Shown in pieces: positions 1 through 64,000 of a stretch of 64,000 bases of DNA. The position numbers and the translations under genes are program-made. Every line of letters begins with the position of its first letter. Position 1 is the first letter of the stretch. Under the pieces are notes generated by a model. It did not search any database. It saw only the letters and a program-made list of their open reading frames with translations, and was not told the origin of the DNA. This DNA comes from Paludibacteraceae bacterium (GTDB lineage Bacteria; Bacteroidota; Bacteroidia; Bacteroidales; Paludibacteraceae), in assembly GCA_017503075.1 (NCBI GenBank), contig JAFVTU010000009.1, positions 162,959 to 226,958 on the forward strand, read 5' to 3'.

Positions 1-1
1 A

Positions 2-1072
2 GTTTGGCGTGATGAAATGGCATACAATGAACCATACGCTAGGTATTATTTTCGTCACCCGACATATAGTTTTTATCCTGTTGTTGGTGTGTCTTGGGAG
101 CAAGCTTCCGCATATTGCCAATGGCGTACGGATCGTGTAAACGAGCAAATTCTTGTGAAGAATGGTTATATTAAACCTATAAACTATCAAGATCTTCCTA
201 ATTTAGATTATGAGCAAATTAGGGACAATTTCATATTTAATACGGAAAAATACTTAAATCTCCCTACCTATGATCCAGAAAAAGGGTCAAAGTCGCGTCT
301 AGATCCTTATGATCAACCTCGTAAGTTGAATGATGCTGATGGTGTACTGCTTATTGGTTATCGTCTTCCATCAGAGGCTGAATGGGAATATGCTGCTTTT
401 GCTCCTATTGCAGGTGAGGATGGTATGCCTAAAGAAGGAAAAATTTATCCATGGTCTGGCTTTCAACCTCGTGATGTGAGTCCACAAAATAGAACTAAGT
501 TACTTGCTAACTTTACTCGCGGTAAAGGTGATTTGGCAGGTGTAGCTAAAGGTAACAATACGGATGGTTATGTGTTGACAGCGCCAGTAGATGCATATGC
601 GCCGAACGATTTTGGTCTATATAACATGGCTGGTAATGTCAATGAATGGGTACTTGACGTTTATCGTGAAACAACTTATGAGGAAATGACTGAGTATAAC
701 CCATTCCGTGGAAATATATATTCTCGTCTTGACTTGGATGAAAATGGTTTGCCTCAAGTTGATGATTATGGTCGTTTGAAAATTACCTATGATCCAGAAG
801 TGGATGATAAGCGTGATTTCCGTGATGGTGATGCATTTTCTTCGTTTGAGGTGGATTATCCTTTAACTGACAATAAAAAAGTTGACGAATTGAAAGACCC
901 ATCGGATATCTTGGTACCCCTTGTTAATAATGAAACACGCGTGTACAAGGGTGGTTCGTGGAACGATCGTATCTATTGGTTGAATCCAACGACTCGTCGT
1001 TATATGCAACAAAACCAATCTTCTAGCACAGTTGGTTTCCGTTGCGCAATGAGCATTTTGGGGCAAGATTAA
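2..1072 (+). CDS. gldJ: Gliding-motility lipoprotein GldJ, 3' part (formylglycine-generating-enzyme/SUMF1 fold)
   Basis: The reading frame is open to the left edge, so the signal peptide and N-terminus lie outside the window; the ATG at 17 is internal. Visible hallmarks are VWRDEMAYNEP, then YPVVGVSWEQA and WRTDRVNE, GYRLPSEAEWEYA, NMAGNVNEW and a C-terminal KGGSW...GFRC block. This is the order seen in SUMF1-domain proteins, and the WRTDRVNE signature fits GldJ better than GldK. GldJ is an outer-membrane-associated lipoprotein needed for gliding and type IX secretion in Bacteroidota; the fold resembles the sulfatase-activating enzyme but is thought to be structural here. gcvH follows after 20 bp. 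The assignment to GldJ rather than another SUMF1 lipoprotein is by motif memory. Confidence 0.8.
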   Translation, partial: VWRDEMAYNEPYARYYFRHPTYSFYPVVGVSWEQASAYCQWRTDRVNEQILVKNGYIKPINYQDLPNLDYEQIRDNFIFNTEKYLNLPTYDPEKGSKSRLDPYDQPRKLNDADGVLLIGYRLPSEAEWEYAAFAPIAGEDGMPKEGKIYPWSGFQPRDVSPQNRTKLLANFTRGKGDLAGVAKGNNTDGYVLTAPVDAYAPNDFGLYNMAGNVNEWVLDVYRETTYEEMTEYNPFRGNIYSRLDLDENGLPQVDDYGRLKITYDPEVDDKRDFRDGDAFSSFEVDYPLTDNKKVDELKDPSDILVPLVNNETRVYKGGSWNDRIYWLNPTTRRYMQQNQSSSTVGFRCAMSILGQD

Positions 1073-1092
1073 TTAAATTATTATAAATAGCA

Positions 1093-1470
1093 ATGAATAT
1101 TCCATCTAATCTGTACTACACGAAGGAACACGAGTGGATCCGTGTAGAAGGTAATGAGGCATTTGTCGGTATTACCGACTATGCTCAGTCTGAGCTTGGT
1201 GAGATTGTTTTCGTGGATATTAATACCGAAGGCGAAACATTAGCTCAAGGTGAAGTGTTTGGCTCTGTAGAAGCCGTAAAGACTGTTAGTGATCTGAACA
1301 TGCCTGTTGAGGGTGAAGTTCTAGAGATTAATGATACGATTAACGATCAGCCAGAATTGGTCAATAATGATCCTTACGGAGAAGGATGGATGATCAAAAT
1401 CTCGGTGGTAAATCCTGATGATTTGAATAATCTTTTAGATGCTGCAGGATATCAAGCATTGATTGGTTAA
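1093..1470 (+). CDS. gcvH: Glycine cleavage system H protein
   Basis: 125 aa, the normal length for GcvH. It carries the lipoyl group that shuttles the aminomethyl intermediate between P, T and L proteins of the glycine cleavage system in the cytoplasm. The N-terminal YYTKEHEWI and VGITDYAQSELGEIV segments are typical, and the lipoylated lysine is K63 in FGSVEAVKTVSD. The C-terminal half (NDPYGEGWMIKI) is also intact. It lies 20 bp after the gldJ-like gene and is closed by a strong hairpin terminator, so the two may be co-transcribed. The other gcv genes are not in this window. Confidence 0.96.
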   Translation: MNIPSNLYYTKEHEWIRVEGNEAFVGITDYAQSELGEIVFVDINTEGETLAQGEVFGSVEAVKTVSDLNMPVEGEVLEINDTINDQPELVNNDPYGEGWMIKISVVNPDDLNNLLDAAGYQALIG

Positions 1471-1491
1471 CACGATTTGCAATATTCCATC

Positions 1492-1523
1492 AAAAACGGC
1501 TACTCAATTGGGTAGCCGTTTTT
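1492..1523 (+). terminator. Rho-independent terminator after gcvH
   Basis: A 12-bp stem, AAAAACGGCTAC pairing with GTAGCCGTTTTT, around an 8-nt loop. Because the stem has an A-run and a T-run it can also stop the converging DUF4270 operon. Confidence 0.88.
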
Positions 1524-1565
1524 ATTGTATGTGTCAATATGCGATTGTGTTTAGAAAAGTAGTGC

Positions 1566-3026
1566 TTAGCGAGTTCTATTAAAACTACAATATACCATTT
1601 CAATGTCCATTGGATTGGTGGAATTATTGGCAGAACGAATACGCGTTGCAGATATGGTTTGCATCTGCTTGATGGAAGTAATAATGTTAGTAGATGAATT
1701 AGCTATTACGGAAACTGGTACTAACGCAAATCTTAATTCACTTACATTTTTCTTGTTGCGTAGTTGTTGAGTTAACATGGTGGATAAATTATATGTATAA
1801 CTATACAATACATTATCCAAACTATCAACACTAGTGGTCAATGTCGCTACAACAGCGCATGTATCTGATGGTAACTGGTTTGTAATAAAGAACGAATCCA
1901 GTTGATTCTCCTTTATCAGCATCATATGTGGCGCAGGTGTATCCCAAGCATCTCTTGGACGGTCAGTACCTATTTCCGAATACAACACATCTATTGTTAG
2001 GTCAGCTTTGTTGACATATACGCTATATAGGGTAGAATCATTTCCTATTTGTTCTTCTATACGATCTAGAATTGAATCCATTCTTACCGTTAGTCTAGTG
2101 TATATGTTGGCAGGAGATACTATGTAATTTGTATCTTCTACTTGAGCGTATTGCTGCAAAATATTCTCTCGATCTGGATAGGTATAGCGATTCACTTGTC
2201 TTACTTCTTCATTCGCATAAAATGACTTTGTGTCATAGATAATTGAATCTGTTGTGCTCGGACGCAACATAGTAAAATGATAAAACACGGTCATAACCAT
2301 GTCTTTTACATACAACACATTACTACCTCCAAAATCGGTGCATATATATAATCCCTTAAACTGCTTGTTAAATGCCTCTTGGGTTGAAAAATCCTTGATG
2401 GCAAAAAAACGCTTTGCGAAATCATCCGACAATTTAATACGAATAGTTGGAGTATATTGCTCTGTCTCTGTAGAATATGAAGAGTCCATGGGTGCATTGG
2501 GAATCACAATCGAACTATAGGTGGTCGCGCATGTAGATTCGTCTAAACTACAGTAATCTGATAATTGCAAATTGCTAGGATAGCGCTCGTTTTCTAACAA
2601 ACCTTGGCGGTCTATTTCATATACATTAATGCCAATCGGACTGCTACCGTCTCCGTACCATGTATTATAATATAGATTCAAGCAGACGGAATCTACCACA
2701 GGATTTAATTCTATGGTATCACCAGGGGCTACTGCGATTTTACTGGGGTATTGAAATCCTTCAGGACACGCTAGTTGAGTCAAGATATCTGCCTTGATAG
2801 CACCAAAATGGGTCTCGCATTCTCCTAGAAGAAACGAATCTGGAGTCAAGGAAATGGCTGCGCACGAGTCCAATGCTGAGGTTACACCAAAAGTGTCTGC
2901 CTTCACTTGTATCCTATCTTCTTCAGACAAAATAGATTCGCCCGTGCTGTTCCTATCTCCAGTGCAGTTACTCAGGCAAAACAAACCAACTAATACTACT
3001 ATCCCAAATACCCAATTATTCCTCAT
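1566..3026 (-). CDS. DUF4270 family lipoprotein
   Basis: 486 aa. The start (MRNNWVFGIVVLVGLFCLSNC) is a lipoprotein signal peptide with a lipobox ending at C21. The segment PDSFLLGECETHFGAIKADILTQ followed by DSVCLNLYYNTWYGDGS is the family pattern of DUF4270, an uncharacterised Bacteroidota surface or periplasmic lipoprotein. It overlaps the stop of the upstream glycosyltransferase by 11 bp, so the pair is translated from one mRNA. The same pairing next to a divergent panC is a familiar arrangement in this phylum, which supports the call. Function unknown. Confidence 0.82.
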   Translation of the reverse strand: MRNNWVFGIVVLVGLFCLSNCTGDRNSTGESILSEEDRIQVKADTFGVTSALDSCAAISLTPDSFLLGECETHFGAIKADILTQLACPEGFQYPSKIAVAPGDTIELNPVVDSVCLNLYYNTWYGDGSSPIGINVYEIDRQGLLENERYPSNLQLSDYCSLDESTCATTYSSIVIPNAPMDSSYSTETEQYTPTIRIKLSDDFAKRFFAIKDFSTQEAFNKQFKGLYICTDFGGSNVLYVKDMVMTVFYHFTMLRPSTTDSIIYDTKSFYANEEVRQVNRYTYPDRENILQQYAQVEDTNYIVSPANIYTRLTVRMDSILDRIEEQIGNDSTLYSVYVNKADLTIDVLYSEIGTDRPRDAWDTPAPHMMLIKENQLDSFFITNQLPSDTCAVVATLTTSVDSLDNVLYSYTYNLSTMLTQQLRNKKNVSELRFALVPVSVIANSSTNIITSIKQMQTISATRIRSANNSTNPMDIEMVYCSFNRTR

Positions 3027-3840
3027 CCTTGTCCAATAAACCGTTATAGAAATTTAAGTATGCTTCTTTGTTCTCACCTGCGTATGCCATAATGGGTTTT
3101 CCGCTGTTTTGGGCGTAGTTCAGAAGGCGTTGATTCACATGCTCTGAAGCCAAAACTATCGCATCAGAATAATCAATCGCTAATCGCATAAGGTCCTCAT
3201 AACCCACTGGCAAACCAGCTACACCGCGAATATCACTATTTAAAATACCACCGCCCAGAATTTTATTGCTAAATTTTGCACTAAATGGAGTGGTGTACTC
3301 ATCATTGTCCAATGAAAGAATTAGCTTTGTCTTTTCAAAGAAAGGTGTATCTGCATACATCTTCTTGAGGAATAGTGGCGTCAGTGCGGACATCCATCCT
3401 GAACAATGAACTAAGGTTGGGGTCCAACGAAGTTTTTTGACAGTTTCCAATACGCCACGAGCAAAGAAAATACAACGCTCATCGTTGTCCTTGTACTCCT
3501 CACCATTGGCATCCACCAAACCCTTGCGACGGAAGAAATAATCATCATTATCTATGAAGTAAATCTGAATTCGAGCAGATTGGATACTAGCTACCTTGAT
3601 AAGCAACGGATGGTCTGTTTCAGAAATAATTAGGTTGATTCCTGATAGGCGAATTACTTCGTGCAATTGATTCCTGCGCTCATTGATATCACCGAACTTG
3701 GGCATAAATGTGCGAGTCTCATAGCCACTAGATTGAAACCACTCAGGCAACTTCCTATTCAGCATACGAATAGGAGTCTCTTGATCTAAAAATGGATAGA
3801 TCTGCTGTGAGACAAATAATATTCGATTGGGCTCTTTCAT
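3016..3840 (-). CDS. Glycogen/starch synthase-like glycosyltransferase (GT5 N-terminal domain only)
   Basis: 274 aa beginning at MKEPNRILFVSQQIYPF; the open frame extends 39 codons further upstream but runs through the promoter, so the ATG at 3840 is chosen. It resembles the N-terminal Rossmann domain of glycogen synthase: an early FVSQQIYPF, DNDDYFFRRKG, FFARGVLETVKKLRW and a late SDAIVLASEHV. Full GlgA is about 480 aa, so the nucleotide-sugar-binding C-terminal domain is absent; short forms of this size are common in Bacteroidota and may not be active synthases. It shares a divergent promoter region with panC and an operon with the DUF4270 gene. Confidence 0.72.
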   Translation of the reverse strand: MKEPNRILFVSQQIYPFLDQETPIRMLNRKLPEWFQSSGYETRTFMPKFGDINERRNQLHEVIRLSGINLIISETDHPLLIKVASIQSARIQIYFIDNDDYFFRRKGLVDANGEEYKDNDERCIFFARGVLETVKKLRWTPTLVHCSGWMSALTPLFLKKMYADTPFFEKTKLILSLDNDEYTTPFSAKFSNKILGGGILNSDIRGVAGLPVGYEDLMRLAIDYSDAIVLASEHVNQRLLNYAQNSGKPIMAYAGENKEAYLNFYNGLLDKDEE

Positions 3841-3875
3841 TGGATATATTTTTATTAAGGTACAATTTCCCGCTA

Positions 3876-3883
3876 CAAAGGTA
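3876..3883 (-). promoter_or_regulatory. Bacteroidota -7 box for the glycosyltransferase/DUF4270 operon
   Basis: TACCTTTG on the minus strand, 36 bp before the start codon at 3840. The -33 element is poor (no clean TTTG 20 bp upstream). Confidence 0.6.
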
Positions 3884-3922
3884 CAAAAAAAAAATGATAT
3901 TACATAATTTTTACGCAAAAAA

Positions 3923-3954
3923 TTTTCTTTTTTCCTAGATTTGTTGTACCTTTG
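3923..3954 (+). promoter_or_regulatory. Promoter of panC
   Basis: TTTT (3923-3926), a 20-bp spacer, and TACCTTTG (3947-3954), matching the -33/-7 pattern of the Bacteroidota primary sigma factor. It is divergent from the promoter at 3876. Confidence 0.65.
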
Positions 3955-3996
3955 CAAACTTTTTTACAAGATTATATTTAATTTCTTTTAACATAT

Positions 3997-4851
3997 ATGC
4001 AAGTTTTAACTACACAAAAGGAAATCGTTCGTCAGATAGAAGCGTGCATACGCCAAAACAAAACAATAGGTCTGGTTCCTACTATGGGAGCGCTTCATCA
4101 AGGGCATGCTGCTTTGGTGCGGCGAGCTGTTGCTGAGAATGATGTCTGCGTAGTCAGCGTTTTTGTCAATCCTACGCAGTTTAACAATCCAGAGGATTTG
4201 CTCAAATATCCCCGAACGCTTGATAAGGATGTTGCGCTCCTTAGCGAATTAGGCGTTCACTTTGTTTTCGCACCTACTGCAGAAGAGGTGTACTCTGCCG
4301 AAGAGATTAAAACTGCATTTTCGTTCGATTTCAACGGACTTGATCAAGTTATGGAGGGGAAAATGCGTCCCGGACATTTCAACGGAGTCGTGCAAATCGT
4401 GAGTAAATTATTCGAGTTAGTGCATCCTACTCGTGCTTATTTTGGCGAGAAGGATTTCCAGCAATTGGCAATTATCCATCATATGGTGGAGCGTTCATCG
4501 CTCAAAGATAGTTTTGGATATCTCCAAATCATGGATTGCCCTATTGTTCGCGAGGAGAGTGGATTGGCGCTCAGTAGTCGCAACCAACGCTTATCCGAAG
4601 AGGAGAAGAAAACGGCTGTAAACATTTCACAAACACTTTTTTCTTCGTTGGAATGGGCAAAAACCGCTTCAGTTGCTCAAGTGCAACAACGTGTCATTGA
4701 CACCATCAATGCTATTGACGGATTAGAAGTGGAATATTACGAGATTGTGGATAAAACCACCCTTCAACCTACCAGTACCTTTGATAATGCTATTGGTTGT
4801 ATCACCGTCTATTGCGGTCCAGTACGCCTGATTGACAATATTCAATACTGA
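3997..4851 (+). CDS. panC: Pantothenate synthetase
   Basis: 284 aa, the usual length. PanC condenses pantoate and beta-alanine with ATP to make pantothenate for CoA synthesis in the cytoplasm. The HIGH-like motif is in VPTMGALHQGH (H34 and H37), followed by VFVNPTQFNNPEDL, MEGKMRPGHFNGV, FGEKDFQQ and the KMSKS-like region LALSSRNQRL. panD and panB are not adjacent. pdxB starts only 17 bp downstream, inside a tandem 11-bp repeat, so the two cofactor genes probably share a transcript. Confidence 0.96.
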   Translation: MQVLTTQKEIVRQIEACIRQNKTIGLVPTMGALHQGHAALVRRAVAENDVCVVSVFVNPTQFNNPEDLLKYPRTLDKDVALLSELGVHFVFAPTAEEVYSAEEIKTAFSFDFNGLDQVMEGKMRPGHFNGVVQIVSKLFELVHPTRAYFGEKDFQQLAIIHHMVERSSLKDSFGYLQIMDCPIVREESGLALSSRNQRLSEEEKKTAVNISQTLFSSLEWAKTASVAQVQQRVIDTINAIDGLEVEYYEIVDKTTLQPTSTFDNAIGCITVYCGPVRLIDNIQY

Positions 4852-4873
4852 TAGTTAGTGATTAGTTAGTGAT
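4852..4873. repeat. Two perfect 11-bp tandem units between panC and pdxB
   Basis: TAGTTAGTGAT occurs twice, back to back, starting directly after the panC stop codon. The GTG start of pdxB (4869) lies inside the second unit, so the duplication sets the distance between the two genes. Confidence 0.85.
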
Positions 4874-5831
4874 TCAGCAAGTTATAATAGACAAAGGCAT
4901 ACCTTTTTTGGAGGGAGTATTGCCCCCTGAGATAAACGCCATTTATCTTTCTCCCGAAGAGATTACTGCCGAAACTGTGCGCGAGGCAGATGCACTCTTC
5001 GTTCGCACGCGTACGCGAATAAATGAGGAGTTACTCCGTGGGAGCAAAGTACGCTTTGTCGCTACTGCCACCATTGGTTTTGATCATATTGACCAAGACT
5101 ATTGCCGCAAGGCAGGCATACATTGGGTGTCGTGTCCTGGCTGCAATGCACAAGCGGTTTGCGACTATGTTGAAGAAGCCATTTCTACGATTAAAGCGAA
5201 CAAAACAGACCTTACAATAGGCATAGTTGGTTATGGTCATGTTGGCAAACTCGTAGCACAAATGGCAAATCGTAATGGCTATCGCGTGCTACTATCCGAC
5301 CCGCCACTGGGTATAGGCATGTCCTTGGAGAAGTTGGCTCCACAATGCGATGTGCTTACCTTCCATACGCCACTTACCCACGATGGCGAATATCCTACCT
5401 ACCATCTTTGTAATGCTGATATCTTACGCCTCTGCAAACCAGATGCCCTCATTATCAATGCCGCTCGCGGAGGTGTCATCGACGAACAAGCCCTCCTCTC
5501 AACACTCAACACTCAACATTCAACATTAAACATTAAAGCTGCCATTGACTGTTGGGAAGATGAACCAAATATCAACACCGCCTTATTGGAAAAGGTCAAT
5601 CTGGCATCTTTTCACATCGCAGGATACTCTATAGAAGGCAAAATGCGCGCCAGTGAGATGTGTTTACGGGCTTTTTGCGAATTTTTCTCGCTCCCGATTT
5701 TGTCAATCAACAAAAAAGTAGTACCTTTGCAGGGTGATTCGGCACCGGGGTGGCTCTGCCGTATCTCTGACCAACTCAAAGCCCAACCCAATCAATTTGA
5801 ACAGCTGCGGAAATCATACCCGCTACGTTGA
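4869..5831 (+). CDS. pdxB: 4-phosphoerythronate dehydrogenase (vitamin B6 synthesis)
   Basis: 320 aa. PdxB oxidises 4-phosphoerythronate in the DXP-dependent pyridoxal phosphate pathway. The Rossmann glycine motif is GYGHVGK (121-127), preceded by the family segment ATATIGFDHID; the catalytic Arg lies in NAARGGVIDEQ, the Glu in DEPN and the His in SFHIAGYS. Start is GTG; no better ATG exists upstream. The protein is shorter at the C-terminus than the roughly 380-aa enterobacterial enzyme, as usual in Bacteroidota. Residues 211-222 (SLNTQHSTLN-type) are encoded by five 7-bp tandem units and replace the usual short loop after DEQALL, an in-frame repeat insertion. Confidence 0.9.
   Translation: MIQQVIIDKGIPFLEGVLPPEINAIYLSPEEITAETVREADALFVRTRTRINEELLRGSKVRFVATATIGFDHIDQDYCRKAGIHWVSCPGCNAQAVCDYVEEAISTIKANKTDLTIGIVGYGHVGKLVAQMANRNGYRVLLSDPPLGIGMSLEKLAPQCDVLTFHTPLTHDGEYPTYHLCNADILRLCKPDALIINAARGGVIDEQALLSTLNTQHSTLNIKAAIDCWEDEPNINTALLEKVNLASFHIAGYSIEGKMRASEMCLRAFCEFFSLPILSINKKVVPLQGDSAPGWLCRISDQLKAQPNQFEQLRKSYPLR
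5500..5534. repeat. Five 7-bp tandem units inside pdxB
   Basis: CAACACT, CAACACT, CAACATT, CAACATT, AAACATT in exact 7-bp register. They are translated as part of a surface loop of PdxB. Confidence 0.9.
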
Positions 5832-5879
5832 ACAAATTTGAACAACATTGAACCATTTTGAACAATATTGAACTAAAAT
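5830..5879. repeat. Five 10-bp tandem units between pdxB and proS
   Basis: Units begin GAAC and end in T: GAACAAATTT, GAACAACATT, GAACCATTTT, GAACAATATT, GAACTAAAAT. The first begins within the pdxB TGA stop codon, and the array fills the whole gap to proS. No separate promoter is visible, so proS is probably read through from panC-pdxB. Confidence 0.88.
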
Positions 5880-5891
5880 AACAACACTATA

Positions 5892-7370
5892 ATGGCAAAC
5901 TTTCAAAAACTCACCCCTCGAGCTACAGATTACTCGAAGTGGTACAACGAACTAGTAGTAAAAGCAGACTTAGCTGAGCAATCGGCTGTGCGCGGATGTA
6001 TGGTAATCAAACCTTATGGCTATGCCATATGGGAAACGATTCAAGCAGAGCTTGACCGTCGTTTCAAGGAGAAAGGCGTAAAAAATGCGTATTTCCCACT
6101 CCTTATCCCTAAGTCATTCCTTAGTCGCGAAGCAGAGCACGTAGAAGGTTTTGCCAAAGAGTGCGCCGTGGTTACCCACCACCGCCTTATGAATGACCCT
6201 GAGGGCAAAGGTGTTGTAGTTGACCCTAAGGCGCGCCTCGAAGAGGAGCTAATCATCCGTCCTACTTCTGAGACAATCATCTGGTCCACCTACAAGAATT
6301 GGATATCTTCCTACCGCGACCTACCTATCCTCTGCAACCAATGGTGCAACGTCATGCGTTGGGAGATGCGTACCCGCCTCTTCTTGCGTACTGCCGAGTT
6401 CCTTTGGCAAGAGGGTCATACTGCCCACGCTACCAAAGAGGAAGCAGAAAACTACGCAGCCACTATGCTGGATGTATATGCTGACTTCGCAGAGAAAGTG
6501 ATGGCTATCCCTGTTGTGAAGGGTGTCAAATCGCCAAACGAGCGTTTTGCTGGTGCGCTCAATACCTATTCCATCGAGGCAATGATGCAAGATGGTAAGG
6601 CATTGCAAGCAGGTACTAGCCACTTCTTGGGTCAAAATTTCGCCAAGTCATTTGACGTACAATTCCTCACCAATGAGAATAAATACGAGTATGTTTGGGC
6701 TACTTCTTGGGGTGTTTCTACCCGTCTTATGGGTGCACTCATCATGACCCACTCTGACGACAACGGTTTGGTTCTTCCTCCAAATCTCGCACCAATTCAA
6801 GTGGTTATCGTGCCTATCTTTAAGAAACAAGACCAACTCGATGCCCTTATGGAGAAACTCAATCCGCTTGCTGACCAACTCAAGCAACTCGGCATCCGCG
6901 TACAAGTAGATGCCAGCGACAAGGCTACTCCTGGCTTCAAGTTTGCTGAATACGAACTCAAGGGTGTGCCTTTGCGCCTTGCTATGGGTGGTCGTGACCT
7001 CGAGAACGGCACTATCGAACTCGCACGCCGCGACACCATGACCAAGGAGACTGTTTCGTTCGATAACATCGTAGAAACTATCCAAAACCTGCTTAAGGAG
7101 ATTCAAGATAATATCTACCAAAAGGCATTGGATTTCCGTCTTGCCAACACCCGCGAAGTGAATACTTGGGAAGAGTTCAAAGAGGAAATCAAGAAACCTG
7201 GCTTCTTGCTCTGCCACTGGGATGGTACTCCTGAAACCGAGGAGAAGATCAAAGCCGAGACCAAGGCTACTATCCGTTGTATTCCTTTCGAGGGCGACAA
7301 GACACCGGGTAAGTGTATTTATACTGGCAAACCTAGTGCACAGCGCGTGATATTTGCGATAGCATATTAA
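5892..7370 (+). CDS. proS: Prolyl-tRNA synthetase, archaeal/eukaryotic type
   Basis: 492 aa. It charges tRNA-Pro. The length and the absence of the long editing insertion identify the type-3 (archaeal/eukaryotic-like) enzyme common in Bacteroidota. Class II motifs are visible: the motif 2 region in [32 protein letters not shown], with the preceding RPTSETIIW; the anticodon-binding domain is around residues 290-400 (QVVIVPIFK) and the C-terminal domain ends with the conserved IFAIAY-type tail. The GT2 gene follows after 2 bp. Confidence 0.96.
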
Positions 7371-7372
7371 TT

Positions 7373-8176
7373 ATGCTCAATGTATCTATCGTTTTATATC
7401 GCCCTGACTGGCAACAAGTAACTGATCTTGCGACGGTTATCTTGCTCTCCAACCATGTCAGACGCATATATCTGATAGACAACTCGCCCGCTCCTACATC
7501 CCCTGAATCACTTGATTCACGCATAACGTATCGCCATAATCCATACAACATGGGTTATGGCGCTGCGCATAATATAGCTATTCGTGAGAGTATCTATGAT
7601 AATGTCCCATTTCATTTGGTCATCAATCCAGATATTATCCTCACGCCAGATGCACTTGATACGATGCTTCAGTTCATCGCTCAGCATCCTGAAGTGGGCT
7701 CTTTGATGCCTAAGGTCACATATCCCGACGGACGCTTGCAATACCTATGCAAGCTACTTCCCACGCCTATTGATGTCTTTGGCAGACGCTTTCTACCTAG
7801 CAAATGGATGCACCGTCGCAATAGCAGATACGAGATGCATGCTTCTGGCTACGACCGCCTCATGAATATCCCATACCTCAGCGGGTGCTTTATGCTACTT
7901 TGCACACAAGCGGTACAACAGGCGCGACTCTTCGATGAGCGTTTCTTCATGTACCCCGAAGATATGGATCTTACTCGCCGTATTCATCGCGATTACCTCA
8001 CCGTCTATTTCCCACATGCCACCATTATCCATAACCACGCACAAGCCTCCTACAAATCGCTGAAAATGTTATGGATACATGTGGTCAATATGTGCCGATA
8101 TTTCAATAAGTGGGGATGGTTCTGCGACCAAGAGCGCAAACTCTTCAACCAAACCGCCATCCGCGAATACCTCTAA
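7373..8176 (+). CDS. Family 2 glycosyltransferase
   Basis: 267 aa, rhamnosyltransferase-like GT2. The N-terminus (LNVSIVLYRP), the IDNSPAP and NMGYGAAHNIAI segments and the metal-binding acidic motif in FHLVINPDIIL are those of GT-A-fold transferases; MYPEDMDLTRRI supplies the catalytic-base region. It probably transfers a sugar in cell-surface polysaccharide synthesis, but the acceptor cannot be deduced. It starts 2 bp after proS and is closed by the converging rpsT terminator. Confidence 0.85.
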   Translation: MLNVSIVLYRPDWQQVTDLATVILLSNHVRRIYLIDNSPAPTSPESLDSRITYRHNPYNMGYGAAHNIAIRESIYDNVPFHLVINPDIILTPDALDTMLQFIAQHPEVGSLMPKVTYPDGRLQYLCKLLPTPIDVFGRRFLPSKWMHRRNSRYEMHASGYDRLMNIPYLSGCFMLLCTQAVQQARLFDERFFMYPEDMDLTRRIHRDYLTVYFPHATIIHNHAQASYKSLKMLWIHVVNMCRYFNKWGWFCDQERKLFNQTAIREYL

Positions 8177-8206
8177 TATATTTTTTTTCCGAACACGAGC
8201 ACAAAA

Positions 8207-8231
8207 GGGGCTACCTTTATCAGGCAGCCCC
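8207..8231 (-). terminator. Terminator of rpsT (possibly bidirectional)
   Basis: GGGGCTGCC / GGTAGCCCC stem with one mismatch and a 7-nt loop, followed by TTTT on the minus strand, in the gap between converging GT2 and rpsT genes. Confidence 0.8.
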
Positions 8232-8257
8232 ACTATATTGTGGTTTTCTGAATACGC

Positions 8258-8509
8258 TTAGAGAGCGTTAGTGTGCAAAGCCAAACTTGACTTCAAGTTT
8301 GCAGCTTTGTTGCGGTGGATGATGTTGCGTTTTGCCAACTTATCCAACATTGAACTTACTTTTGGCAACAATGCTTCTGCAGCAGCCTTGTCAGTTGTAG
8401 CACGCAATACGCGAACTGCGTTGCGAGTAGTCTTTGCATAGTAATGGTTGTGTGCCTTACGAGTAGCCGTTTGGCGAATGCGCTTCAAAGATGATTTATG
8501 ATTTGCCAT
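8258..8509 (-). CDS. rpsT: 30S ribosomal protein S20
   Basis: 83 aa, full length and rich in Lys and Arg. The N-terminal [13 protein letters not shown] and the later [14 protein letters not shown] are diagnostic of S20, a primary 16S rRNA-binding protein. It lies downstream of tRNA-Glu on the same strand (46 bp gap), so both are probably transcribed from the promoter at 8657-8688. Confidence 0.97.
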
Positions 8510-8555
8510 CTCTTAAATGTAATGTAATTTATTGTTATACTTTATCGTTATTTGT

Positions 8556-8626
8556 AGTGCCACGGGGAATCGAACCCCGCTTTAGAGAATGAAAATCTCT
8601 TGTCCTAACCGATAGACGATGGCACC
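8556..8626 (-). tRNA. tRNA-Glu (anticodon TTC)
   Basis: Read on the minus strand it folds into a complete cloverleaf. The acceptor is GGTGCCA with TGGCACT, the anticodon loop has ATTTTCA (TTC), and the T arm is GCGGGG TTCGATT CCCCGT. The CCA end is not encoded. Confidence 0.95.
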
Positions 8627-8656
8627 AGTTTCTCCACTATGGGCGAAAATCGGCTG

Positions 8657-8688
8657 CAAAGGTACTACAAAAAATGCAAATACGCAAA
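8657..8688 (-). promoter_or_regulatory. Promoter of tRNA-Glu and rpsT
   Basis: On the minus strand TTTG (8685-8688), a 20-bp spacer and TACCTTTG (8657-8664): a consensus Bacteroidota promoter about 30 bp before the tRNA. Confidence 0.85.
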
Positions 8689-8724
8689 TATTTTTAGAAA
8701 AAAATGTATTTTTGTGTTAAAAAA

Positions 8725-8755
8725 TTGCATATTTCCGCAGAAAATAGTACCTTTG
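8725..8755 (+). promoter_or_regulatory. Promoter of the 8780 outer-membrane gene
   Basis: TTG (8725-8727), 20-bp spacer, TACCTTTG (8748-8755), 24 bp before the ATG. Confidence 0.8.
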
Positions 8756-8779
8756 TAGCCCCAAAACATCTGTTAAACA

Positions 8780-9550
8780 ATGAAAATGCGTCTTTTTTCT
8801 ATAATCCTTTTGGCAGCAATCACATACGGTTATGCCATCGCTCAAGACAATAAGAATACGCTACCTGATTTGCAGACGGCAGAGTCCATCTTCTTTGACC
8901 CTACTGCTGAGAAGGAGGCTGAACCCTATCAGTTCTCTGCACCATGGCGATTCGAAGTGGGATATGCCCAACTTAACCATCGTACACAAGACACCTCTGC
9001 TGTCTATATGCATGGCGTGCGCATTGGTGCCACCGTGGATTTTATCCTGCCACACAACTTCAGCTTGCAAACGGGTGCTCTAGCTACGTTCACCTATGGC
9101 CAGAACAACCAACATTGGGCGTCTATTAGCCAAGAAAATGCCCAAATCAATATCCTGCAGCACAATATTCTCCAACTCCAACTCACTATCCCCGTGCGCG
9201 CGTACTATGATATTAAGTTGTGGAAGGAGCTCCGGATGTTCTTTTTTGCAGGACCTCAATTGCAAGTGGGTTTGACCAACTACGATATTATCAATAACCA
9301 GACTGCAGCCGATGTCACAGCATGGCTAGAGCAGAATAATATCCTCACCACCAACCATGAGCGATACCTCACCCGCGAACTTTATCGCACCAATATCCAG
9401 TTTGGCATAGGTGGAGGTCTGGAGTGGGATCGCTATCGCTTGCAAGCCGGCTACGACTTTGGTCTCAACAATATCTTGCGTACACCCGTATTGCAAAACC
9501 AAAAAATCAACGAATGGGGATGGTTTTGCACCTTCTCCTACCGACTATAA
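8780..9550 (+). CDS. Outer-membrane beta-barrel protein
   Basis: 256 aa. A Sec signal peptide (MKMRLFSIILLAAITYGYAIAQ) is followed by alternating hydrophobic and polar strands typical of a small 8-10-strand barrel (PWRFEVGYAQLNHR, GVRIGATVDFIL, FSLQTGALATFTYG, FGIGGGLEWDRYRLQAGYDFGL), ending in an aromatic C-terminal strand, WGWFCTFSYRL. This matches the general Bacteroidota barrel families of the PorT/OmpW kind, but I do not recognise a specific orthologue. It has its own promoter and is monocistronic; the next 240 bp are non-coding. Confidence 0.72.
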   Translation: MKMRLFSIILLAAITYGYAIAQDNKNTLPDLQTAESIFFDPTAEKEAEPYQFSAPWRFEVGYAQLNHRTQDTSAVYMHGVRIGATVDFILPHNFSLQTGALATFTYGQNNQHWASISQENAQINILQHNILQLQLTIPVRAYYDIKLWKELRMFFFAGPQLQVGLTNYDIINNQTAADVTAWLEQNNILTTNHERYLTRELYRTNIQFGIGGGLEWDRYRLQAGYDFGLNNILRTPVLQNQKINEWGWFCTFSYRL

Positions 9551-9577
9551 GGAATATATACACCACTTGTCATTAAA

Positions 9578-9780
9578 TCCCCCTCGCCGCATTTGATAAG
9601 ATTCAGCGGTTGCGTTTTGGGATGTTCCCTTCTTTGGGGCCCCCGCGAGCTTCGTGAGCAAGTGGGGAGAGGAGAAACGGCGGCAACCTCAACGAGCCAA
9701 GCGAGTTCATTGTTGCAAGCCTGTTTCGACGAAAGCATAATACACCCCCGAGCACAAGCCGAGTGCTTATGGGATATTAG
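9578..9780. repeat. GC-rich non-coding segment with short inverted repeats
   Basis: No convincing gene. The segment contains several short inverted repeats, for example AGCAC...GTGCT at about 9751-9770, and motifs such as GAGCTTCGTGAGC and GTTTCGACGAAAGC. It lies between the barrel gene and the TPP riboswitch and resembles the hairpin-rich intergenic regions seen elsewhere in this window. Confidence 0.5.
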
Positions 9781-9794
9781 CTAACTATAGTATT

Positions 9795-9866
9795 AACCAA
9801 CAGGGGTGCCTCTCACGGCTGAGATTATACCCTTTGAACCTGGGCAGGTAATGCTGCTAAGGAAGT
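9795..9866 (+). promoter_or_regulatory. TPP riboswitch (THI element)
   Basis: The conserved core is clear: CAGGGGTGCC, GGCTGAGATTATACCC, TTGAACCTGGGCAGGTAATGC split across the two arms, then GCTAAGGAAGT. Thiamine pyrophosphate binding would stabilise the P1 stem. The 3' strand of the element (GGAAGT) ends at the ATG of the TonB receptor at 9867, so ligand binding would sequester the ribosome-binding region; control is probably translational. No separate terminator hairpin fits. Confidence 0.95.
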
Positions 9867-12149
9867 ATGAAAAAATTCTCTTTCTTTCTCTCCGCCACTT
9901 TGGCGGCAAGTGTCGTTGCACATGCGCAAACGGACACCATCACCCTTACCCGACAATTGGATGAGGTCACAATCAACGCGCCAGTGGCGCAAGTCACTAA
10001 CAATCACACAGCGCTCACCAATGAGCAGCTCAATCAGAGCAACACGGGGCAGAATCTTCCCTTCTTGCTCTCTGCTACGCCTGCTCTCGTGGCTACCAGC
10101 GACGATGGACTAGGAGTAGGGTACACCTATTTCCGCATCCGTGGTACCGATCACACCCGTATCAACATGACGCTCAATGATGTCCCGCTCAACGATAGCG
10201 AGAGTCAAACTGTCTTTTGGGTCAATATGACCGACATGGCTAGCAGCATGTCCTCGCTTGATGTCCAACGCGGTGTAGGCACCTCCACCAACGGTAGCGC
10301 CTCCTTCGGTGCCAGCATCAACATGTCCACCTCATCACCTAATCACCTCATCACCTCATCGCCTGATAACCTCATCGCCTCATCCGTAGGCTTATCCTTC
10401 AACGGCGGTATGTACAACACTTTCCGCGAGATGGTGAATGCCCATATCGTGCTACCTAACCAATGGCGAGCTAATGCCCGATTCTCCAAAGTCAATTCCG
10501 ATGGCTTCCTCTACCGCACTGCCTCCGACCTCTATTCCTATTACGGCGATCTTGGGTGGTATGGCGATAAAACAGAAGTCGTTGGTCGCTTCTTTGGTGG
10601 CAGCGAGAAGACAGGCATGGGTTGGGATGGCGTGGATTATAACACTGCCTATGGCATCAATGGTGCCGACCGACGCTATAACCCTGCAGGCGAATATACC
10701 ACTACTGCTGCTGACGGCTCCGATTCTACTGCCTACTATCCCAACCAAACCGACAACTACGCCCAACAGCATGCACAACTATCTGTTCTCCATCGCTTCA
10801 CGCCCCAATGGTCACTCTCTGCCACTGCCCACTATACCCATGGCGCGGGTTACTACGAGCAATACAAACGCAAGAAACTCTCCTATTGGGGATTATTGGG
10901 CAATGGGCAATTGGCTATAGGTAATGGGGATAGAAAATCCTATGGCATGTACCGCAAGCAACTCGACAACCATTTCTTTGGCGGAGTGGTGGCTGCTAAG
11001 TATATTTCTGAGCTAGTAGATGTGCAGTTTGGTGGCGCAGCCAACTACTATACGGGTGACCACTTTGGCACGCTGCATTACCTCGAAGACTCGCTTATCC
11101 TGCCTATCAACTACGAATACTACCGCAACGAAGCCAAGAAGACAGATGCGAATATTTATGCCAAAGCCAACTGGCGCATTATCAATCGCGCACAAGAGCA
11201 ACTCTCGCTGTATGCCGACCTCCAATACCGCTATGTGCGCTATGAGCGCAATGGTCTTAACGATGAAGATATGACCGACTTGCCTCTGGAGGTCAACTTC
11301 CATTTCTTCAACCCAAAGGCGGGCTTGACCTACCAAAACCGTGGTCACTTGCTCGCTGCTTCTTTCGCTATTGCCAACCGTGAACCTAGTCGCAACAACT
11401 ACAAGGAGAATGTCGTCTACGACGCTTCTACCGGCGAATATACCGGCCTGCCTCATGCCGAACGCCTCTACGACTACGAGCTCGGCTATACCTATTCCCA
11501 TCCTCGCTTTGCTGTCGGCGCCAACCTCTATTTCATGGACTACGACAACCAACTCGTCCTCACAGGCGAGTACAACGATGTGGGTGCGTATAAGACCAAG
11601 AATGTCAAGGACTCGTATCGTATGGGAGCCGAACTTACCGCAGGGGTCAAGATCACCAACTGGCTGCGTTGGGACGCTAACCTCGTGGCTTCACGCAACA
11701 AGATCCTCAATTACCACCAGTATATCGACCTATACGACGACCAAGACAATTGGAATTGGGTAGGGCAGGACTCTGTAGTAGGCACTACCACCATCGCTTT
11801 CTCGCCAACCCTTACTGCTTCCTCCCTCTTCACTTTTGATGTGGCAGGTTTCACGGCTACTGTTCAGACGAATGTGGTAAGCAAGCAGTATTTGGACAAT
11901 ACCCAGGACGAGAACGCCATGCTCCGTGCATATTCCACCACCAACCTCAATCTCCAATACCTATTGCCAATAGCCAATAGCCAATGGCCTACTATCCGCC
12001 TCTTGTGCCAGATTAACAATATCTTCAATGCCAAGTATGCCAATAATGGTGGTGCGGAGGCCAGTAGGTTTATGGATGGCAGCCGCTGCTGTTGGTATTA
12101 TGCCCAGGCGGGTATCAATGTCCATGCTGGATTTATAGTTGTATTCTAA
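9867..12149 (+). CDS. TonB-dependent outer-membrane receptor, probable thiamine uptake
   Basis: 760 aa. A signal peptide (MKKFSFFLSATLAASVVAHAQ) is followed by a plug domain (about 25-150; YFRIRGTDHTRINMTLNDVPLND, DVQRGVGTSTNGSASFG) and a 22-strand barrel ending with a C-terminal aromatic strand, VHAGFIVVF. The TPP riboswitch abutting its start indicates a thiamine or thiamine-precursor substrate, matching the TPP-regulated receptors (omr1 type) described for Bacteroidota; substrate is inferred, not seen. Three in-frame tandem-repeat insertions occur: residues about 154-173 (8-bp units), 343-355 (7-bp) and 699-708 (7-bp), probably in extracellular loops. Confidence 0.88.
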   Translation: MKKFSFFLSATLAASVVAHAQTDTITLTRQLDEVTINAPVAQVTNNHTALTNEQLNQSNTGQNLPFLLSATPALVATSDDGLGVGYTYFRIRGTDHTRINMTLNDVPLNDSESQTVFWVNMTDMASSMSSLDVQRGVGTSTNGSASFGASINMSTSSPNHLITSSPDNLIASSVGLSFNGGMYNTFREMVNAHIVLPNQWRANARFSKVNSDGFLYRTASDLYSYYGDLGWYGDKTEVVGRFFGGSEKTGMGWDGVDYNTAYGINGADRRYNPAGEYTTTAADGSDSTAYYPNQTDNYAQQHAQLSVLHRFTPQWSLSATAHYTHGAGYYEQYKRKKLSYWGLLGNGQLAIGNGDRKSYGMYRKQLDNHFFGGVVAAKYISELVDVQFGGAANYYTGDHFGTLHYLEDSLILPINYEYYRNEAKKTDANIYAKANWRIINRAQEQLSLYADLQYRYVRYERNGLNDEDMTDLPLEVNFHFFNPKAGLTYQNRGHLLAASFAIANREPSRNNYKENVVYDASTGEYTGLPHAERLYDYELGYTYSHPRFAVGANLYFMDYDNQLVLTGEYNDVGAYKTKNVKDSYRMGAELTAGVKITNWLRWDANLVASRNKILNYHQYIDLYDDQDNWNWVGQDSVVGTTTIAFSPTLTASSLFTFDVAGFTATVQTNVVSKQYLDNTQDENAMLRAYSTTNLNLQYLLPIANSQWPTIRLLCQINNIFNAKYANNGGAEASRFMDGSRCCWYYAQAGINVHAGFIVVF
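10328..10383. repeat. Seven 8-bp tandem units inside the TonB receptor gene
   Basis: Unit consensus CACCTCAT with changes (CACCTAAT, CGCCTGAT, AACCTCAT, CGCCTCAT). It encodes a Ser/Leu/Pro/Asn-rich loop after the plug domain. Confidence 0.88.
10895..10929. repeat. Five 7-bp tandem units inside the TonB receptor gene
   Basis: ATTGGGC, AATGGGC, AATTGGC, TATAGGT, AATGGGG in 7-bp register; encodes GNGQLAIGNG. Confidence 0.8.
11963..11990. repeat. Four 7-bp tandem units inside the TonB receptor gene
   Basis: ATTGCCA, ATAGCCA, ATAGCCA, ATGGCCT; encodes PIANSQW. The reverse complement (TGGCTAT) resembles the units at 10895-10929, so the same word family occurs in both orientations in one gene. Confidence 0.8.
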
Positions 12150-12151
12150 AC

Positions 12152-12187
12152 AAACATCACCTGTGTCTATTGGCACAGGTGATGTTT
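12152..12187 (+). terminator. Terminator of the TonB receptor gene
   Basis: A 14-bp perfect stem, AAACATCACCTGTG with CACAGGTGATGTTT, just after the stop codon. Confidence 0.88.
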
Positions 12188-12316
12188 ATAATGAGATTGT
12201 AGCAACTACTTTATTTCAATTCCCATAACAGTATATATCTTTCCGTTATGCATAATCAGCAACTGATTATCATGGAGAATCTTCTGATAAGAAGATGGCG
12301 GTGAGAATCTGTGTAA

Positions 12317-12410
12317 CTCCCAACCTCACATCCCTACCATTGTTTATTAAAACTCACACGCGCACGTGCGCGAATTTTAGAAGATAGATGCATGGTTGGG
12401 AGGTTGGGAG
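12317..12410. repeat. Long imperfect hairpin with a palindromic apex, intergenic
   Basis: CTCCCAACC (12317-12325) pairs with GGTTGGGAG (12402-12410), then TCCC with GGGA and ACCAT with ATGGT, giving an extended stem with bulges. The apex holds the perfect 14-bp palindrome CGCGCACGTGCGCG (12359-12372). The 440-bp gap between the TonB receptor and exbD otherwise holds the two terminators and a decamer repeat; no gene is seen. Confidence 0.65.
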
Positions 12411-12430
12411 CTAGTAGGGGTTGAGTTGCA

Positions 12431-12472
12431 TTGTGTAGTGTGGTGTAGCGCAAAGGTAGCGCAAGGGTAGCG
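12431..12472. repeat. Degenerate 10-bp tandem units (GTGTAG/GGTAG core)
   Basis: TTGTGTAGTG, TGGTGTAGCG, CAAAGGTAGC, GCAAGGGTAG in approximate 10-bp register. The same GTGTAG word family is found inside queA at 17761-17806. Confidence 0.7.
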
Positions 12473-12538
12473 GTTATTGTTTAGTTTTAGAGTTTTAAGT
12501 CGTATTACAACACTACCCTATTCTACATAACAAAACAA

Positions 12539-12567
12539 AATCACCTGTACCGTGGGCACAGGTGATT
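12539..12567 (-). terminator. Terminator of the exbB-exbD operon
   Basis: AATCACCTGT / ACAGGTGATT, a 10-bp perfect stem followed by a T-rich tract on the minus strand. Its stem shares CACCTGT with the TonB receptor terminator at 12152. Confidence 0.85.
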
Positions 12568-12590
12568 GTTGTTGATAGCAATCTATTAGA

Positions 12591-13061
12591 TTAGTAGGAT
12601 GTACGTTGGGTAGCAGCGTAGCTGATCTTCAGTGCGTATGCACGGCGAAGCTCTTGCTTAATATCTGCGATGATACCCATCTTAGTCTCCTTGTCTGCTT
12701 TGATTGACACTGTCATCAAACCTTGGTCAGACTCTTTCATAGAAGAACGCTCGTTGATGATATAATCACCAATCTCCTTAGCGTCAGCGAAAGCATCGTC
12801 CAATTGGATACGTGTCTCTGCACCGTATTGCTTGCGGAACTCTGCAGTAGGAGTACCTACATAGATGTAACGAACCAATGATTTCTTCTCCAACTTAGTC
12901 AACTCTGTGGCTTGAGGATTCTGGATTTGAACCTTATAGGTAACCTCCTTCATAGAAGTTACAGACATGAAGAAGAACAAGAGCATGAAGATGATATCTG
13001 GCAATGAACTAGTGTTCAATGCAGGCATCTCACGTTTATCGTTTCTACGAATTTTTGCCAT
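12591..13061 (-). CDS. exbD: Biopolymer transport protein ExbD (second copy)
   Basis: 156 aa. The basic N-terminus, one transmembrane helix (SLPDIIFMLLFFFMSVTSM, about 17-36) with the conserved proton-path Asp (D21), and a periplasmic domain are those of ExbD/TolR. It works with ExbB to couple the proton gradient to TonB-dependent transport. It lies 2 bp after the other exbD, as the last gene of the operon. Two dissimilar ExbD copies in tandem are normal in Bacteroidota. Confidence 0.92.
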   Translation of the reverse strand: MAKIRRNDKREMPALNTSSLPDIIFMLLFFFMSVTSMKEVTYKVQIQNPQATELTKLEKKSLVRYIYVGTPTAEFRKQYGAETRIQLDDAFADAKEIGDYIINERSSMKESDQGLMTVSIKADKETKMGIIADIKQELRRAYALKISYAATQRTSY

Positions 13062-13063
13062 AC

Positions 13064-13645
13064 TTATTTTCCTCCATAATTTTTAGGTTCTGCCTCTGAA
13101 ATCTTTTGAGGATAAATCTTGGCAATCTTCTTTTGCCACTCCTCATCAAGATCGTTGTAAGACGTGTGGAAATACTGTTGTGCGCACTCTTCGCGCAATT
13201 CATTGTAGGCGGCTACGAGTTCGTTTTGCACCTCCAAATATGCTTGATATTGCGTATCAGCGTCGTTTTGAACGGAGATAACGTGATCTTTTGCATATTT
13301 AACCATGCCAAATGGAGCACCAAAATCCTCCTCTACCAACTTAGGCATATTGGCATCGTCGTTGGGGTTAGCAATAAACTCCTTCGCCTTTGCGCGCAGT
13401 TGACGTACATCGAGTTCTTGACCTTGCACAAGGAGTTTGTTCTCCCAGTTGATCTTCACAACAAACAAGTTACGTTTGTTGATATCGGTGTCCTCAATCT
13501 TTTGATCGGGTGGAATAGGAGGTGGCAAACGACGTGCCAAACCTTGATTCACATCCATAGAGGTGGTCACCAAGAAGAAGATGAGCAGCAAGAACGAGAT
13601 GTCGGCCATGGAACTGGCGTTTATCTGCGGGATTTTCTTTGCCAT
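13064..13645 (-). CDS. exbD: Biopolymer transport protein ExbD (first copy)
   Basis: 193 aa. One N-terminal transmembrane helix, ASSMADISFLLLIFFLVTTSM, with the conserved Asp, then a longer periplasmic domain than the downstream paralogue (extra helix near 110-175). The 8-bp spacing from the upstream membrane gene and 2 bp to the next exbD show a single operon. It forms part of the energising complex for TonB receptors such as the one at 9867. Confidence 0.92.
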   Translation of the reverse strand: MAKKIPQINASSMADISFLLLIFFLVTTSMDVNQGLARRLPPPIPPDQKIEDTDINKRNLFVVKINWENKLLVQGQELDVRQLRAKAKEFIANPNDDANMPKLVEEDFGAPFGMVKYAKDHVISVQNDADTQYQAYLEVQNELVAAYNELREECAQQYFHTSYNDLDEEWQKKIAKIYPQKISEAEPKNYGGK

Positions 13646-13653
13646 AACTACAA

Positions 13654-14130
13654 TTACTTTTTAACTTTAGTATAAATAACACCCCAAACCAAAGCTGCTA
13701 CAGTAGAAGCGGTAAGGATGTAAACAAGATACATAATAGCATCGCTCATGCGAGCCATGTTACCTACGTTATCGGTACCTTCGTAACCAAGGATCTCTAC
13801 CTTCTCAGGGCTACCCAAGAACCAGCAGAGTGCACACAATGCTACTGCACCAAGCACTACACCTACAGATACTAGACCACGTTTGGGATCTACCTTGAAA
13901 GTCTCAACCAATTTAGCGATAACGAAACCGAAAGTAACAAGGATAACAAGCGCAACAAGTGCATAAATCCAATAGAGAAGCACGTTGGTGAACTTAGGAA
14001 TGTCCAAGAAGTCACCTGCTACCTCCAACGAACCTTCAGAACCACCCACGAAGAACATCACTGAAGCAATGATGCCTACTGCCATGAGGACCCAGAGGGT
14101 TACTTTTGGGAATAATTTATAATTCTTCAT
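13654..14130 (-). CDS. Membrane protein of the ExbB-ExbD operon
   Basis: 158 aa with four predicted transmembrane helices (about 10-30, 50-72, 86-106, 132-152). No enzymatic motif. It sits between exbB and the two exbD genes, a position occupied by a similar uncharacterised small membrane protein in many Bacteroidota, so it is probably an accessory subunit of the energising complex. That role is inferred from context only. Confidence 0.7.
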   Translation of the reverse strand: MKNYKLFPKVTLWVLMAVGIIASVMFFVGGSEGSLEVAGDFLDIPKFTNVLLYWIYALVALVILVTFGFVIAKLVETFKVDPKRGLVSVGVVLGAVALCALCWFLGSPEKVEILGYEGTDNVGNMARMSDAIMYLVYILTASTVAALVWGVIYTKVKK

Positions 14131-14186
14131 AATAATCTAAAATTTTGCAAGTTTAACAATTCACGTTCTGCACAATGCAAAATAGA

Positions 14187-15014
14187 TTATTTCTTTTGTG
14201 CTGCGTCGTATTCAACCACGAGGTCGAGAAGGCTGATAGAGCTATCTTCCATCTCGTTTACGAGACCCTCGATCAAGCTAAGGATGTAGTTGTAGAATAC
14301 TTGAAGAATAATAGCGATGATCAAACCGAGGAGGGTTGTCAACAAAGCCACCTTGATACCACCAGCCACAACGGTAGCAGAGATATCACCTACTTGTTGG
14401 ATCTTATCGAACGCTTGGATCATACCGATAATGGTACCCAAGAATCCCAAAGATGGAGCGATAGAGATGAAGAGAGAAATCCAAGAGAGGTTCTTCTCCA
14501 AAAGACCGAGTTGAACACCACCGTAAGAAGCTACAGTCTTCTCAACTACGTCAACGCCCTCGCTATAACGGCTCAAACCTTGATAGAAGATACTTGCTAC
14601 AGGACCACGAGTGTTGCGGCAAACATCCAAAGCTGCCTCAATACCACCGTTCTTCAATGCTTTCTCTACCTCAGCCAAGAGAGCCTTGGTATTAGTTTTG
14701 CTCAAGCTCAAATAGATAATACGCTCAATACAGAGTGCCAAACCAAATACCAAGCAGAGGAGAGTTGCAGCCATAAAGCCAGCACCACCTTCAATAAACT
14801 TAGTTTTGAGAGTCTTGTGGAGAGCTACGATAGCGCCTTCCTCAGCCTCTTCTACTACTTCTTCAGCCTCAACTACAGGAGCTTCAACAGCTGCAGAATC
14901 TACAGTTACTTCCTCAGCTACAGGAGCAGCCTCAGCTGCGTCTTGAGCCATTACTGCAACGCTTCCGAAAGAAAACATTGCCAACACCGTTAGGGTTGCA
15001 AAAATTTTTTTCAT
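14187..15014 (-). CDS. exbB: MotA/TolQ/ExbB proton channel family protein
   Basis: 275 aa. A signal-like N-terminal helix (MKKIFATLTVLAMFSFGSVAVMA) is followed by an Ala/Glu/Val-rich acidic linker (about 25-62), then the three-helix ExbB core: helix 1 near 75-95, and the conserved SIAPSLGFLGTIIGMIQAF and GGIKVALLTTLLGLIIAI helices near 185-240. ExbB forms the proton-conducting pentamer with ExbD. The acidic repeat-like linker is common in Bacteroidota ExbB proteins. First gene of the four-gene operon. Confidence 0.92.
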   Translation of the reverse strand: MKKIFATLTVLAMFSFGSVAVMAQDAAEAAPVAEEVTVDSAAVEAPVVEAEEVVEEAEEGAIVALHKTLKTKFIEGGAGFMAATLLCLVFGLALCIERIIYLSLSKTNTKALLAEVEKALKNGGIEAALDVCRNTRGPVASIFYQGLSRYSEGVDVVEKTVASYGGVQLGLLEKNLSWISLFISIAPSLGFLGTIIGMIQAFDKIQQVGDISATVVAGGIKVALLTTLLGLIIAIILQVFYNYILSLIEGLVNEMEDSSISLLDLVVEYDAAQKK

Positions 15015-15073
15015 ACGATTTGTTTTTAGTATTAAATTGTTTATAATTATTTAATTCGCTTTCCATGTTGGTG

Positions 15074-15165
15074 GCTCGCTGTGCGAGCGTTAATGGCAGC
15101 AGAGCTGCGAAATGTGGTTACGCTCACGCTTCACGAAAGTGGTTCACTTCGTTCACGTTACGTGA
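15074..15165. repeat. Array of short perfect hairpins
   Basis: GCTCGC-TGT-GCGAGC (15074-15088) and GCAGC-AGA-GCTGC (15096-15108) are perfect; further imperfect ones with TTCG or CGAA loops follow to about 15165. No gene is seen in the 440 bp between exbB and tRNA-Ser; the ORFs there are repeat artefacts. Confidence 0.7.
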
Positions 15166-15222
15166 GGATTCGAGGGCACCGACCTCGCTACGCTCGCCCA
15201 CCTCGAATACCCACAGTCTGCC
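15166..15222. repeat. 57-bp direct repeat, copy 1
   Basis: Identical over all 57 bases to 15281-15337. Internally it holds an inverted repeat, TTCGAGG...CCTCGAA. The stretch CCACAGTCTGCCACGGGCAT at its end reappears after 15372. Confidence 0.93.
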
Positions 15223-15280
15223 ACGGGCATCCTTGAGAGAGGGGGATTTCTTCGTAATCCCAACAAACTGCCACAAGAGG

Positions 15281-15337
15281 GGATTCGAGGGCACCGACCT
15301 CGCTACGCTCGCCCACCTCGAATACCCACAGTCTGCC
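15281..15337. repeat. 57-bp direct repeat, copy 2
   Basis: Second identical copy, 115 bp from the first. Around the copies a GGGGATT-TCTTCGT-AATCCCC-type hairpin also occurs twice (about 15242 and 15353), so the region is a mosaic of duplicated short modules. Confidence 0.93.
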
Positions 15338-15461
15338 GATGGGGAACCTTGGGGGGATTTCTTCGTAATCCCCACAGTCTGCCACGGGCATCCTGTGCAA
15401 ATCTTTTTACTCTCAATCTCACTTGAGCAAGCTCAGATTCGATTGTTCGTAAAAATCTTTG

Positions 15462-15549
15462 CGGAGAGAGGGGGATTCGAACCCCCGAAACCCTTTTGGA
15501 GTTTACACGCTTTCCAGGCGTGCCTCTTCAACCACTCGAGCATCTCTCC
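15462..15549 (-). tRNA. tRNA-Ser (anticodon GGA)
   Basis: 88 nt on the minus strand with the long variable arm of a type II tRNA. Acceptor GGAGAGA pairs with TCTCTCC; the anticodon loop CTGGAAA gives GGA; T arm GGGGG TTCGAAT CCCCC. The structured leader repeat ends 1 nt before its 5' end. Confidence 0.95.
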
Positions 15550-15550
15550 T

Positions 15551-15650
15551 TCGCGTTCGGCAATTTCGCGCATTGACCAACGACAATATCGTTGTTAGGG
15601 CGCTCAATGCCTCCGCTCTATCCTCGAAGCCACGTGCTTCTCGGATGTTT
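15551..15650 (-). ncRNA. Structured 100-nt leader element, copy A (5' of tRNA-Ser)
   Basis: Read on the minus strand from AAACATCCGAGA to GCCGAACGCGA, this aligns without gaps to 30158-30257 on the plus strand. Three stems can be drawn: GAAGC/GCTTC with a 5-nt loop; GCATTGA/TCAATGC enclosing AACGA/TCGTT; and CGCG/CGCG. Relative to copy B, three base pairs of the first stem and one of the last are changed on both sides so that pairing is kept. It ends 1 nt before tRNA-Ser, downstream of a promoter at 15807. An RNA role is inferred; a palindromic DNA repeat is the alternative. Confidence 0.7.
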
Positions 15651-15806
15651 TTTAAGAACTTATAGGATTGTCGCATAAACGACGCTTGTCAGCGTCCTTG
15701 GGGCGACCGCGATTCCTTCTCCTAACTCGGATTTTCAATGAACATTTTTGGCATAGGCGCGGAAGCGTTTTCGTTCGCGAAACGACACAATACGCCTAAT
15801 GACCCG

Positions 15807-15814
15807 CAAAGGTA
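15807..15814 (-). promoter_or_regulatory. -7 box upstream of the leader element and tRNA-Ser
   Basis: TACCTTTG on the minus strand; TGTG 20 bp upstream is a weak -33 element. The transcript would start near 15800 and run about 250 nt before tRNA-Ser. The 15651-15800 stretch has short inverted repeats but no gene. Confidence 0.7.
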
Positions 15815-15864
15815 CAAAAAAAAATTGATATATGCACAATAATTTGCACTTTTTTTGTGTTTTT

Positions 15865-16686
15865 TCACAAATTTATAACAAAAAGTGCTTTTGCGTTGGC
15901 TGTTGTTACTTCATTCACATGCTCTACAGAGCATTGATACACCTCTGCCAATCGCTCCGCTACATGCCACATCCACTTGCTCTCGTTGCGCTTACCACGA
16001 TGAGGGACAGGTGCCATATAGGGGGCATCCGTCTCCAATACCAATCGCTCCAATGGAATACCTACTAAGTGCTCTGCCAACTTACAATTCTTGAAAGTTA
16101 GCACACCACCAATACCCAAATAATACCCCATGTCCACCACCTGTTTTGCCACCTCATGACTGCCGCTGAAGCAGTGCATCACACCTTTTACTGTAGGGAA
16201 CTCGCGAAGGATGTTGAGGGTGTCTTCTGTGGCATCGCGGCTATGAATCATCACAGGCAAATCATATTGCTCTGCCCAACGCATTTGCTCACGCAATGCC
16301 TCATGTTGCTGCTCCTTGAAAGTGGTATCCCAATGGTAATCCAAGCCTATCTCGCCGATGGCGATGAGTTTTCTTGCGGATATTGGACGCTCCGCTATTG
16401 GATGAGGGACGCCCTTCGGACTATTGGACATACGCTCATCGACGGCTGCTTTGAGAACTTGCAGTTGTTCTTGCCAGTCTTCTTTTACGTTCTCTGGGTG
16501 CAAACCCAATGCAGGAAAGAGATATTGGGGGTATTTATCACACACCTCCAACACATCTTTTACTGAAGTCTTATCTACACCAGGCACCAGAATGGCTTCT
16601 ACGCCATTCGCCTGTTGGTCAGCTAAAAATGCGGCTAACTCTTCCGCATACTGCGGGTCATCTATATGGCAGTGGGTGTCGATCAT
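15865..16686 (-). CDS. tatD: TatD family hydrolase/DNase with an in-frame repeat insertion
   Basis: 273 aa. TatD proteins are metal-dependent TIM-barrel nucleases or hydrolases. The metal ligands are in IDTHCHIDD (H5, H7), GEIGLDYHWD, PVMIHSRDA, GVMHCFSG and LVLETDAPY; all are present. Residues about 86-106 (ending PIAERPISARKL) have no counterpart in usual TatD, which passes directly to AIGEIGLDY; they are encoded by a palindrome-rich insert related to one in malQ. It is the last gene of the leftward parC-methyltransferase-queA-tatD operon. Confidence 0.9.
   Translation of the reverse strand: MIDTHCHIDDPQYAEELAAFLADQQANGVEAILVPGVDKTSVKDVLEVCDKYPQYLFPALGLHPENVKEDWQEQLQVLKAAVDERMSNSPKGVPHPIAERPISARKLIAIGEIGLDYHWDTTFKEQQHEALREQMRWAEQYDLPVMIHSRDATEDTLNILREFPTVKGVMHCFSGSHEVAKQVVDMGYYLGIGGVLTFKNCKLAEHLVGIPLERLVLETDAPYMAPVPHRGKRNESKWMWHVAERLAEVYQCSVEHVNEVTTANAKALFVINL
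16369..16431. repeat. Palindrome-rich insert inside tatD
   Basis: Contains TATTGGACGCTCCGCTATTG and GGACGCCCTTCGGACTATTG modules. The malQ insert at 27715-27766, read on the opposite strand, has TAGGACGCTTCGCTATGGGA in the same order. Both inserts keep the reading frame. Confidence 0.72.
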
Positions 16687-16689
16687 TTT

Positions 16690-16766
16690 GTTGGTTCACT
16701 GCGCTCACGTTGTATGCTTCGCGTTATTATGTTATTTGTCGCTGTACGACGTTATTTGCTTCGCGT
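16690..16766. repeat. Hairpin array between queA and tatD
   Basis: On the minus strand short hairpins alternate with an AAATAAC-like spacer: GC-GAA-GC, GTCG-TACAG-CGAC, GC-GAA-GC. The array includes the queA stop codon, so the last residues of QueA (LTRSK) are encoded by it. Confidence 0.68.
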
Positions 16767-18026
16767 TAGGATGCTGCTGTCGCCGTAGCTGAGGAAGCGG
16801 AAATCGTGCGAGAGGGCATAGTCGTAGATAGTATGCCAATCGCCTCCTACAAACGCACTTACTAACAACAATAGCGTTGATTTGGGTTGGTGGAAATTCG
16901 TAATCAGTTGATCTACTACGCGGAACTGATATCCGGGCTTAATCATTATCTGCGTTTCGGCATGCAAGACGTCTTGCTTCGTACTATCCAAATAATCTAC
17001 TATTGTCTGCAATGCCTCGCGTGTAGAAAGTGTATATTCTTTCTCGTAGGGCTTAAATTGGGCGACGGAAAGTGTGGAATCCCCGGAATCTGGAATCCGG
17101 TCTCCAATACACAACTTTTCACCGAGGAAATATAGACTCTCCAAGGTACGCATACTGGTGGTGCCTACGGCTACAATATGTCCGAGATTACTGATAATCG
17201 TTTGAATAGTGGCTTTGGGCACAGCAATAATCTCCGTATGCATCGTATGTTGGTTGGCATCTGCCACTTTGACTGGCTGGAAGGTGCCTGCACCTACGTG
17301 CAAGGTGACTTCGGCGGTCTGTATACCCTTTTGACGTAAGCCGTTGAGCACATTATCTGTAAAATGAAGTCCTGCGGTAGGGGCTGCTACCGAACCTTTG
17401 ATACGCGAATAAACAGTCTGATAAGTAGTTTTGTCGCTCTCTTCGGTCTTGCGATTAAGATATGGAGGGATTGGCAACTCGCCTACAGCATCGAGAATCT
17501 CAGCAAAGCTTACAGCCACTCCTTTCCAAGAAAATTTCACAGCAAAGGTATTGCCTGTTTGTTCGCCTTTCTCGGCAAATAAAGTTACCTCTTCGCCTGA
17601 GGGCAACACGACAGGTAGAGACAACGCACCTGACTTCCATTTCTTGGCATTGCCAATCATACATTTCCATGTGCAACCGTCTGTACTACCTAAGGATAAT
17701 TGATAGTCGTGTGGCTCCAATGGTTCGAGGCAAAAAACCTCTATGCGCGCGCCGAGAGTATTGTGTAGCGGTGGTGTAGATGTGGTGTAGGGTTGTGTAG
17801 CGGTAGTTTTATGAAACTCTAGACGAGCTTGTATTACGCGCGTGTTATTATATATGAGTAGCGAGCCTATAGGCAGGTATTTGCCTACGTTATAAAAGCA
17901 ATCTTCGCTCACTTGTCCATCGCGGTAAACAAGCAGTTTGCTCTGGTCGCGCTCAGCTAACGGATATTTGGCTATCCGTTCGTCGGGTAGGGGATAATTA
18001 TATTCTTCTATAAGGATTTCTTCCAT
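16752..18026 (-). CDS. queA: S-adenosylmethionine:tRNA ribosyltransferase-isomerase
   Basis: 424 aa. QueA transfers and isomerises the ribosyl moiety of AdoMet to make epoxyqueuosine in tRNA. Family motifs: YPLPDERIAKYPLAERDQSKLL near the N-terminus, YNNTRVIQARL, AAPTAGLHFT, LHVGAGTFQPV and FHQPKSTLLLLVSAF. It is about 70 aa longer than enterobacterial QueA. Two tandem-repeat inserts explain part of this: residues 74-90 (TTATQPYTTSTPPLHNT) between FHK and GARIEVFCLEP, and residues near 308-317 (RIPDSGDSTL). The start overlaps the upstream methyltransferase stop by 19 bp. Confidence 0.94.
   Translation of the reverse strand: MEEILIEEYNYPLPDERIAKYPLAERDQSKLLVYRDGQVSEDCFYNVGKYLPIGSLLIYNNTRVIQARLEFHKTTATQPYTTSTPPLHNTLGARIEVFCLEPLEPHDYQLSLGSTDGCTWKCMIGNAKKWKSGALSLPVVLPSGEEVTLFAEKGEQTGNTFAVKFSWKGVAVSFAEILDAVGELPIPPYLNRKTEESDKTTYQTVYSRIKGSVAAPTAGLHFTDNVLNGLRQKGIQTAEVTLHVGAGTFQPVKVADANQHTMHTEIIAVPKATIQTIISNLGHIVAVGTTSMRTLESLYFLGEKLCIGDRIPDSGDSTLSVAQFKPYEKEYTLSTREALQTIVDYLDSTKQDVLHAETQIMIKPGYQFRVVDQLITNFHQPKSTLLLLVSAFVGGDWHTIYDYALSHDFRFLSYGDSSILTRSK
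17076..17105. repeat. GGAATCC heptamer repeats inside queA
   Basis: GGAATCC, GGAATCT, GGAATCC, GGTCTCC with a 2-bp slip. The word matches the reverse complement of the units in trmB at 54451-54485. Confidence 0.75.
17761..17806. repeat. 10-bp GTGTAG tandem units inside queA
   Basis: TTGTGTAGCG, GTGGTGTAGA, TGTGGTGTAG, GGTTGTGTAG in near 10-bp register; same word family as the intergenic array at 12431. Confidence 0.82.
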
Positions 18027-19183
18027 GATTTTCTGTCGCCACTAAATAGCACATATTGATTAAAAAGACAGTCTAAGTCTCCGTTGATAAGGCGAATACG
18101 CTTCGCAGGTCGTAGTCCCACACACTTGAGTGCCTCCTCGTTGCTGGAGATTATCCATGCGGTGGCACCACAAAATTGATGTTTCAGTGTTGTACCTATA
18201 TCCTGATATAGTCGCAATACATCTTTATCTTGCGACAAACGCTCACCATACGGCGGATTCATCATCACGAGCGCACCTTCCGTTTTCCCTTTTCCGTTTT
18301 CAGTTTTCAATTCCTGCACACGTATTTGCTTCACTTCTATATCTCGTTGTAGGTTAGCGGATTGCACATTTTTGATAGCAGTTTGTACGGCATAGAATCC
18401 AGCATCTGAACCATATATTTTATGTGTAAACTCGCGCTCGCGACTATCGTCGCTATATACTTCTTCAAATAGGTCTGCATCAAAGTTTGCCCATTTCTCG
18501 AAGGCAAACCCCTTGCGATAGATACCTGGTGCTATGTTGCGAGCAATGAGTGCCGCTTCGATAAGCAATGTACCCGAACCACACATAGGGTCGTAGAAAT
18601 CGCTTTGTCCTTTCCACCCCGCCAGTAGTAGCATTCCTGCGGCAAGTGCCTCGTTGATAGGCGCTTGGGTATTAGCCACACGATAGCCGCGCTTGTGCAG
18701 ACTCTCACCTGAACTGTCGAGCGATATGGTTACTGTGTCCCCTCCGATATGCACATTGAGGTAGATGTCTGGGTTGGTGAGTTGCACATTGGGTCGTACT
18801 CCACCATGCTCCATCCACCAGTCCACTACAGCATCTTTCACGCGATACGTGACAAACTGCGAATGGCGAAATAGGTCAGAATAGACTGTGGCATCAATCG
18901 CGAAACTGGTTCTAGTATTCATGTATTGTGCCCAATCTAATTGCTTCACTTCCTTGTAGATATCGTCTGTCTTTTTGGCTTTGAAAGTGGCAATAGGTAC
19001 TAATATACGCGATGCTGTACGCAAACAGAAGTTGGCAGCATAGAGCATGCGTAGGTCGCCCGTAAAGGATACGGCGCGGCGTTCAATTTGTACGTTGTTG
19101 GCACCCAGCTCAATCAGTTCCCCAGCCAATACTTCCTCCAATCCTTTGAAGGTCTTTGCCAACATTTGAAATTCATTGTTCAT
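18008..19183 (-). CDS. THUMP-domain class I SAM-dependent RNA methyltransferase (RlmL-N/YpsC-like)
   Basis: 391 aa. An N-terminal THUMP domain (about 45-160) and a C-terminal Rossmann methyltransferase with DPMCGSGTLLIEAAL (motif I) and the catalytic NPPYGERL (motif IV) mark the N2-guanine methyltransferase family of 23S rRNA (RlmL N-terminal half, YpsC). Residues about 290-303 (TENGKGKTEG) are encoded by TTTTCCN heptamer repeats, an in-frame insertion between strands. It overlaps queA by 19 bp and follows parC by 97 bp. Confidence 0.88.
   Translation of the reverse strand: MNNEFQMLAKTFKGLEEVLAGELIELGANNVQIERRAVSFTGDLRMLYAANFCLRTASRILVPIATFKAKKTDDIYKEVKQLDWAQYMNTRTSFAIDATVYSDLFRHSQFVTYRVKDAVVDWWMEHGGVRPNVQLTNPDIYLNVHIGGDTVTISLDSSGESLHKRGYRVANTQAPINEALAAGMLLLAGWKGQSDFYDPMCGSGTLLIEAALIARNIAPGIYRKGFAFEKWANFDADLFEEVYSDDSREREFTHKIYGSDAGFYAVQTAIKNVQSANLQRDIEVKQIRVQELKTENGKGKTEGALVMMNPPYGERLSQDKDVLRLYQDIGTTLKHQFCGATAWIISSNEEALKCVGLRPAKRIRLINGDLDCLFNQYVLFSGDRKSWKKSL
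18276..18316. repeat. 7-bp TTTTCCN tandem units inside the THUMP methyltransferase gene
   Basis: TTTTCCC, TTTTCCG, TTTTCAG, TTTTCAA in exact register with degenerate flanking units. Confidence 0.85.
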
Positions 19184-19209
19184 ATTCTCACCATATACCT
19201 ATTTGCCCT

Positions 19210-19238
19210 TCCGAAGGGATACCGAACCCTTGCCGAAG
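19210..19238. repeat. Short hairpins between parC and the methyltransferase gene
   Basis: CCCTT-CCG-AAGGG is a perfect 5-bp hairpin, followed by ACCGAACCCTTGCCGAAGCG, which repeats the same words. It belongs to the short-hairpin class seen at other gene ends. Confidence 0.6.
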
Positions 19239-19280
19239 CGCTACAATTTACATATTTGTTTTAACTAAAGAAGATGGGAA

Positions 19281-21896
19281 TCAGAACAAACTCAACTGCT
19301 CATCCACAGGCTTACTATCTTCGGGCACTTCGTTGGTGATAGTAAATGGTACATCCACTGCGGGTTGCTCTGCTGATGGTTCGTTTTCTGCAGGTATCTC
19401 CTCCTCTTCGGTTTGCTCTTCCTCCTCCACCTCTGGTTCTGGAGTGATATCTGTAATAGCAGCAATCTCCAAAGTAGAGAAGCGTTTGCCTTTGGCTTTA
19501 GGCGACTTAATATCAATAAACTCCGACAGCAGTACGTCCATATCGGGCTTATTCTCATCCGTGAAGGATATACGAATCTGTGCCTCCTCACGATCTGATA
19601 ACACGATAACCTTACTATCGCTATTTTCGCCCAGCATGTTTTGTAGTTTGGCTTGGGCATCCAGTTGGAAGCGCTTGCCATAGTAGTAACCTAGATCCGC
19701 ATTCCACATGGCCAATGACCACACCTTCTCGCTATCAAATTTCTCAATACGCCATATGTTTTGATCAAAGTGCGCTGTTAAATCAAAGTTGCTAAGGTAG
19801 TAGCCACCGTTGTTGGTGATTACCAATATGCGATCTTCCTCTACAAACTCTCCCAAGTACACGCCTTGGCCGTCGTAATTCAAGCGTAATATATCTGGAT
19901 CAAACCACACTTTGCGTCCGCCTAGGGTGGAGTGACCTTTTTGCTTCAGGGTAATGGACTTAACCTCGTACTTGGTCAGCACATTGCCTCGTGCGGTACG
20001 GCTCTTGATGGCTAGTTCGCTCAAATCCTTGATCACTTCCATCTTCTTGAGATGTAGAGTAGGTTTAAGTTGGATTTTGATTACTTCTGCTTCACCATTT
20101 GGGTTGGCGGTAAAGTACATCACACGCGAACCGGCTTTGCCTTGCGTCAAGTCGTATTCTTTCTCGCGAGCCACACCCGTCACAGCAAAACGTTTCATGT
20201 AGTAAACGCCTTTCTTGCCGTCACGATATATTGCATTGTAGATAGTGCGGTGATCGTTCTTGCGGAAGATATCAATATGGATAATATCACTACCCACAAA
20301 CACTTTTTCTGCTACCTTCACGATCTTGTATTTTCCATCCTTGTGGAAGATAATTACCTCGTCAATGTCCGAGCAGTTGAATAGGAATTCATCTTTTTTC
20401 AATCCCGTACCGATAAAGCCGTCAGCACGATTGATATAAAGTTTCTCGTTGGCCTCTACTACAGTTTTGATATTGATATTTGCGAAATTACGAACCTCCG
20501 TCCGACGAGGATACAAATGACCATATTTCGCTTTGAGCGAATCGAACCATGCGATAGTATAGTCGTTGAGATTTTTTAGGTTCTTGATAGTGGCTTTAAT
20601 CTTCTTGTCTAAGTCACGCATCAGCTCATCTGCTTTCTTCGAGTCGAAACGTGTGATACGAATCATTCGAATCTCAAATAATCGCTCAATATCCTCACGG
20701 CGAACTTCACGAATGAGTTTTGCCTTCCATGGCTCGAGTGCTTTATCTACAAAGGCAATCAACTTCTCCTTGTCAGGTGCCTCTTCATACCCCTTTTCCT
20801 TATAGATGCGGTTCTCAATGAAGATTTTCTCCAGTGATGTGAAGAAATATTGCTCTTCTAGTTCAGTCTTCTGAATTTCTAGTTCCCACTTCAGTAGCGC
20901 TTTGGTGTGCTCCACCGACATGCGCAGCAGTTCGCTGATAGTGGTGAAGATTGGTTTCTTGTCTTGTACCACACAACAATTAGGCGAGATATTCACCTCG
21001 CAATCCGTAAAAGCGTAGAGCGCATCAATGGTCTTGTCTGACGAACTACCAGGTGCCAATTGCACTTCAATGCGAGCCTCTTCTGCCGTAAAGTCATCCA
21101 CCTTACGCACCTTAATCTTGCCTTTTTGCACGGCGCGCATGATGGTCTCAATAATCTTTGTGGTGGTGGTACCAAACGGAATCTCCGTGATAATCAATGT
21201 GCGATTATCATCCGACTTCTGAATCTTCGCTCGAATACGCACTGCGCCTCCGCGCTCGCCATCGTTGTAGCGGCTCACATCAATCTCGCCACCCGTAGGG
21301 AAGTCAGGATATAATTGGAATTCTTCACCGCGCAAATATGCCAAAGCTGCATCACAAATCTCGCAGAAGTTGTGGGGTAGGATCTTGGAGTTCAAACCCA
21401 CTGCAATACCTTCCACACCCTGCGCCAACAGCAATGGGAACTTGATAGGCAAATGAATAGGTTCTTTCTTTCTGCCGTCATACGACATCATCCATTGCGT
21501 GGTCTTAGGGTTGAATACCGTGTCCAAAGCAAACTTACTCAATCGTGCTTCGATGTATCGAGGAGCTGCGGCACCGTCACCCGTTAGGGTGTTGCCCCAG
21601 TTTCCTTGGCAATCAATCAGCAAGTTCTTCTGACCCAATTGTACCAACGCATCACCAATACTAGCATCACCGTGTGGGTGATACTGCATTGTCTGGCCTA
21701 CAATATTGGCCACCTTGTTGAACTTACCATCATCCACACACTTCATGGCATGCAGGATACGACGCTGCACAGGCTTCAAGCCATCCTCAATCGCGGGGAC
21801 GGCACGCTCTAATATCACATACGAAGCATAGTCCAAGAACCAATCTTGGTACATGCCCGTCAAATGCTGTTTGATTGCGTCTGTGTACTCAGCCAT
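19281..21896 (-). CDS. parC: DNA topoisomerase IV subunit A
   Basis: 871 aa. The GyrA/ParC breakage-reunion domain is intact: DGLKPVQRRILHAM (40-51), HPHGDASIGDALVQ, and the active-site tyrosine Y114 in APRYIEARL. The C-terminal half has beta-propeller-like repeats, and a Glu/Pro-rich acidic tail (about 815-860) ends in EQLSLF. Length and tail fit Bacteroidota ParC rather than GyrA. parE is not adjacent. It sits 34 bp after a small two-helix protein, in one leftward operon with the methyltransferase, queA and tatD. Confidence 0.94.
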   Translation of the reverse strand: MAEYTDAIKQHLTGMYQDWFLDYASYVILERAVPAIEDGLKPVQRRILHAMKCVDDGKFNKVANIVGQTMQYHPHGDASIGDALVQLGQKNLLIDCQGNWGNTLTGDGAAAPRYIEARLSKFALDTVFNPKTTQWMMSYDGRKKEPIHLPIKFPLLLAQGVEGIAVGLNSKILPHNFCEICDAALAYLRGEEFQLYPDFPTGGEIDVSRYNDGERGGAVRIRAKIQKSDDNRTLIITEIPFGTTTTKIIETIMRAVQKGKIKVRKVDDFTAEEARIEVQLAPGSSSDKTIDALYAFTDCEVNISPNCCVVQDKKPIFTTISELLRMSVEHTKALLKWELEIQKTELEEQYFFTSLEKIFIENRIYKEKGYEEAPDKEKLIAFVDKALEPWKAKLIREVRREDIERLFEIRMIRITRFDSKKADELMRDLDKKIKATIKNLKNLNDYTIAWFDSLKAKYGHLYPRRTEVRNFANINIKTVVEANEKLYINRADGFIGTGLKKDEFLFNCSDIDEVIIFHKDGKYKIVKVAEKVFVGSDIIHIDIFRKNDHRTIYNAIYRDGKKGVYYMKRFAVTGVAREKEYDLTQGKAGSRVMYFTANPNGEAEVIKIQLKPTLHLKKMEVIKDLSELAIKSRTARGNVLTKYEVKSITLKQKGHSTLGGRKVWFDPDILRLNYDGQGVYLGEFVEEDRILVITNNGGYYLSNFDLTAHFDQNIWRIEKFDSEKVWSLAMWNADLGYYYGKRFQLDAQAKLQNMLGENSDSKVIVLSDREEAQIRISFTDENKPDMDVLLSEFIDIKSPKAKGKRFSTLEIAAITDITPEPEVEEEEQTEEEEIPAENEPSAEQPAVDVPFTITNEVPEDSKPVDEQLSLF

Positions 21897-21930
21897 GGAT
21901 CGCTTGACGGTAAGTAGCTGTTTCTACAAA

Positions 21931-22098
21931 TTAGAGTAATTTCTTGTTGATGAAAATATGGGCAAAGAGACCACCGATCTCCAATACCAAACCTATCGCT
22001 AACAAGATGTTTTTTTGTACGCCAAAGAAATATACTGCCAAGCAAACTACACCCAGCAATACCAAGATGGCACCTAAACTTTTCAAAAATGTATTCAT
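21931..22098 (-). CDS. Small two-helix membrane protein
   Basis: 55 aa from MNTFLKSLGAILVLLGVVCL; the longer frame to 22197 would overlap the promoter and dprA, so the ATG at 22098 is preferred. Two hydrophobic helices (about 5-24 and 28-48) and a short basic tail (NKKLL). No known motif; small proteins of this kind are common in Bacteroidota. It is the first gene after the promoter at 22140-22171 and leads the parC operon. Confidence 0.72.
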   Translation of the reverse strand: MNTFLKSLGAILVLLGVVCLAVYFFGVQKNILLAIGLVLEIGGLFAHIFINKKLL

Positions 22099-22139
22099 AT
22101 CGTTTTTTGTATTTATATGTCTATTTCCAAAATTCGCCA

Positions 22140-22171
22140 CAAAGGTACTACTTTTTTTTGAATTATGCAAA
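22140..22171 (-). promoter_or_regulatory. Promoter of the parC operon
   Basis: TTTG (22168-22171), 20-bp spacer, TACCTTTG (22140-22147) on the minus strand, 42 bp before the start of the small membrane protein. Confidence 0.85.
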
Positions 22172-22178
22172 CATAATT

Positions 22179-23249
22179 TTATTTTTTTATTCGCCACATA
22201 CCTCCTGGCATGGATTTTACTACATCTTGCAATTCCAGCATTACTAAATCCGATACTACTGCATTGTACGCTAACTGCGTTTCCATTACTAGTTGATTAA
22301 TATGCAGCCCTTCTTCTGTCTCCTGTAATAGGTCCACCAATTGTTTTTGTGTGGTGGTTAATTCCACCAGCATCTCCACCATGGTTGTTTGTTTAGGTTG
22401 TTTCGCTTCTACTTGCCATTGCATGGCAGCAATCAAGTCATCTGCACACTCAATCAATTGTGCTTTGTTTCGCTTAATCAAATCATTACATCCCGCACTG
22501 CATACATCATCCGCTCTGCCAGGCACGGCAAACACCTCACGCCCATAATCTACAGCCATGTCGGCTGTGATCAGCGAACCGCCCCTTTGCTTCGACTCCA
22601 CTACCACCAGTGCATCCGCCAAACCCGCTACAATACGGTTGCGTGCTACGAAATTAAATCGCTCTGGCTCCGTGCCGCATGTGTATTCTGTCAGTATGCC
22701 ACCGTTGTTCAATGCCTGTACTGCCACTTGTCGGTGTGCCGAAGGATATATCCTATCTAGTCCATGAGCCGGGATAATAATCGTTGGTATACCAGCCTCT
22801 ATAGCTGCCCTATGTGCTGCCACATCTATACCATAGGCCAAACCGCTTACGATGGTTAGATGGGGCACCTTCTTTGCCAAATCTAGCACAAATCGTCGGC
22901 ACCAGTCTTTCCCCCTTTCACTAGGCATGCGTGTACCTACTACACTTACCATATGTTGCTGATTCACATCGATATTACCCTTAGCATATAATAGCAAAGG
23001 GGCATCTACGCATTGTTGCAAACGATATGGATAATTAGCATCTTTATAGTAGTACAATCCAATGGAGTGTTTCTCTATAAACTCCAATTCTTTTTTTGCG
23101 TGATCAATGCTCTCTATGCTCACCATCTCTGGATGACGAGCAACTGCCTCTGTTGCGGTTGCATAGCGATCTAGCACATGACGCAATTGCCGCTGGCGCG
23201 TCCTATTACCCCATGTAAGAGCAATCCTATTGAGCCATTCTTCTTGCAT
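22179..23249 (-). CDS. dprA: DNA-processing protein DprA/Smf
   Basis: 356 aa from the ATG at 23249; a GTG at 23261 would add four residues. DprA loads RecA on incoming single-stranded DNA during transformation and recombination. The Rossmann-like core is clear: VSVVGTRMPSERG, IVSGLAYGIDVAAHRAAIEAG, IIPAHGLDRIYP, TEPERFNFVARNRIVAGL and VVVESKQRGGSLITA. The N-terminal HhH-like region and a C-terminal winged-helix-like segment are also present. It overlaps the VanZ-like gene by 23 bp and follows upp in one operon. Confidence 0.93.
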   Translation of the reverse strand: MQEEWLNRIALTWGNRTRQRQLRHVLDRYATATEAVARHPEMVSIESIDHAKKELEFIEKHSIGLYYYKDANYPYRLQQCVDAPLLLYAKGNIDVNQQHMVSVVGTRMPSERGKDWCRRFVLDLAKKVPHLTIVSGLAYGIDVAAHRAAIEAGIPTIIIPAHGLDRIYPSAHRQVAVQALNNGGILTEYTCGTEPERFNFVARNRIVAGLADALVVVESKQRGGSLITADMAVDYGREVFAVPGRADDVCSAGCNDLIKRNKAQLIECADDLIAAMQWQVEAKQPKQTTMVEMLVELTTTQKQLVDLLQETEEGLHINQLVMETQLAYNAVVSDLVMLELQDVVKSMPGGMWRIKK

Positions 23250-23613
23250 GTAATTTCTCACCTATTATCCATATCAAAACCCCCATTCCCGTACCTATGC
23301 AATCGGCTATCCAATCCATCCAATCACCTGTGCGAGGAAAAAAGTATTGCTCCTGCAAAATCTCAATCAAGCCACCGTAAATAATAGGGAACGCAAGGGC
23401 TAAGACCCATTTTGCGGCTTGTACCACTCCTGCTTTCTGGCTATCCCACAAGAGGACCACAGCCAGCACCATGTACATAAGTCCATGTGCCCATTTGTCA
23501 ATCCCCTCAATAGGGGGGAGCGACACATGTACTTCGCGCAATAGACTCACATAGGTTATTGCGCACACCACAAGGATGCTTGTCCAATATCTTAGAGCTT
23601 TTCGCCAAAGCAT
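23227..23613 (-). CDS. VanZ-like family membrane protein
   Basis: 128 aa with four predicted transmembrane helices. DKWAHGLMYMVLAVVLL and the FPIIYGGLIEILQEQYFFPRTGDWMDWIADCIG segment (family pattern E-Q-F-R-x-x-D-x-x-D) are VanZ hallmarks. VanZ-like proteins are linked to teicoplanin or lipoglycopeptide tolerance in Gram-positives; in this phylum the role is unknown. It overlaps upp at its start by 22 bp and dprA at its end. Confidence 0.88.
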   Translation of the reverse strand: MLWRKALRYWTSILVVCAITYVSLLREVHVSLPPIEGIDKWAHGLMYMVLAVVLLWDSQKAGVVQAAKWVLALAFPIIYGGLIEILQEQYFFPRTGDWMDWIADCIGTGMGVLIWIIGEKLHARRMAQ

Positions 23614-24254
23614 AAATCACCAGCGTCACCCAAGCCTGGAACGATGTATTTCTTCTCATTCAGCATTGGATCAATCACAGCACACCATAATGTCACATCC
23701 TCCGGCATTGTCTCTGTGAGATATGCTATCGCTTGTGGCGTTGCAAAGATACATGCTAGATGTACACTCTTAGGAGCACCATGACTTAACAATGCCTTAT
23801 ATCCCACTTCCATTGACAAACCAGTTGCCAACATTGGGTCCACCAGCAGTAGCGTCTTGCCCTCGATGGATGGTGCCGCCAGATATTCTGATACAATCTC
23901 AATCTGCATTTCCTCTCTCCTGCCAATTGTCTCCTTGCGATAGGCACTGATAAAAGCATTTTCGGCTTTGTCAAACATATTCAAAAAACCCTGATGCATG
24001 GGTAGTCCCGCGCGCAATAATGTGCCCAATACCACTTGATCCTGAGGAACTTCCACATCAGCTACGGCCAACGGCGTTTGTACCTGCTCCACCGCATAAG
24101 TCAGTTGCTTACTGATCTCTACAGCCATAATCTCACCGATACGCTCAATGTTGCGACGAAAACGCAGACTATCCTTTTGCGTATCCACACTACGCATCTC
24201 TTTTAAGTACTGATTAAGCAACGATGGTTGCTCTGATAGATTGATTACTTTCAT
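23592..24254 (-). CDS. upp: Uracil phosphoribosyltransferase
   Basis: 220 aa. It converts uracil and PRPP to UMP in pyrimidine salvage. The PRPP-binding loop is LLLVDPMLATGLSM (about 134-147), and the C-terminal uracil-binding segment is YIVPGLGDAGDLCFG. Slightly longer at the N-terminus than the E. coli enzyme (208 aa). First gene of the upp-vanZ-dprA operon with its own promoter. Confidence 0.95.
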   Translation of the reverse strand: MKVINLSEQPSLLNQYLKEMRSVDTQKDSLRFRRNIERIGEIMAVEISKQLTYAVEQVQTPLAVADVEVPQDQVVLGTLLRAGLPMHQGFLNMFDKAENAFISAYRKETIGRREEMQIEIVSEYLAAPSIEGKTLLLVDPMLATGLSMEVGYKALLSHGAPKSVHLACIFATPQAIAYLTETMPEDVTLWCAVIDPMLNEKKYIVPGLGDAGDLCFGEKL

Positions 24255-24276
24255 GGTAAAATTCTGTAAAACTCCG

Positions 24277-24308
24277 CAAAATTACAATATTTTTTTTATA
24301 TACGCAAA
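24277..24308 (-). promoter_or_regulatory. Promoter of upp-vanZ-dprA
   Basis: TTTG (24305-24308), 20-bp spacer, TAATTTTG (24277-24284) on the minus strand, 23 bp before the upp ATG. Confidence 0.78.
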
Positions 24309-24322
24309 TCTATTCCTACTTT

Positions 24323-26137
24323 TTATAATTTCACGCGCAGTAGCGCATGCACATCTGTGCGATGGTTTCTGCGTTCATTTGCCGCTGACCATGCACGTTG
24401 ATATATTGTTTCACTTACCCGCAAATATATCGAAAAGGTATCATTGATTTTGTACCGCGCATTCAACCACAACCGCCCGCCTTTTCCATACACAAACGGA
24501 ATGGCATAGGCGTATAAAACATCATTTTCATAGATGTACACACGATTGTCCCACTTTTGTGCATCAAACAGTTGCGCCCGCATTTGCAACACGATGGGCA
24601 CCTGAGAAAAGCGGTATTCCACATCTTGAAGGAGCGACCAACCATATGTCATCCTATCATCTGCATACACTAGATTACCGTCAGCCTGCGTTTTCATTTT
24701 CCATTGGCCCACTTCATAGACCATATTCCATCGGAGCGAATAGGTATCTTTCTCATCTTTTCTTTTTACGCGGAATCGTGTGTGCATACGGTAGTCTTTT
24801 TGCGGAATAAAATCCGCTTGTGCCATAGTCTCAAATCCACTCTTCCACACATCACCAAACGCCGACAACTGCCAGTTTTTCAATCGATTATATTCCACTC
24901 CAAGATAGCCGCCGTGTTCATCTCTCATTCTTGTCCACGAGCATAATGCATTGGCGTAGATATTGTCAAAATAAGGTGAGTAGTAGCGGTAAATTGCCAA
25001 TAGGTTGATGTCAGACATAGGGGTATATCGTATGCCAGCGATGCCGCCTATACCCCATTTATTAAAATCCCTTCCATTTAGGGAAGAGTTTTGGGTTGGC
25101 TGACTAGTTGCAAGTTCGCCCCAAATATCCACTTTTCCCCGATTCCATCGAGCATTTACTCCCATCACCGCTCTCGCCTCTAGCCTTTTAGCCTCATCAC
25201 CTAATGGCCTAATCTCCTCCACCGCCGTTACTCCCACTTTTAGCCGATTCCATCTGCCTGTCGCATTCACACCCACCACATGATTCCACGCTTCATTCCC
25301 TTTGCGCAACGAATAAAATGCACTAACATCAGCCCAACTACTCACTTTTGCCGTTGCACCTATGCCGCAAAAGTGATTATAACTATCACCTACCGAACCA
25401 TATTTTTTCAGTCCCTCATCTGTGGTCGCAGTAGACTGAAGATAAGCTGTTTTTCCGCGTTTGAACGGACTACCTACTACCAATCCATACCCAAAACTTG
25501 CTTGATAATTGCCTGCTACTATCCGTTTCATTGGACCCATATCTCGCAATTCTACATACCCACCTAGGTCAATGTCTTTCAATGGCACACCTACCGCGCG
25601 ACTGACTGTCAACCCCGCTTGTACGCGATTCTGATAATTTAGGCGATATCGCAGTTTGCCATACATAGGATCACCCTCATAATCTTCGATATTCCGTGCA
25701 TCCACTCGCAGCGTCATCTCATGCTTGGCATAGTGAAACACTTCACGAACATACATCTTTTCATCCGAATCTACGGCTCCTACATACACAAACGGTAATA
25801 GATTTCTAATTTCATAATCTTTCAGACAATCAATTAGTTGCAACTCGTATATTTCTTGGAATGGATGCTCGTATTGGTAGAGTAAGATAGCATCAATCTG
25901 CTCGTCGCTCAAGAAACGTAATCTGCTCAATTCATCCGCTGTCGTCTGGTTCAAGTTAATAGGGTGAGCTGCAATGTCCAATAGTTCTTCTTGGATGTCT
26001 TCTAGTGGTGCTTCTCCGTCCTCCGATAGTTGGTTATAGATGTCTTCTAGGATCGCATCAAGAGAAAAAGGCTCCGCGTGTATGGTCAAACTCATACACG
26101 AAACAAACACAAATGCTATTATCCACACACGCTTCAT
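24323..26137 (-). CDS. Helix-hairpin-helix protein with outer-membrane barrel-like C-terminus
   Basis: 604 aa from MKRVWIIAFVFVSCMS, a signal peptide; the upstream extension to 26251 runs through the promoter and is rejected. Residues about 45-115 hold a ComEA-like helix-hairpin-helix region (INLNQTTADELSRLRFLSDEQIDAILLYQ). The rest is rich in alternating aromatic strands (YGKLRYRLNYQNRVQAGLTVSRA, FGYGLVVGSPFKRG, LQDVEYRFSQVPIVLQMRAQLF) and ends LLRVKL, consistent with a beta-barrel. Such fusions are known but uncharacterised in Bacteroidota. Residues about 307-321 are encoded by heptamer repeats. Divergent from the gene at 26233. Confidence 0.75.
   Translation of the reverse strand: MKRVWIIAFVFVSCMSLTIHAEPFSLDAILEDIYNQLSEDGEAPLEDIQEELLDIAAHPINLNQTTADELSRLRFLSDEQIDAILLYQYEHPFQEIYELQLIDCLKDYEIRNLLPFVYVGAVDSDEKMYVREVFHYAKHEMTLRVDARNIEDYEGDPMYGKLRYRLNYQNRVQAGLTVSRAVGVPLKDIDLGGYVELRDMGPMKRIVAGNYQASFGYGLVVGSPFKRGKTAYLQSTATTDEGLKKYGSVGDSYNHFCGIGATAKVSSWADVSAFYSLRKGNEAWNHVVGVNATGRWNRLKVGVTAVEEIRPLGDEAKRLEARAVMGVNARWNRGKVDIWGELATSQPTQNSSLNGRDFNKWGIGGIAGIRYTPMSDINLLAIYRYYSPYFDNIYANALCSWTRMRDEHGGYLGVEYNRLKNWQLSAFGDVWKSGFETMAQADFIPQKDYRMHTRFRVKRKDEKDTYSLRWNMVYEVGQWKMKTQADGNLVYADDRMTYGWSLLQDVEYRFSQVPIVLQMRAQLFDAQKWDNRVYIYENDVLYAYAIPFVYGKGGRLWLNARYKINDTFSIYLRVSETIYQRAWSAANERRNHRTDVHALLRVKL
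25175..25217. repeat. 7-bp GCCTNNN tandem units inside the HhH/barrel gene
   Basis: GCCTCTA, GCCTTTT, AGCCTCA, TCACCTA, ATGGCCT, AATCTCC: degenerate heptamers encoding EIRPLGDEAKRLEARA on the minus strand. Confidence 0.65.
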
Positions 26138-26192
26138 TTCCACTGCAAAAGTACTAAAAATTGCTGAAATATCCCAACTATTGTAAAAAAAT

Positions 26193-26223
26193 TTTGTTTT
26201 TACATAATTTTTTACTATCTTTG
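26193..26223 (+). promoter_or_regulatory. Promoter of the LPG-synthase-like gene
   Basis: TTTG (26193-26196), 19-bp spacer, TATCTTTG (26216-26223), 10 bp before the ATG, implying an almost leaderless mRNA. Confidence 0.78.
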
Positions 26224-26232
26224 CAGCCCGAA

Positions 26233-27168
26233 ATGAAGCAAAACAAACCATATCTCCGTATTTTCAACATGCTGCTTATCCTTGCGGCGTATGGTTATTT
26301 AGCATATCGTTTGATTATTTTCGACGATTATGCCTCTTTCTTTGCGGCTTTTCAAGATATGGACATATGGCATTGTCTTGTTCTAGTGACGGTGCTTTTG
26401 CTTATGCCCGTTAATGTGCTCTGTGAGGCAGGTAAGTGGCGTCTTCTCTTGCGTGATGTAGAGCCAATGACTATGTGGGGGGCGCAACGCCAAGTCTATT
26501 ACGGCTACGTGGGTGCGTTTATCACCCCTTATCATGCTGGCGACTATCCTGCGCGTGCTATGCTTCTCAAGGACAAGGGTAATTTCTCCGCTGCGGTTGG
26601 GCTTGGTCTTGTAGGTACTGTGGCTCTCTTGCTTGTCGAACTCATCATCGGCGTACCTGCCACATGGCTCTTTGCTTCTTATGATCAATCGCTCCCAATG
26701 CAGTCATTTGCCATTGCTTTCATCGTGGTGATACTCCTAATGAGTTTCTTACCTCACATTGTGCGTAGTCTAGCTAAGCGTCAATGGCAATCTACTCAGA
26801 TGCAGCAACTCGTCATGGCACTCTCCAAGATTTCCTACACCCGTTTTATGCAAACGGTCGGCTGGTCATTCTTGCGTTATATGGTTTGGGCAATCCAGTT
26901 GGCACTAACTCTGCATTTCTGCGGAGTGGAGATGTTGCCAATGGAGTACCTTATCTCCATCCCCTTCTACTACATGGTGATTTCCATTTTCCCATCTATG
27001 CCAGTATTAAATATCGCCATCCGTGGCAGCTGGTCATTGATAATTTTCGATGCGTTTAGCGACAATGCGGCTGGCATAGCCTTGGCGGTACTGCTGATAT
27101 GGCTCATCAACACCGTCCTGCCTATGCTCATCGGCTCCATCCTCTACCGCAACGGCAAAACCAAATAA
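26233..27168 (+). CDS. Lysylphosphatidylglycerol synthase-like integral membrane protein (UPF0104/YbhN)
   Basis: 311 aa from MKQNKPYLRIFNMLL; the ATG at 26161 lies upstream of the promoter and is rejected. Seven or eight transmembrane helices, with VNVLCEAGKWRLLL, the YYGYVGAFITPYHAGDYPARAMLL segment and a late SIFPSMPVLNIAIRG. These match the flippase-like domain of MprF and YbhN. Substrate unknown; such proteins are proposed lipid flippases. malQ follows after a 53-bp gap that is filled by a decamer repeat, so they may be co-transcribed. Confidence 0.82.
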   Translation: MKQNKPYLRIFNMLLILAAYGYLAYRLIIFDDYASFFAAFQDMDIWHCLVLVTVLLLMPVNVLCEAGKWRLLLRDVEPMTMWGAQRQVYYGYVGAFITPYHAGDYPARAMLLKDKGNFSAAVGLGLVGTVALLLVELIIGVPATWLFASYDQSLPMQSFAIAFIVVILLMSFLPHIVRSLAKRQWQSTQMQQLVMALSKISYTRFMQTVGWSFLRYMVWAIQLALTLHFCGVEMLPMEYLISIPFYYMVISIFPSMPVLNIAIRGSWSLIIFDAFSDNAAGIALAVLLIWLINTVLPMLIGSILYRNGKTK

Positions 27169-27170
27169 AC

Positions 27171-27210
27171 AATTCTACACAACACTACACAACGTTAAAC
27201 AATACTAAAC
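27171..27210. repeat. 10-bp tandem units between the membrane gene and malQ
   Basis: AATTCTACAC, AACACTACAC, AACGTTAAAC, AATACTAAAC in exact 10-bp register, filling the gap before malQ. Confidence 0.88.
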
Positions 27211-27221
27211 AACCAAATCAT

Positions 27222-29843
27222 ATGACTTTATCCTTTTCAATCAACTACCAAACGCAGTGGGGACAGCACATCGCCGTTCTCTATGCTGCGGATGCAGACG
27301 TGCAACAAGCTTCACCTCTGCAACTTGACCTCGAGTGCCATGGCTCTGCCGAATGGGCTGCACAACTCACACTCAGTGATATCCACAAGTACATCTCTTA
27401 TGTCTATGTTGTCATGGACGAGAATGGCAATATTCTCCGTCGCGAGTCTATGCCTCATCTCCTTGAGTGCCAACCGGGTAACATCATCCTTCGCGACCTC
27501 TGGCAAGACAAGGACCGTTCTCTTTTCGGCTCTAAAGTCTTCAGCCAAGTGCTTTTCGCACACCGCAAACCCTCTGCTGCGGCTAAGGCAACGGGCAACA
27601 TCTGCCTTAAGGTCAGCGTACCTCGCCTCGAGCGCCATCAGGGTGTAGCCATCATGGGTAATATCCCTGCCCTCGGCGCATGGGACAAGAAGAAAATGCT
27701 CCCAATGACCAATACCCAATATCCATTAGGCGGAACGCCGTCCCATAGCGAAGCGTCCTATAACCCCACCTGGACCGCCACTTTCCACGCCAAAATCGGC
27801 ACTGTGGTTGAGTACAAGTATGTCATCTATGACCTCCAATCGGGCGAAATCGTGGACATGGAGTGGGGCGAGAACCGCAAGATCTGGGACGTTCAACGTG
27901 CTAAGCACTATGTCCTCACCGATGCTCCTTTCCGCTATACACAAGCCAACTGGAAGGGCGCAGGCGTAGCGGTACCTGTCTTCTCTCTCCGTTCGGAGAA
28001 CGGCTTTGGTATTGGTGAGTACCAAGACCTCAAACTCCTCGCTGACTGGGCTGTTGCTACAGGACAAAAGATGATCCAGACCCTCCCAATCAACGACACT
28101 ACCCTCCGTCACAACAACCTCGACTCCTATCCATACAACGCCGTCAGCGTCTTTGCCCTCCACCCAATCTACCTCAATATCGAGAAGATGGGCACCCTCA
28201 CTCCTACCCAACTCAAGCGTTACCGCAAGACCCAAGAGGAGTTCAATGCCAAGACTATCGCTGACTACCAATGCGTTTACGATGAGAAGATGAAGTACTT
28301 CAAAGCGCTCTACAAGGCCGACAAAGCCGAGCTCTTTGCTTCTGATGAATACAATGCTTTCCTCGCTGCCAACGAGGGATGGCTCCTTCCATATGCGCAG
28401 TTCATGTCCAAACGCGACAAGCAACCTAAGGACTTCTACTGCTACCTCCAGTTCCACGCCGACAAGCAGCTCCGCGACGCTGTGGATTATGCGCACTCCG
28501 TAGGAGTGGCTATCAAGGGCGATATACCTATCGGTATCTCTCCTGACTCTGTGGACGCTTCCACCGACCCACAACTCTTCAACCTCTCTGCTTCGGCGGG
28601 TGCACCACCCGATGACTTCGACGCACGTGGCCAGAACTGGGGCTTCCCTACCTACAACTGGGATGTCATGTCGCAAGACGACTACCACTGGTGGAAGTTC
28701 CGTTTCACCAAGATGGCGGACTACTTCGATGCTTATCGTATCGACCATATCCTTGGCTTCTTCCGTATTTGGCAAATGCGCAAGTCGGATGTTTGGGGAC
28801 TCTGCGGACACTTCTCTCCTGCTATGCCATACTCGCTCCAAGACCTTTGGAACATGGGTGTGAAGCTCGATGAGGACCGCCTCACTCGTCCTTACCTCCG
28901 TGCTCACTTCCTTGGCGAAGTCTTTGGCTATGATACCGAGTTTGTGAAGCAAAACTTCCTCCTCACCAACGATGGCAATATCTACTACTTCCCTGAGCAC
29001 CTTGACACCCAACGCAAGGTACAGCAGTACTTCCTCGACCCTGAGCACCGTGCTGCGCTGGAGGGCAAGTGCAATATCGATAATGTCCTCAATGGTTTGT
29101 TATATCTCCATTGCGAGATTCTCTTCGTGCGTGACCAGAAGAACCCTTCTATGCTCCACCCACGTATCGCCATGTATCAGTCGCATAACTTCAGCGAGTT
29201 GTATGCTGACCAACGCCAACTCCTCATGGATATCCACAACGACTATTTCTATCACCGCCATACGGCTTTCTGGCGCGATTCTGCTATGAAGAAACTCCCT
29301 ACGCTCATCGCTGCTACCGACATGCTTTGCTGCGGCGAGGACCTTGGTATGGTGCCTACTTGCGTGCCTGAGGTCATGAGTCAATTGGAGATTCTCTCGC
29401 TTGAGATCCAACGCATGCCTAAGGATCCAACTCGTGCTTTCGCACACCCTGCTGACGCACCATATTTGAGCGTATGTACCATTGGTACCCACGATATGAA
29501 CCCTATGCGTGCATGGTGGGAGGAAGACCGCCAAGTTACTCAGAAGTTCTATAACGAACAAATGGGTTGGTGGGGTGAAGCACCACAAGAGATGTCACCA
29601 GAAATTGCCGAATTCATCGTTAATCAGCACATGTATAGCCCTGCAATGTGGGTGATTCTGCCATTGCAAGACTGGTTGGCTATTGATGGTAATATTCGTT
29701 TGGCTGACCAACACGCTGAGCGTATCAACTTGCCAAGCAACCCAGAACACTTCTGGAACTACCGCATGCACCTCACATTGGAGAACTTGCTCCAGCAAGA
29801 CGCTTTCAACGCCCACGTGAAATCCCTCACCCAAGTGAGATAA
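27222..29843 (+). CDS. malQ: 4-alpha-glucanotransferase (GH77) with N-terminal CBM20 domains
   Basis: 873 aa from MTLSFSINYQTQWGQ; the frame upstream is part of the previous gene region. Two starch-binding CBM20-type domains occupy about 1-115 and 120-235 (LKVSVPRLERHQGVAIMGNIPALGAWD), followed by GH77: nucleophile in DAYRIDHILGFFRIW, acid/base in CCGEDLGMVPTCVPEVM, and TIGTHDMNPMRAWWEED. It disproportionates maltodextrins in the cytoplasm and works with glycogen phosphorylase (36898). Residues about 164-182 (TQYPLGGTPSHSEASYN) inside the second CBM20 are an in-frame palindromic insert also found in tatD. Confidence 0.93.
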   Translation: MTLSFSINYQTQWGQHIAVLYAADADVQQASPLQLDLECHGSAEWAAQLTLSDIHKYISYVYVVMDENGNILRRESMPHLLECQPGNIILRDLWQDKDRSLFGSKVFSQVLFAHRKPSAAAKATGNICLKVSVPRLERHQGVAIMGNIPALGAWDKKKMLPMTNTQYPLGGTPSHSEASYNPTWTATFHAKIGTVVEYKYVIYDLQSGEIVDMEWGENRKIWDVQRAKHYVLTDAPFRYTQANWKGAGVAVPVFSLRSENGFGIGEYQDLKLLADWAVATGQKMIQTLPINDTTLRHNNLDSYPYNAVSVFALHPIYLNIEKMGTLTPTQLKRYRKTQEEFNAKTIADYQCVYDEKMKYFKALYKADKAELFASDEYNAFLAANEGWLLPYAQFMSKRDKQPKDFYCYLQFHADKQLRDAVDYAHSVGVAIKGDIPIGISPDSVDASTDPQLFNLSASAGAPPDDFDARGQNWGFPTYNWDVMSQDDYHWWKFRFTKMADYFDAYRIDHILGFFRIWQMRKSDVWGLCGHFSPAMPYSLQDLWNMGVKLDEDRLTRPYLRAHFLGEVFGYDTEFVKQNFLLTNDGNIYYFPEHLDTQRKVQQYFLDPEHRAALEGKCNIDNVLNGLLYLHCEILFVRDQKNPSMLHPRIAMYQSHNFSELYADQRQLLMDIHNDYFYHRHTAFWRDSAMKKLPTLIAATDMLCCGEDLGMVPTCVPEVMSQLEILSLEIQRMPKDPTRAFAHPADAPYLSVCTIGTHDMNPMRAWWEEDRQVTQKFYNEQMGWWGEAPQEMSPEIAEFIVNQHMYSPAMWVILPLQDWLAIDGNIRLADQHAERINLPSNPEHFWNYRMHLTLENLLQQDAFNAHVKSLTQVR
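27715..27766. repeat. Palindrome-rich insert inside malQ
   Basis: GGCGGAACGCCGTCCC and ATAGCGAAGCGTCCTATA modules, homologous in reverse orientation to the tatD insert at 16369. GGCG-GAA-CGCC and GC-GAA-GC are minihairpins. Confidence 0.72.
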
Positions 29844-29862
29844 TAGTTTCGCTATTATAACG

Positions 29863-29898
29863 AAAAGAGGATGTACCACTCGGTTACATCCTCTTTTT
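29863..29898 (+). terminator. Terminator of malQ
   Basis: AAAAGAGGATGTA / TACATCCTCTTTT, a 13-bp perfect stem with a 9-nt loop and T-tract. Confidence 0.92.
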
Positions 29899-29940
29899 CT
29901 TATCTAAACTCCTCTACCATTACGCTATCAACTACGTTAC

Positions 29941-29984
29941 ATATACGATAGATACACGATAGATATACGTTAGATACACGATAG
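29941..29984. repeat. Four 11-bp tandem units after malQ
   Basis: ATATACGATAG, ATACACGATAG, ATATACGTTAG, ATACACGATAG; alternation gives a 22-bp higher-order period. No gene is seen between 29844 and 30256. Confidence 0.9.
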
Positions 29985-30070
29985 ATAACCCTATTCTTAC
30001 CGTAGGAACACCATATTTATCAAATACTTGTACTATTTCACTAAAAAATCACAAATTTCCCCTCCAAAAC

Positions 30071-30101
30071 TTGCAAATCTGTAAAACTTTCACTACCTTT
30101 G
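30071..30101 (+). promoter_or_regulatory. Promoter of the leader element and the 30257 gene
   Basis: TTG (30071-30073), 20-bp spacer, TACCTTTG (30094-30101). The mRNA would begin near 30108 with a 150-nt leader that contains the whole structured element. Confidence 0.82.
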
Positions 30102-30157
30102 CACCCATAATTAACAATCATTGTCCCCTCCGACGGCAAGGAGGAGTCTCCCTCTAG

Positions 30158-30256
30158 AAACATCCGAGAGTTTCGTGAACTCGAGGATAGAGTGGAGGCA
30201 TCGAACGCCCTAACAACGACGAGGTCGTTGGTCAATGCGTGAGATTGCCGAACACG
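30158..30256 (+). ncRNA. Structured 100-nt leader element, copy B (5' of the 30257 gene)
   Basis: Same element as 15551-15650. Stems: GAGTT/AACTC with a 5-nt loop (TCGTG); GCATCGA/TCAATGC (one mismatch) enclosing AACGA/TCGTT; and CGTG/CACG. The first stem differs from copy A at three base pairs and the last at one, all compensated. The alignment stops exactly at the ATG of the following gene, so the last stem could control translation. A separate CTCC...GGAG hairpin lies just upstream (30126-30144). Confidence 0.72.
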
Positions 30257-30601
30257 ATGGCTAAAACCACTCTCTCTCATCCCTTCGACTCCATGTCGGG
30301 CAAACTCGGCTCTACCGATAAGATTATCATGCGTACGCGCAATGGTCGTACGCATGCTTATGTAGTCAAACACCCGTATAAAGGCCCTCTTGCACCTTCT
30401 CGCCAGAAAGCTGTTTCTTCTTTCGCGGAGGCAGTCAAACAAACCTCTGTCATCATGAACACCCCCGAACTCCGTAGCGAATGGGAAAAGAAATATGCCG
30501 CATACCGCAAGCAAGCCGACCGCTATCCTAATACGCACCCCAATCCTTATACCACTTTTCGCGGCTTCATCATCGGCTCCCTGATCCACGCCTCTGAATA
30601 G
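30257..30601 (+). CDS. Conserved small protein of unknown function
   Basis: 114 aa starting MAKTTLSHPFDSMSGKLGS; an in-frame ATG 18 bp upstream lies inside the structured leader and is less likely. The protein is basic (RTRNGRTHAYVVKHPYKGP) with a helical middle and a Tyr/Arg-rich C-terminus (EWEKKYAAYRKQADRYP). No signal peptide or transmembrane segment. I recall similar uncharacterised proteins in Bacteroidales but no function. It has its own promoter and the structured leader, and is monocistronic. Confidence 0.75.
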   Translation: MAKTTLSHPFDSMSGKLGSTDKIIMRTRNGRTHAYVVKHPYKGPLAPSRQKAVSSFAEAVKQTSVIMNTPELRSEWEKKYAAYRKQADRYPNTHPNPYTTFRGFIIGSLIHASE

Positions 30602-30628
30602 CTCCTTGCTGCTTCTTTGTCCATTAGC

Positions 30629-30814
30629 CCCCAATTATATTGGGGCACTTGCCTCCCGCCACTAGTTTAGTTCTCGGCACTAATTCGCCGAGTAAACTTC
30701 CACCACCAGTCCTGTGCTCGCGGATTTTCTCGCGAGTAAATATTCTTCCATCGCCTCGACTTGTAGTCGAGTATTCTGCATACTCTATGTCCATTCTCCC
30801 GAATGCTATTCGGG
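30629..30814. repeat. Hairpin array left of the A/T-rich island
   Basis: Perfect hairpins follow one another: CCCCAA...TTGGGG (about 30630-30644), CTCGGC/GCCGAG (30673-30692), CTCGCG/CGCGAG (30717-30736), CTCGAC/GTCGAG (30755-30771), CCCGAAT/ATTCGGG (30798-30814). The second and third are each followed by TAAA and then TTCC-containing spacer. The 33.2-kb region carries close relatives. No gene is seen from 30602 to 30964. Confidence 0.78.
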
Positions 30815-30852
30815 GATTCTTTACCTTAAACTATAAACTTTCAACCAAAATA

Positions 30853-30884
30853 TTTGCTCAATCCAAATTTATTCCGTAACTTTG
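30853..30884 (+). promoter_or_regulatory. Promoter of the GIY-YIG/DUF2971 island
   Basis: TTTG (30853-30856), 20-bp spacer, TAACTTTG (30877-30884): a consensus promoter 81 bp before the ATG at 30965. Confidence 0.85.
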
Positions 30885-30964
30885 CACTTTAATATCATTT
30901 CTTGTTGGTTATAATATTATTTTTTGTGTGCTATTTCGCTTATCTTATATCAAGTTAGGGTTGC

Positions 30965-31144
30965 ATGGGAAAACGAATTTTATCATATGATTTAGTCCGA
31001 TAAATATCACAGCAATATTCGTCGCGTTTTGAATTCCAAAAAGGCGATAAAGCAGCATATAATAAAGCTGTAAAGGAAGGGTGGATTAACTCTTATACTT
31101 GGCTTGGAGTTCCTATCCGAAAGATAAACAATAGTTTAGATAAA
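30965..31144 (+). pseudogene. Disrupted N-terminus of the GIY-YIG repeat protein (in-frame TAA)
   Basis: From ATG 30965 the frame reads MGKRILSYDLVR, stop (TAA 31001-31003), then ISQQYSSRFEFQKGDKAAY and on, in the same frame, into the GIY-YIG domain. Without the stop this aligns gap-free to the repeats of the downstream protein (compare LCIDIAKKYTSITEFSRQES), the stop falling on a variable charged position. It is therefore the first repeat of the gene, broken by one nonsense codon. Confidence 0.75.
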
Positions 31145-32326
31145 GTGCATCTTATTTATGCTTATTTGGATAATGATAATAAGGTAGTTTACATAGGAAG
31201 GACTAATAATATCCGTCAACGACATTCGCAACATAATAGGATCTCGTATAAGTACAAAACTTATGATGTGGTTAAACGATATTTTATCTCCATTGGTATA
31301 ATAGACAAATTACCAAATCCTATTATTCTTGAGGATAATTTGAATTTAGTAGAATCTCAGGCTAAAGAAGAATATTATATCAAAAAATATAAAGATAATG
31401 GTTGGAATATTTTAAACACTGCAAAAACGGGTGTTAATGTATCTTCCACAGGTTCTTTTGTTAAAAAATGGACTTACAGAGAGTGTGAAAAACTAGCATT
31501 ATCTTGCAAGACTAGAAAAGAGTTTGAAAGTAAAAGTAGTGGAGCTTATTCAGTATCAAAAAAGAATGGGTGGATTGATAAATGGCTTCCTATTTCTACT
31601 AATTATCATAAGGCAGAATATTCATGGACAAAGGAGTTGTGCATTGATATCGCAAAAAAATACACTTCTATTACCGAGTTTTCTCGACAGGAATCACAAG
31701 CATATCATGCTGCTAAACGGCATGGATGGATTAAAGATTTTAATTGGTTGAAAAGAGCACAACGTACACCAATTACAGAAGAAGAAATTATACAAATAGC
31801 TCAGAAATTTAAGTATGCATCAGATTTTAAGAAAAACTATCCTAGTCATTATCACCGTGCAAGAAAGATAGGTATCCTTAAAGACTTAGAATTTATTCCA
31901 AAAGAAAAGATAATGTGGACCTATGAAACATGTAGAGTTGAAGCTATGAAGTTTTCGTCTCAAATTGCTTTTAGAAAAGCATCTCCAGTCGCCTACAATG
32001 TCAGTCTCAAGAAAAAGTGGGTTAATCAATGGCTTCCAAAAACGAATACTATCCGTACAGATCAGGAGTTACTGGAAGAAGCAAAATCATATACAAATAT
32101 TAATGATCTACGGAAGAATAACAACTCGCTATATTGCTTAATACAAAAAAGAGGATTATTGCAACATACTAAATTGAAATACATCCGCAAAAAATGGACA
32201 GATGAAAAAGTTAAGGAGGTTGCTGTTTGTTATAACACTAGATATGATTTCCAAAAAGGATGTAAAGGGGCATATAATTATGCCTTGAAGCATAAAATGC
32301 TAGATATCTTATTTCCAAATAAATAA
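31145..32326 (+). CDS. GIY-YIG domain protein with tandem repeat modules
   Basis: 393 aa from a GTG at 31145; the true N-terminus is probably upstream but interrupted by a stop. Residues 1-95 form a GIY-YIG nuclease-like domain: LIYAY (3-7), VVYIGRT (14-20), R24, H27 and E70-E76 in NLVESQAKEEYYI. Then six repeats of about 43 residues follow, each W-T-x-E, a hydrophobic helix, F-x-x...AY, and G-W-I/L-D...W-L-P, resembling DNA-binding modules of homing-type endonucleases. A/T-rich compared with neighbours. The DUF2971 gene follows after 14 bp. Role in defence or mobility is inferred, not shown. Confidence 0.75.
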   Translation: MHLIYAYLDNDNKVVYIGRTNNIRQRHSQHNRISYKYKTYDVVKRYFISIGIIDKLPNPIILEDNLNLVESQAKEEYYIKKYKDNGWNILNTAKTGVNVSSTGSFVKKWTYRECEKLALSCKTRKEFESKSSGAYSVSKKNGWIDKWLPISTNYHKAEYSWTKELCIDIAKKYTSITEFSRQESQAYHAAKRHGWIKDFNWLKRAQRTPITEEEIIQIAQKFKYASDFKKNYPSHYHRARKIGILKDLEFIPKEKIMWTYETCRVEAMKFSSQIAFRKASPVAYNVSLKKKWVNQWLPKTNTIRTDQELLEEAKSYTNINDLRKNNNSLYCLIQKRGLLQHTKLKYIRKKWTDEKVKEVAVCYNTRYDFQKGCKGAYNYALKHKMLDILFPNK

Positions 32327-32340
32327 ATAAATATAACAAT

Positions 32341-33126
32341 ATGCTACTATACCACTATACATCCGTAGAATGTTTGGAAAGTATTTGGAGATCAAAGAAG
32401 TTAAGATTTTCACCAGCTAAAAACACAAATGATTTCTTTGAACGATTCAAAACATTTGTTTTAACTCAAGATACATTTATGTGTGATGGTTATCCATTAG
32501 ATAGAGATCAGTTTGATAATTTTGATGAAAAAATAAGAGAAGAATTAAACAATTATAAACAAGTAAGTTTCTCTTATGATTATAATAATGGTATGAAAGG
32601 ATATGCATCGCCAATGATGTGGGGGCAATATGCATGGAGGAAGAACAAAGTTGGAAGTTGGCAAAATGGTGTATGTTTGGCGATTGATAGCGAAAAAATC
32701 AAAGAACCAGCATTCAAAATATATTCTAACAAAATTTTTTATAATTCGGTGATTGATACGCCACGAGTTGAAAACATAGATTATACAAAGGAGGGAGCGG
32801 CAGCCCTCTTCGTCGCAAGAAATATTCATGCATACTTTTTTACAAAACATAAGCATTGGGAACATGAAAATGAATATAGATATATTTGTAAACACGAAGT
32901 GGAATTAGATATTAGTGAAGCAATCATAAGTATTTATACATTGTGGGACGATTATACTCCTTTAGAAGATATAAAATCCATTGTCAATAACAATTCTCTT
33001 ATTAGATTAGTGTCACTAAGTGATTTTAGAGTTCAAGAAGACGAACCTTATTCGCTGAAAGAAATTGATGATTTACAAGAAGAAATGAAAACATATAACT
33101 TATCGCATAAAGATATATGTGTATAA
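32341..33126 (+). CDS. DUF2971 family protein
   Basis: 261 aa. The N-terminus LLYHYTSVECLESIWRSKKLRFSPAKNTND, the MMWGQYA...GVCLAID block (about 93-117) and the KHWEHENEYRYI motif (about 173-184) are the DUF2971 hallmarks. The YHYTS opening is reminiscent of DarT-like ADP-ribosyltransferases, but activity is unproven. DUF2971 genes are often found in variable or defence-type loci. No signal peptide. Co-transcribed with the GIY-YIG gene 14 bp upstream. A/T-rich. Confidence 0.82.
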   Translation: MLLYHYTSVECLESIWRSKKLRFSPAKNTNDFFERFKTFVLTQDTFMCDGYPLDRDQFDNFDEKIREELNNYKQVSFSYDYNNGMKGYASPMMWGQYAWRKNKVGSWQNGVCLAIDSEKIKEPAFKIYSNKIFYNSVIDTPRVENIDYTKEGAAALFVARNIHAYFFTKHKHWEHENEYRYICKHEVELDISEAIISIYTLWDDYTPLEDIKSIVNNNSLIRLVSLSDFRVQEDEPYSLKEIDDLQEEMKTYNLSHKDICV

Positions 33127-33189
33127 TCGGATTTATAGGCTTGGATATCATCACTTCCCGCGTGTTATATATATGATCTTTCCCCCCCC

Positions 33190-33320
33190 TCGAATACCAT
33201 CCGAGCCTCTAGTGTGGCTAGAACTCCTAGTGCTACTACCTCTCCCACCACTCGTCCAGTGCTCGGCGCTAATTCGCCGAGTAAATATTCTTCCACTACG
33301 CTCGACGGTGTCCCGTCTCG
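33190..33320. repeat. Hairpin array right of the A/T-rich island
   Basis: CTCGGCGCTAATTCGCCGAG (33262-33281) matches 30673-30692 at 19 of 20 bases, and the following GAGTAAATATTCTTCCA is identical to 30734-30750. No gene is seen from 33127 to 33493. Confidence 0.8.
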
Positions 33321-33373
33321 CGTGTCCCGACTCCCTAATCTTTAAGTTCTAAACTGCAGCTTTGCTGCCCGCC

Positions 33374-33403
33374 TTTACACTCTACACCCTACACTTTACA
33401 CCC
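33374..33403. repeat. Short tandem CTACACC/TTTACAC words
   Basis: TTTACACTCTACACCCTACA and CTTTACACC in near-tandem register; same word family as the arrays at 17761 and 27171. Confidence 0.65.
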
Positions 33404-33405
33404 CC

Positions 33406-33440
33406 AAAAATCGCATAGCCCTTGTGCATATGCGATTTTT
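33406..33440 (+). terminator. Terminator hairpin overlapping the cobB promoter
   Basis: AAAAATCGCATA / TATGCGATTTTT with an 11-nt loop and long T-run. The -33 element of the cobB promoter lies in its loop. Confidence 0.8.
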
Positions 33441-33452
33441 TTTGTATCTTTG
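33422..33452 (+). promoter_or_regulatory. Promoter of cobB
   Basis: TTG (33422-33424), 20-bp spacer, TATCTTTG (33445-33452), 41 bp before the ATG. Confidence 0.8.
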
Positions 33453-33493
33453 CACTCGATAATCATAACATTAACCACTAACACCCATTTATT

Positions 33494-34195
33494 ATGACTA
33501 AGAAAATCGTTGTTTTTACAGGAGCAGGCGTATCCGCGGAGAGCGGATTAGGTACTTTTCGTGGCTCTGACGGCATGTGGGACCGCTACCGCATAGAAGA
33601 TGTATGCACCCACGATGCATGGCTCAATAATCCCCAACTCTGTGTTGAGTTCTACAACATGCGCCGTCGCGAAGCCCTTGCAGCTCAACCCAATGCTGCA
33701 CATTATGCCATCGCGCGCCTACAAGAGGCCATTCCTAACACCCAAGTCATCACCCAAAACATTGACAATCTCCACGAGAGGGCAGGTAGCCACGATGTCA
33801 TTCATCTGCATGGCGAATTGACCAAACTGCGTTCTGAAACCAACGAACTGGCAACCATCAACTTAAATGGTTGGGAGCAACACTATGGCGACCGCCATCC
33901 CGATGGCTCGCTACTGCGCCCTTATGTAGTCTTCTTCGGAGAAGGAGTGCCTTATTTCCCTTTAGCTTGCGAGGTAGCCAGTCAGGCAGATATCCTTATC
34001 GTGGTGGGCACATCGCTCAATGTCTATCCCGCAGCATCCTTGTTGCAATATGCGCCCTCTTCAGCAGAGATTTATGTGATTGACCCCAACACTCCTGAAC
34101 TTGGCATCTACCGTCACCGCGCCCATCACATCCAGAAAAACGCCTCTGTGGGTGTTCCCGAATTGGTAGAAAAACTGATTGAATCCTATAAATAA
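33494..34195 (+). CDS. cobB: NAD-dependent protein deacylase (sirtuin, SIRT5-like)
   Basis: 233 aa. It removes acyl groups from lysines using NAD+. Sirtuin motifs: FTGAGVSAESGLGTFRG (8-24), TQNIDNLHERAG (87-98), catalytic H106 in HLHGEL, and VVGTSLNVYPAASL. Y54 and R57 (YNMR) match the Y-x-x-R signature of class III sirtuins that prefer succinyl or malonyl lysine. The two CxxC zinc pairs of most sirtuins are absent: the region after HLHGEL has no cysteine. Zinc-less sirtuins are known. Monocistronic. Confidence 0.94.
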   Translation: MTKKIVVFTGAGVSAESGLGTFRGSDGMWDRYRIEDVCTHDAWLNNPQLCVEFYNMRRREALAAQPNAAHYAIARLQEAIPNTQVITQNIDNLHERAGSHDVIHLHGELTKLRSETNELATINLNGWEQHYGDRHPDGSLLRPYVVFFGEGVPYFPLACEVASQADILIVVGTSLNVYPAASLLQYAPSSAEIYVIDPNTPELGIYRHRAHHIQKNASVGVPELVEKLIESYK

Positions 34196-34202
34196 GTATC
34201 GT

Positions 34203-34227
34203 TTTTACATAGGCTGTACATGTAAAA
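34203..34227. promoter_or_regulatory. Inverted repeat upstream of the sigma-54 promoter
   Basis: TTTTACAT and ATGTAAAA, a perfect 8-bp inverted repeat with a 9-bp centre. It could be an activator-binding site for the sigma-54 promoter 30 bp downstream or the cobB terminator; the sequence does not decide. Confidence 0.55.
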
Positions 34228-34257
34228 ATATATTAATTTTTCTGCCAATCACATAGT

Positions 34258-34274
34258 TTGGCACGCTATTTGCA
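34258..34274 (+). promoter_or_regulatory. Sigma-54 (RpoN) type promoter of hsp20
   Basis: TTGGCACG-CTAT-TTGCA matches the -24/-12 consensus TGGCACG-N4-TTGCW at every conserved base. Transcription would start near 34286, 80 nt before hsp20. No consensus TAnnTTTG promoter was seen in the gap. Confidence 0.8.
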
Positions 34275-34365
34275 TTTATACCTATGCAAAGGCAAAATGG
34301 CGAGCAACCTAATGAGAGGATGTTGCCATCAAACCTAAAACCTAACTATAAAATTTATTGTTATT

Positions 34366-34803
34366 ATGTTACCTACTATCAAAAGGCAAAACAACTGGTT
34401 GCCAACCATTTTCAACGATTTCTTCAACGACGATTGGTTTCCTATGCGTGCTGTAGCTGCTACTGCGCCCGCTATCAATGTCAAGGAAGATGACAAGGCC
34501 TTCACCGTGGAGATTGCTGCTCCTGGCATGACCAAAGACGATTTCAAAGTCCATGTCAATGACAAAGAGCAACTGGTCATCTCCGTGGAGAAAAAGAAAG
34601 AAACCAAAGATGAAGACAAATCGGCTAAGTATCTGCGCCGCGAATTCAACTACACACGCTTCGAACAAGCATTGCTTCTTCCAGAGAATGTGGACAAAGA
34701 GGCTATCACAGCTAAAGCATGCAGTGGTGTACTATGCATCACGTTGCCAAAATTGGCTACGATACCAGACAAACAACCCACACGAATGATAGATATTCAA
34801 TAG
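34366..34803 (+). CDS. Small heat-shock protein Hsp20
   Basis: 145 aa, standard length. The alpha-crystallin domain spans about 35-130: APAINVKEDDKAFTVEIAAPGMTKDDFKV, then EQLVISVEKKKE, RREFNYTRFEQALLLPENVD and the GVLCITLPK strand with the usual hydrophobic end. It is an ATP-independent holdase. The N-terminus (MLPTIKRQNNWLPTIFNDFF) is the family substrate-binding arm. Regulation by a sigma-54 promoter is suggested by the upstream site. Confidence 0.95.
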   Translation: MLPTIKRQNNWLPTIFNDFFNDDWFPMRAVAATAPAINVKEDDKAFTVEIAAPGMTKDDFKVHVNDKEQLVISVEKKKETKDEDKSAKYLRREFNYTRFEQALLLPENVDKEAITAKACSGVLCITLPKLATIPDKQPTRMIDIQ

Positions 34804-34880
34804 ATATATGTCCGTGAGCGTTCCTTCAAAGAGATAAAGTAATGCTGAGCATTACTAAAAAGAGTGTTTTCATTCATTGG

Positions 34881-34908
34881 ATGAGGTGCAATATCAAATG
34901 CACCTCAT
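34881..34908 (+). terminator. Terminator after hsp20
   Basis: ATGAGGTGCA / TGCACCTCAT, 10-bp perfect stem, then a T-rich tract. Confidence 0.85.
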
Positions 34909-34933
34909 CTTATTTTATGTTACCTATTATATA

Positions 34934-34970
34934 TAAATCCCTTCTCACTGTATGGATGAGAAGGGATTTA
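34934..34970 (-). terminator. Terminator of the DUF4836 gene
   Basis: TAAATCCCTTCTC / GAGAAGGGATTTA, 13-bp perfect stem, just downstream of the converging gene at 34989; usable in both directions. Confidence 0.82.
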
Positions 34971-34988
34971 TTGTATCTGCATAAAATA

Positions 34989-36581
34989 TTATTGTATATT
35001 CCTGCAGGTTTCGCAATCGTCGAAACTGTTGATAAATCTTCTGTAATTGTTTTTGCTTTCGTTCTTTTCCTTAACAGGAGCCGAAGCGTCAATGTTGCAA
35101 TTATAATTTACAACTGCATCACCAATCTTCAATCCATGTGTTAGGATATGAGCAAGTGCATTCTGAGATTTATCGTTGAGATATACTGCTATCGAAAGTT
35201 TGTTTTTTGTAGGAATTTCCAACTCAGCATACTCCATTAACTCGCATAGTGCAAGGCACTTGTCATAAACCTTCATTTCGTGGCAGTCGGCATCGTTTAG
35301 CAAATCATTGAACAATACTTTTACTGCAGGTTCAATATTGAAATATCCGTAAAGGTAAGCCATGAAGGCATGGCGTGCTTGGGCAAATGGATAAGTTACC
35401 TCTTCTGAGTTGTAGCAGAGTTTGTTGGTAAATACACTATAGTCTTGATTTCCACCAAAGCGTACATTGCAACCCAAATCGATGTCATAATCTTCAATTA
35501 CATTATCTACATCTACAACAGAAATAGGCAGTAGGCAAACGAATTCAGGATCGCAATCCAATTTACGACCGCTGATAGAGCCAACAAGGGTTCCGTCCAT
35601 AGCGCGCACGATATCCTCTAGTTGTTCTAGCTCCTCACGCTCTTGGCAAGACATCTTCTTAATTAATGGACGCAAACTTTTTTTGAGTTCGTCCCAATAT
35701 TTGTTGCCATCAACACCCATTGCAAATACGCCCCATAGATTTTCATTAGGCATGCGTTTTAGGTCTGCTAGACGAATACGCTTGTTCCAAACATTGAGAT
35801 TTTTATTGTATGGGCTATCAGTAATCACATTTAATGCCACTTTACCAGATTTAAACTTCAAGTTCATCACAGCTTTGGAGTTGAAGAATTGCTCCAAAAC
35901 TTCGTCCAACTCTGCAGCCAATTCTGGTAATTCACGAGTGATAGTGCACTCAATGGTTCTGCGGTCTTTACTTGATAAATTTTCCATGTTCGCCAATATG
36001 GTTACATCACCACTATGGCAACGCATCCAGCGACCAGCTTTTGTAGTAAAGAAACTCTTTTCTTGCTCAAGTAAATGGCGATAAGTAAGCTTGTTCTCAA
36101 CATTACCGAGCAACAATGTGTTTTCGGTTACAACTCCAGCCAATACATTGTTGATGTATAACCATGATACATTGTCAAACGTTCTTACTTGGAAATTATC
36201 AGCGAGCGAGGAGATAGTTTTTAGAATATCCTCTTTCTCCTTAACTGCAGCTACAAAGAACACATCTTCAGCTGATGGCAATGTGAATAAGTATAGCGGA
36301 TGCCCCAAGTCAATACCTACTTTGGATGGGTTTTCAATTGCATAAGCAATCTTCTTCAATGTTTTGTCCTTCAGATTAAATGAAGCAATTAGATCAGCTA
36401 CGCTTTCTTTCTGGTCCATAAAGTCAGACTTTTGAACTAAGTTCTTTACATCCACTTCTACAACAGACACTGCATTAGCAGGGATGGCTTTCTTGTAGGA
36501 AGGAACACAAGAACTCATCAAAACAGTAATAATGACCATTCCGGCCATCAATAAACTACCAAGAGAAATTTGTTTTTTCAT
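34989..36581 (-). CDS. DUF4836 family lipoprotein
   Basis: 530 aa. The lipoprotein signal peptide ends in LMSSC (C25). The opening SYKKAIPANAVSVVEVDVKNLVQKS, the early GIDLGHPLYLF and the internal WLYINNVLAGVVTENTLLLG are the DUF4836 pattern, a Bacteroidota family without known function. It lies alone between terminators with its own promoter, in converging orientation to hsp20. Confidence 0.82.
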   Translation of the reverse strand: MKKQISLGSLLMAGMVIITVLMSSCVPSYKKAIPANAVSVVEVDVKNLVQKSDFMDQKESVADLIASFNLKDKTLKKIAYAIENPSKVGIDLGHPLYLFTLPSAEDVFFVAAVKEKEDILKTISSLADNFQVRTFDNVSWLYINNVLAGVVTENTLLLGNVENKLTYRHLLEQEKSFFTTKAGRWMRCHSGDVTILANMENLSSKDRRTIECTITRELPELAAELDEVLEQFFNSKAVMNLKFKSGKVALNVITDSPYNKNLNVWNKRIRLADLKRMPNENLWGVFAMGVDGNKYWDELKKSLRPLIKKMSCQEREELEQLEDIVRAMDGTLVGSISGRKLDCDPEFVCLLPISVVDVDNVIEDYDIDLGCNVRFGGNQDYSVFTNKLCYNSEEVTYPFAQARHAFMAYLYGYFNIEPAVKVLFNDLLNDADCHEMKVYDKCLALCELMEYAELEIPTKNKLSIAVYLNDKSQNALAHILTHGLKIGDAVVNYNCNIDASAPVKEKNESKNNYRRFINSFDDCETCRNIQ

Positions 36582-36696
36582 AATGAATAGATATTATTTT
36601 GCATTATACTTTTTTAATTCTTTGCTTGCTGATTAATTGTTTTAAAAAACAGTCTAACACACTGTGTGCTAGAAGGCACTATACAAAAAAACGCCG

Positions 36697-36728
36697 CAAA
36701 GTTAATATTTTTTTTTGAAACTTCCAAA
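36697..36728 (-). promoter_or_regulatory. Promoter of the DUF4836 gene
   Basis: TTTG (36725-36728), 20-bp spacer, TAACTTTG (36697-36704) on the minus strand; leader about 110 nt. Confidence 0.8.
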
Positions 36729-36806
36729 TAATTAGCTTAATAAAGATAAAATATGCCCCATTGTATTGTACTTTTGAGGTTACAATCTCGTCTTTTTGCA
36801 ATTTTG

Positions 36807-36838
36807 TTTGTGTAATCCAAAAAAAAGTAGTACCTTTG
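36807..36838 (+). promoter_or_regulatory. Promoter of glgP
   Basis: TTTG (36807-36810), 20-bp spacer, TACCTTTG (36831-36838), 59 bp before the ATG. Confidence 0.87.
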
Positions 36839-36897
36839 TGCCGCTTTTGCGCAGTCAATGAATTTAAGTACAAAAAAGAATATAAAAACATTAGATT

Positions 36898-39459
36898 ATG
36901 GTTATCAAAGTAAGTAACACCAATCAACCTAATTGGACAGATTTGAATGTACATGCAAATCTGCCAAAGAATCTCAACAAACTTCAAGAAATCGCTACCA
37001 ACCTATGGTGGGTATGGAACTCGGATGCGAAGAATATCTTCCGTTGCATCGACCTCGATGCATGGCATCAAGCACAATCCAACCCTATCGTATTGCTCAA
37101 TACAATCAGTTATGAGCGCATGTTGGAGCTCAGCAAGGACAAAAAGTTCATGGCTCAATTGGACAAAACATATGCCGAGTTCCGCGCATACATGGATGAG
37201 CCAAAAGATCCTAAGAAACCAAGCGTAGCATATTTCTCTATGGAATACGGCTTGACCCATGTGCTCAAGATATACTCTGGTGGTTTGGGCGTACTCGCAG
37301 GCGACTACCTGAAAGAGGCATCAGACTGCAACGTGGACATGACCGCTATCGGTTTCCTCTATCGTTATGGATATTTCACACAAACCCTTTCTCCAGAAGG
37401 ACAACAAATAGCCAAATACGAGGCGCAAAACTTCTCTAACCTGCCTATCACACAAGTGAAGAATGCAGATGGTACGCCAATGATTATTGATGTGCCTTAT
37501 CCAGATCGCTACGTGCACGCATACCTTTGGAAAGTGGCTGTGGGTCGTATCAACCTCTATTTGCTCGATACCGACAATGAGATGAACTCTGATTTTGACC
37601 GCCAAATCACTCACCAACTCTATGGTGGCGATTGGGAAAACCGTATCAAACAAGAGATTATGCTCGGTATGGGTGGTGTGCTCGCTCTCAATAAACTCGG
37701 CATCAAGAAAGACGTTTACCACTGCAACGAGGGTCACGCAGCTTTCATGGGCTTGCAACGTATGCTCGATCTCGTAGAGAAAGAGGGATTGAACTTCCAA
37801 CAAGCATTGGAGGTGGTTCGCGCAAGCGGTCTTTACACCTGCCATACTCCAGTACCTGCTGGTCACGACTACTTCGAGGAGGGACTCTTCTACAAGTACA
37901 TGAGCTCTTTCCCAGCACGCTTGGGTATCGAGTGGCATGACCTCATCGGTATGGGTCGCCAAAACCCAGAGAACAATACCGAGAAATTCTCTATGTCTGT
38001 ATTTGCACTGAACACTTGCCAAGAGGCTAACGGCGTGAGCTGGTTGCACGGCGAGGTAAGCAAGAAGATGTTTGCTCCAGTATGGCCAGGCTACTTCGAG
38101 GAGGAGTTGCATGTGGATTATGTGACCAACGGTGTGCACATGCCAACATGGGCTGCCAGCGAATGGAAAACTATCTACAAAGAGACCTTCCCAAAAGAGT
38201 GGTTTAACGACCAATCGAACCTCGCCATGTGGGCGCCATACAACGAGTTGCCAGAGGAGAAGATTTGGGCTACTCGTATGAGCCTCAAGTGCAAACTGAT
38301 TGACTACTTGAAAGAGCAATTCCGTGACAACTGGATGAAGAGCCAAGGTGATCCTGCTCGTATCGTGCGCGCATTGAACGAGATGAATCCTAATAACTTG
38401 ATTATTGGTTTCGGTCGTCGTTTTGCTACCTACAAACGTGCTCACTTGCTCTTTACCGACTTGGAGCGTCTTGATAAACTGGTAAACAATCCAGACCGTC
38501 CAGTACAATTCTTGTTTACAGGTAAGGCTCACCCAGCAGACGGTGGTGGTCAAGGACTCATCAAACGCATCATTGAGATTAGCCGTATGCCACAGTTCCT
38601 CGGTAAGATCATCTTCTTGGAGAACTACGATATGCGTCTGGCTAAACGCCTCATCTCAGGAGTGGATATTTGGTTGAATACTCCTACTCGTCCATTGGAG
38701 GCATCTGGTACCTCTGGTGAGAAAGCACAAATGAATGGTGTGTTGAACTTCTCTGTGCTTGATGGCTGGTGGAAAGAAGGTTATGTAGAAGGTGCAGGTT
38801 GGGCATTGACCGACAAGCGCACTTATGAGAATCAAGCGCACCAAGACCAATTGGATGCAGCTACTATCTACCAAATGCTCGAGAACGAGATTATCCCAAT
38901 GTACTATGCTAAGAACAGCAAGGGCTACTCTCCAGAGTGGATTCAAACTATCAAGAATAGTGTAACAAAGATTACCCCACGCTTCACTACCAAGCGTATG
39001 ATGGATGACTACTTCGAGAAGTTCTACAACAAATTGGCTAAGCGTCATGCCCTCCTCGGTGCTGATAACTACAAGGTGGCTAAGGAGATTGTAGCTTGGA
39101 AGCAAAACATCGTAGCTCACTGGGATGAGATTGAAGTGGTTAACTCTACTTTCGATGCAGGTGATGCTCCTGTGAATGTAGGTGGCAAATGCAAGGTGGC
39201 AGTGGAGTTGGATACCAAGGGCTTGAACGACAATGGTTTGGGCGTAGAGTTGGTAGCAGTCCGCACTTCTACCCACAACAACGATAAGCTCTACGAAGTA
39301 CAACAACTCGAATTGGTGAAGACCGAGGGCAGCCATCTCTTCTTTGAGGCAGACTATCGTCTTGACTACGCAGGCGGTATGAAGTTCGGTTTGCGTCTCT
39401 ATCCTAAGAACGCACTCCTGCCTCACCGTATGGACTTCTGCTATGTACGTTGGATTTAA
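36898..39459 (+). CDS. glgP: Alpha-glucan (glycogen) phosphorylase, GT35
   Basis: 853 aa. It releases glucose-1-phosphate from alpha-1,4-glucans. The N-terminal DUF3417-type region (about 13-115; LNKLQEIATNLWWVWNSDA) is followed by the GT35 domain: VAYFSMEYGLTHVLKIYSGGLGVLAGD, YHCNEGHAAFMGLQRM, VTNGVHMPTW and RPLEASGTSGEKAQMNG. The lysine near 608 in GEKAQMNG is the pyridoxal-phosphate site by homology. It pairs functionally with MalQ (27222) for glycogen or maltodextrin use. Monocistronic with a strong promoter and terminator; the codon use suggests high expression. Confidence 0.94.
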   Translation: MVIKVSNTNQPNWTDLNVHANLPKNLNKLQEIATNLWWVWNSDAKNIFRCIDLDAWHQAQSNPIVLLNTISYERMLELSKDKKFMAQLDKTYAEFRAYMDEPKDPKKPSVAYFSMEYGLTHVLKIYSGGLGVLAGDYLKEASDCNVDMTAIGFLYRYGYFTQTLSPEGQQIAKYEAQNFSNLPITQVKNADGTPMIIDVPYPDRYVHAYLWKVAVGRINLYLLDTDNEMNSDFDRQITHQLYGGDWENRIKQEIMLGMGGVLALNKLGIKKDVYHCNEGHAAFMGLQRMLDLVEKEGLNFQQALEVVRASGLYTCHTPVPAGHDYFEEGLFYKYMSSFPARLGIEWHDLIGMGRQNPENNTEKFSMSVFALNTCQEANGVSWLHGEVSKKMFAPVWPGYFEEELHVDYVTNGVHMPTWAASEWKTIYKETFPKEWFNDQSNLAMWAPYNELPEEKIWATRMSLKCKLIDYLKEQFRDNWMKSQGDPARIVRALNEMNPNNLIIGFGRRFATYKRAHLLFTDLERLDKLVNNPDRPVQFLFTGKAHPADGGGQGLIKRIIEISRMPQFLGKIIFLENYDMRLAKRLISGVDIWLNTPTRPLEASGTSGEKAQMNGVLNFSVLDGWWKEGYVEGAGWALTDKRTYENQAHQDQLDAATIYQMLENEIIPMYYAKNSKGYSPEWIQTIKNSVTKITPRFTTKRMMDDYFEKFYNKLAKRHALLGADNYKVAKEIVAWKQNIVAHWDEIEVVNSTFDAGDAPVNVGGKCKVAVELDTKGLNDNGLGVELVAVRTSTHNNDKLYEVQQLELVKTEGSHLFFEADYRLDYAGGMKFGLRLYPKNALLPHRMDFCYVRWI

Positions 39460-39480
39460 TCATCACCAACATATACAATC

Positions 39481-39511
39481 AAAAAAGCAACTCATAGCGA
39501 GTTGCTTTTTT
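39481..39511 (+). terminator. Terminator of glgP (bidirectional)
   Basis: AAAAAAGCAACTC / GAGTTGCTTTTTT, a 13-bp perfect stem between converging glgP and asd. Confidence 0.92.
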
Positions 39512-39552
39512 GTTGTTACATTTAGGTGGTGAGTTGGCTACCTAAAATATTT

Positions 39553-40575
39553 TTATTTCTTGATAATTTGCTCCGCGATTTGTACAGCATTGAGTGCAGC
39601 ACCTTTGCGAATTTGATCGCCTACACACCAGAATGTAATGCCATTTTCATTTGCCAAATCGCGGCGAATACGACCTACATACACATCGTCTGTACCACTC
39701 AAATATAGTGGCATAGGATAGGGGAATGTGCCATTGGATTTGGATGGATCATCCATTACTTGCACACCTTTGGCTTTAGTAAGTGCTTCGCGTACTTGTT
39801 CTGGCGTGATTGACTCAGTGGTTTCTATCCAAATCGCCTCTGAGTGAGCTCGCAATGAAGGTACACGCACGCAAGTAGCCGATACGGCAATGTCTGAGTG
39901 CATTATCTTGCGTGTTTCGTGATACATCTTTAGTTCCTCTTTCGTATAATCATCATCTCCAAAGACATCAATCTGTGGGATGAGGTTATAGGCTAGTTGA
40001 TAAGCAAACTTTTGATACTTGACTTCTTCTCCGTTGATTGCTTGACGATATTGCTCCTCTAATTCAGCCATAGCACTGGCACCTGCGCCTGAAGCAGATT
40101 GGTATGACGATACATGGACGCGTTTAATGTGAGAAAGTTCTTCTATTGCTTTAAGGCACACTGCCATTATGATAGTAGTGCAGTTGGGATTGGCTATGAT
40201 ACGTTTACCCCCTTCTTTGATGGCTTGTTGAATATCCTCAGGGTTTATTTCTGGCACAATCAAAGGACATGATTCATCCATACGAAAAGCAGAGGAATTA
40301 TCAATCATAATTGCTCCATGACGGGTGATATCTTCAGCGTATTCTTTTGATACAGAACCTCCAGCAGATACAAAAGCGATGTCAATTCCATGGAAGAGGT
40401 CGCCGTGTTGCAGTAGTTCTACGGTATATTCCTTACCACAGAAGGTATATTTTGTGCCTGCACTGCGTGCAGAACCAAATAGTCGAAGATTGGTGATGGG
40501 GAATTGGCGCTCAGCCAAAATCTTGAGTAGTTCTTGTCCTACAGCGCCTGATGCGCCTACGATAGCGATGTTCAT
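39553..40575 (-). CDS. asd: Aspartate-semialdehyde dehydrogenase
   Basis: 340 aa. It makes aspartate semialdehyde from aspartyl phosphate for lysine, threonine, methionine and diaminopimelate synthesis. NADP-binding [11 protein letters not shown] (7-17), [18 protein letters not shown], the catalytic C132 in IANPNCTT, and the substrate-binding [11 protein letters not shown] and [13 protein letters not shown] segments are present. Upstream lies an 11-bp repeat array instead of an obvious promoter. Confidence 0.95.
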
Positions 40576-40595
40576 AGTATTTGTAAGATATTAGA

Positions 40596-40639
40596 ATCTC
40601 ATAGTAATCTCATAGTAATCACATAGTAACCTCATAGTA
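40596..40639. repeat. Four 11-bp tandem units upstream of asd
   Basis: ATCTCATAGTA, ATCTCATAGTA, ATCACATAGTA, ACCTCATAGTA. The CTCATAG core is shared with the array at 58252-58295. Confidence 0.9.
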
Positions 40640-40648
40640 AAGATAGCG

Positions 40649-40684
40649 AATAAGGCTACCAAAGCAATGCTTGGCAGCCTTATT
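40649..40684 (-). terminator. Terminator of the winged-helix gene
   Basis: AATAAGGCT(G)CCAAG / CTTTGG(T)AGCCTTATT-type hairpin with short loop, immediately after the stop codon of the 40689 gene on the minus strand. Confidence 0.78.
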
Positions 40685-40688
40685 TGAA

Positions 40689-40883
40689 TTAAAGCAGTGA
40701 GATAGTTAATTCTTCTGCCTCGTCAAATGCAACTTTACCTTCGCGAGCCAACCAGCCCAAAGCGAGGTTCAAGTCGTCATTTTTCAATTTTGTAGCTTTC
40801 TTCAAAGCTTTCAGTGTGAGAGCACCACCTTGTAATGCATTCCAGATTAAACCTGCGTTCTCACCAATTTTAGTTGTAATCAT
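40689..40883 (-). CDS. Winged helix-turn-helix domain protein (DUF2582-like)
   Basis: 64 aa, a single small winged helix: MITTKIGENAGLIWNALQGG, LTLKALKKATKL (recognition-helix region), LNLALGWLAREGKVAFDE and a final beta wing. This is the pattern of the DUF2582 family in Bacteroidota, of unknown target. It is separated from fabF by 59 bp that hold a small CGGC-ATA-GCCG hairpin (40920-40930). Confidence 0.82.
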   Translation of the reverse strand: MITTKIGENAGLIWNALQGGALTLKALKKATKLKNDDLNLALGWLAREGKVAFDEAEELTISLL

Positions 40884-40942
40884 AATACCTTTAAAAAATT
40901 AAACAGTTAATATATATTACGGCATAGCCGCGTTGAAATGTT

Positions 40943-42196
40943 TCAAAGTTTTTTGAAGAGCAAGCTAGCATTGTGTCCTCCAAAACCAAAATTATTGCTC
41001 ATGGCATATTGGATATTACGTGCCTGTGCTTGATTGAATGTGAAATTTAGTTTGTAATCAATATTTGGATCTTCATCCCCCTCTTCATGATTGATAGTAG
41101 GTGTAACCATACTATGTTTCATTGACAATACAGATATAATTGCTTCTATAGCCCCTGTAGCACCAAGCATATGACCTGTCATGGATTTAGATGATGTGAG
41201 ATTGATATTGTAGGCATGTTTCCCAAATAGGGTTTGTATGGCTTGTACTTCTGCTAAGTCGCCAATGGGAGTGGAGGTGCCATGTGTGTTGATGTAGTCC
41301 ACTTGTTCTAATGATATATTAGCTTCTTTGATAGCCAATTGCATAGCATTTTTTGCACCTATACCCTTTGGGTCGGAGGCAGTGAGATGGTAAGCATCTG
41401 CAGTAAGACCAATACCTACAATTTCTGCATATATATGAGCACCTCTTGCGATAGCATGTTCATATTCCTCTAGGACAAGTGTTCCAGCTCCTTCGCCTAA
41501 AACAAAACCATCTCGTGATGCAGAGAAAGGACGGCAAGCTGTCTGAGGAGAATCATTGCGGGTGGAAAGCGCGTGAAGGGCGTTGAAACCACCAATTCCA
41601 GAACATTCAATGGCCGCTTCGGCGCCTCCTGTGAGAATAATATCTGCCAATCCCATACGAATCTGGTAGCAGGCATTGGCAATAGCATGTGCAGAAGAAG
41701 AGCACGCTGATGTTGTGGCAAAATTCACTCCCTTGAATCCGTATCGTATAGCTAACAAACCAGCAGCCATATTGGTGATGATCATAGGGATAAAGAATGG
41801 GCTATAACGAGGTGTACCATCGCTTGCACCGAAATTCCCAATATTCACGTCCAATGTATTTACGCCTCCCATACCGCTGCCATAAATGACTCCACATCGA
41901 AGTAGATCTTCTTGTTCTATCTTTATGTTGGCATCTTGAATAGCCTCTTCTGCTGATTTGATGGCATAGTGGATATATCTATCGTAACGGCGCAACTCTT
42001 TGATGTCAAGTAGTGATGACATGTCTAAATTCTTTACTTCGCAAGCGAAGTGAGTTTTAAACTTAGTGGCATCAAAATGGGTGATTTCTTCCGCCCCACT
42101 TTTGCCTAAAAGCAAGTTGTGCCAAGTCGTAGTCATATCATTGCCCAATGATGTGACCATACCTAATCCTGTGATAACTACGCGCTTTAGCTGCAT
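40943..42196 (-). CDS. fabF: 3-oxoacyl-[ACP] synthase II
   Basis: 417 aa. It performs chain elongation in type II fatty-acid synthesis. The catalytic triad is intact: C165 in TTSACSSSAHAI, His in NTHGTSTPIGD (about 304) and His in KSMTGHMLGATGA (about 341). GSGMGG and FNNFGFGGHNA at the C-terminus agree. It lies 75 bp after acpP in the usual acpP-fabF order; the gap contains a stable hairpin that may adjust the ratio of the two products. Confidence 0.96.
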   Translation of the reverse strand: MQLKRVVITGLGMVTSLGNDMTTTWHNLLLGKSGAEEITHFDATKFKTHFACEVKNLDMSSLLDIKELRRYDRYIHYAIKSAEEAIQDANIKIEQEDLLRCGVIYGSGMGGVNTLDVNIGNFGASDGTPRYSPFFIPMIITNMAAGLLAIRYGFKGVNFATTSACSSSAHAIANACYQIRMGLADIILTGGAEAAIECSGIGGFNALHALSTRNDSPQTACRPFSASRDGFVLGEGAGTLVLEEYEHAIARGAHIYAEIVGIGLTADAYHLTASDPKGIGAKNAMQLAIKEANISLEQVDYINTHGTSTPIGDLAEVQAIQTLFGKHAYNINLTSSKSMTGHMLGATGAIEAIISVLSMKHSMVTPTINHEEGDEDPNIDYKLNFTFNQAQARNIQYAMSNNFGFGGHNASLLFKKL

Positions 42197-42212
42197 CTTT
42201 TATATACACCTA

Positions 42213-42242
42213 ACGAGTTTGCGGATTATTCCACAAACTCGT
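42213..42242 (-). promoter_or_regulatory. Intercistronic hairpin between acpP and fabF
   Basis: ACGAGTTTG / CAAACTCGT, a 9-bp perfect stem with a 12-nt loop and no T-run, so probably not a full terminator. It may protect the abundant acpP message or attenuate fabF. Confidence 0.6.
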
Positions 42243-42271
42243 CCATGGTAACAGTCAAAAAATGTGAAAGC

Positions 42272-42508
42272 TTATGCTTGGAGTTTCTCAATATAATCAA
42301 TAACGTCTTGAACAGTATTGATTTTTTGAGTATCCTCGTCTGGAATAGAAACACCAAACTCTTTTTCAAACTCCATGATCAACTCTACGGTATCAAGAGA
42401 ATCTGCGTTGAGGTCTGCTGTCAAACTAGCCTCAGGAGTAACTTGAGATTCTTCTACACCCAATTTATCAACGATAATAGCTTTTACTTTTGATTCAATT
42501 GCTGACAT
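42272..42508 (-). CDS. acpP: Acyl carrier protein
   Basis: 78 aa, acidic, full length. The phosphopantetheine attachment site is S37 in [14 protein letters not shown]. It carries growing acyl chains in fatty-acid synthesis and sits directly upstream of fabF. Confidence 0.97.
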
Positions 42509-42580
42509 AATTACAATTTTTTTAGTTGTTAATTATATTAATTTAATTGTTTTCTAACTTAGATTTCTAGAAATCGACTG

Positions 42581-42612
42581 CAAAGTAACTACTTTTTTTT
42601 GGAATATGCAAA
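42581..42612 (-). promoter_or_regulatory. Promoter of acpP-fabF
   Basis: TTTG (42609-42612), 20-bp spacer, TTACTTTG (42581-42588) on the minus strand, 73 bp before the acpP ATG. Confidence 0.72.
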
Positions 42613-42633
42613 TTTTTTGTCATAAATATGCTT

Positions 42634-43485
42634 TTATTCCGCCATTTTGAGCTCGATTTTTCCTATTCTGGCACCTGCTTTGCCTACTTGAGCCAATAAA
42701 ACGCTGTCTCCATCTAGGTTCTCAATATATAGATTGTTGACAATTTTATGTGTGTGTGCACCAATGATAACATCAATGTTTCGTGTCGCTTTTGCTAATT
42801 CTATATCTGACATCTTTCCATTTGTGTCAGGATGTGTACCTTGATGACTGAGACAGATTATTGCATCGCATTTCTTTTGTTTTTTTAGCAGATTTGCTAT
42901 ATCTTGTGCTGTAGTAATAGGGTCAAGATATTGTAAAGGATAGAAATTCTTATCTGCTATCAACCCATTAGGATTAACACCAATTCCGAACACTCCAATT
43001 CTCAAGTTTGCTCGACGAATGATAGTGTATGGTTTCACAATACCCTCCAAAGGAGAGTTTGTGAAATCATAATTGGCGCAAATAACATCGAATTGTGCAT
43101 TTTGCAACACGGCTGCTAATGTATCTACACCATAGTCAAATTCATGATTGCCGATTACTACAGCGTCGTATCCCATACGATTCATAGCATCAATTTCCAC
43201 GCGCCCGTGGTAGAAGTTGAAGTATGGAGTACCCTGACTGAAATCGCCCCCATCTAACAGAAGTAGATAGGGATCAATTTCGCGTTGCTGGGCGATGAAT
43301 CCCATGCGTCGTGCATAACCACCGCAATCTGCATCACGCTTGCCTTCTTCGAGGGGTTCCACTTGCGAATGTGTATCGTTGGTGTGTAGAATGGTAAGTG
43401 TTTGTAATTTAGGTTGGGTACATGCTACACAACAAGCACACATTAGCGTAATTATGTATCTAAAAGCGTTTTTGTATTTCATCAT
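42634..43485 (-). CDS. Metallophosphatase lipoprotein (UshA/5'-nucleotidase N-terminal domain)
   Basis: 283 aa from MMKYKNAFRYIITLMCACCVAC; a lipobox-like VAC end suggests a lipoprotein. The calcineurin-like metal sites are present: LTILHTNDTHSQV, LLLDGGDFSQGTPYF, VVIGNHEFDYG, and IIGAHTHK. The C-terminal substrate domain of full-length 5'-nucleotidases (about 550 aa) is missing; in Bacteroidota the two halves are often separate genes. Overlaps the end of mutL by 26 bp. Confidence 0.85.
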   Translation of the reverse strand: MMKYKNAFRYIITLMCACCVACTQPKLQTLTILHTNDTHSQVEPLEEGKRDADCGGYARRMGFIAQQREIDPYLLLLDGGDFSQGTPYFNFYHGRVEIDAMNRMGYDAVVIGNHEFDYGVDTLAAVLQNAQFDVICANYDFTNSPLEGIVKPYTIIRRANLRIGVFGIGVNPNGLIADKNFYPLQYLDPITTAQDIANLLKKQKKCDAIICLSHQGTHPDTNGKMSDIELAKATRNIDVIIGAHTHKIVNNLYIENLDGDSVLLAQVGKAGARIGKIELKMAE

Positions 43486-45241
43486 GTGATAGTAATGTGC
43501 TAATTGCTTTACCATTAGGTAAATAGCGCAATGATGTTTGTTGTAATCGTTCTACTAGGTCACGCATCTCGATTTCTGTAAGTGCTTTTCCTTGTGGAAT
43601 AGCCATTTGTTCTGCTAGACTTAGAGCAATCATCTCTTGCCATTGTTCTTTGGCAGAATGTTCGGTATCTTGTACTTTGTGAATGACTTGTAAAATAGCA
43701 TCAGCAGCATTTTTTTGACCCAATAAGGCTGGTACAGCTGTGATGGAATAAGCTGCAGGAGAGAACTGTTCTACTCCAAATCCCACACTGCTAAGTTCTG
43801 GCAATAGCTGTTCCAAGGTTGATAAATCGTCTTGTGTCAACTCCACTATTTCAGGAAACAATAGGGGTTGTGTGGTTGCCTGATGGTTGCCCAACTGTTC
43901 TCGAAGCACCTTATATAATACGCATGTGTGTGCACGATGCTGGTGTATCATCATGATGCCATTAGCTGTCAGTGCAAGGATGTATCGGTTATCTAATTGA
44001 AGTAGGGGTGTATGCTCAGTAATTTTGGGCTCTTCAAAAAGCTGTTCGATAGTCTTTGGTTGAGTGGGTATAGGTTGTTGGTATAACTGTTCCCAACCCG
44101 AAACCGTCTGGCGTGCAGTTTGTGACTTGAATGGATTGTATGTGGGGTCGACCTGTATGTGAGGAGCTGCAATAGTAGAGGTTGCAACACTGCGATGCGG
44201 GAAATCCAATTGAGATTCAGTTGTAAAATCTAATGATGGAGCCACATTGAATTTGCCCAACGATTCTCTAATTGCAGCCAATAGAATTTGAAATATTGCT
44301 TGTTCGTCTGCAAACTTTATTTCTGTTTTAGTTGGATGGATATTTACATCAATAGCATCTGGTTGAATGTCAAAATATAAGAAGTAGGATGGTGTATGGT
44401 CAGGTAATAACATTCCAGAATATGCAGTCATTAAAGCTTTGTGAAAGTAGGGATGCCGCATGTAGCGACCATTGACAAACATATATTGTTGGCTATTTTT
44501 GCCAGTAGTTTCTGGCTTACCTATAAAACCAGATATACGTACTAACTCTGTCTCTGTAGCAATGTCTACGAGATGGCTTGTGAATGGTTTGGTCGAATGC
44601 CCAAAAACGGCCTCAATGCGTTGTTTGAGTGTCGAAGGAGTGAGATCATATATGATCTCGTCATCGCTCACAAAGGTGAATTGTACTTGCGGATTTACCA
44701 ATACGATGCGCTGGTACTCAGTGATGAGGTTGCGTAATTCTGTTTGATTGGTTTTGAGGAATTTGCGTCGCGCGGGTACATTATAGAACAGATTCTTCAC
44801 TCGCATATTGGTCCCTACGGGGCATTGTACTATCTCCTGAGACAGTACTTCCGAACCAGCGATTTCTATGCGTGTACCTACTTCATCTTCAACTCGTCGA
44901 GTCTGTACTTCCACATGTGCTACAGCACAAATACTAGCCAAAGCTTCGCCACGAAAGCCCATTGTTCGCAATTGAAAGAGATCGCTAGCTTGGCTAATCT
45001 TAGAGGTAGCATGACGCTCAAAAGCCATGCGCGCATCGGTTGGACTCATTCCTTTACCATCATCGACTACTTGCAATAAAGTGCGTCCCGCATCGCGCAC
45101 AATCACTCGAATGTGCGACGCGCCTGCGTCTAAGGAGTTTTCTACTAGCTCTTTTAGACAGGAGGCTGGGCGCTGAATCACCTCACCTGCAGCAATCTGG
45201 TTGGCAACACTATCGGGGAGAAGATGAATGATATCGCTCAT
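43460..45241 (-). CDS. mutL: DNA mismatch repair protein MutL
   Basis: 593 aa from MSDIIHLLPDSVANQIAAGEV; the 16-codon upstream extension is rejected. GHKL ATPase motifs are intact: ELVENSLDAGA, DDGKGM, ATSKI, TMGFRGEALASI, and GTNMRVKNLFYNVPARRKFL. In the C-terminal domain the site of the endonuclease motif DQHA(x)2E(x)4E reads HQHRAHTCVLYKVLRE, with D changed to H, so nuclease activity is doubtful. The 79-aa membrane gene overlaps its start by 4 bp (ATGA). Confidence 0.94.
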   Translation of the reverse strand: MSDIIHLLPDSVANQIAAGEVIQRPASCLKELVENSLDAGASHIRVIVRDAGRTLLQVVDDGKGMSPTDARMAFERHATSKISQASDLFQLRTMGFRGEALASICAVAHVEVQTRRVEDEVGTRIEIAGSEVLSQEIVQCPVGTNMRVKNLFYNVPARRKFLKTNQTELRNLITEYQRIVLVNPQVQFTFVSDDEIIYDLTPSTLKQRIEAVFGHSTKPFTSHLVDIATETELVRISGFIGKPETTGKNSQQYMFVNGRYMRHPYFHKALMTAYSGMLLPDHTPSYFLYFDIQPDAIDVNIHPTKTEIKFADEQAIFQILLAAIRESLGKFNVAPSLDFTTESQLDFPHRSVATSTIAAPHIQVDPTYNPFKSQTARQTVSGWEQLYQQPIPTQPKTIEQLFEEPKITEHTPLLQLDNRYILALTANGIMMIHQHRAHTCVLYKVLREQLGNHQATTQPLLFPEIVELTQDDLSTLEQLLPELSSVGFGVEQFSPAAYSITAVPALLGQKNAADAILQVIHKVQDTEHSAKEQWQEMIALSLAEQMAIPQGKALTEIEMRDLVERLQQTSLRYLPNGKAISTLLSHDEIQKRF

Positions 45242-45477
45242 AGCAAGTAATAGAATGCGAAGAGTAGTAGAGCCAATAGTGCAATCCAAAATATGAGTTT
45301 AGAAGATCGCTTCGTTTGACTCTTGCGATTGTAAGTGTTTGTTTCGTGAGTTTCACGAAACGAACCACGATGAAGACGCGCAAGTTTATCCTTGCGCGCC
45401 TCTTTTTCTTTATCGTAGTAAATGGGGCGATAATCCCACTTACGGGGTTTGGGTACTTTTGGAAATAATACCGACAT
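45238..45477 (-). CDS. Small C-terminally anchored membrane protein
   Basis: 79 aa: a basic cytoplasmic segment (KPRKWDYRPIYYDKEKEARKD) and one C-terminal transmembrane helix (LIFWIALLALLLFAFYYLL). Proteins with the same FPKVPKPRKW...RPIYYDP-type start occur in Bacteroidota next to mutL, function unknown. It joins the upstream TPR gene by a one-base TAATG stop-start overlap and mutL by 4 bp, implying tight translational coupling. Confidence 0.82.
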   Translation of the reverse strand: MSVLFPKVPKPRKWDYRPIYYDKEKEARKDKLARLHRGSFRETHETNTYNRKSQTKRSSKLIFWIALLALLLFAFYYLL

Positions 45478-47156
45478 TATTTAACGATAGCTTGAAACTT
45501 CTCGTCGTCTTGATACTTAGCAAACTCGATATCGTTTTGAGCTCTAGCTTTGAGGTTAGCGCATTTAGCAGCAACCTCCAAGTTAGCATATACTTCGTTA
45601 GGGGTATTGGTGCGAGCACCTACGATAGCGAGCAAGTAAGCTGTAGTAGCGTTAGGTGTTTCTGCATTAGCCAATGCCTTACGAGCAGCAGCGTAATCTT
45701 GAAGTAGGATGTAGAGAACTGCAGCATTGTTGCCAGTAGCATCGCCAAGTGCCTTCTTAGCAGCAGCATAATCACCCTTCATTACATGGAGTGTACCCAA
45801 TGCCATATTCAGGTTACCTTCTGTACCATTTGCTTTAGCAAGGTGTGCTTCCGCTTTTGCCAAATCGTTTTGAGCCATAGCTACAAGAGCAGCATTGTAG
45901 TTCACATCTGCATTGTTTGGGGCCAATTGCAAAGCTTTTGCAAAGCATTGACCAGCCTCGTCAATCTTACCTTGAGCATAGAGAACCATACCAAGGTTGT
46001 TGTGTGAACGATAGTCTTCTCCAAATTGAGCAACAGCTTTTTTGTAGAGTTCAACTTTTTCATTGAGATCGTTGGTCAAAGTAGCAGCATAGAGCAACTC
46101 TTCTACATTCAACACAGCTGGATCATTTTGAGCCAAAGTAGCAATCTCTTCATCTGATTTACCAATCAGGTTGTAGTTGAGAATCAAACGGCTACGACGA
46201 AGTTCTGGAAGGATGTTATTAGCAAGTTCCTCGTATACAACTCCTAAACGCTTGATATCCTCCTCACGTTTCTGAGGATCGTTAACATTTTGCAAAATGT
46301 TGAGGATAACTTGTTTGTCTTCAAGATTGCTAGCCTGAACAAGCTCTTTGAAATATGCCCAGTCTTCTGGCGTTATTTCTGAATCAACAGCTACTTTGAT
46401 TTTCTTCAGATTGCGTTGCAATTTCTTTTGAGCGTTTTCTTGGCGCTTTGTAGCCAACGTGGTATTCAAATTCTCCGCACCATCTGGAGAAGCGTAACCA
46501 GCCACTTCGATACTTGTAATTTCTTTGTTAGCAGCGGCATTTACCTCTTTGATTGCAGCAAGCAAATTCTGTACATCTTCTGCTTTCCATTCAGAGTTAC
46601 GCAAGTTAGCTTGTTGGATCAAGAAGTGGACGTCAGCCTCTTGCTTTTGTGCGATGATGCGTTGGAATGCATCAGGAGTTACTTGTGATTTAACCTCTTT
46701 CGCTACGATTAATTTTGCGGTAGCTACCAAACCATCGGCTACTTTTGTCTCAGGAATTTCAACGACTTTTTTGCCATTCTTAGCAGTAAAACGCAAGTAC
46801 AACTCGCATTTGTCCATTGCTGGTACATAATCGAAAGAAGCATGCAATTTGAACTTACCACCTTCTTTGTACAATACGGTAGTACCATTCTCTTTTGCTT
46901 TTTCACCTACATAAGTCACAGTTTGACCTGCAACCTCTGTACCGTCAAATTTCAAGACTGGAGTAACAGTCAGGATGGCTTTCTTACCAAATTTCTTTAC
47001 TGGGAAAGTACCTGTGATGTCTGCGTCAACTTTTTCGCCAACTACAGTCAATGGATTGGGGTTCACCTTGAAGTCTGTTGGTTGAACAGCGGTGCCACAA
47101 GCGGTCAGAATAGCTACAGCCATTACTGCCACAAACATTTTGAAGATCTTTTTCAT
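45477..47156 (-). CDS. TPR-repeat lipoprotein with OmpA-like segment
   Basis: 559 aa. Lipoprotein signal peptide ending ILTAC (C20). Residues about 160-260 contain an OmpA-like region (ITSIEVAGYASPDGAENLNTTLATKRQENAQKKL, the peptidoglycan-binding helix pattern). Residues about 380-520 hold tetratricopeptide repeats (YRSHNNLGMVLYAQGKIDEAGQCFAKALQLAPNNADVNYNAAL). Probably an outer-membrane lipoprotein linked to the wall. It starts the leftward operon that includes the small membrane protein, mutL and the metallophosphatase. Confidence 0.85.
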   Translation of the reverse strand: MKKIFKMFVAVMAVAILTACGTAVQPTDFKVNPNPLTVVGEKVDADITGTFPVKKFGKKAILTVTPVLKFDGTEVAGQTVTYVGEKAKENGTTVLYKEGGKFKLHASFDYVPAMDKCELYLRFTAKNGKKVVEIPETKVADGLVATAKLIVAKEVKSQVTPDAFQRIIAQKQEADVHFLIQQANLRNSEWKAEDVQNLLAAIKEVNAAANKEITSIEVAGYASPDGAENLNTTLATKRQENAQKKLQRNLKKIKVAVDSEITPEDWAYFKELVQASNLEDKQVILNILQNVNDPQKREEDIKRLGVVYEELANNILPELRRSRLILNYNLIGKSDEEIATLAQNDPAVLNVEELLYAATLTNDLNEKVELYKKAVAQFGEDYRSHNNLGMVLYAQGKIDEAGQCFAKALQLAPNNADVNYNAALVAMAQNDLAKAEAHLAKANGTEGNLNMALGTLHVMKGDYAAAKKALGDATGNNAAVLYILLQDYAAARKALANAETPNATTAYLLAIVGARTNTPNEVYANLEVAAKCANLKARAQNDIEFAKYQDDEKFQAIVK

Positions 47157-47252
47157 TTTAATTAATTTTATGGTGTTAATATATTTCGTAATTTATAATA
47201 GTCCCGCATATTTTCGTACAAGAACTATGCAAAATGCACACTATATCGGCTG

Positions 47253-47284
47253 CAAAGGTACAAAAATATTTACAAACGTGCAAA
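47253..47284 (-). promoter_or_regulatory. Promoter of the TPR lipoprotein-mutL operon
   Basis: TTTG (47281-47284), 20-bp spacer, TACCTTTG (47253-47260) on the minus strand. Confidence 0.85.
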
Positions 47285-47382
47285 TATTTGTAGTTTTTTT
47301 CGGTGTTTTCTCGTGTTTTGAAGCGAATTAGATGTGTTTTCTCCTAGAAAAACACAAAAAAATGTATTTTTCTTGGATTTTG

Positions 47383-47414
47383 TTTGTGTATGTAGAAAAA
47401 TTGATATACCTTTG
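47383..47414 (+). promoter_or_regulatory. Promoter of the 47446 lipoprotein gene
   Basis: TTTG (47383-47386), 20-bp spacer, TACCTTTG (47407-47414), 31 bp before the ATG. Divergent from the promoter at 47253. Confidence 0.85.
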
Positions 47415-47445
47415 CAATCACGAGACTTAATACAACAATAACAAC

Positions 47446-48243
47446 ATGAAAAAAACATTTTTCGTATTTTTTGCTTTAGTATTTGTTGCTTGTCAACCAT
47501 CGGATGAGGAGCGAGCACAGTTGATTTTAACAGAGGCACAAGCATTGGTAGAAGATGGGCAGTGGAGGCATGCGCGTATCGTTCTAGACTCGTTGCATAC
47601 AACTTATCCTAGATTAGTGGCGCAACGTCGTCAAGCAAAGGCACTCTCAGATAGCATTACATATCTTGAGGCCCAACGCACTTTGACATATGTAGATACA
47701 CTCCTACCTCCTCTAATGGAGCAAGTTGATAAATTGGTTCAACGTTTTAAATATGAAAAAAATGAGCAATACGAGGATTATGGCAAGTATGTGCATCGCC
47801 TACTTGTTACGAATAAGAACACGGCTCGAAATTTTATCCAAGCATATGTGTTGGACAATCGGCATACGGTAGTTAGGAGTTATTACTATGGTTCAAAACA
47901 GGTTTGTCAACAGTCGTTGAAGATTAGTGCAGATGGAGAAGAACGTGTGTATAAGGGTAATAATCATCACTTCCAGGATGGATCTCATTATGAGATAATG
48001 ACTTTGGACGATGATAATTCATTGTCATTGCTCAATTTTGTTAGTACGCATGGCAAAAAGCGCATTCGTATAGAAGGTATGGGTAATAAACCTTCTCATA
48101 ATTGGATATATTATCTCAATGATAAGGAAAAAGAAGCACTATCGGACACTTACCAACTAGGGTGGTTGATGAAGGATATTAATCGTTTGGAACAAATGCA
48201 ACGTACGGCACATGCTCAGATAGATCGTTACAATAGTAAATAG
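47446..48243 (+). CDS. Uncharacterised lipoprotein
   Basis: 265 aa. Lipoprotein signal MKKTFFVFFALVFVAC (C16). The N-terminal half is helical and coiled-coil-like (ERAQLILTEAQALVEDGQWRHARIVLDSL, a TPR-like pair), followed by a mixed domain (KISADGEERVYKGNNHHFQDGSHYEIMTL) that I do not recognise. A C-terminal helix ends RTAHAQIDRYNSK. Likely a periplasm-facing lipoprotein of a Bacteroidota-specific family. Followed by tRNA-Met with a separate promoter. Confidence 0.75.
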   Translation: MKKTFFVFFALVFVACQPSDEERAQLILTEAQALVEDGQWRHARIVLDSLHTTYPRLVAQRRQAKALSDSITYLEAQRTLTYVDTLLPPLMEQVDKLVQRFKYEKNEQYEDYGKYVHRLLVTNKNTARNFIQAYVLDNRHTVVRSYYYGSKQVCQQSLKISADGEERVYKGNNHHFQDGSHYEIMTLDDDNSLSLLNFVSTHGKKRIRIEGMGNKPSHNWIYYLNDKEKEALSDTYQLGWLMKDINRLEQMQRTAHAQIDRYNSK

Positions 48244-48292
48244 ACCAAAAAATACTTATTTACGAATAAATTGCAAAAAAAATGCCAGAAAA

Positions 48293-48324
48293 TTTGGTCA
48301 GTCCAAAAAAAAGCAGTACCTTTG
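48293..48324 (+). promoter_or_regulatory. Promoter of tRNA-Met
   Basis: TTTG (48293-48296), 20-bp spacer, TACCTTTG (48317-48324), 12 bp before the tRNA. Confidence 0.87.
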
Positions 48325-48336
48325 CCCCGCTTTTGA

Positions 48337-48410
48337 GGCGGGATAGCTCAGCTGGTTAGAGCGCATGATTCATAATCATGAGGTCCCCAGTTCAATCCTG
48401 GGTCCCGCTA
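48337..48410 (+). tRNA. tRNA-Met (anticodon CAT)
   Basis: 74 nt cloverleaf: acceptor GGCGGGA with TCCCGCT, D arm AGCTCAGCTGGTTAGAGC, anticodon loop TTCATAA (CAT), T arm CCCAG TTCAATC CTGGG. A CAT anticodon could also be tRNA-Ile modified with lysidine; the base set looks like elongator Met. Confidence 0.92.
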
Positions 48411-48418
48411 CATGATGA

Positions 48419-48455
48419 AAATCAGACATTTAGGGTTGGCCTGAATGTCTGATTT
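48419..48455 (+). terminator. Terminator between tRNA-Met and porW (bidirectional)
   Basis: AATCAGACATT / AATGTCTGATT, an 11-bp perfect stem followed by TTCTTT. Confidence 0.87.
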
Positions 48456-48477
48456 CTTTATCAAATATATTACTTCT

Positions 48478-51192
48478 TTATTGGTTTTGCCATTCTAGAT
48501 AGTCATCCCAACTGAATTGTGTACCTAACATGGCCATATTGACTTCTGTAATACAAATTACTTGCACTCCTTTGGCAGCAAAACTATTTTGCAAATCTTG
48601 ATTTTTAGCTAGCATATTGGCGTACCACTCTGCATCATCCATTTTTTCAAATCCAGCTATCTGTAGTGCCGATTGGTCTTTGGCAAAGGTTGTTATTAGC
48701 TGGATATCAAAGTCTCGAATCATAAATTGCGAGAAGTTAAATAATGCTATGTCATACAGCAATTGATTCATTTGCTTTTCATCTTGTGGTATAATCAGCA
48801 GAACATATGATGTGATGTTGCGCTCGTAATCAAATTGTACGGCGATACTATCCTCTATATTATTCTCTGTTTGAATCTGTCTTTTATCTCCTAATGAGGA
48901 TATATCATCTTGTTGGCTCTCAGCTCCTTGTCCCAAAAGGGCAAGCATATCTTTTGCCATGGCAGACAATTCATTTTCTGGATATCGTTGTACCATGTCC
49001 CTCAGTTGACCGATAAAAGCATCTTGTCCATCGGTCTTGGCTACTGCTATAGCGTTTAGGAATAAGAATCGTGGCATCAAGGGGCTCAATGGATACTTGT
49101 CTTCCGCATATGTTTTGTTTTCTTTTACGGTATTAAATGCATTGTTACAATATGCGTTGTATGTACTGTCATAAAGTGAGTCTTGTTCTTGGGCCATTTG
49201 CCTTAATTGTTGGAAATAATTAGGTTGGCTCACGATATATGCTTCCCTAGAATCGGGGAATAATCTCTGTATGTCTTGACTATATTGAACTGCCTCAATA
49301 GTGTTACTATCCTTGAGTGCAGTAAGGTATTGCATGTAATATAGGTCAAGCAATAGTTCGTGCGTAGGGAAGCGCTTGCAGAAGTCGCGGAAGGTTTCGT
49401 CTGCTAATGCTTGATCACCAACTTGATCTCGATAAATATGCACCATATTATATAACGCGCGCGCGAGAAGATCATTAGATTTTGCGAGATCTGCTTCTGT
49501 TTTGGGTATTTGCTGTAAATAATATTCTGGTTTGTGTGTGTCAGTTTCTATCGTTTTATTGGCAAGTTGAACAGAGTCCGTGGTGGTAGAATCCGCCGCC
49601 ATCATATTTTCATCCATGTACTCTTCATCCATCATAGTACTTGTGGCTTTGCTTAATCTTCTCCAATTGTCTTCTAGGATACGATTCCCCCATTGTGTGC
49701 GGAATATTTGTTTTCCCGCCTGCAATAGCTGTGAGTTGTAGAAATACCAATCTCTGCTATTGCTTCCTCCACCTATCATGTTCGATGTATTTACACTACG
49801 AGGAGCACTGCTATTCTCAGCTTCTCTAGCTGCTTGTGCTGCGCGTTCTTTTTCAGCTTCTTCTGCACGAATCAATCGTGCAATAATGCTATCCACGACT
49901 ACGCGTTGCTCTTCTATTGAGAGAGCCGCGAGTCTTTGCAGCGAATCTTGTAGTAAGACCATAGAGTGTTCTACTACCAATTCATCTAAAGTTTCTGAGC
50001 GCTGCTGTATGCGTTGGTATTGTTCGCTTTCGGCTGATAAGATTTGTGCGGCTTCTTTGTAGCATGGAGATGCCTTGATATAATTGCGTTGTTCGTAATA
50101 GATATCTCCTGCCGTAATTAATATTTTTGCTTTTGCGCTACCTTGTTGGGTGCTCTCTGCAATGCCCTGTTCGTAGTTTTCTAACGCATTGACGGTATCT
50201 TTCTGTGCTAGATATACATTGCCGATAGTCCCGTATATCTGATCCAATTGATCTTTGTGCTTATCCAAGCGTACCATTTTTTTGAGCAACTTGATGGCAT
50301 CTTGTGGTGAACTCTCCAATTCCGCAATGTTCAGTCGTGCGTTGAAGTCCATTTCATTTGAAGGCTGCATCTTGAGTACCTTGTTGTAGGCATGTCGCGC
50401 TAGTTCTCTCTCGTCATTCAATTGATAGAGTTGTGCCAATACATATTGAAAACGAGGCCTGTTACCATGCTTGCTTTCGTTGGGTAGTGCGATTTTAACG
50501 AATGGTATGGCTTCTCTGTAGCGTTTGGTCTTAATCAGCAAATCAGCACTTACCGATGAGTATAGCGGTGCATGTTTTCTACTGAGATTATCTACTTGTA
50601 CTTTGCTCAATACATCTTCTGCTTCATAATACCATCCCATTTCTGCATATGCACGCACAATCCATAGTTGACATTGCGCTACCACATCTGGGTCATAAGC
50701 ATAGTGGCGAGCAATATAGTTGAATGTGCTTACACTGCCTAAAAAGTCGCCCTTGTGAAACTCAGCCATACCTAGTAGAATCCATGCGTTAGCAATCTGA
50801 TTGTTGAATTCTTCTTGCTCTAGCCATGCGGCGTATTTGGAATTCTTGCGTTTTTTCTCATAATCCACTTTTGGACGCGTTTTTATACTGTGTAGTTTGA
50901 TACACTTTCGGCATTTCTCTATTGTGCGTTCCATTTGTGATTTGGAAGCCTCTGCAGCATCGTGATTGGAAACTGCATATAAGTTTAAGACACCTGAATA
51001 ATCATCTTTGTTAGCTTCCCGGATAGCATCCTCGCCTTCTTGAAAGGAGATTGCGCCATTGTAGTATATATTATATTTTGTTTTTGTTTGGTGATAGCTA
51101 CGTGTTGCCCAAGTGTTCTTCTTGGTAGAACACGACCACATGCTATTGGCTAGTAGTAGCAATAACAATATATATATATATTTTGTATTCAT
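48478..51192 (-). CDS. porW: Type IX secretion/gliding lipoprotein PorW/SprE
   Basis: 904 aa. Lipoprotein signal ending NSMWSC (C21). The family-specific SYHQTKTKYNIYYNGAIS follows directly, then many TPR-like helices (about 140-420), a low-complexity linker (EAEKERAAQAAREAENSS), and a C-terminal domain with the ferredoxin-like EKMDDAEWYANMLAKN. PorW/SprE links the T9SS PorK-N ring to the outer-membrane machinery and is needed for secretion in Porphyromonas and Flavobacterium. tsaB is 1 bp upstream in the same operon. Confidence 0.85.
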   Translation of the reverse strand: MNTKYIYILLLLLLANSMWSCSTKKNTWATRSYHQTKTKYNIYYNGAISFQEGEDAIREANKDDYSGVLNLYAVSNHDAAEASKSQMERTIEKCRKCIKLHSIKTRPKVDYEKKRKNSKYAAWLEQEEFNNQIANAWILLGMAEFHKGDFLGSVSTFNYIARHYAYDPDVVAQCQLWIVRAYAEMGWYYEAEDVLSKVQVDNLSRKHAPLYSSVSADLLIKTKRYREAIPFVKIALPNESKHGNRPRFQYVLAQLYQLNDERELARHAYNKVLKMQPSNEMDFNARLNIAELESSPQDAIKLLKKMVRLDKHKDQLDQIYGTIGNVYLAQKDTVNALENYEQGIAESTQQGSAKAKILITAGDIYYEQRNYIKASPCYKEAAQILSAESEQYQRIQQRSETLDELVVEHSMVLLQDSLQRLAALSIEEQRVVVDSIIARLIRAEEAEKERAAQAAREAENSSAPRSVNTSNMIGGGSNSRDWYFYNSQLLQAGKQIFRTQWGNRILEDNWRRLSKATSTMMDEEYMDENMMAADSTTTDSVQLANKTIETDTHKPEYYLQQIPKTEADLAKSNDLLARALYNMVHIYRDQVGDQALADETFRDFCKRFPTHELLLDLYYMQYLTALKDSNTIEAVQYSQDIQRLFPDSREAYIVSQPNYFQQLRQMAQEQDSLYDSTYNAYCNNAFNTVKENKTYAEDKYPLSPLMPRFLFLNAIAVAKTDGQDAFIGQLRDMVQRYPENELSAMAKDMLALLGQGAESQQDDISSLGDKRQIQTENNIEDSIAVQFDYERNITSYVLLIIPQDEKQMNQLLYDIALFNFSQFMIRDFDIQLITTFAKDQSALQIAGFEKMDDAEWYANMLAKNQDLQNSFAAKGVQVICITEVNMAMLGTQFSWDDYLEWQNQ

Positions 51193-51193
51193 A

Positions 51194-51889
51194 TCAATTT
51201 AATCCTTTTATGTGACTTGGGGCAGGAACAAATTCTTTGAGATAAAAAGGCTCGTAATATGCCATTTGCTTCACGTCTAATGCAGCGGCTTTCTCTGCCA
51301 ATAATCCCATAAAAGACGCTTGAGGTACTATATTGGGAATAAACGTTGCATTAGATGATGTGATAACCGATTGGCATTTATCTGCACCATTACCAAAATA
51401 GTAGATTTTATTTGCTTTCAATTCTTCAGCAAATGATTGTTCATCAATCACTTGTGCCGTAACCTTTGTAAGGGGATTCAATGTGCTGGTGTCGTACAGC
51501 GCAGTGTAAACCTCCATACGACGAGCATCTATCATTGGGCAATATATCGTGTTAGTATCAGCTATTGAATATCGATTATCAACAGAATTACATAGAATCT
51601 GTAGTGTATCAACTGGTATCAATGGGATGTTCATACCATAGCAGAGACCTTTAGCAATACTCGTACCAATGCGTAAGCCCGTATAACTGCCTGGTCCCTG
51701 CGACAGAGCCACTGCATCAAGATGCCATTGATTAGCCCTTGCTTCCGCTAACAATTGCTCTACAAATACAGGCAACTCACTCGCATGATTTGCCCCTGCT
51801 AAGTTCTCCTTGCTTGCTACTGCTACACCATCTATGCAGATAGCTGCCGAGCAACATGAAGTAGATGTTTCAATACACAATATATTCAT
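51194..51889 (-). CDS. tsaB: tRNA threonylcarbamoyladenosine synthesis protein TsaB
   Basis: 231 aa. It partners TsaD and TsaE in making t6A37. ASKHA-fold motifs: ILCIETSTSCCSAAI at the N-terminus, HASELPVFVEQLLAEA and LSQGPGSYTGLRIGTSIAKGL (about 63-83). The catalytic metal-site residues of TsaD are missing, as expected for TsaB. It precedes porW by 1 bp. Confidence 0.94.
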   Translation of the reverse strand: MNILCIETSTSCCSAAICIDGVAVASKENLAGANHASELPVFVEQLLAEARANQWHLDAVALSQGPGSYTGLRIGTSIAKGLCYGMNIPLIPVDTLQILCNSVDNRYSIADTNTIYCPMIDARRMEVYTALYDTSTLNPLTKVTAQVIDEQSFAEELKANKIYYFGNGADKCQSVITSSNATFIPNIVPQASFMGLLAEKAAALDVKQMAYYEPFYLKEFVPAPSHIKGLN

Positions 51890-51908
51890 CGCATTTAATC
51901 ACTAAAAT

Positions 51909-53267
51909 CTAAACACTAAGCTTCCTCATATCTCGATTGAGTACAATCGCCGCAATAATCGCTGCCAAGGCATCGCAGATAGGCAGACTCCACCACACAC
52001 CCCAAATAGGTGAAACCGCTACAGTTTGAAACAACAACGGTAAGAGTAATATGCTGGGAATTAGCAAGAGTACCTGTCGTGTCAAACTGAGGAAAATCGC
52101 TTTTCCAGACATACCTATAGAGGTATAGAAGTTGCCCACCACCATTGGGAACCCTACCATCACCATTGTACACAGCATCACTCTAGCAGGCGCAATAGAC
52201 TGGGCTATCAGCAGTTCGTCGTGGGTAAACAAGCGAATGAATCCTTCGGGCCAAATCAAACCAAACAACCACAACATACCCATCACGCAAGTGGCACACA
52301 TGGCTGTCAGTTTCAGCGCACGAATCATGCGGTCGTAGAGTTTTGCACCGTAGTTATAGCCTACAATAGGTTGCATACCTTGATTCAATCCCATTACCAC
52401 CATCGCAAAGAAGAACATAAAGCGATTGGTTATGCCAAACGTAGCAATCGCCATATCGCCACCATAACGCTTCAGTTGGTTGTTGAGCACAATCACCACA
52501 AAACAAGCTGCCAAGTGCATCAAAAATGGCGCAGTACCTATACCCAACGCACGCATGGTGATGTCGCGTTTCAATCGCCATATGCCACGGTGGAAATAAA
52601 TCACTTCCTTAGGATTGAGGAAGACAACCATTTGTCCTACTACTGCTATCGCTTGCGAGAGTATAGTAGCTAAGGCTGCTCCTCGTACACCCATATCCAA
52701 AGCAAAAATGAAAATAGGGTCAAGAATGATATTTGCTACCACTGCTACAATCGTAGAGAACATAGCCACTTTGGGGTGTCCTATCGACCGCAACATGCTA
52801 TTCAGTCCATAGTAGATATGCGTCAATATATTTGCCCAGAGGATTATTTCCATATAATCGCGTGCGTAGGAGATGGTCACGTCGCTCGCACCGAAAGCAT
52901 ACAGAATGGGGTCGAGCCAATACAATCCTACCACCATCACTAATGCACCCAATAGCACATTCAGCAGTATCACATTCGCCAGTACATCATTGGCAGAGCG
53001 GTAGTCTTTTTCACCCAACTTGATGGCAACTAGTGAACTAGCACCCACGCCTACCAAACTGCCGAAAGCAGCGCAGATATCCATAAAGGGTTTGGCCACC
53101 GTCAAGCCCGACAACGCCATCGCTCCCACGCCATGTCCGATGAAGATAGAGTCCACCATGTTGTATAGCGAAGTCGCTGTCATCGCTATGATGCCAGGCA
53201 ACGCATACTTCATGAGCAAACTGCGTATGGGCTGAGTGCCTAACTCTGTTATCTTAGGTGCTGACAT
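51909..53267 (-). CDS. MATE family efflux transporter
   Basis: 452 aa, twelve transmembrane helices in two similar halves. The N-terminal MKYALPGIIAMTATSLYNMVDSIFIGHGVG and the DDYVFGT-type region replaced by MVVMGLNQGMQPIVGYNYGAK in the second half are typical of the MepA-like branch. It exports cationic drugs or metabolites using sodium or protons; substrate unknown. Overlaps mrp by 19 bp in one operon. Confidence 0.92.
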   Translation of the reverse strand: MSAPKITELGTQPIRSLLMKYALPGIIAMTATSLYNMVDSIFIGHGVGAMALSGLTVAKPFMDICAAFGSLVGVGASSLVAIKLGEKDYRSANDVLANVILLNVLLGALVMVVGLYWLDPILYAFGASDVTISYARDYMEIILWANILTHIYYGLNSMLRSIGHPKVAMFSTIVAVVANIILDPIFIFALDMGVRGAALATILSQAIAVVGQMVVFLNPKEVIYFHRGIWRLKRDITMRALGIGTAPFLMHLAACFVVIVLNNQLKRYGGDMAIATFGITNRFMFFFAMVVMGLNQGMQPIVGYNYGAKLYDRMIRALKLTAMCATCVMGMLWLFGLIWPEGFIRLFTHDELLIAQSIAPARVMLCTMVMVGFPMVVGNFYTSIGMSGKAIFLSLTRQVLLLIPSILLLPLLFQTVAVSPIWGVWWSLPICDALAAIIAAIVLNRDMRKLSV

Positions 53268-54289
53268 ATATCTTCAAACATTTGTGCCGCAGGGTGTCCA
53301 TCTTGCAATGCGATAGGCATACCCTCATCACCGCCTTCACGGATTGACTGTACTAGCGGAATTTGTCCTAGCAGCGGGATATTCAGTTCTTCTGCTAATT
53401 GCTTGCCGCCATCTTTGCCAAAGATGTAATAGCGATTATTCGGCAATTCCGCAGGCGTAAACCATGCCATATTCTCTATCAACCCCAACACGGGCACATT
53501 GATTTTCTCATTCATAAACATATCCACGCCCTTGCGTGCATCCACCAATGCCACAGGTTGTGGTGTGGTCACTACGATAGCACCTGTCAAATGCAGATGC
53601 TGTACCATGGTCAAGTGGATATCGCTCGTTCCTGGAGGTAAATCAATGAGGAAGTAATCCAATTCGCCCCAGTTGGCATCTTGAATCAGTTGTTTGATAG
53701 CATTGCTCGCCATTCCACCACGCCATACCACTGCTTGCTGCGGATCAACAAAGAAACCTATCGACAACATCTTCACACCATACTGCTCAATCGGCTCTAT
53801 CAGATTACGACCGTTCACGGGCGTCGAAACAGGTCTACAACCTTCGGTATGAAACATCTTCGGAATAGATGGCCCATGTATGTCGGCATCTAAAAGACCA
53901 ACTTTGTATCCCATCTTCGCTAACGCAATAGCCAGGTTGGCAGATATCGTCGATTTACCTACACCACCCTTACCCGAGTGAATAGCTATCACTTGTGCAG
54001 CACGTAGATTCTCCACACTATCCGCTTTTGGTGCCATATTCTGCTTTACAAACTTCGTATGGATATGCACCGCCGCATTCTCATCCACGTACGTGTGAAT
54101 AGCCGCCTCTGCCGCCTTCACTACCGACTTGCGAAAAGGATCATTGTCCTTCTCAAAAATCAACGAAAACGATACCTCCATGCCCGAAATGCGGATATCA
54201 TCTTCCAGCATTCCGCCCTCTATCAAGTTCTTACCCGTGCCAGGGTAACGAACATGCTGCAATGCATCAATTATTTGTTGGGGATACAT
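53249..54289 (-). CDS. Mrp/NBP35-type ATP-binding protein (iron-sulfur carrier)
   Basis: 346 aa. An N-terminal MIP18/DUF59-like domain (about 1-85) precedes a deviant Walker P-loop, [10 protein letters not shown] (about 105-114), [12 protein letters not shown], and [13 protein letters not shown]. Family members (ApbC/Mrp) carry and deliver Fe-S clusters. The C-terminal CxxC of many homologues is not visible: the region reads [20 protein letters not shown], as in other Bacteroidota. Overlaps trmB by 23 bp. Confidence 0.92.
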
Positions 54290-55055
54290 AATTTCTTCCG
54301 TATGAACGATAACTATCCTTTTCTATTTCTATTTCTGGCTCCGTGAGTGACGGATTAGCAGGTAATTGCCAACGCAAATACTTGATTGTCAGCCCCCTAT
54401 CCAACCACTGATGCTCATAATGCGTCTGCAACGCTTTCGCCTCCTCAACACCCGATTCCCGATTCCCGACTCCCAATTCCTGACTATCGCCATATAAATC
54501 CGCCGTGTCCACCAGTAGCGGATATTTATTCTCCTTCACCATTGCTTGCGTATAGGTATAGAGGAACGGACTGTCTGTCTTCAAGTGGATCAAACCATTC
54601 TCTTGCAGCAACTGCGCATAGCGTTGCATAAAGTACGTGGAAGTCAGTCGTTTAGTTGCTTTCTTCATTTGCGGATCAGGGAAAGTAATCCAAATCTCAG
54701 CCACCTCGTTGGGCGCAAAGAAATGGGTCAGCATCTCTATGTTCGTGCGCAGAAATGCCACATTCTTCATCCCTGCCAACTCCGCTTGTTTGGCTCCTGC
54801 CCACATACGTGCACCCTTGATGTCCACACCAATATAATTCTTATCGGGATAACGAGCAGCCAAACCTACGGTGTATTCTCCACGTCCACAACCGAGTTCC
54901 AATACAATCGGATTGTCATTATGGAAATACTCCTCGTGCCATTTGCCACGCATCGCAACCACAGGATTTCCCTCCAATGTCTCACGTGCTCCACATTGAA
55001 ACACATTGTGGAAGGTCTCCATCTCCGCAAATTTCTTCAGTTTATTCTTTCCCAT
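54267..55055 (-). CDS. trmB: tRNA (guanine-N7-)-methyltransferase
   Basis: 262 aa. It makes m7G46 in tRNA. Motifs: [14 protein letters not shown] (SAM binding), [21 protein letters not shown], and [16 protein letters not shown]-like [17 protein letters not shown]. Residues 191-202 ([10 protein letters not shown]) are encoded by five 7-bp tandem units and form an insertion before the final [11 protein letters not shown] helix. Overlaps gldH (14 bp) and mrp (23 bp). Confidence 0.94.
54451..54485. repeat. Five 7-bp tandem units inside trmB
   Basis: CCCGATT, CCCGATT, CCCGACT, CCCAATT, CCTGACT in exact 7-bp register. The words recall the heptamer repeats (STRR) known from cyanobacteria. Confidence 0.9.
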
Positions 55056-55506
55056 AATCTCTTATCTCAACTTTCACTCCTACTTCGGTTATTCCTGGCA
55101 ATTTCTCCGTACGCATTCCTTGTTGGATGGTGAGGGTGTATTTTCCTTGTGTGAGTATTTCGTTTTCTAAATATAGCAATGGCAAAGTATATTGGCTCAT
55201 ACCTTTACCATACCATTCACCTCGCTCGTTTGCCATTTGGGCCTCTATTGTATCTCTACGCAAGAGGACTGTGTCTTGTTGTATATCTACAAAGAGCCAC
55301 AGATTTTGATAGGGATATCTATCGGTATGTCGGATGTTGATTAGCACTTGATATTCGTTAATAGAGTCCGACAATACAGGATGGAATACCAATGTCGAGT
55401 CGGCTGACCATGTGCCAGGTAGCGACTCAAAATGCGTATATACGGCCTCTTTTTGGCATGCAATAAGCATGATGCTACTCAGGGCGAGTAGTAGAATCTT
55501 TCTCAT
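55042..55506 (-). CDS. gldH: Gliding-motility lipoprotein GldH
   Basis: 154 aa from [17 protein letters not shown] (lipobox C17). [39 protein letters not shown], and [16 protein letters not shown]...[27 protein letters not shown] match the GldH family, required for gliding in Flavobacterium; Bacteroidales homologues may serve type IX secretion or envelope functions. Its start overlaps the ricT-like gene and its end overlaps trmB. The frame upstream of this ATG is the tail of the ricT-like gene region. Confidence 0.85.
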
Positions 55507-56653
55507 GGTTACGATGCGAGTTGTTGCGGCGGTCGTGATGACGATTACCACGATTGCCAGCATTGTTATTTTTATTTTTTTTCTTGTCGAAGCGGGTCAG
55601 ATCGTCTTGTCCTACTACATTTTGATAATCTGTTTCCATGATCACTACCGCCGATTGTTTGCCTCCTAAGTTCAGAGGTTTTTCTCCGCGGCGGTTCATA
55701 TCAATAATCTCTTTTGCACGCGCAGGCGCTATAGTTTCTAGGTTGGCTGGATGGTGTGCGTCGGTGGAGTAGGTCACTGCGTTAGCCAAAGGATCAGCGG
55801 AGAAGAAATAGTACGTAGCATCTTTCGTCTCTAGTGGCTGATGGCGAGGAGGCAGTTTTTTGCATGCTTCTTCGTAAACAGGTACTTCGTAATTGAGGCA
55901 GCACTTGAGTTTTGCACATTGTCCAGCTAGTTTCTGCGGATTGAGTGAAATGTTTTGTATGCGTGCGGCATTGGTTCCTACAGAGGAGAATTGCGTCATC
56001 CACGTGGAGCAGCAAAGTTCTCTACCACAAGGTCCTGTACCTCCAATACGACCTGCCTCTTGACGTGCACCAATCTGCTTCATTTCAATACGAATACGGA
56101 AGGTTTCAGCATACACCTTAATCAACTGGCGGAAATCCACACGGCCATCTGCTATATAATAAAATATCGCCTTCGAACCATCGCCTTGGTATTCCACATC
56201 TCCGATTTTCATTTCTAATCCAAGTGACTTGGCCAATTGACGTGCTTTAATCATTGTTTCTTGCTCTTTGGCGTGAGCTATCTCAGCCGTATCAAGATCG
56301 CTTGTTGTGGCAAGGCGCAGCACATTGCGAATCTCATATCGTTCGGTGTTGATATGATACTTGCGCATTTGCAGAGGTACCAATTCGCCTACCAATGTCA
56401 CTTCGCCGAGGTCGGTACCTGGGTTAGCTTCTACCACTACGGTCATTCCTTTCTCCAATGCTAGGTGCGCGCTATTGTGGTAGTATCCCTTTCGCGTATT
56501 CTTAAATTGCACCTCGACCAAATCGGTTTCGCTACCTGTAGCGGGGATATCACTCAGCCAATCCACCACAGGTAACATATGTCGTGGGTTGTGATTTACC
56601 GCTTTTTTGGTAATATGGCAACTGCCATTATCTATTGTAAAATCTTCTTTCAT
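55475..56653 (-). CDS. PSP1/RicT-like protein
   Basis: 392 aa. The PSP1 domain spans about 45-290: VEVQFKNTRKGYY, VDFRQLIKVYAETFRIRIEMKQIGARQEAGRIGGTGPCGRELCC. The cysteines in GPCGRELCC and GQCAKLKCCLNYE bind Fe-S clusters in Bacillus RicT. A low-complexity tail rich in Asn, His, Arg and Lys (about 358-388) may bind RNA. In Bacillus RicT works in RNA processing; the role here is unknown. Overlaps gldH by 32 bp and follows holB in the same direction. Confidence 0.88.
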   Translation of the reverse strand: MKEDFTIDNGSCHITKKAVNHNPRHMLPVVDWLSDIPATGSETDLVEVQFKNTRKGYYHNSAHLALEKGMTVVVEANPGTDLGEVTLVGELVPLQMRKYHINTERYEIRNVLRLATTSDLDTAEIAHAKEQETMIKARQLAKSLGLEMKIGDVEYQGDGSKAIFYYIADGRVDFRQLIKVYAETFRIRIEMKQIGARQEAGRIGGTGPCGRELCCSTWMTQFSSVGTNAARIQNISLNPQKLAGQCAKLKCCLNYEVPVYEEACKKLPPRHQPLETKDATYYFFSADPLANAVTYSTDAHHPANLETIAPARAKEIIDMNRRGEKPLNLGGKQSAVVIMETDYQNVVGQDDLTRFDKKKNKNNNAGNRGNRHHDRRNNSHRNHEKDSTTRPE

Positions 56654-56744
56654 ATCATTATTTATTCACTATCGTTCACGTATTGTAGCTGTACGTTGAT
56701 GGGTTCGCTTAACTCACGTTGATAGCTTTGCGTAGCCATTGTTC

Positions 56745-56822
56745 GTGTCCATGACACCGTCATTCGGGGCATTAGCCGCCATTTTTCGTCGCCTCAGCGA
56801 CCACCATTCGTGCCGCAGGCAC
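56745..56822. repeat. Regular array of four hairpins between holB and the ricT-like gene
   Basis: Perfect hairpins GTGTC-CAT-GACAC (56745-56757), GGC-ATTA-GCC (56768-56777), GTCGC-CTCA-GCGAC (56788-56801) and GTGCC-GCA-GGCAC (56810-56822), about 21-22 bp apart. Each is preceded by TTCG. The spacers are conserved and the stems differ. The last one touches the holB stop codon. Confidence 0.82.
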
Positions 56823-57967
56823 TATTTCACCAATACAATCATCTGCAAGCACAAGTCGAAGAATATGATTTTGGCATTGCCGTTTTGCGTGATTTGTTGT
56901 TCTGCTTTGCTCAGTTCGGTCATCATCTTCTCGACATTACCATCGTGGATAAATGGTGCGAACTTGGTTGAGAACTCCTGCTCTTGTTTAGTTTGATAGT
57001 TCATCTCGGCCTGATGAAGATTGTAGATGTAGTTTTCGCGCACTTGTCGTTGTGCGTATTGTAGGAATGCTTTTTGCTTTTCTCTACCCACTTTCCCGTC
57101 TGCCATCTCATTGCTCCATTGGCGCAGTTTTAATAGGGCGCTGTAGTCTTTCTTTTGTCCCACTAGCCACGCGTTTCGCATCAATGCCACAAAATCATCA
57201 AAATACCCCTGACTTTCATCACTTTCGTTCATTATACGCAATGCGGTCAAATAGCTCCCATTCGCCATATGTGCCACATTATGAGCGTCTTCTGCGTTTA
57301 ACCATGTGTACTCTCGGCGCAATGCTTCGGCAATGGTATCCTCCTTAAGACGTGGCACTTTTACCTCTTGCACGCGCGAGAGAATAGTACTTAGCAGTTG
57401 CTCTTTTTGTTCGCTAATGAGCAGGAAGAGTGTCTTCTCGGGGGGCTCTTCCAGCAGTTTCAATAGTTTGTTGGCGCAGGTGCTGTTCATCTTCTCGGGT
57501 TGCCAGATTATCATGATCTTGTACCCTCCGGCATAACTCTTGAGCGACAGCTTGCGCATTATCTCGCTGCTTTCTTTCTCGTATATGATTCCTTGTTTGG
57601 TCTCAGTGCCCATCACACGATACCAATCATCTAAATCAAAGTACTTATGCTCGGTTACTAGCCCTCTCCACTTCTCGGCATATGCGTCACACACATCGCC
57701 TTCGTCGCTTTTTACGATAGGGAAGGCAAAGTGCAAGTCAGGGTGCTGCAATTTGTGGAATTGTAGGCATGTAGGGCATGCGCCGCATGAGTCTTCGTCT
57801 GTGCGATGGGGACATGCTATGTATTGAGCATACGCTAGGGCTAGGGCTAATTTACCTACGCCAGCTGGCCCAGCAAAGAGCTGCGCATGAGGAATACGCC
57901 CCTCGCGCACGGCTTGTCGGAGCTTATTTTTCTCGGTTTCCTGTCCTATAATATCACAAAATCGCAT
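56822..57967 (-). CDS. holB: DNA polymerase III subunit delta'
   Basis: 381 aa. Clamp-loader AAA+ protein: IIGQETEKNKLRQAVREGRIPHAQLFAGPAGVGKLALALAYAQ split around the P-loop GPAGVGK, a zinc module CGACPTC, NSTCANKLLKLLEEPPEKTLFLLI and the sensor 1 region STILSRVQEV. Length is a little above E. coli HolB (334 aa). Its stop codon is abutted by a hairpin array. Confidence 0.9.
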   Translation of the reverse strand: MRFCDIIGQETEKNKLRQAVREGRIPHAQLFAGPAGVGKLALALAYAQYIACPHRTDEDSCGACPTCLQFHKLQHPDLHFAFPIVKSDEGDVCDAYAEKWRGLVTEHKYFDLDDWYRVMGTETKQGIIYEKESSEIMRKLSLKSYAGGYKIMIIWQPEKMNSTCANKLLKLLEEPPEKTLFLLISEQKEQLLSTILSRVQEVKVPRLKEDTIAEALRREYTWLNAEDAHNVAHMANGSYLTALRIMNESDESQGYFDDFVALMRNAWLVGQKKDYSALLKLRQWSNEMADGKVGREKQKAFLQYAQRQVRENYIYNLHQAEMNYQTKQEQEFSTKFAPFIHDGNVEKMMTELSKAEQQITQNGNAKIIFFDLCLQMIVLVK

Positions 57968-57986
57968 ATTATCTCAAATTAGCGTG

Positions 57987-57994
57987 CAAAATTA
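57987..57994 (-). promoter_or_regulatory. -7 box of holB
   Basis: TAATTTTG on the minus strand, 20 bp before the ATG; the -33 element (CTTG) is imperfect. Confidence 0.55.
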
Positions 57995-58096
57995 CAAAAA
58001 AAAATGCACATACGCAAGTTTGGCGGTATTATTTTTGTAAAAAAATAGATTCATTTATCTGTCTTTGTTATTGTGCTCTATTCAAAGGCTCAAAAA

Positions 58097-58128
58097 TTTG
58101 GAAATATGAGATTGTCATTGTATCTTTG
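58097..58128 (+). promoter_or_regulatory. Orphan consensus promoter
   Basis: TTTG (58097-58100), 20-bp spacer, TATCTTTG (58121-58128). No conserved gene follows; the next gene has its own promoter at 58446. Confidence 0.75.
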
Positions 58129-58160
58129 CAGTCGCAAACCAATTGTCAAACTTATCAACT

Positions 58161-58283
58161 ATGATTGTACATATAGCATCGTTTTTAGTATGTATTGGGT
58201 GCCCTACACTTGCCTGTTATTTGCCACCTACTTGCCATTTACCTGCATCGGAATCTCATAGGGACTTCATAGGAACCTCATAG
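58161..58283 (+). CDS. Possible 40-aa hydrophobic peptide
   Basis: An ATG frame 33 bp after the orphan promoter encodes MIVHIASFLVCIGCPTLAC and a Pro/Thr/His-rich tail. The second half is encoded by the 11-bp repeat array, so it may be only an accidental frame. No similarity recognised. Confidence 0.2.
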   Translation: MIVHIASFLVCIGCPTLACYLPPTCHLPASESHRDFIGTS

Positions 58284-58306
58284 GGACTTCATAGGGACTT
58301 CAACGA
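58208..58306. repeat. Nine 11-bp tandem units upstream of the LRR gene
   Basis: ACTTGCCTGTT, ATTTGCCACCT, ACTTGCCATTT, ACCTGCATCGG, AATCTCATAGG, GACTTCATAGG, AACCTCATAGG, GACTTCATAGG, GACTTCAACGA: two word families in one continuous 11-bp register. The rest of 57968-58515 holds only promoters. Confidence 0.88.
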
Positions 58307-58445
58307 ATGAATACTGATGTTTCAAGCCATGAAAACCGAGAGGTCCACTGTGTGAAGATAAATGGGATTTTTTGATGAAAAACGGCATGTAGTCGTAATA
58401 AAAGTACCTTGAAACTTATAAAAAAGTATTTTTTATATTTTTTTA

Positions 58446-58477
58446 TTTGTCTATATGGTTTTTTTTAATTATCTTTG
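58446..58477 (+). promoter_or_regulatory. Promoter of the giant LRR/repeat protein gene
   Basis: TTTG (58446-58449), 20-bp spacer, TATCTTTG (58470-58477), 38 bp before the ATG. Confidence 0.85.
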
Positions 58478-58515
58478 CACCCCTTTTGCATGTATAATTA
58501 GAAAGTTAGAGAAAT

Positions 58516-61500
58516 ATGAAAAAAATTTCTACTCTTTGTTTAGTCCTTTTGTCTGCTCTTGCCTCTTGGGCATATGATTTCAAATCTGGGGACTTGTACT
58601 ACAATATCACTAGCGATGTAGCGCCTTATACCGTGGAGGTGGCATATGAAGAAGATAGTTACGATAACTACTCTGGTCTCACCACTGCTATTATCCCTGA
58701 ATCTGTTACCTACAATGGCATTACCTATAGTGTAACGAGCATTGGAGATAATGCTTTCCACTATTGTTCTTCTTTAGCGTCAGTAGTTATTCCTAATACA
58801 GTGGTTAGTGTTCTAAACGGAGTTTTTAGTGATTGTAAATCCCTTACTTCTATTACCATTGATCCAGATAATGCTGTATATGACAGTCGTGAAGGTTGTA
58901 ATGCAATTATAGAAACTGCCACTAATACACTTGTATTTGGGTGTAAGTCAACGATTATTCCTAATAGTGTAACGACAATCGGGAAGCATGCATTTTCTGG
59001 GTGTTCTGTCTTGGAGGCGATAACTATTCCATACGGTGTTACAAGTATAGAAGAATATGCTTTCTATGAATGTACTTCTCTTACTTCTATTTTGCTTCCT
59101 ACGAGTGTAACCCATATTGGTCCTTGTGCATTTGCTTATACAGGTTTGACTTCGTTAATAATACCCACGTCGGTTACTAATATTGAAGCTTTTCCAGCAG
59201 GTTATGCTGAATATAGCCATGCGAATATAGTACTAGGATCTCCAATTACGAAATTATCGGTTGAATCAGGAAACCCTATATATGACAGTCGTAATAATTG
59301 CAACGCAATCATAGAGACAGCGACCAATAAACTGCTAATGGGATGCCAAAATACAATAATTCCCAATACGGTAATAGAAATTGGTAGAGGTGCATTTGGC
59401 GTATGTAAGACACTGCAATCAATAGATATTCCTTCTTCAGTGACTTTCATTGGAGGAAATGCTTTTAATGGTTGTTCGTCATTATCATCTGTTACGATAG
59501 GTGATAATGTTGAAATTATTGAAGCATATGCTTTCTTAAACTGCATAGCTCTTCCTTCTATCACGCTTCCGAGTAGTGTGAATACTATTGGGCAGTTGGC
59601 TTTTTTTGGATGTGACTCGCTCACTTCTATCGTAGTAGAACCTGGTAATACCACCTACGATAGCCGCGAGAGCTGCAACGCAATTATCCAGACAGCGACC
59701 AACACACTTATTGCTGGCTGTCAAAATACCACCATCCCTAATAGCGTTACGAGCATTGGATATATGGCTTTCTATAAGTGCACCTCCCTCACCTCTACCA
59801 CTATTGGCAGTGGCGTCACGAGCATTGGAGTGGATGCTTTCTATGGTTGCACCTCCCTCACCTCTATCACTTGCAAAGCAACAACGCCTCCTACACTTGG
59901 ATCATCTGTATTCCCATCCGAACTCACTACCGCCTACATCCCTTGCGGAACCAAATCTGCATACGAGGCATCGGATTGGGCGCAATATGTTAGCGAGTTT
60001 GTGGAAGAAGGTTGCGGCGGTATTGAGCAGATAACTTACACTACGATGAATGATTCGGTAGTGGCATTTAATACAGCAAGCGATTTCGGCGCATATTTCG
60101 TAAAGAACGAATATAAGGACGGTAAGGGTGTAATCTACTTCAGTGCTCCGATTACTAAGATTGGTGCAGCAGCATTCTCCTCTTGTGGTTCATTGACATC
60201 TATCACATTGCCAGAGGGAGTAGTGAGTATCGAAGAGGGCGCATTTAATGCTTGTACTCAGCTCGCATCTGTTGTGCTCCCTAATACCGTTGCTAGCATA
60301 GGAAACAACGCATTTAATAGTTGTTATGCTCTAACTTCGATTACAATTCCAGAAAGCGTCAAGACGATTGGAGAGAGCGCATTTGCAAACTGTGTCTCGC
60401 TAACGTCAATCACTCTTCCAGATGCTTTGACCAGTCTAGGCGGAAGTGCGTTTATGGCTTGTGGTTTATTGCAATCGGTGAACTTACCGAGTGGTCTTGC
60501 AAGTGTTGATGATCAAACATTCTTAGGGTGCGGGTCACTTCGTACTATTACGATTCCTAGTAACATAAAGAATATTGGCTGGTTAGCATTCTCTGGTTGT
60601 AGCGGACTGAAGTCCATCACATGCGAAAGCAAGGAGCCTGCAATACTAGAAACGAATGCATTTTATAACGTGTCTAAGTCTATCCCAGTATATATCCCTT
60701 GCGCAAGTTTGGAGAATTATGAAAAAGCAGCAGGGTGGAAAGAGTTTACTCGCTTGACAGAGCCTGAGCCAGAGATAACAGTGTTGCCAGTAACCGCTTG
60801 TGATAGTTATGAGTGGTCGCTTAATAGCACAGTATATACTACAACCACCAAAGACTCTGTAGTATTGACCACCGCGGAAGGTTGTGATAGCATTGTGGTG
60901 CTCAATCTGACCATCAACCAGAGCGTTGAGGCAGAAATGACTGTAGATACTTGTGATACATATACATGGAATGGTCAAACCTACACAACCAGTGGTAATT
61001 ACACCTATACTACTACCGCACAAAATGGCTGCGACAGCACAATTACCCTGCACTTGACCATTTATCCATCATATCATGTGGATACCGCAGCTATAGCATG
61101 TGATGAGTTTGAGTGGTATGGAAATACATATACCGCAAGTGGCGACTATACTTACACCACAACAACCATCAATGGTTGCGACAGCATTGTAACCCTGCAC
61201 TTGACCGTGAATAAATCCACTATTGGTGCTCCGCAACTAGATACTATCTGCTATGGCGAGAAATTCACATGGAATGGGCAAGATTATACTGCTACGGGTG
61301 AATACCAACAGACATTAACCAATGCTGCGGGCTGCGATAGTTTGGCAACCTTGCAATTATTGGTATTGCCTCAGATGATTACGCAAGAGGAAAAAGTGGC
61401 AGTATGTCCATCACAGTTGCCATATTCATGGAAGGGTCAAACATTGATAACAACTGGTACCTATTCTCATCGCGTGCCATTCGCGGGTACGACTTGTGAT

Positions 61501-64000
61501 AGTATAGAGCATCTGCTAGCGTTTGAGGTGTTGTCAATAGCGACATCCGAAACCACCGAGGTAGCTTGCGACACTTACACATGGAATGGTAATACATATA
61601 CGGCGAGCGGTGATTACACGTTCACCACGACTGGTGCTAATGGCTGTGATAGTATAGCCACCTTGCATCTAATTATCAACCATAGCGTGAAGACCGAAGA
61701 GACAGCTGTGGCTTGCGACACTTACACATGGAATGGCATCACCTACAGCAAGAGTGGCGATTATACCTATACTACTACCGCCCAAAATGGTTGCGACAGC
61801 ACAATTACCCTACACTTAACTATCAACCAGAGCGTAGAGGCAGAAGTAGCAGAAGTGGCATGCGATAGTTATACATGGAATGGCAAGACATATACAACGA
61901 GTGGTGATTACACCTTCACAACAACTGCCAAGAATGGCTGCGACAGTACAACTACTTTGCACTTGACTATCAATAATAGTGTGAAGACAGAAGAGACCGC
62001 AGAGGCGTGTGATAGTTATACATGGGCTGCTAATGGTCAAACCTATACTGCATCAGGCGACTTTACCCATACCTTGCAAACTATTCATGGTTGCGACAGC
62101 ACAATTACCCTACACTTGACCATCAACAAGAGCGTAGCAACCGAGCAAACCATCGAGGCATGCGACAGTTATACATGGAACAATATTACTTACCAACGCA
62201 GTGGTGATTATGTACAACGACTGACCGCTGCTAATGGTTGTGATAGCGTGGTGACGCTGCACTTGACTATCCACAAGAGCGTTGAGGTAGTTACGACGGA
62301 GACGGCGTGTGATAGTTACACCTGGGATGTTAATGGTCAGACATATAGTGTGTCAGGTACCTATACCGACACTTTGCAAACCTTGCATGGTTGCGATAGC
62401 ATAGTCGTGCTCCGCTTGACGATCAATAAGAGTATAACGACAGAAGAGACAGCTGTGGCATGTGATAGTTATACTTGGAATGGTAATACTTATACCGCGA
62501 GCGGTGATTACACCTATACAACTACCGCCGCGAATGGTTGCGATAGCACAATTACTCTACACTTGACTATCAACCAAAGTGTGAAGAAAGAAGAGACAGC
62601 TGTAGCTTGCGACAGTTATACATGGAATGGTAAGACATATACAACTAGCGGTGATTACACCTTTACAACCACTGCCAAGAATGGTTGCGACAGCACCACC
62701 ACTCTACACTTGACTATCAATAATAGTGTGAAGACAGAAGAGACCGTTGAGGCATGCGACACTTACACATGGAATGGCAAGACATATACAACTAGTGGTG
62801 ATTACACCTTTACCACCACTGCCAAGAATGGTTGCGACAGCACGATTACCCTACACTTGACCATCAACAAGAGCGTAGAGGTAATTAAGCGCGAGACCGC
62901 TTGTGATAGCTATTATTGGAATAATGCAGGTAAGACCTACGACCAATCGGGCATATATTATGATAGTCTGCATACCGTACATGGTTGTGACAGCGTAGTC
63001 GCATTGCACTTGACTATTAATAAGAGTGTGAAGGCAGAAGAGACTATTGTAGCTTGTGACAGCTATACATGGAATGGTAAGACATATACAACTAGCGGTG
63101 ATTACACCTTTACCACCACCGCCAAGAATGGTTGCGACAGCACCACCACTCTGCACTTGACTATTAATAATAGTGTGAAGACAGAAGAGACCGTTGAGGC
63201 ATGCGACAGCTATACATGGAATGGTAAGACATACACCAAGAGTGGCGATTACACCTTTACAACCACTGCCAAGAATGGTTGCGATAGCACAATTACCCTA
63301 CACTTGACCATCAACAAGAGTATTGAGGTAGTGATAAGAGAAACTGCGTGTGATAGTTACTATTGGGAAAATACCGGCAAGACATATACAGAGACAGGTG
63401 TTTACTACGACACCTTGCAAACGGCGCATGGCTGTGATAGCGTGATAGTACTCCGCTTAACAGTCAATCATTCTACTACGGGTGAAGAGTGGAAGACAAT
63501 CTGCTATGGTGAGACATATAAATGGCATGGTACTGTATACAATGCTACTGGCGATTATACATATACTTTGACTAATTCAGTGGGCTGCGATAGTGTAGCA
63601 ACATTGCACTTGACTGTAATGCCTAAAATGATTACAGACAATAAAAGTGTGTCTGTATGTCCATCTGAGTTGCCATACACATGGTATGGAAAGCAGTTGA
63701 CAAGTAAGGGTACCTATACGCATCGTGAGCAATTCGCAAATGTGGATTGTGACAGTGTAGAGCATATCTTGAAATTGGATGTGTTGCCACCTACCGAATA
63801 TTTGCCAGCCGACAAGGCAATGATCTGTTGGGGTGATACCTATACATGGGCTACCGATGGTAAGGTATATGACAACTCAGGTACCTACACCCATGTGATC
63901 AAGAACTTCTTGGGTTGCGATAGTTTGGTATATACTTTGGATTTGACTGAGCTACCAGCGGTAGTCAATAAGCCAGTAGAAAAGCAATACATCTGCTGGG
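58516..64000 (+). CDS. Giant secreted BspA-type leucine-rich-repeat protein with Cys-anchored tandem repeats (5' part)
   Basis: At least 1828 aa; the frame stays open to the window edge. Signal peptide MKKISTLCLVLLSALASWA. Residues about 50-500 and 525-720 are two BspA/LRR_5 solenoids (units such as SVTSIGDNAFHYCSSLASVVIP), each closed by a cap (YIPCGTKSAYEAS; YIPCASLENYEKA). From residue about 760 there are 21 complete repeats of about 50 aa, typically ACDSYTWNGKTYTTSGDYTF...NGCDSTTTLHLTIN, with paired Cys residues, plus the start of another. Probably an adhesin exported by type IX secretion; the expected C-terminal sorting domain is beyond the window. Confidence 0.88.
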   Translation, partial: MKKISTLCLVLLSALASWAYDFKSGDLYYNITSDVAPYTVEVAYEEDSYDNYSGLTTAIIPESVTYNGITYSVTSIGDNAFHYCSSLASVVIPNTVVSVLNGVFSDCKSLTSITIDPDNAVYDSREGCNAIIETATNTLVFGCKSTIIPNSVTTIGKHAFSGCSVLEAITIPYGVTSIEEYAFYECTSLTSILLPTSVTHIGPCAFAYTGLTSLIIPTSVTNIEAFPAGYAEYSHANIVLGSPITKLSVESGNPIYDSRNNCNAIIETATNKLLMGCQNTIIPNTVIEIGRGAFGVCKTLQSIDIPSSVTFIGGNAFNGCSSLSSVTIGDNVEIIEAYAFLNCIALPSITLPSSVNTIGQLAFFGCDSLTSIVVEPGNTTYDSRESCNAIIQTATNTLIAGCQNTTIPNSVTSIGYMAFYKCTSLTSTTIGSGVTSIGVDAFYGCTSLTSITCKATTPPTLGSSVFPSELTTAYIPCGTKSAYEASDWAQYVSEFVEEGCGGIEQITYTTMNDSVVAFNTASDFGAYFVKNEYKDGKGVIYFSAPITKIGAAAFSSCGSLTSITLPEGVVSIEEGAFNACTQLASVVLPNTVASIGNNAFNSCYALTSITIPESVKTIGESAFANCVSLTSITLPDALTSLGGSAFMACGLLQSVNLPSGLASVDDQTFLGCGSLRTITIPSNIKNIGWLAFSGCSGLKSITCESKEPAILETNAFYNVSKSIPVYIPCASLENYEKAAGWKEFTRLTEPEPEITVLPVTACDSYEWSLNSTVYTTTTKDSVVLTTAEGCDSIVVLNLTINQSVEAEMTVDTCDTYTWNGQTYTTSGNYTYTTTAQNGCDSTITLHLTIYPSYHVDTAAIACDEFEWYGNTYTASGDYTYTTTTINGCDSIVTLHLTVNKSTIGAPQLDTICYGEKFTWNGQDYTATGEYQQTLTNAAGCDSLATLQLLVLPQMITQEEKVAVCPSQLPYSWKGQTLITTGTYSHRVPFAGTTCDSIEHLLAFEVLSIATSETTEVACDTYTWNGNTYTASGDYTFTTTGANGCDSIATLHLIINHSVKTEETAVACDTYTWNGITYSKSGDYTYTTTAQNGCDSTITLHLTINQSVEAEVAEVACDSYTWNGKTYTTSGDYTFTTTAKNGCDSTTTLHLTINNSVKTEETAEACDSYTWAANGQTYTASGDFTHTLQTIHGCDSTITLHLTINKSVATEQTIEACDSYTWNNITYQRSGDYVQRLTAANGCDSVVTLHLTIHKSVEVVTTETACDSYTWDVNGQTYSVSGTYTDTLQTLHGCDSIVVLRLTINKSITTEETAVACDSYTWNGNTYTASGDYTYTTTAANGCDSTITLHLTINQSVKKEETAVACDSYTWNGKTYTTSGDYTFTTTAKNGCDSTTTLHLTINNSVKTEETVEACDTYTWNGKTYTTSGDYTFTTTAKNGCDSTITLHLTINKSVEVIKRETACDSYYWNNAGKTYDQSGIYYDSLHTVHGCDSVVALHLTINKSVKAEETIVACDSYTWNGKTYTTSGDYTFTTTAKNGCDSTTTLHLTINNSVKTEETVEACDSYTWNGKTYTKSGDYTFTTTAKNGCDSTITLHLTINKSIEVVIRETACDSYYWENTGKTYTETGVYYDTLQTAHGCDSVIVLRLTVNHSTTGEEWKTICYGETYKWHGTVYNATGDYTYTLTNSVGCDSVATLHLTVMPKMITDNKSVSVCPSELPYTWYGKQLTSKGTYTHREQFANVDCDSVEHILKLDVLPPTEYLPADKAMICWGDTYTWATDGKVYDNSGTYTHVIKNFLGCDSLVYTLDLTELPAVVNKPVEKQYICW
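60799..64000 (+). repeat. Cys-anchored tandem repeats with a 447-bp higher-order period
   Basis: Repeat starts (the TGT/TGC of A-C-D) fall at 61714, 61861, 62008, 62161, 62308, 62461, 62608, 62755, 62902, 63055, 63202, 63349 and 63502. Spacings are 147, 147 and 153 bp, so triplets recur every 447 bp (61714, 62161, 62608, 63055, 63502). The longer third unit carries two extra residues (for example NNAGK, ENTGK). Confidence 0.9.

Follow-up and report, generated by a model that had tools for sequence, protein, structure and literature searches.

Why should a tRNA gene and a small protein gene of the same bacterium be preceded by nearly the same 100 nt of DNA? We have studied this question in a stretch of 64,000 nt from a Paludibacteraceae genome (the whole stretch is called the window below). 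Two of its regions, one on each strand, had been singled out as gap-free versions of a single structured leader carrying compensatory base changes, and three readings had been offered: a cis-regulatory RNA, a small RNA processed from the leaders, or a mobile palindromic repeat. The alignment stands, with 15551-15650 on the minus strand and 30158-30257 on the plus strand identical at 83 of 100 positions, and so do the ends. Actually, ARAGORN places the 5' end of tRNA-Ser(GGA) 1 nt from the end of the first stretch (copy 1), and the last base of the second (copy 2) is the A of the ATG of a small ORF. Promoters had also been described upstream of both. The TACCTTTG boxes were indeed found there by a pattern scan, and would correspond to the Bacteroidota -7 box, with a putative role as promoters. 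The idea of a leader common to two genes did not survive: both stretches are instead members of a dispersed repeat family. We conclude, with a probability of about 0.75, that this family is a mobile palindromic repeat of about 100 bp which is genus-specific and non-autonomous, and that it is of a similar kind to the Rickettsia palindromic elements (RPE). The features of the window are collected in Table 1.

Table 1. Features of the window that concern the repeat. R1 is the covariance model described in the text; copies 1 and 2 were among the sequences used to build it, and their own R1 scores are partly self-matches.
Feature	Position	Strand	Evidence
Copy 3, absent from the original prediction; upstream of a TPP-riboswitch-like leader	9638..9735	+	R1 40.4 bits, E 6e-9
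tRNA-Ser(GGA), 5' end adjoined by copy 1	15461..15549	-	ARAGORN, Rfam RF00005
Copy 1, 5' leader of tRNA-Ser(GGA)	15551..15650	-	R1 match 15549-15649(-), 105.2 bits, E 4e-26; fold z -4.4
Copy 1, hairpin A	about 15646-15620	-	
Copy 1, hairpin B	about 15616-15553	-	
Candidate second copy, decayed, immediately upstream of copy 1	15652..15767	-	R1 13.8 bits, E 0.07, weak
TACCTTTG promoter-like box, tRNA-Ser transcript	15807..15814	-	pattern scan; putative role
TACCTTTG promoter-like box, small-ORF transcript	30094..30101	+	pattern scan; putative role
Additional hairpin P0 (CCCCTCC...GGAGGAG) upstream of the repeat, belonging to the compound leader	30125..30147	+	read from sequence
Copy 2, ends at the small-ORF ATG	30158..30257	+	R1 match 30159-30259(+), 102.5 bits, E 2e-25; fold z -3.7
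Small protein gene, 114 aa	30257..30601	+	no Pfam or NCBIfam family

The covariance model R1, built from five copies of the own genome, matched this 2.06 Mb genome 32 times, always with E < 0.01 and in both orientations. These matches correspond to 29 places when a stretch present on two contigs, C13 and C29, is taken only once, since three of the matches recur there. That stretch includes tRNAs as well as copies, and its double presence is probably a duplication of the assembly; the assembly is listed with 5.49% contamination. An exact-pattern scan of 84,980 named genomes retrieved at least 120 stretches, and the 80 listed titles among the matches were all Paludibacteraceae, Bacteroidales or Bacteroidia MAGs, by name mostly from herbivore guts. 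Among the relatives, 26 of 61 genomes had R1 matches, and all belonged to the own genus (26/37 against 0/24 in other families). A second covariance model, R2, made from 115 copies of the named genomes, matched at E 1e-4 in 134 of 151 genus genomes (Paludibacteraceae-type gut MAGs); at most 25 candidates were scored in each, so the copy counts per genome are lower bounds. Across the order, R2 matched in 2 of 247 genomes, both of the own genus, which makes one genus out of 173. The 172 other genera gave no match under strict filters and with 15 candidates per genome, conditions that may hide weak relatives. An origin from phages, viruses or plasmids was considered and rejected: two exact patterns had no match in the viral_contigs collection, nor did blastn with copy 1 find any in the plasmid and phage collections.

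Copies 1 and 2 share the same two-hairpin fold, and in both cases it beat all of 200 shuffles. In the window copies hairpin A reads ATCC-GA-GAAGC-NCGTG-GCTTC-GA-GGAT, with an NCGTG loop that is conserved in many copies of the family, and in hairpin B symmetric internal loops interrupt a long stem (GCG-GA-GGCA-TT-GA-GCGC-CCTAAC-[inner hairpin]-GGTCAAT-GCGC-GA-AA-T-TGCC-GAA-CGC). The original prediction had drawn four stems. Stem 1 (GAAGC/GCTTC, hairpin 1) is helix 1 of the family alignment, with 95.4% of cells paired, and the inner stem AACGA/TCGTT is helix 5, with 96.2%. The middle stem GCATYGA/TCAATGC and the last stem CGCG/CGCG have to be abandoned, with 64.4% of cells paired versus 62.3% in shuffles for the former and 52.3% versus 50.3% for the latter. 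The changed bases of this last stem pair at long range (GCG/CGC becomes GTG/CAC, GCGC/GCGC becomes ACGC/GCGT), so that the compensated change proposed there is real as two long-range pairs instead of one local pair. Homologues do keep the pairing, as had been anticipated, with another structure for two of the four stems. Over 28 own-genome copies, 90.9% of the pair cells were standard, versus 64.0% (sd 1.1) after shuffling and 29.6-42.0% when the alignment was slid, and double changes appeared at 27 of 27 pairs; in the 115 copies from named genomes the values were 94.4% versus 73.2%, with double changes at 26 of 27 pairs, all these pair counts being inflated because the alignments were fitted to the structure model. 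A comparison with Rfam, which had been suggested as a check, gave no family at cut-off at copy 1 or copy 2 and only tRNAs in the window. With E up to 10, the sole match inside copy 1 itself had 12.6 bits, and five own-genome loci with copies gave tRNA plus sub-cut-off matches only against Rfam 15.

We have also looked at the kind of pairs that make up the fold. G-U pairs represent 4.9% of the folded pairs in the sense strand and 2.8% in the antisense one, compared with 10.8% in 26 tRNAs of the same genome and 12.1% in random 100-mers. This low wobble suggests that the arms are kept complementary as DNA, i.e. that we are dealing with a DNA palindrome. On the other hand, it is the sense strand that folds better in 153 of the 164 copies, and mismatches of the G-T type exceeded A-C ones in the three alignments (14:9, 9:2 and 72:11, in total 95 vs 22), an excess that is not clean, as the sequence-structure model favours G-U. 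Folding of the sense strand together with the G-T excess would suit selection on RNA.

The comparison of orthologous loci shows filled and empty sites between close species. Relatives of the 114-aa small protein are found in 43 of 61 genus genomes, and its leader has an R1 match at 2 of 30 loci, those of the own genome and of G063. These two leaders are identical over P0 and the repeat (130/130), and the 110 nt upstream of the copy 2 leader agree at 95/106 positions. G014, with a small protein about 95% identical, and G025 have short AT-rich leaders with no repeat. For tRNA-Ser(GGA), R1 matched at 3 of 30 loci (own, L292 and L305), with none at the same gene of the close relatives G014, G025, G063 and G082. 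The gene groEL has a match at 1 of 30 loci (own) and infB at 3 of 30 (own, G063 and G082), both names being assigned by NCBIfam, with IF-2 coming from a partial protein below the whole-protein cut-off. The infB copies belong to different subfamilies: that of G082 coincides with the own one at 65 of 87 aligned positions (75%), and it is 96/100 identical to a G014 copy located before an unrelated gene. The same spot holding different subfamilies, and one subfamily appearing at different genes, imply copying or conversion between loci.

Some copies are even found within proteins. We screened 164 distinct copies for open frames that traverse the copy and extend for 30 codons or more at each side, and 37 such frames appeared, some copies being counted twice on both strands, and most of them not being evidence of genes. 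Nine of the resulting proteins were checked. Eight had a Pfam match and the ninth had no family, and in seven of the nine the copy was in frame within or directly beside the recognised protein: a Clp ATPase of the own genome, DapB (twice), a Nudix protein, a FAD-dependent protein, an RlmL-like methyltransferase, where the copy makes a C-terminal tail, and a RecD-like helicase. In the eighth, a RhuM-like protein, the copy is in front of the domain. DapB is the most informative case, with the repeat present at 2 of 34 genus loci. The two dapB copies have identical A hairpins (28/28) over coding flanks that agree at 71/100 and 79/100 positions, and their inner B hairpins differ, giving lengths of 103 and 100 nt that are both in frame. 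This pattern would reflect module exchange or, with lower probability, two insertions. Seven species (loci L338, L342, L345, L348, L356, L357 and L360) have in the same DapB loop an AT-rich in-frame insert of another kind (GAATTAAAAATTAAAAATT-like).

The two ends of the repeat are placed very differently with regard to genes. Under one fixed rule, the 3' (B) end was flush with a tRNA end, a start codon, a stop codon or a transcription start in 64 of 161 cases, and the 5' (A) end in 9 of 160. Counting independent flanks, the values were 50/138 for B and 5/134 for A. The 115 named-genome copies gave 26/84 against 2/80 (Fisher p 5e-7), in a set that is only partly held out, as the rule was fixed after inspection of those copies too. 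Specifically, the B end was within a few bases of the 5' end of a tRNA or tmRNA in 19 copies, at a tRNA 3' end, antisense, in 8, at an ATG followed by an open frame of 60 codons or more in 14 (a few of them doubtful), and at an antisense promoter box in 12; an antisense stop codon (ORF of at least 100 codons) came after the B end in 16 copies, versus 1 to 6 in control windows. When the nearest feature on the B side was a tRNA or tmRNA, 27 of 35 copies were flush, and 0 of 7 on the A side. The B end of the remaining 97 of 161 had no recognised feature. Four loci (L096, L122, L131 and L175) have a common neighbour at the B side, which in sense reads GTTAG(T)..ATTCTT and may be a shared site or a further repeat. 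At L108, L110, L141, L143, L145, L150, L169 and L185 the B end is flush with a TTCTTTGA-like motif, possibly a boxA. A linkage of these eight copies to rRNA was discarded, as Rfam found no rRNA or other family there.

Of the three readings offered originally, the mobile palindromic repeat is the best supported, by the 32 matches, their two orientations, the in-frame copies and the filled and empty sites. The repeat would be copied into spacers or permissive loops, either by recombination between copies or with the help of an activity supplied in trans. At the B end, DNA free of constraint would be replaced as far as the first base under constraint, be it a start or stop codon, a tRNA end or a promoter, and since hairpin modules would be exchanged between copies, the arms could change in sequence and still remain complementary. 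Copy 1 would then be an insertion into the tRNA-Ser leader, and copy 2, with P0 and the repeat ending at the ATG, a putative ready-made 5' leader. Against this reading, no terminal duplication was seen by eye at the copies in dapB and groEL. We regard as doubtful a stronger version in which the spread is one-ended and edge-seeking, the B end being installed exactly at a functional border and hairpin modules being exchanged between copies. For this, integration might be directed by RNA ends, or the B end might erode unconstrained DNA until selection stops it. Such a way of moving, if true, has no counterpart among the MITEs, REPs or RPEs in the excerpts of the literature considered here.

An element selected as RNA would explain part of the same data. 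It would act in sense within 5' leaders, shaping tRNA maturation or translation, and its copies would have spread as useful leaders. Sense copies flush with an ATG or with the 5' end of a tRNA number 33 of 164, the sense strand is the one that folds better (153/164), and the leader of copy 2 is better preserved in G063 than the DNA upstream of it (130/130 vs 95/106). Copy 2 is moreover a compound form (P0 plus repeat), and by a loose regular expression a P0-like hairpin precedes 11 of the 14 ATG-flush copies versus 10 of the 150 others. This tie of P0 to ATGs hints at a function beyond mobility, and a leader role is possible for the subset that bears P0 and ends at an ATG. As a general answer a cis-regulatory RNA fails, because the flush copies are antisense to the adjoining gene (35, which come after a stop codon or the 3' end of a tRNA, or begin at a TSS) about as often as sense (33). 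The in-frame copies inside proteins also speak against it, and so do the orthologous leaders that lack the repeat, 28/30, 29/30, 27/30 and 27/30 at the four genes compared. We therefore consider it unlikely. A family of small RNA genes, processed from the leaders and acting in trans, would account for the conserved fold and NCGTG loop, and it is extremely improbable in view of inner hairpins that vary by copy and were swapped at one site, of copies in both orientations and of the lack of any Rfam match at cut-off.

The repeat could also be a REP-type element mobilised through its hairpins by a RAYT (Y1/HUH) transposase. REPs are described, in the available part of PMC3733652, as imperfect, strand-specific stem-loops in many copies, some of them inside genes, and the repeat resembles them in all this; a weak Y1 match was found in 10 of 23 genus genomes searched, the own one included. 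According to the same excerpt REPs are 20-40 bp long, carry a GTAG or CGTC tag and are often linked to a RAYT, and the repeat found here has two hairpins over about 100 bp. Only 1 of 11 RAYT-like loci had a copy within 1.5 kb, and the copy-rich genomes G001, G012 and G014 had no Y1 match. RAYT was thus rejected as the evident mover, and we rate this origin as very unlikely; the search for a mover, which covered the Y1 domain, found no transposase for the repeat. Integron attC sites and the tail of a group II intron came to mind as further candidates and were set aside a priori.

The mobile palindromic repeat that we favour is closest to the RPE in its behaviour. In the excerpts of PMC2229807 and PMC10969869 available to us, RPE are dispersed imperfect palindromes of about 100-150 bp, some of them translated in frame in conserved proteins and others located in RNA genes. 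The repeat is likewise a dispersed imperfect palindrome of about 100 bp, with 32 matches in one genome, and is inserted in frame in conserved protein genes that have uninterrupted orthologues, as in DapB (2/34 filled). However, it belongs to another phylum, most of its copies are outside proteins, and it has two separate hairpins where RPE have a single terminal-repeat hairpin. It is limited to one genus among those sampled, and differs from RPE as these are described. Its flush one-ended placement at gene edges has no equivalent for RPE in the same excerpts. It is therefore RPE-like in behaviour and, as far as tested, not an RPE by sequence or architecture. The enterobacterial YPAL (RU-2) and ERIC (RU-1), non-autonomous palindromic repeats of 127-168 bp, also show filled and empty sites, as the repeat does, and YPAL shares transcripts with genes upstream of it and has its targets at or close to dyad symmetry, making target duplications of 3-26 bp, again from a partial view of PMC2229807; the comparison was made by description and Rfam only, and the two sites viewed by eye here had no such duplication. 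Finally, HMP2_1032 and HMP2_4078 are palindromic candidate structured RNAs of about 80-130 bp found by covariation in human-gut Bacteroidetes and, in the part of PMC8040213 consulted, described near particular genes or as terminators; the repeat is similar in size, covariation and host group, as compared by description only. A literature search on palindromic repeats of Bacteroidota or Paludibacteraceae, or on their association with tRNA genes, found no description, most subscription journals being outside its coverage.

The best-known in-frame palindromic repeats are those of Rickettsia, and here such repeats appear in gut Bacteroidota, which are free-living. As 134 of the 151 genus genomes gave matches and there are dated filled and empty sites, a comparative study of how such repeats originate would become possible. 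That one end alone is so commonly flush with gene borders leads to a definite prediction about the mover. There is also a warning in these data: strong compensatory covariation, often regarded as proving a functional RNA, is found here in a repeat that occurs in two orientations and also inside proteins.

Some other features of the window deserve mention. A TPP riboswitch match at 9792-9881(+) reached 51.1 bits with E 2.7e-9, a little short of the Rfam cut-off of 54.3 bits, directly 5' of a TonB-type receptor ORF at 9867 and with copy 3 located 56 nt upstream. At about 29938-29990 there are short tandem repeats of the GATAGATACAC / GATAGATATACG kind, which precede small-protein genes in many species, even without the palindromic repeat. 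At 31145-32326(+) we found an ORF resembling a GIY-YIG nuclease, followed, as judged by eye, by repeated segments.
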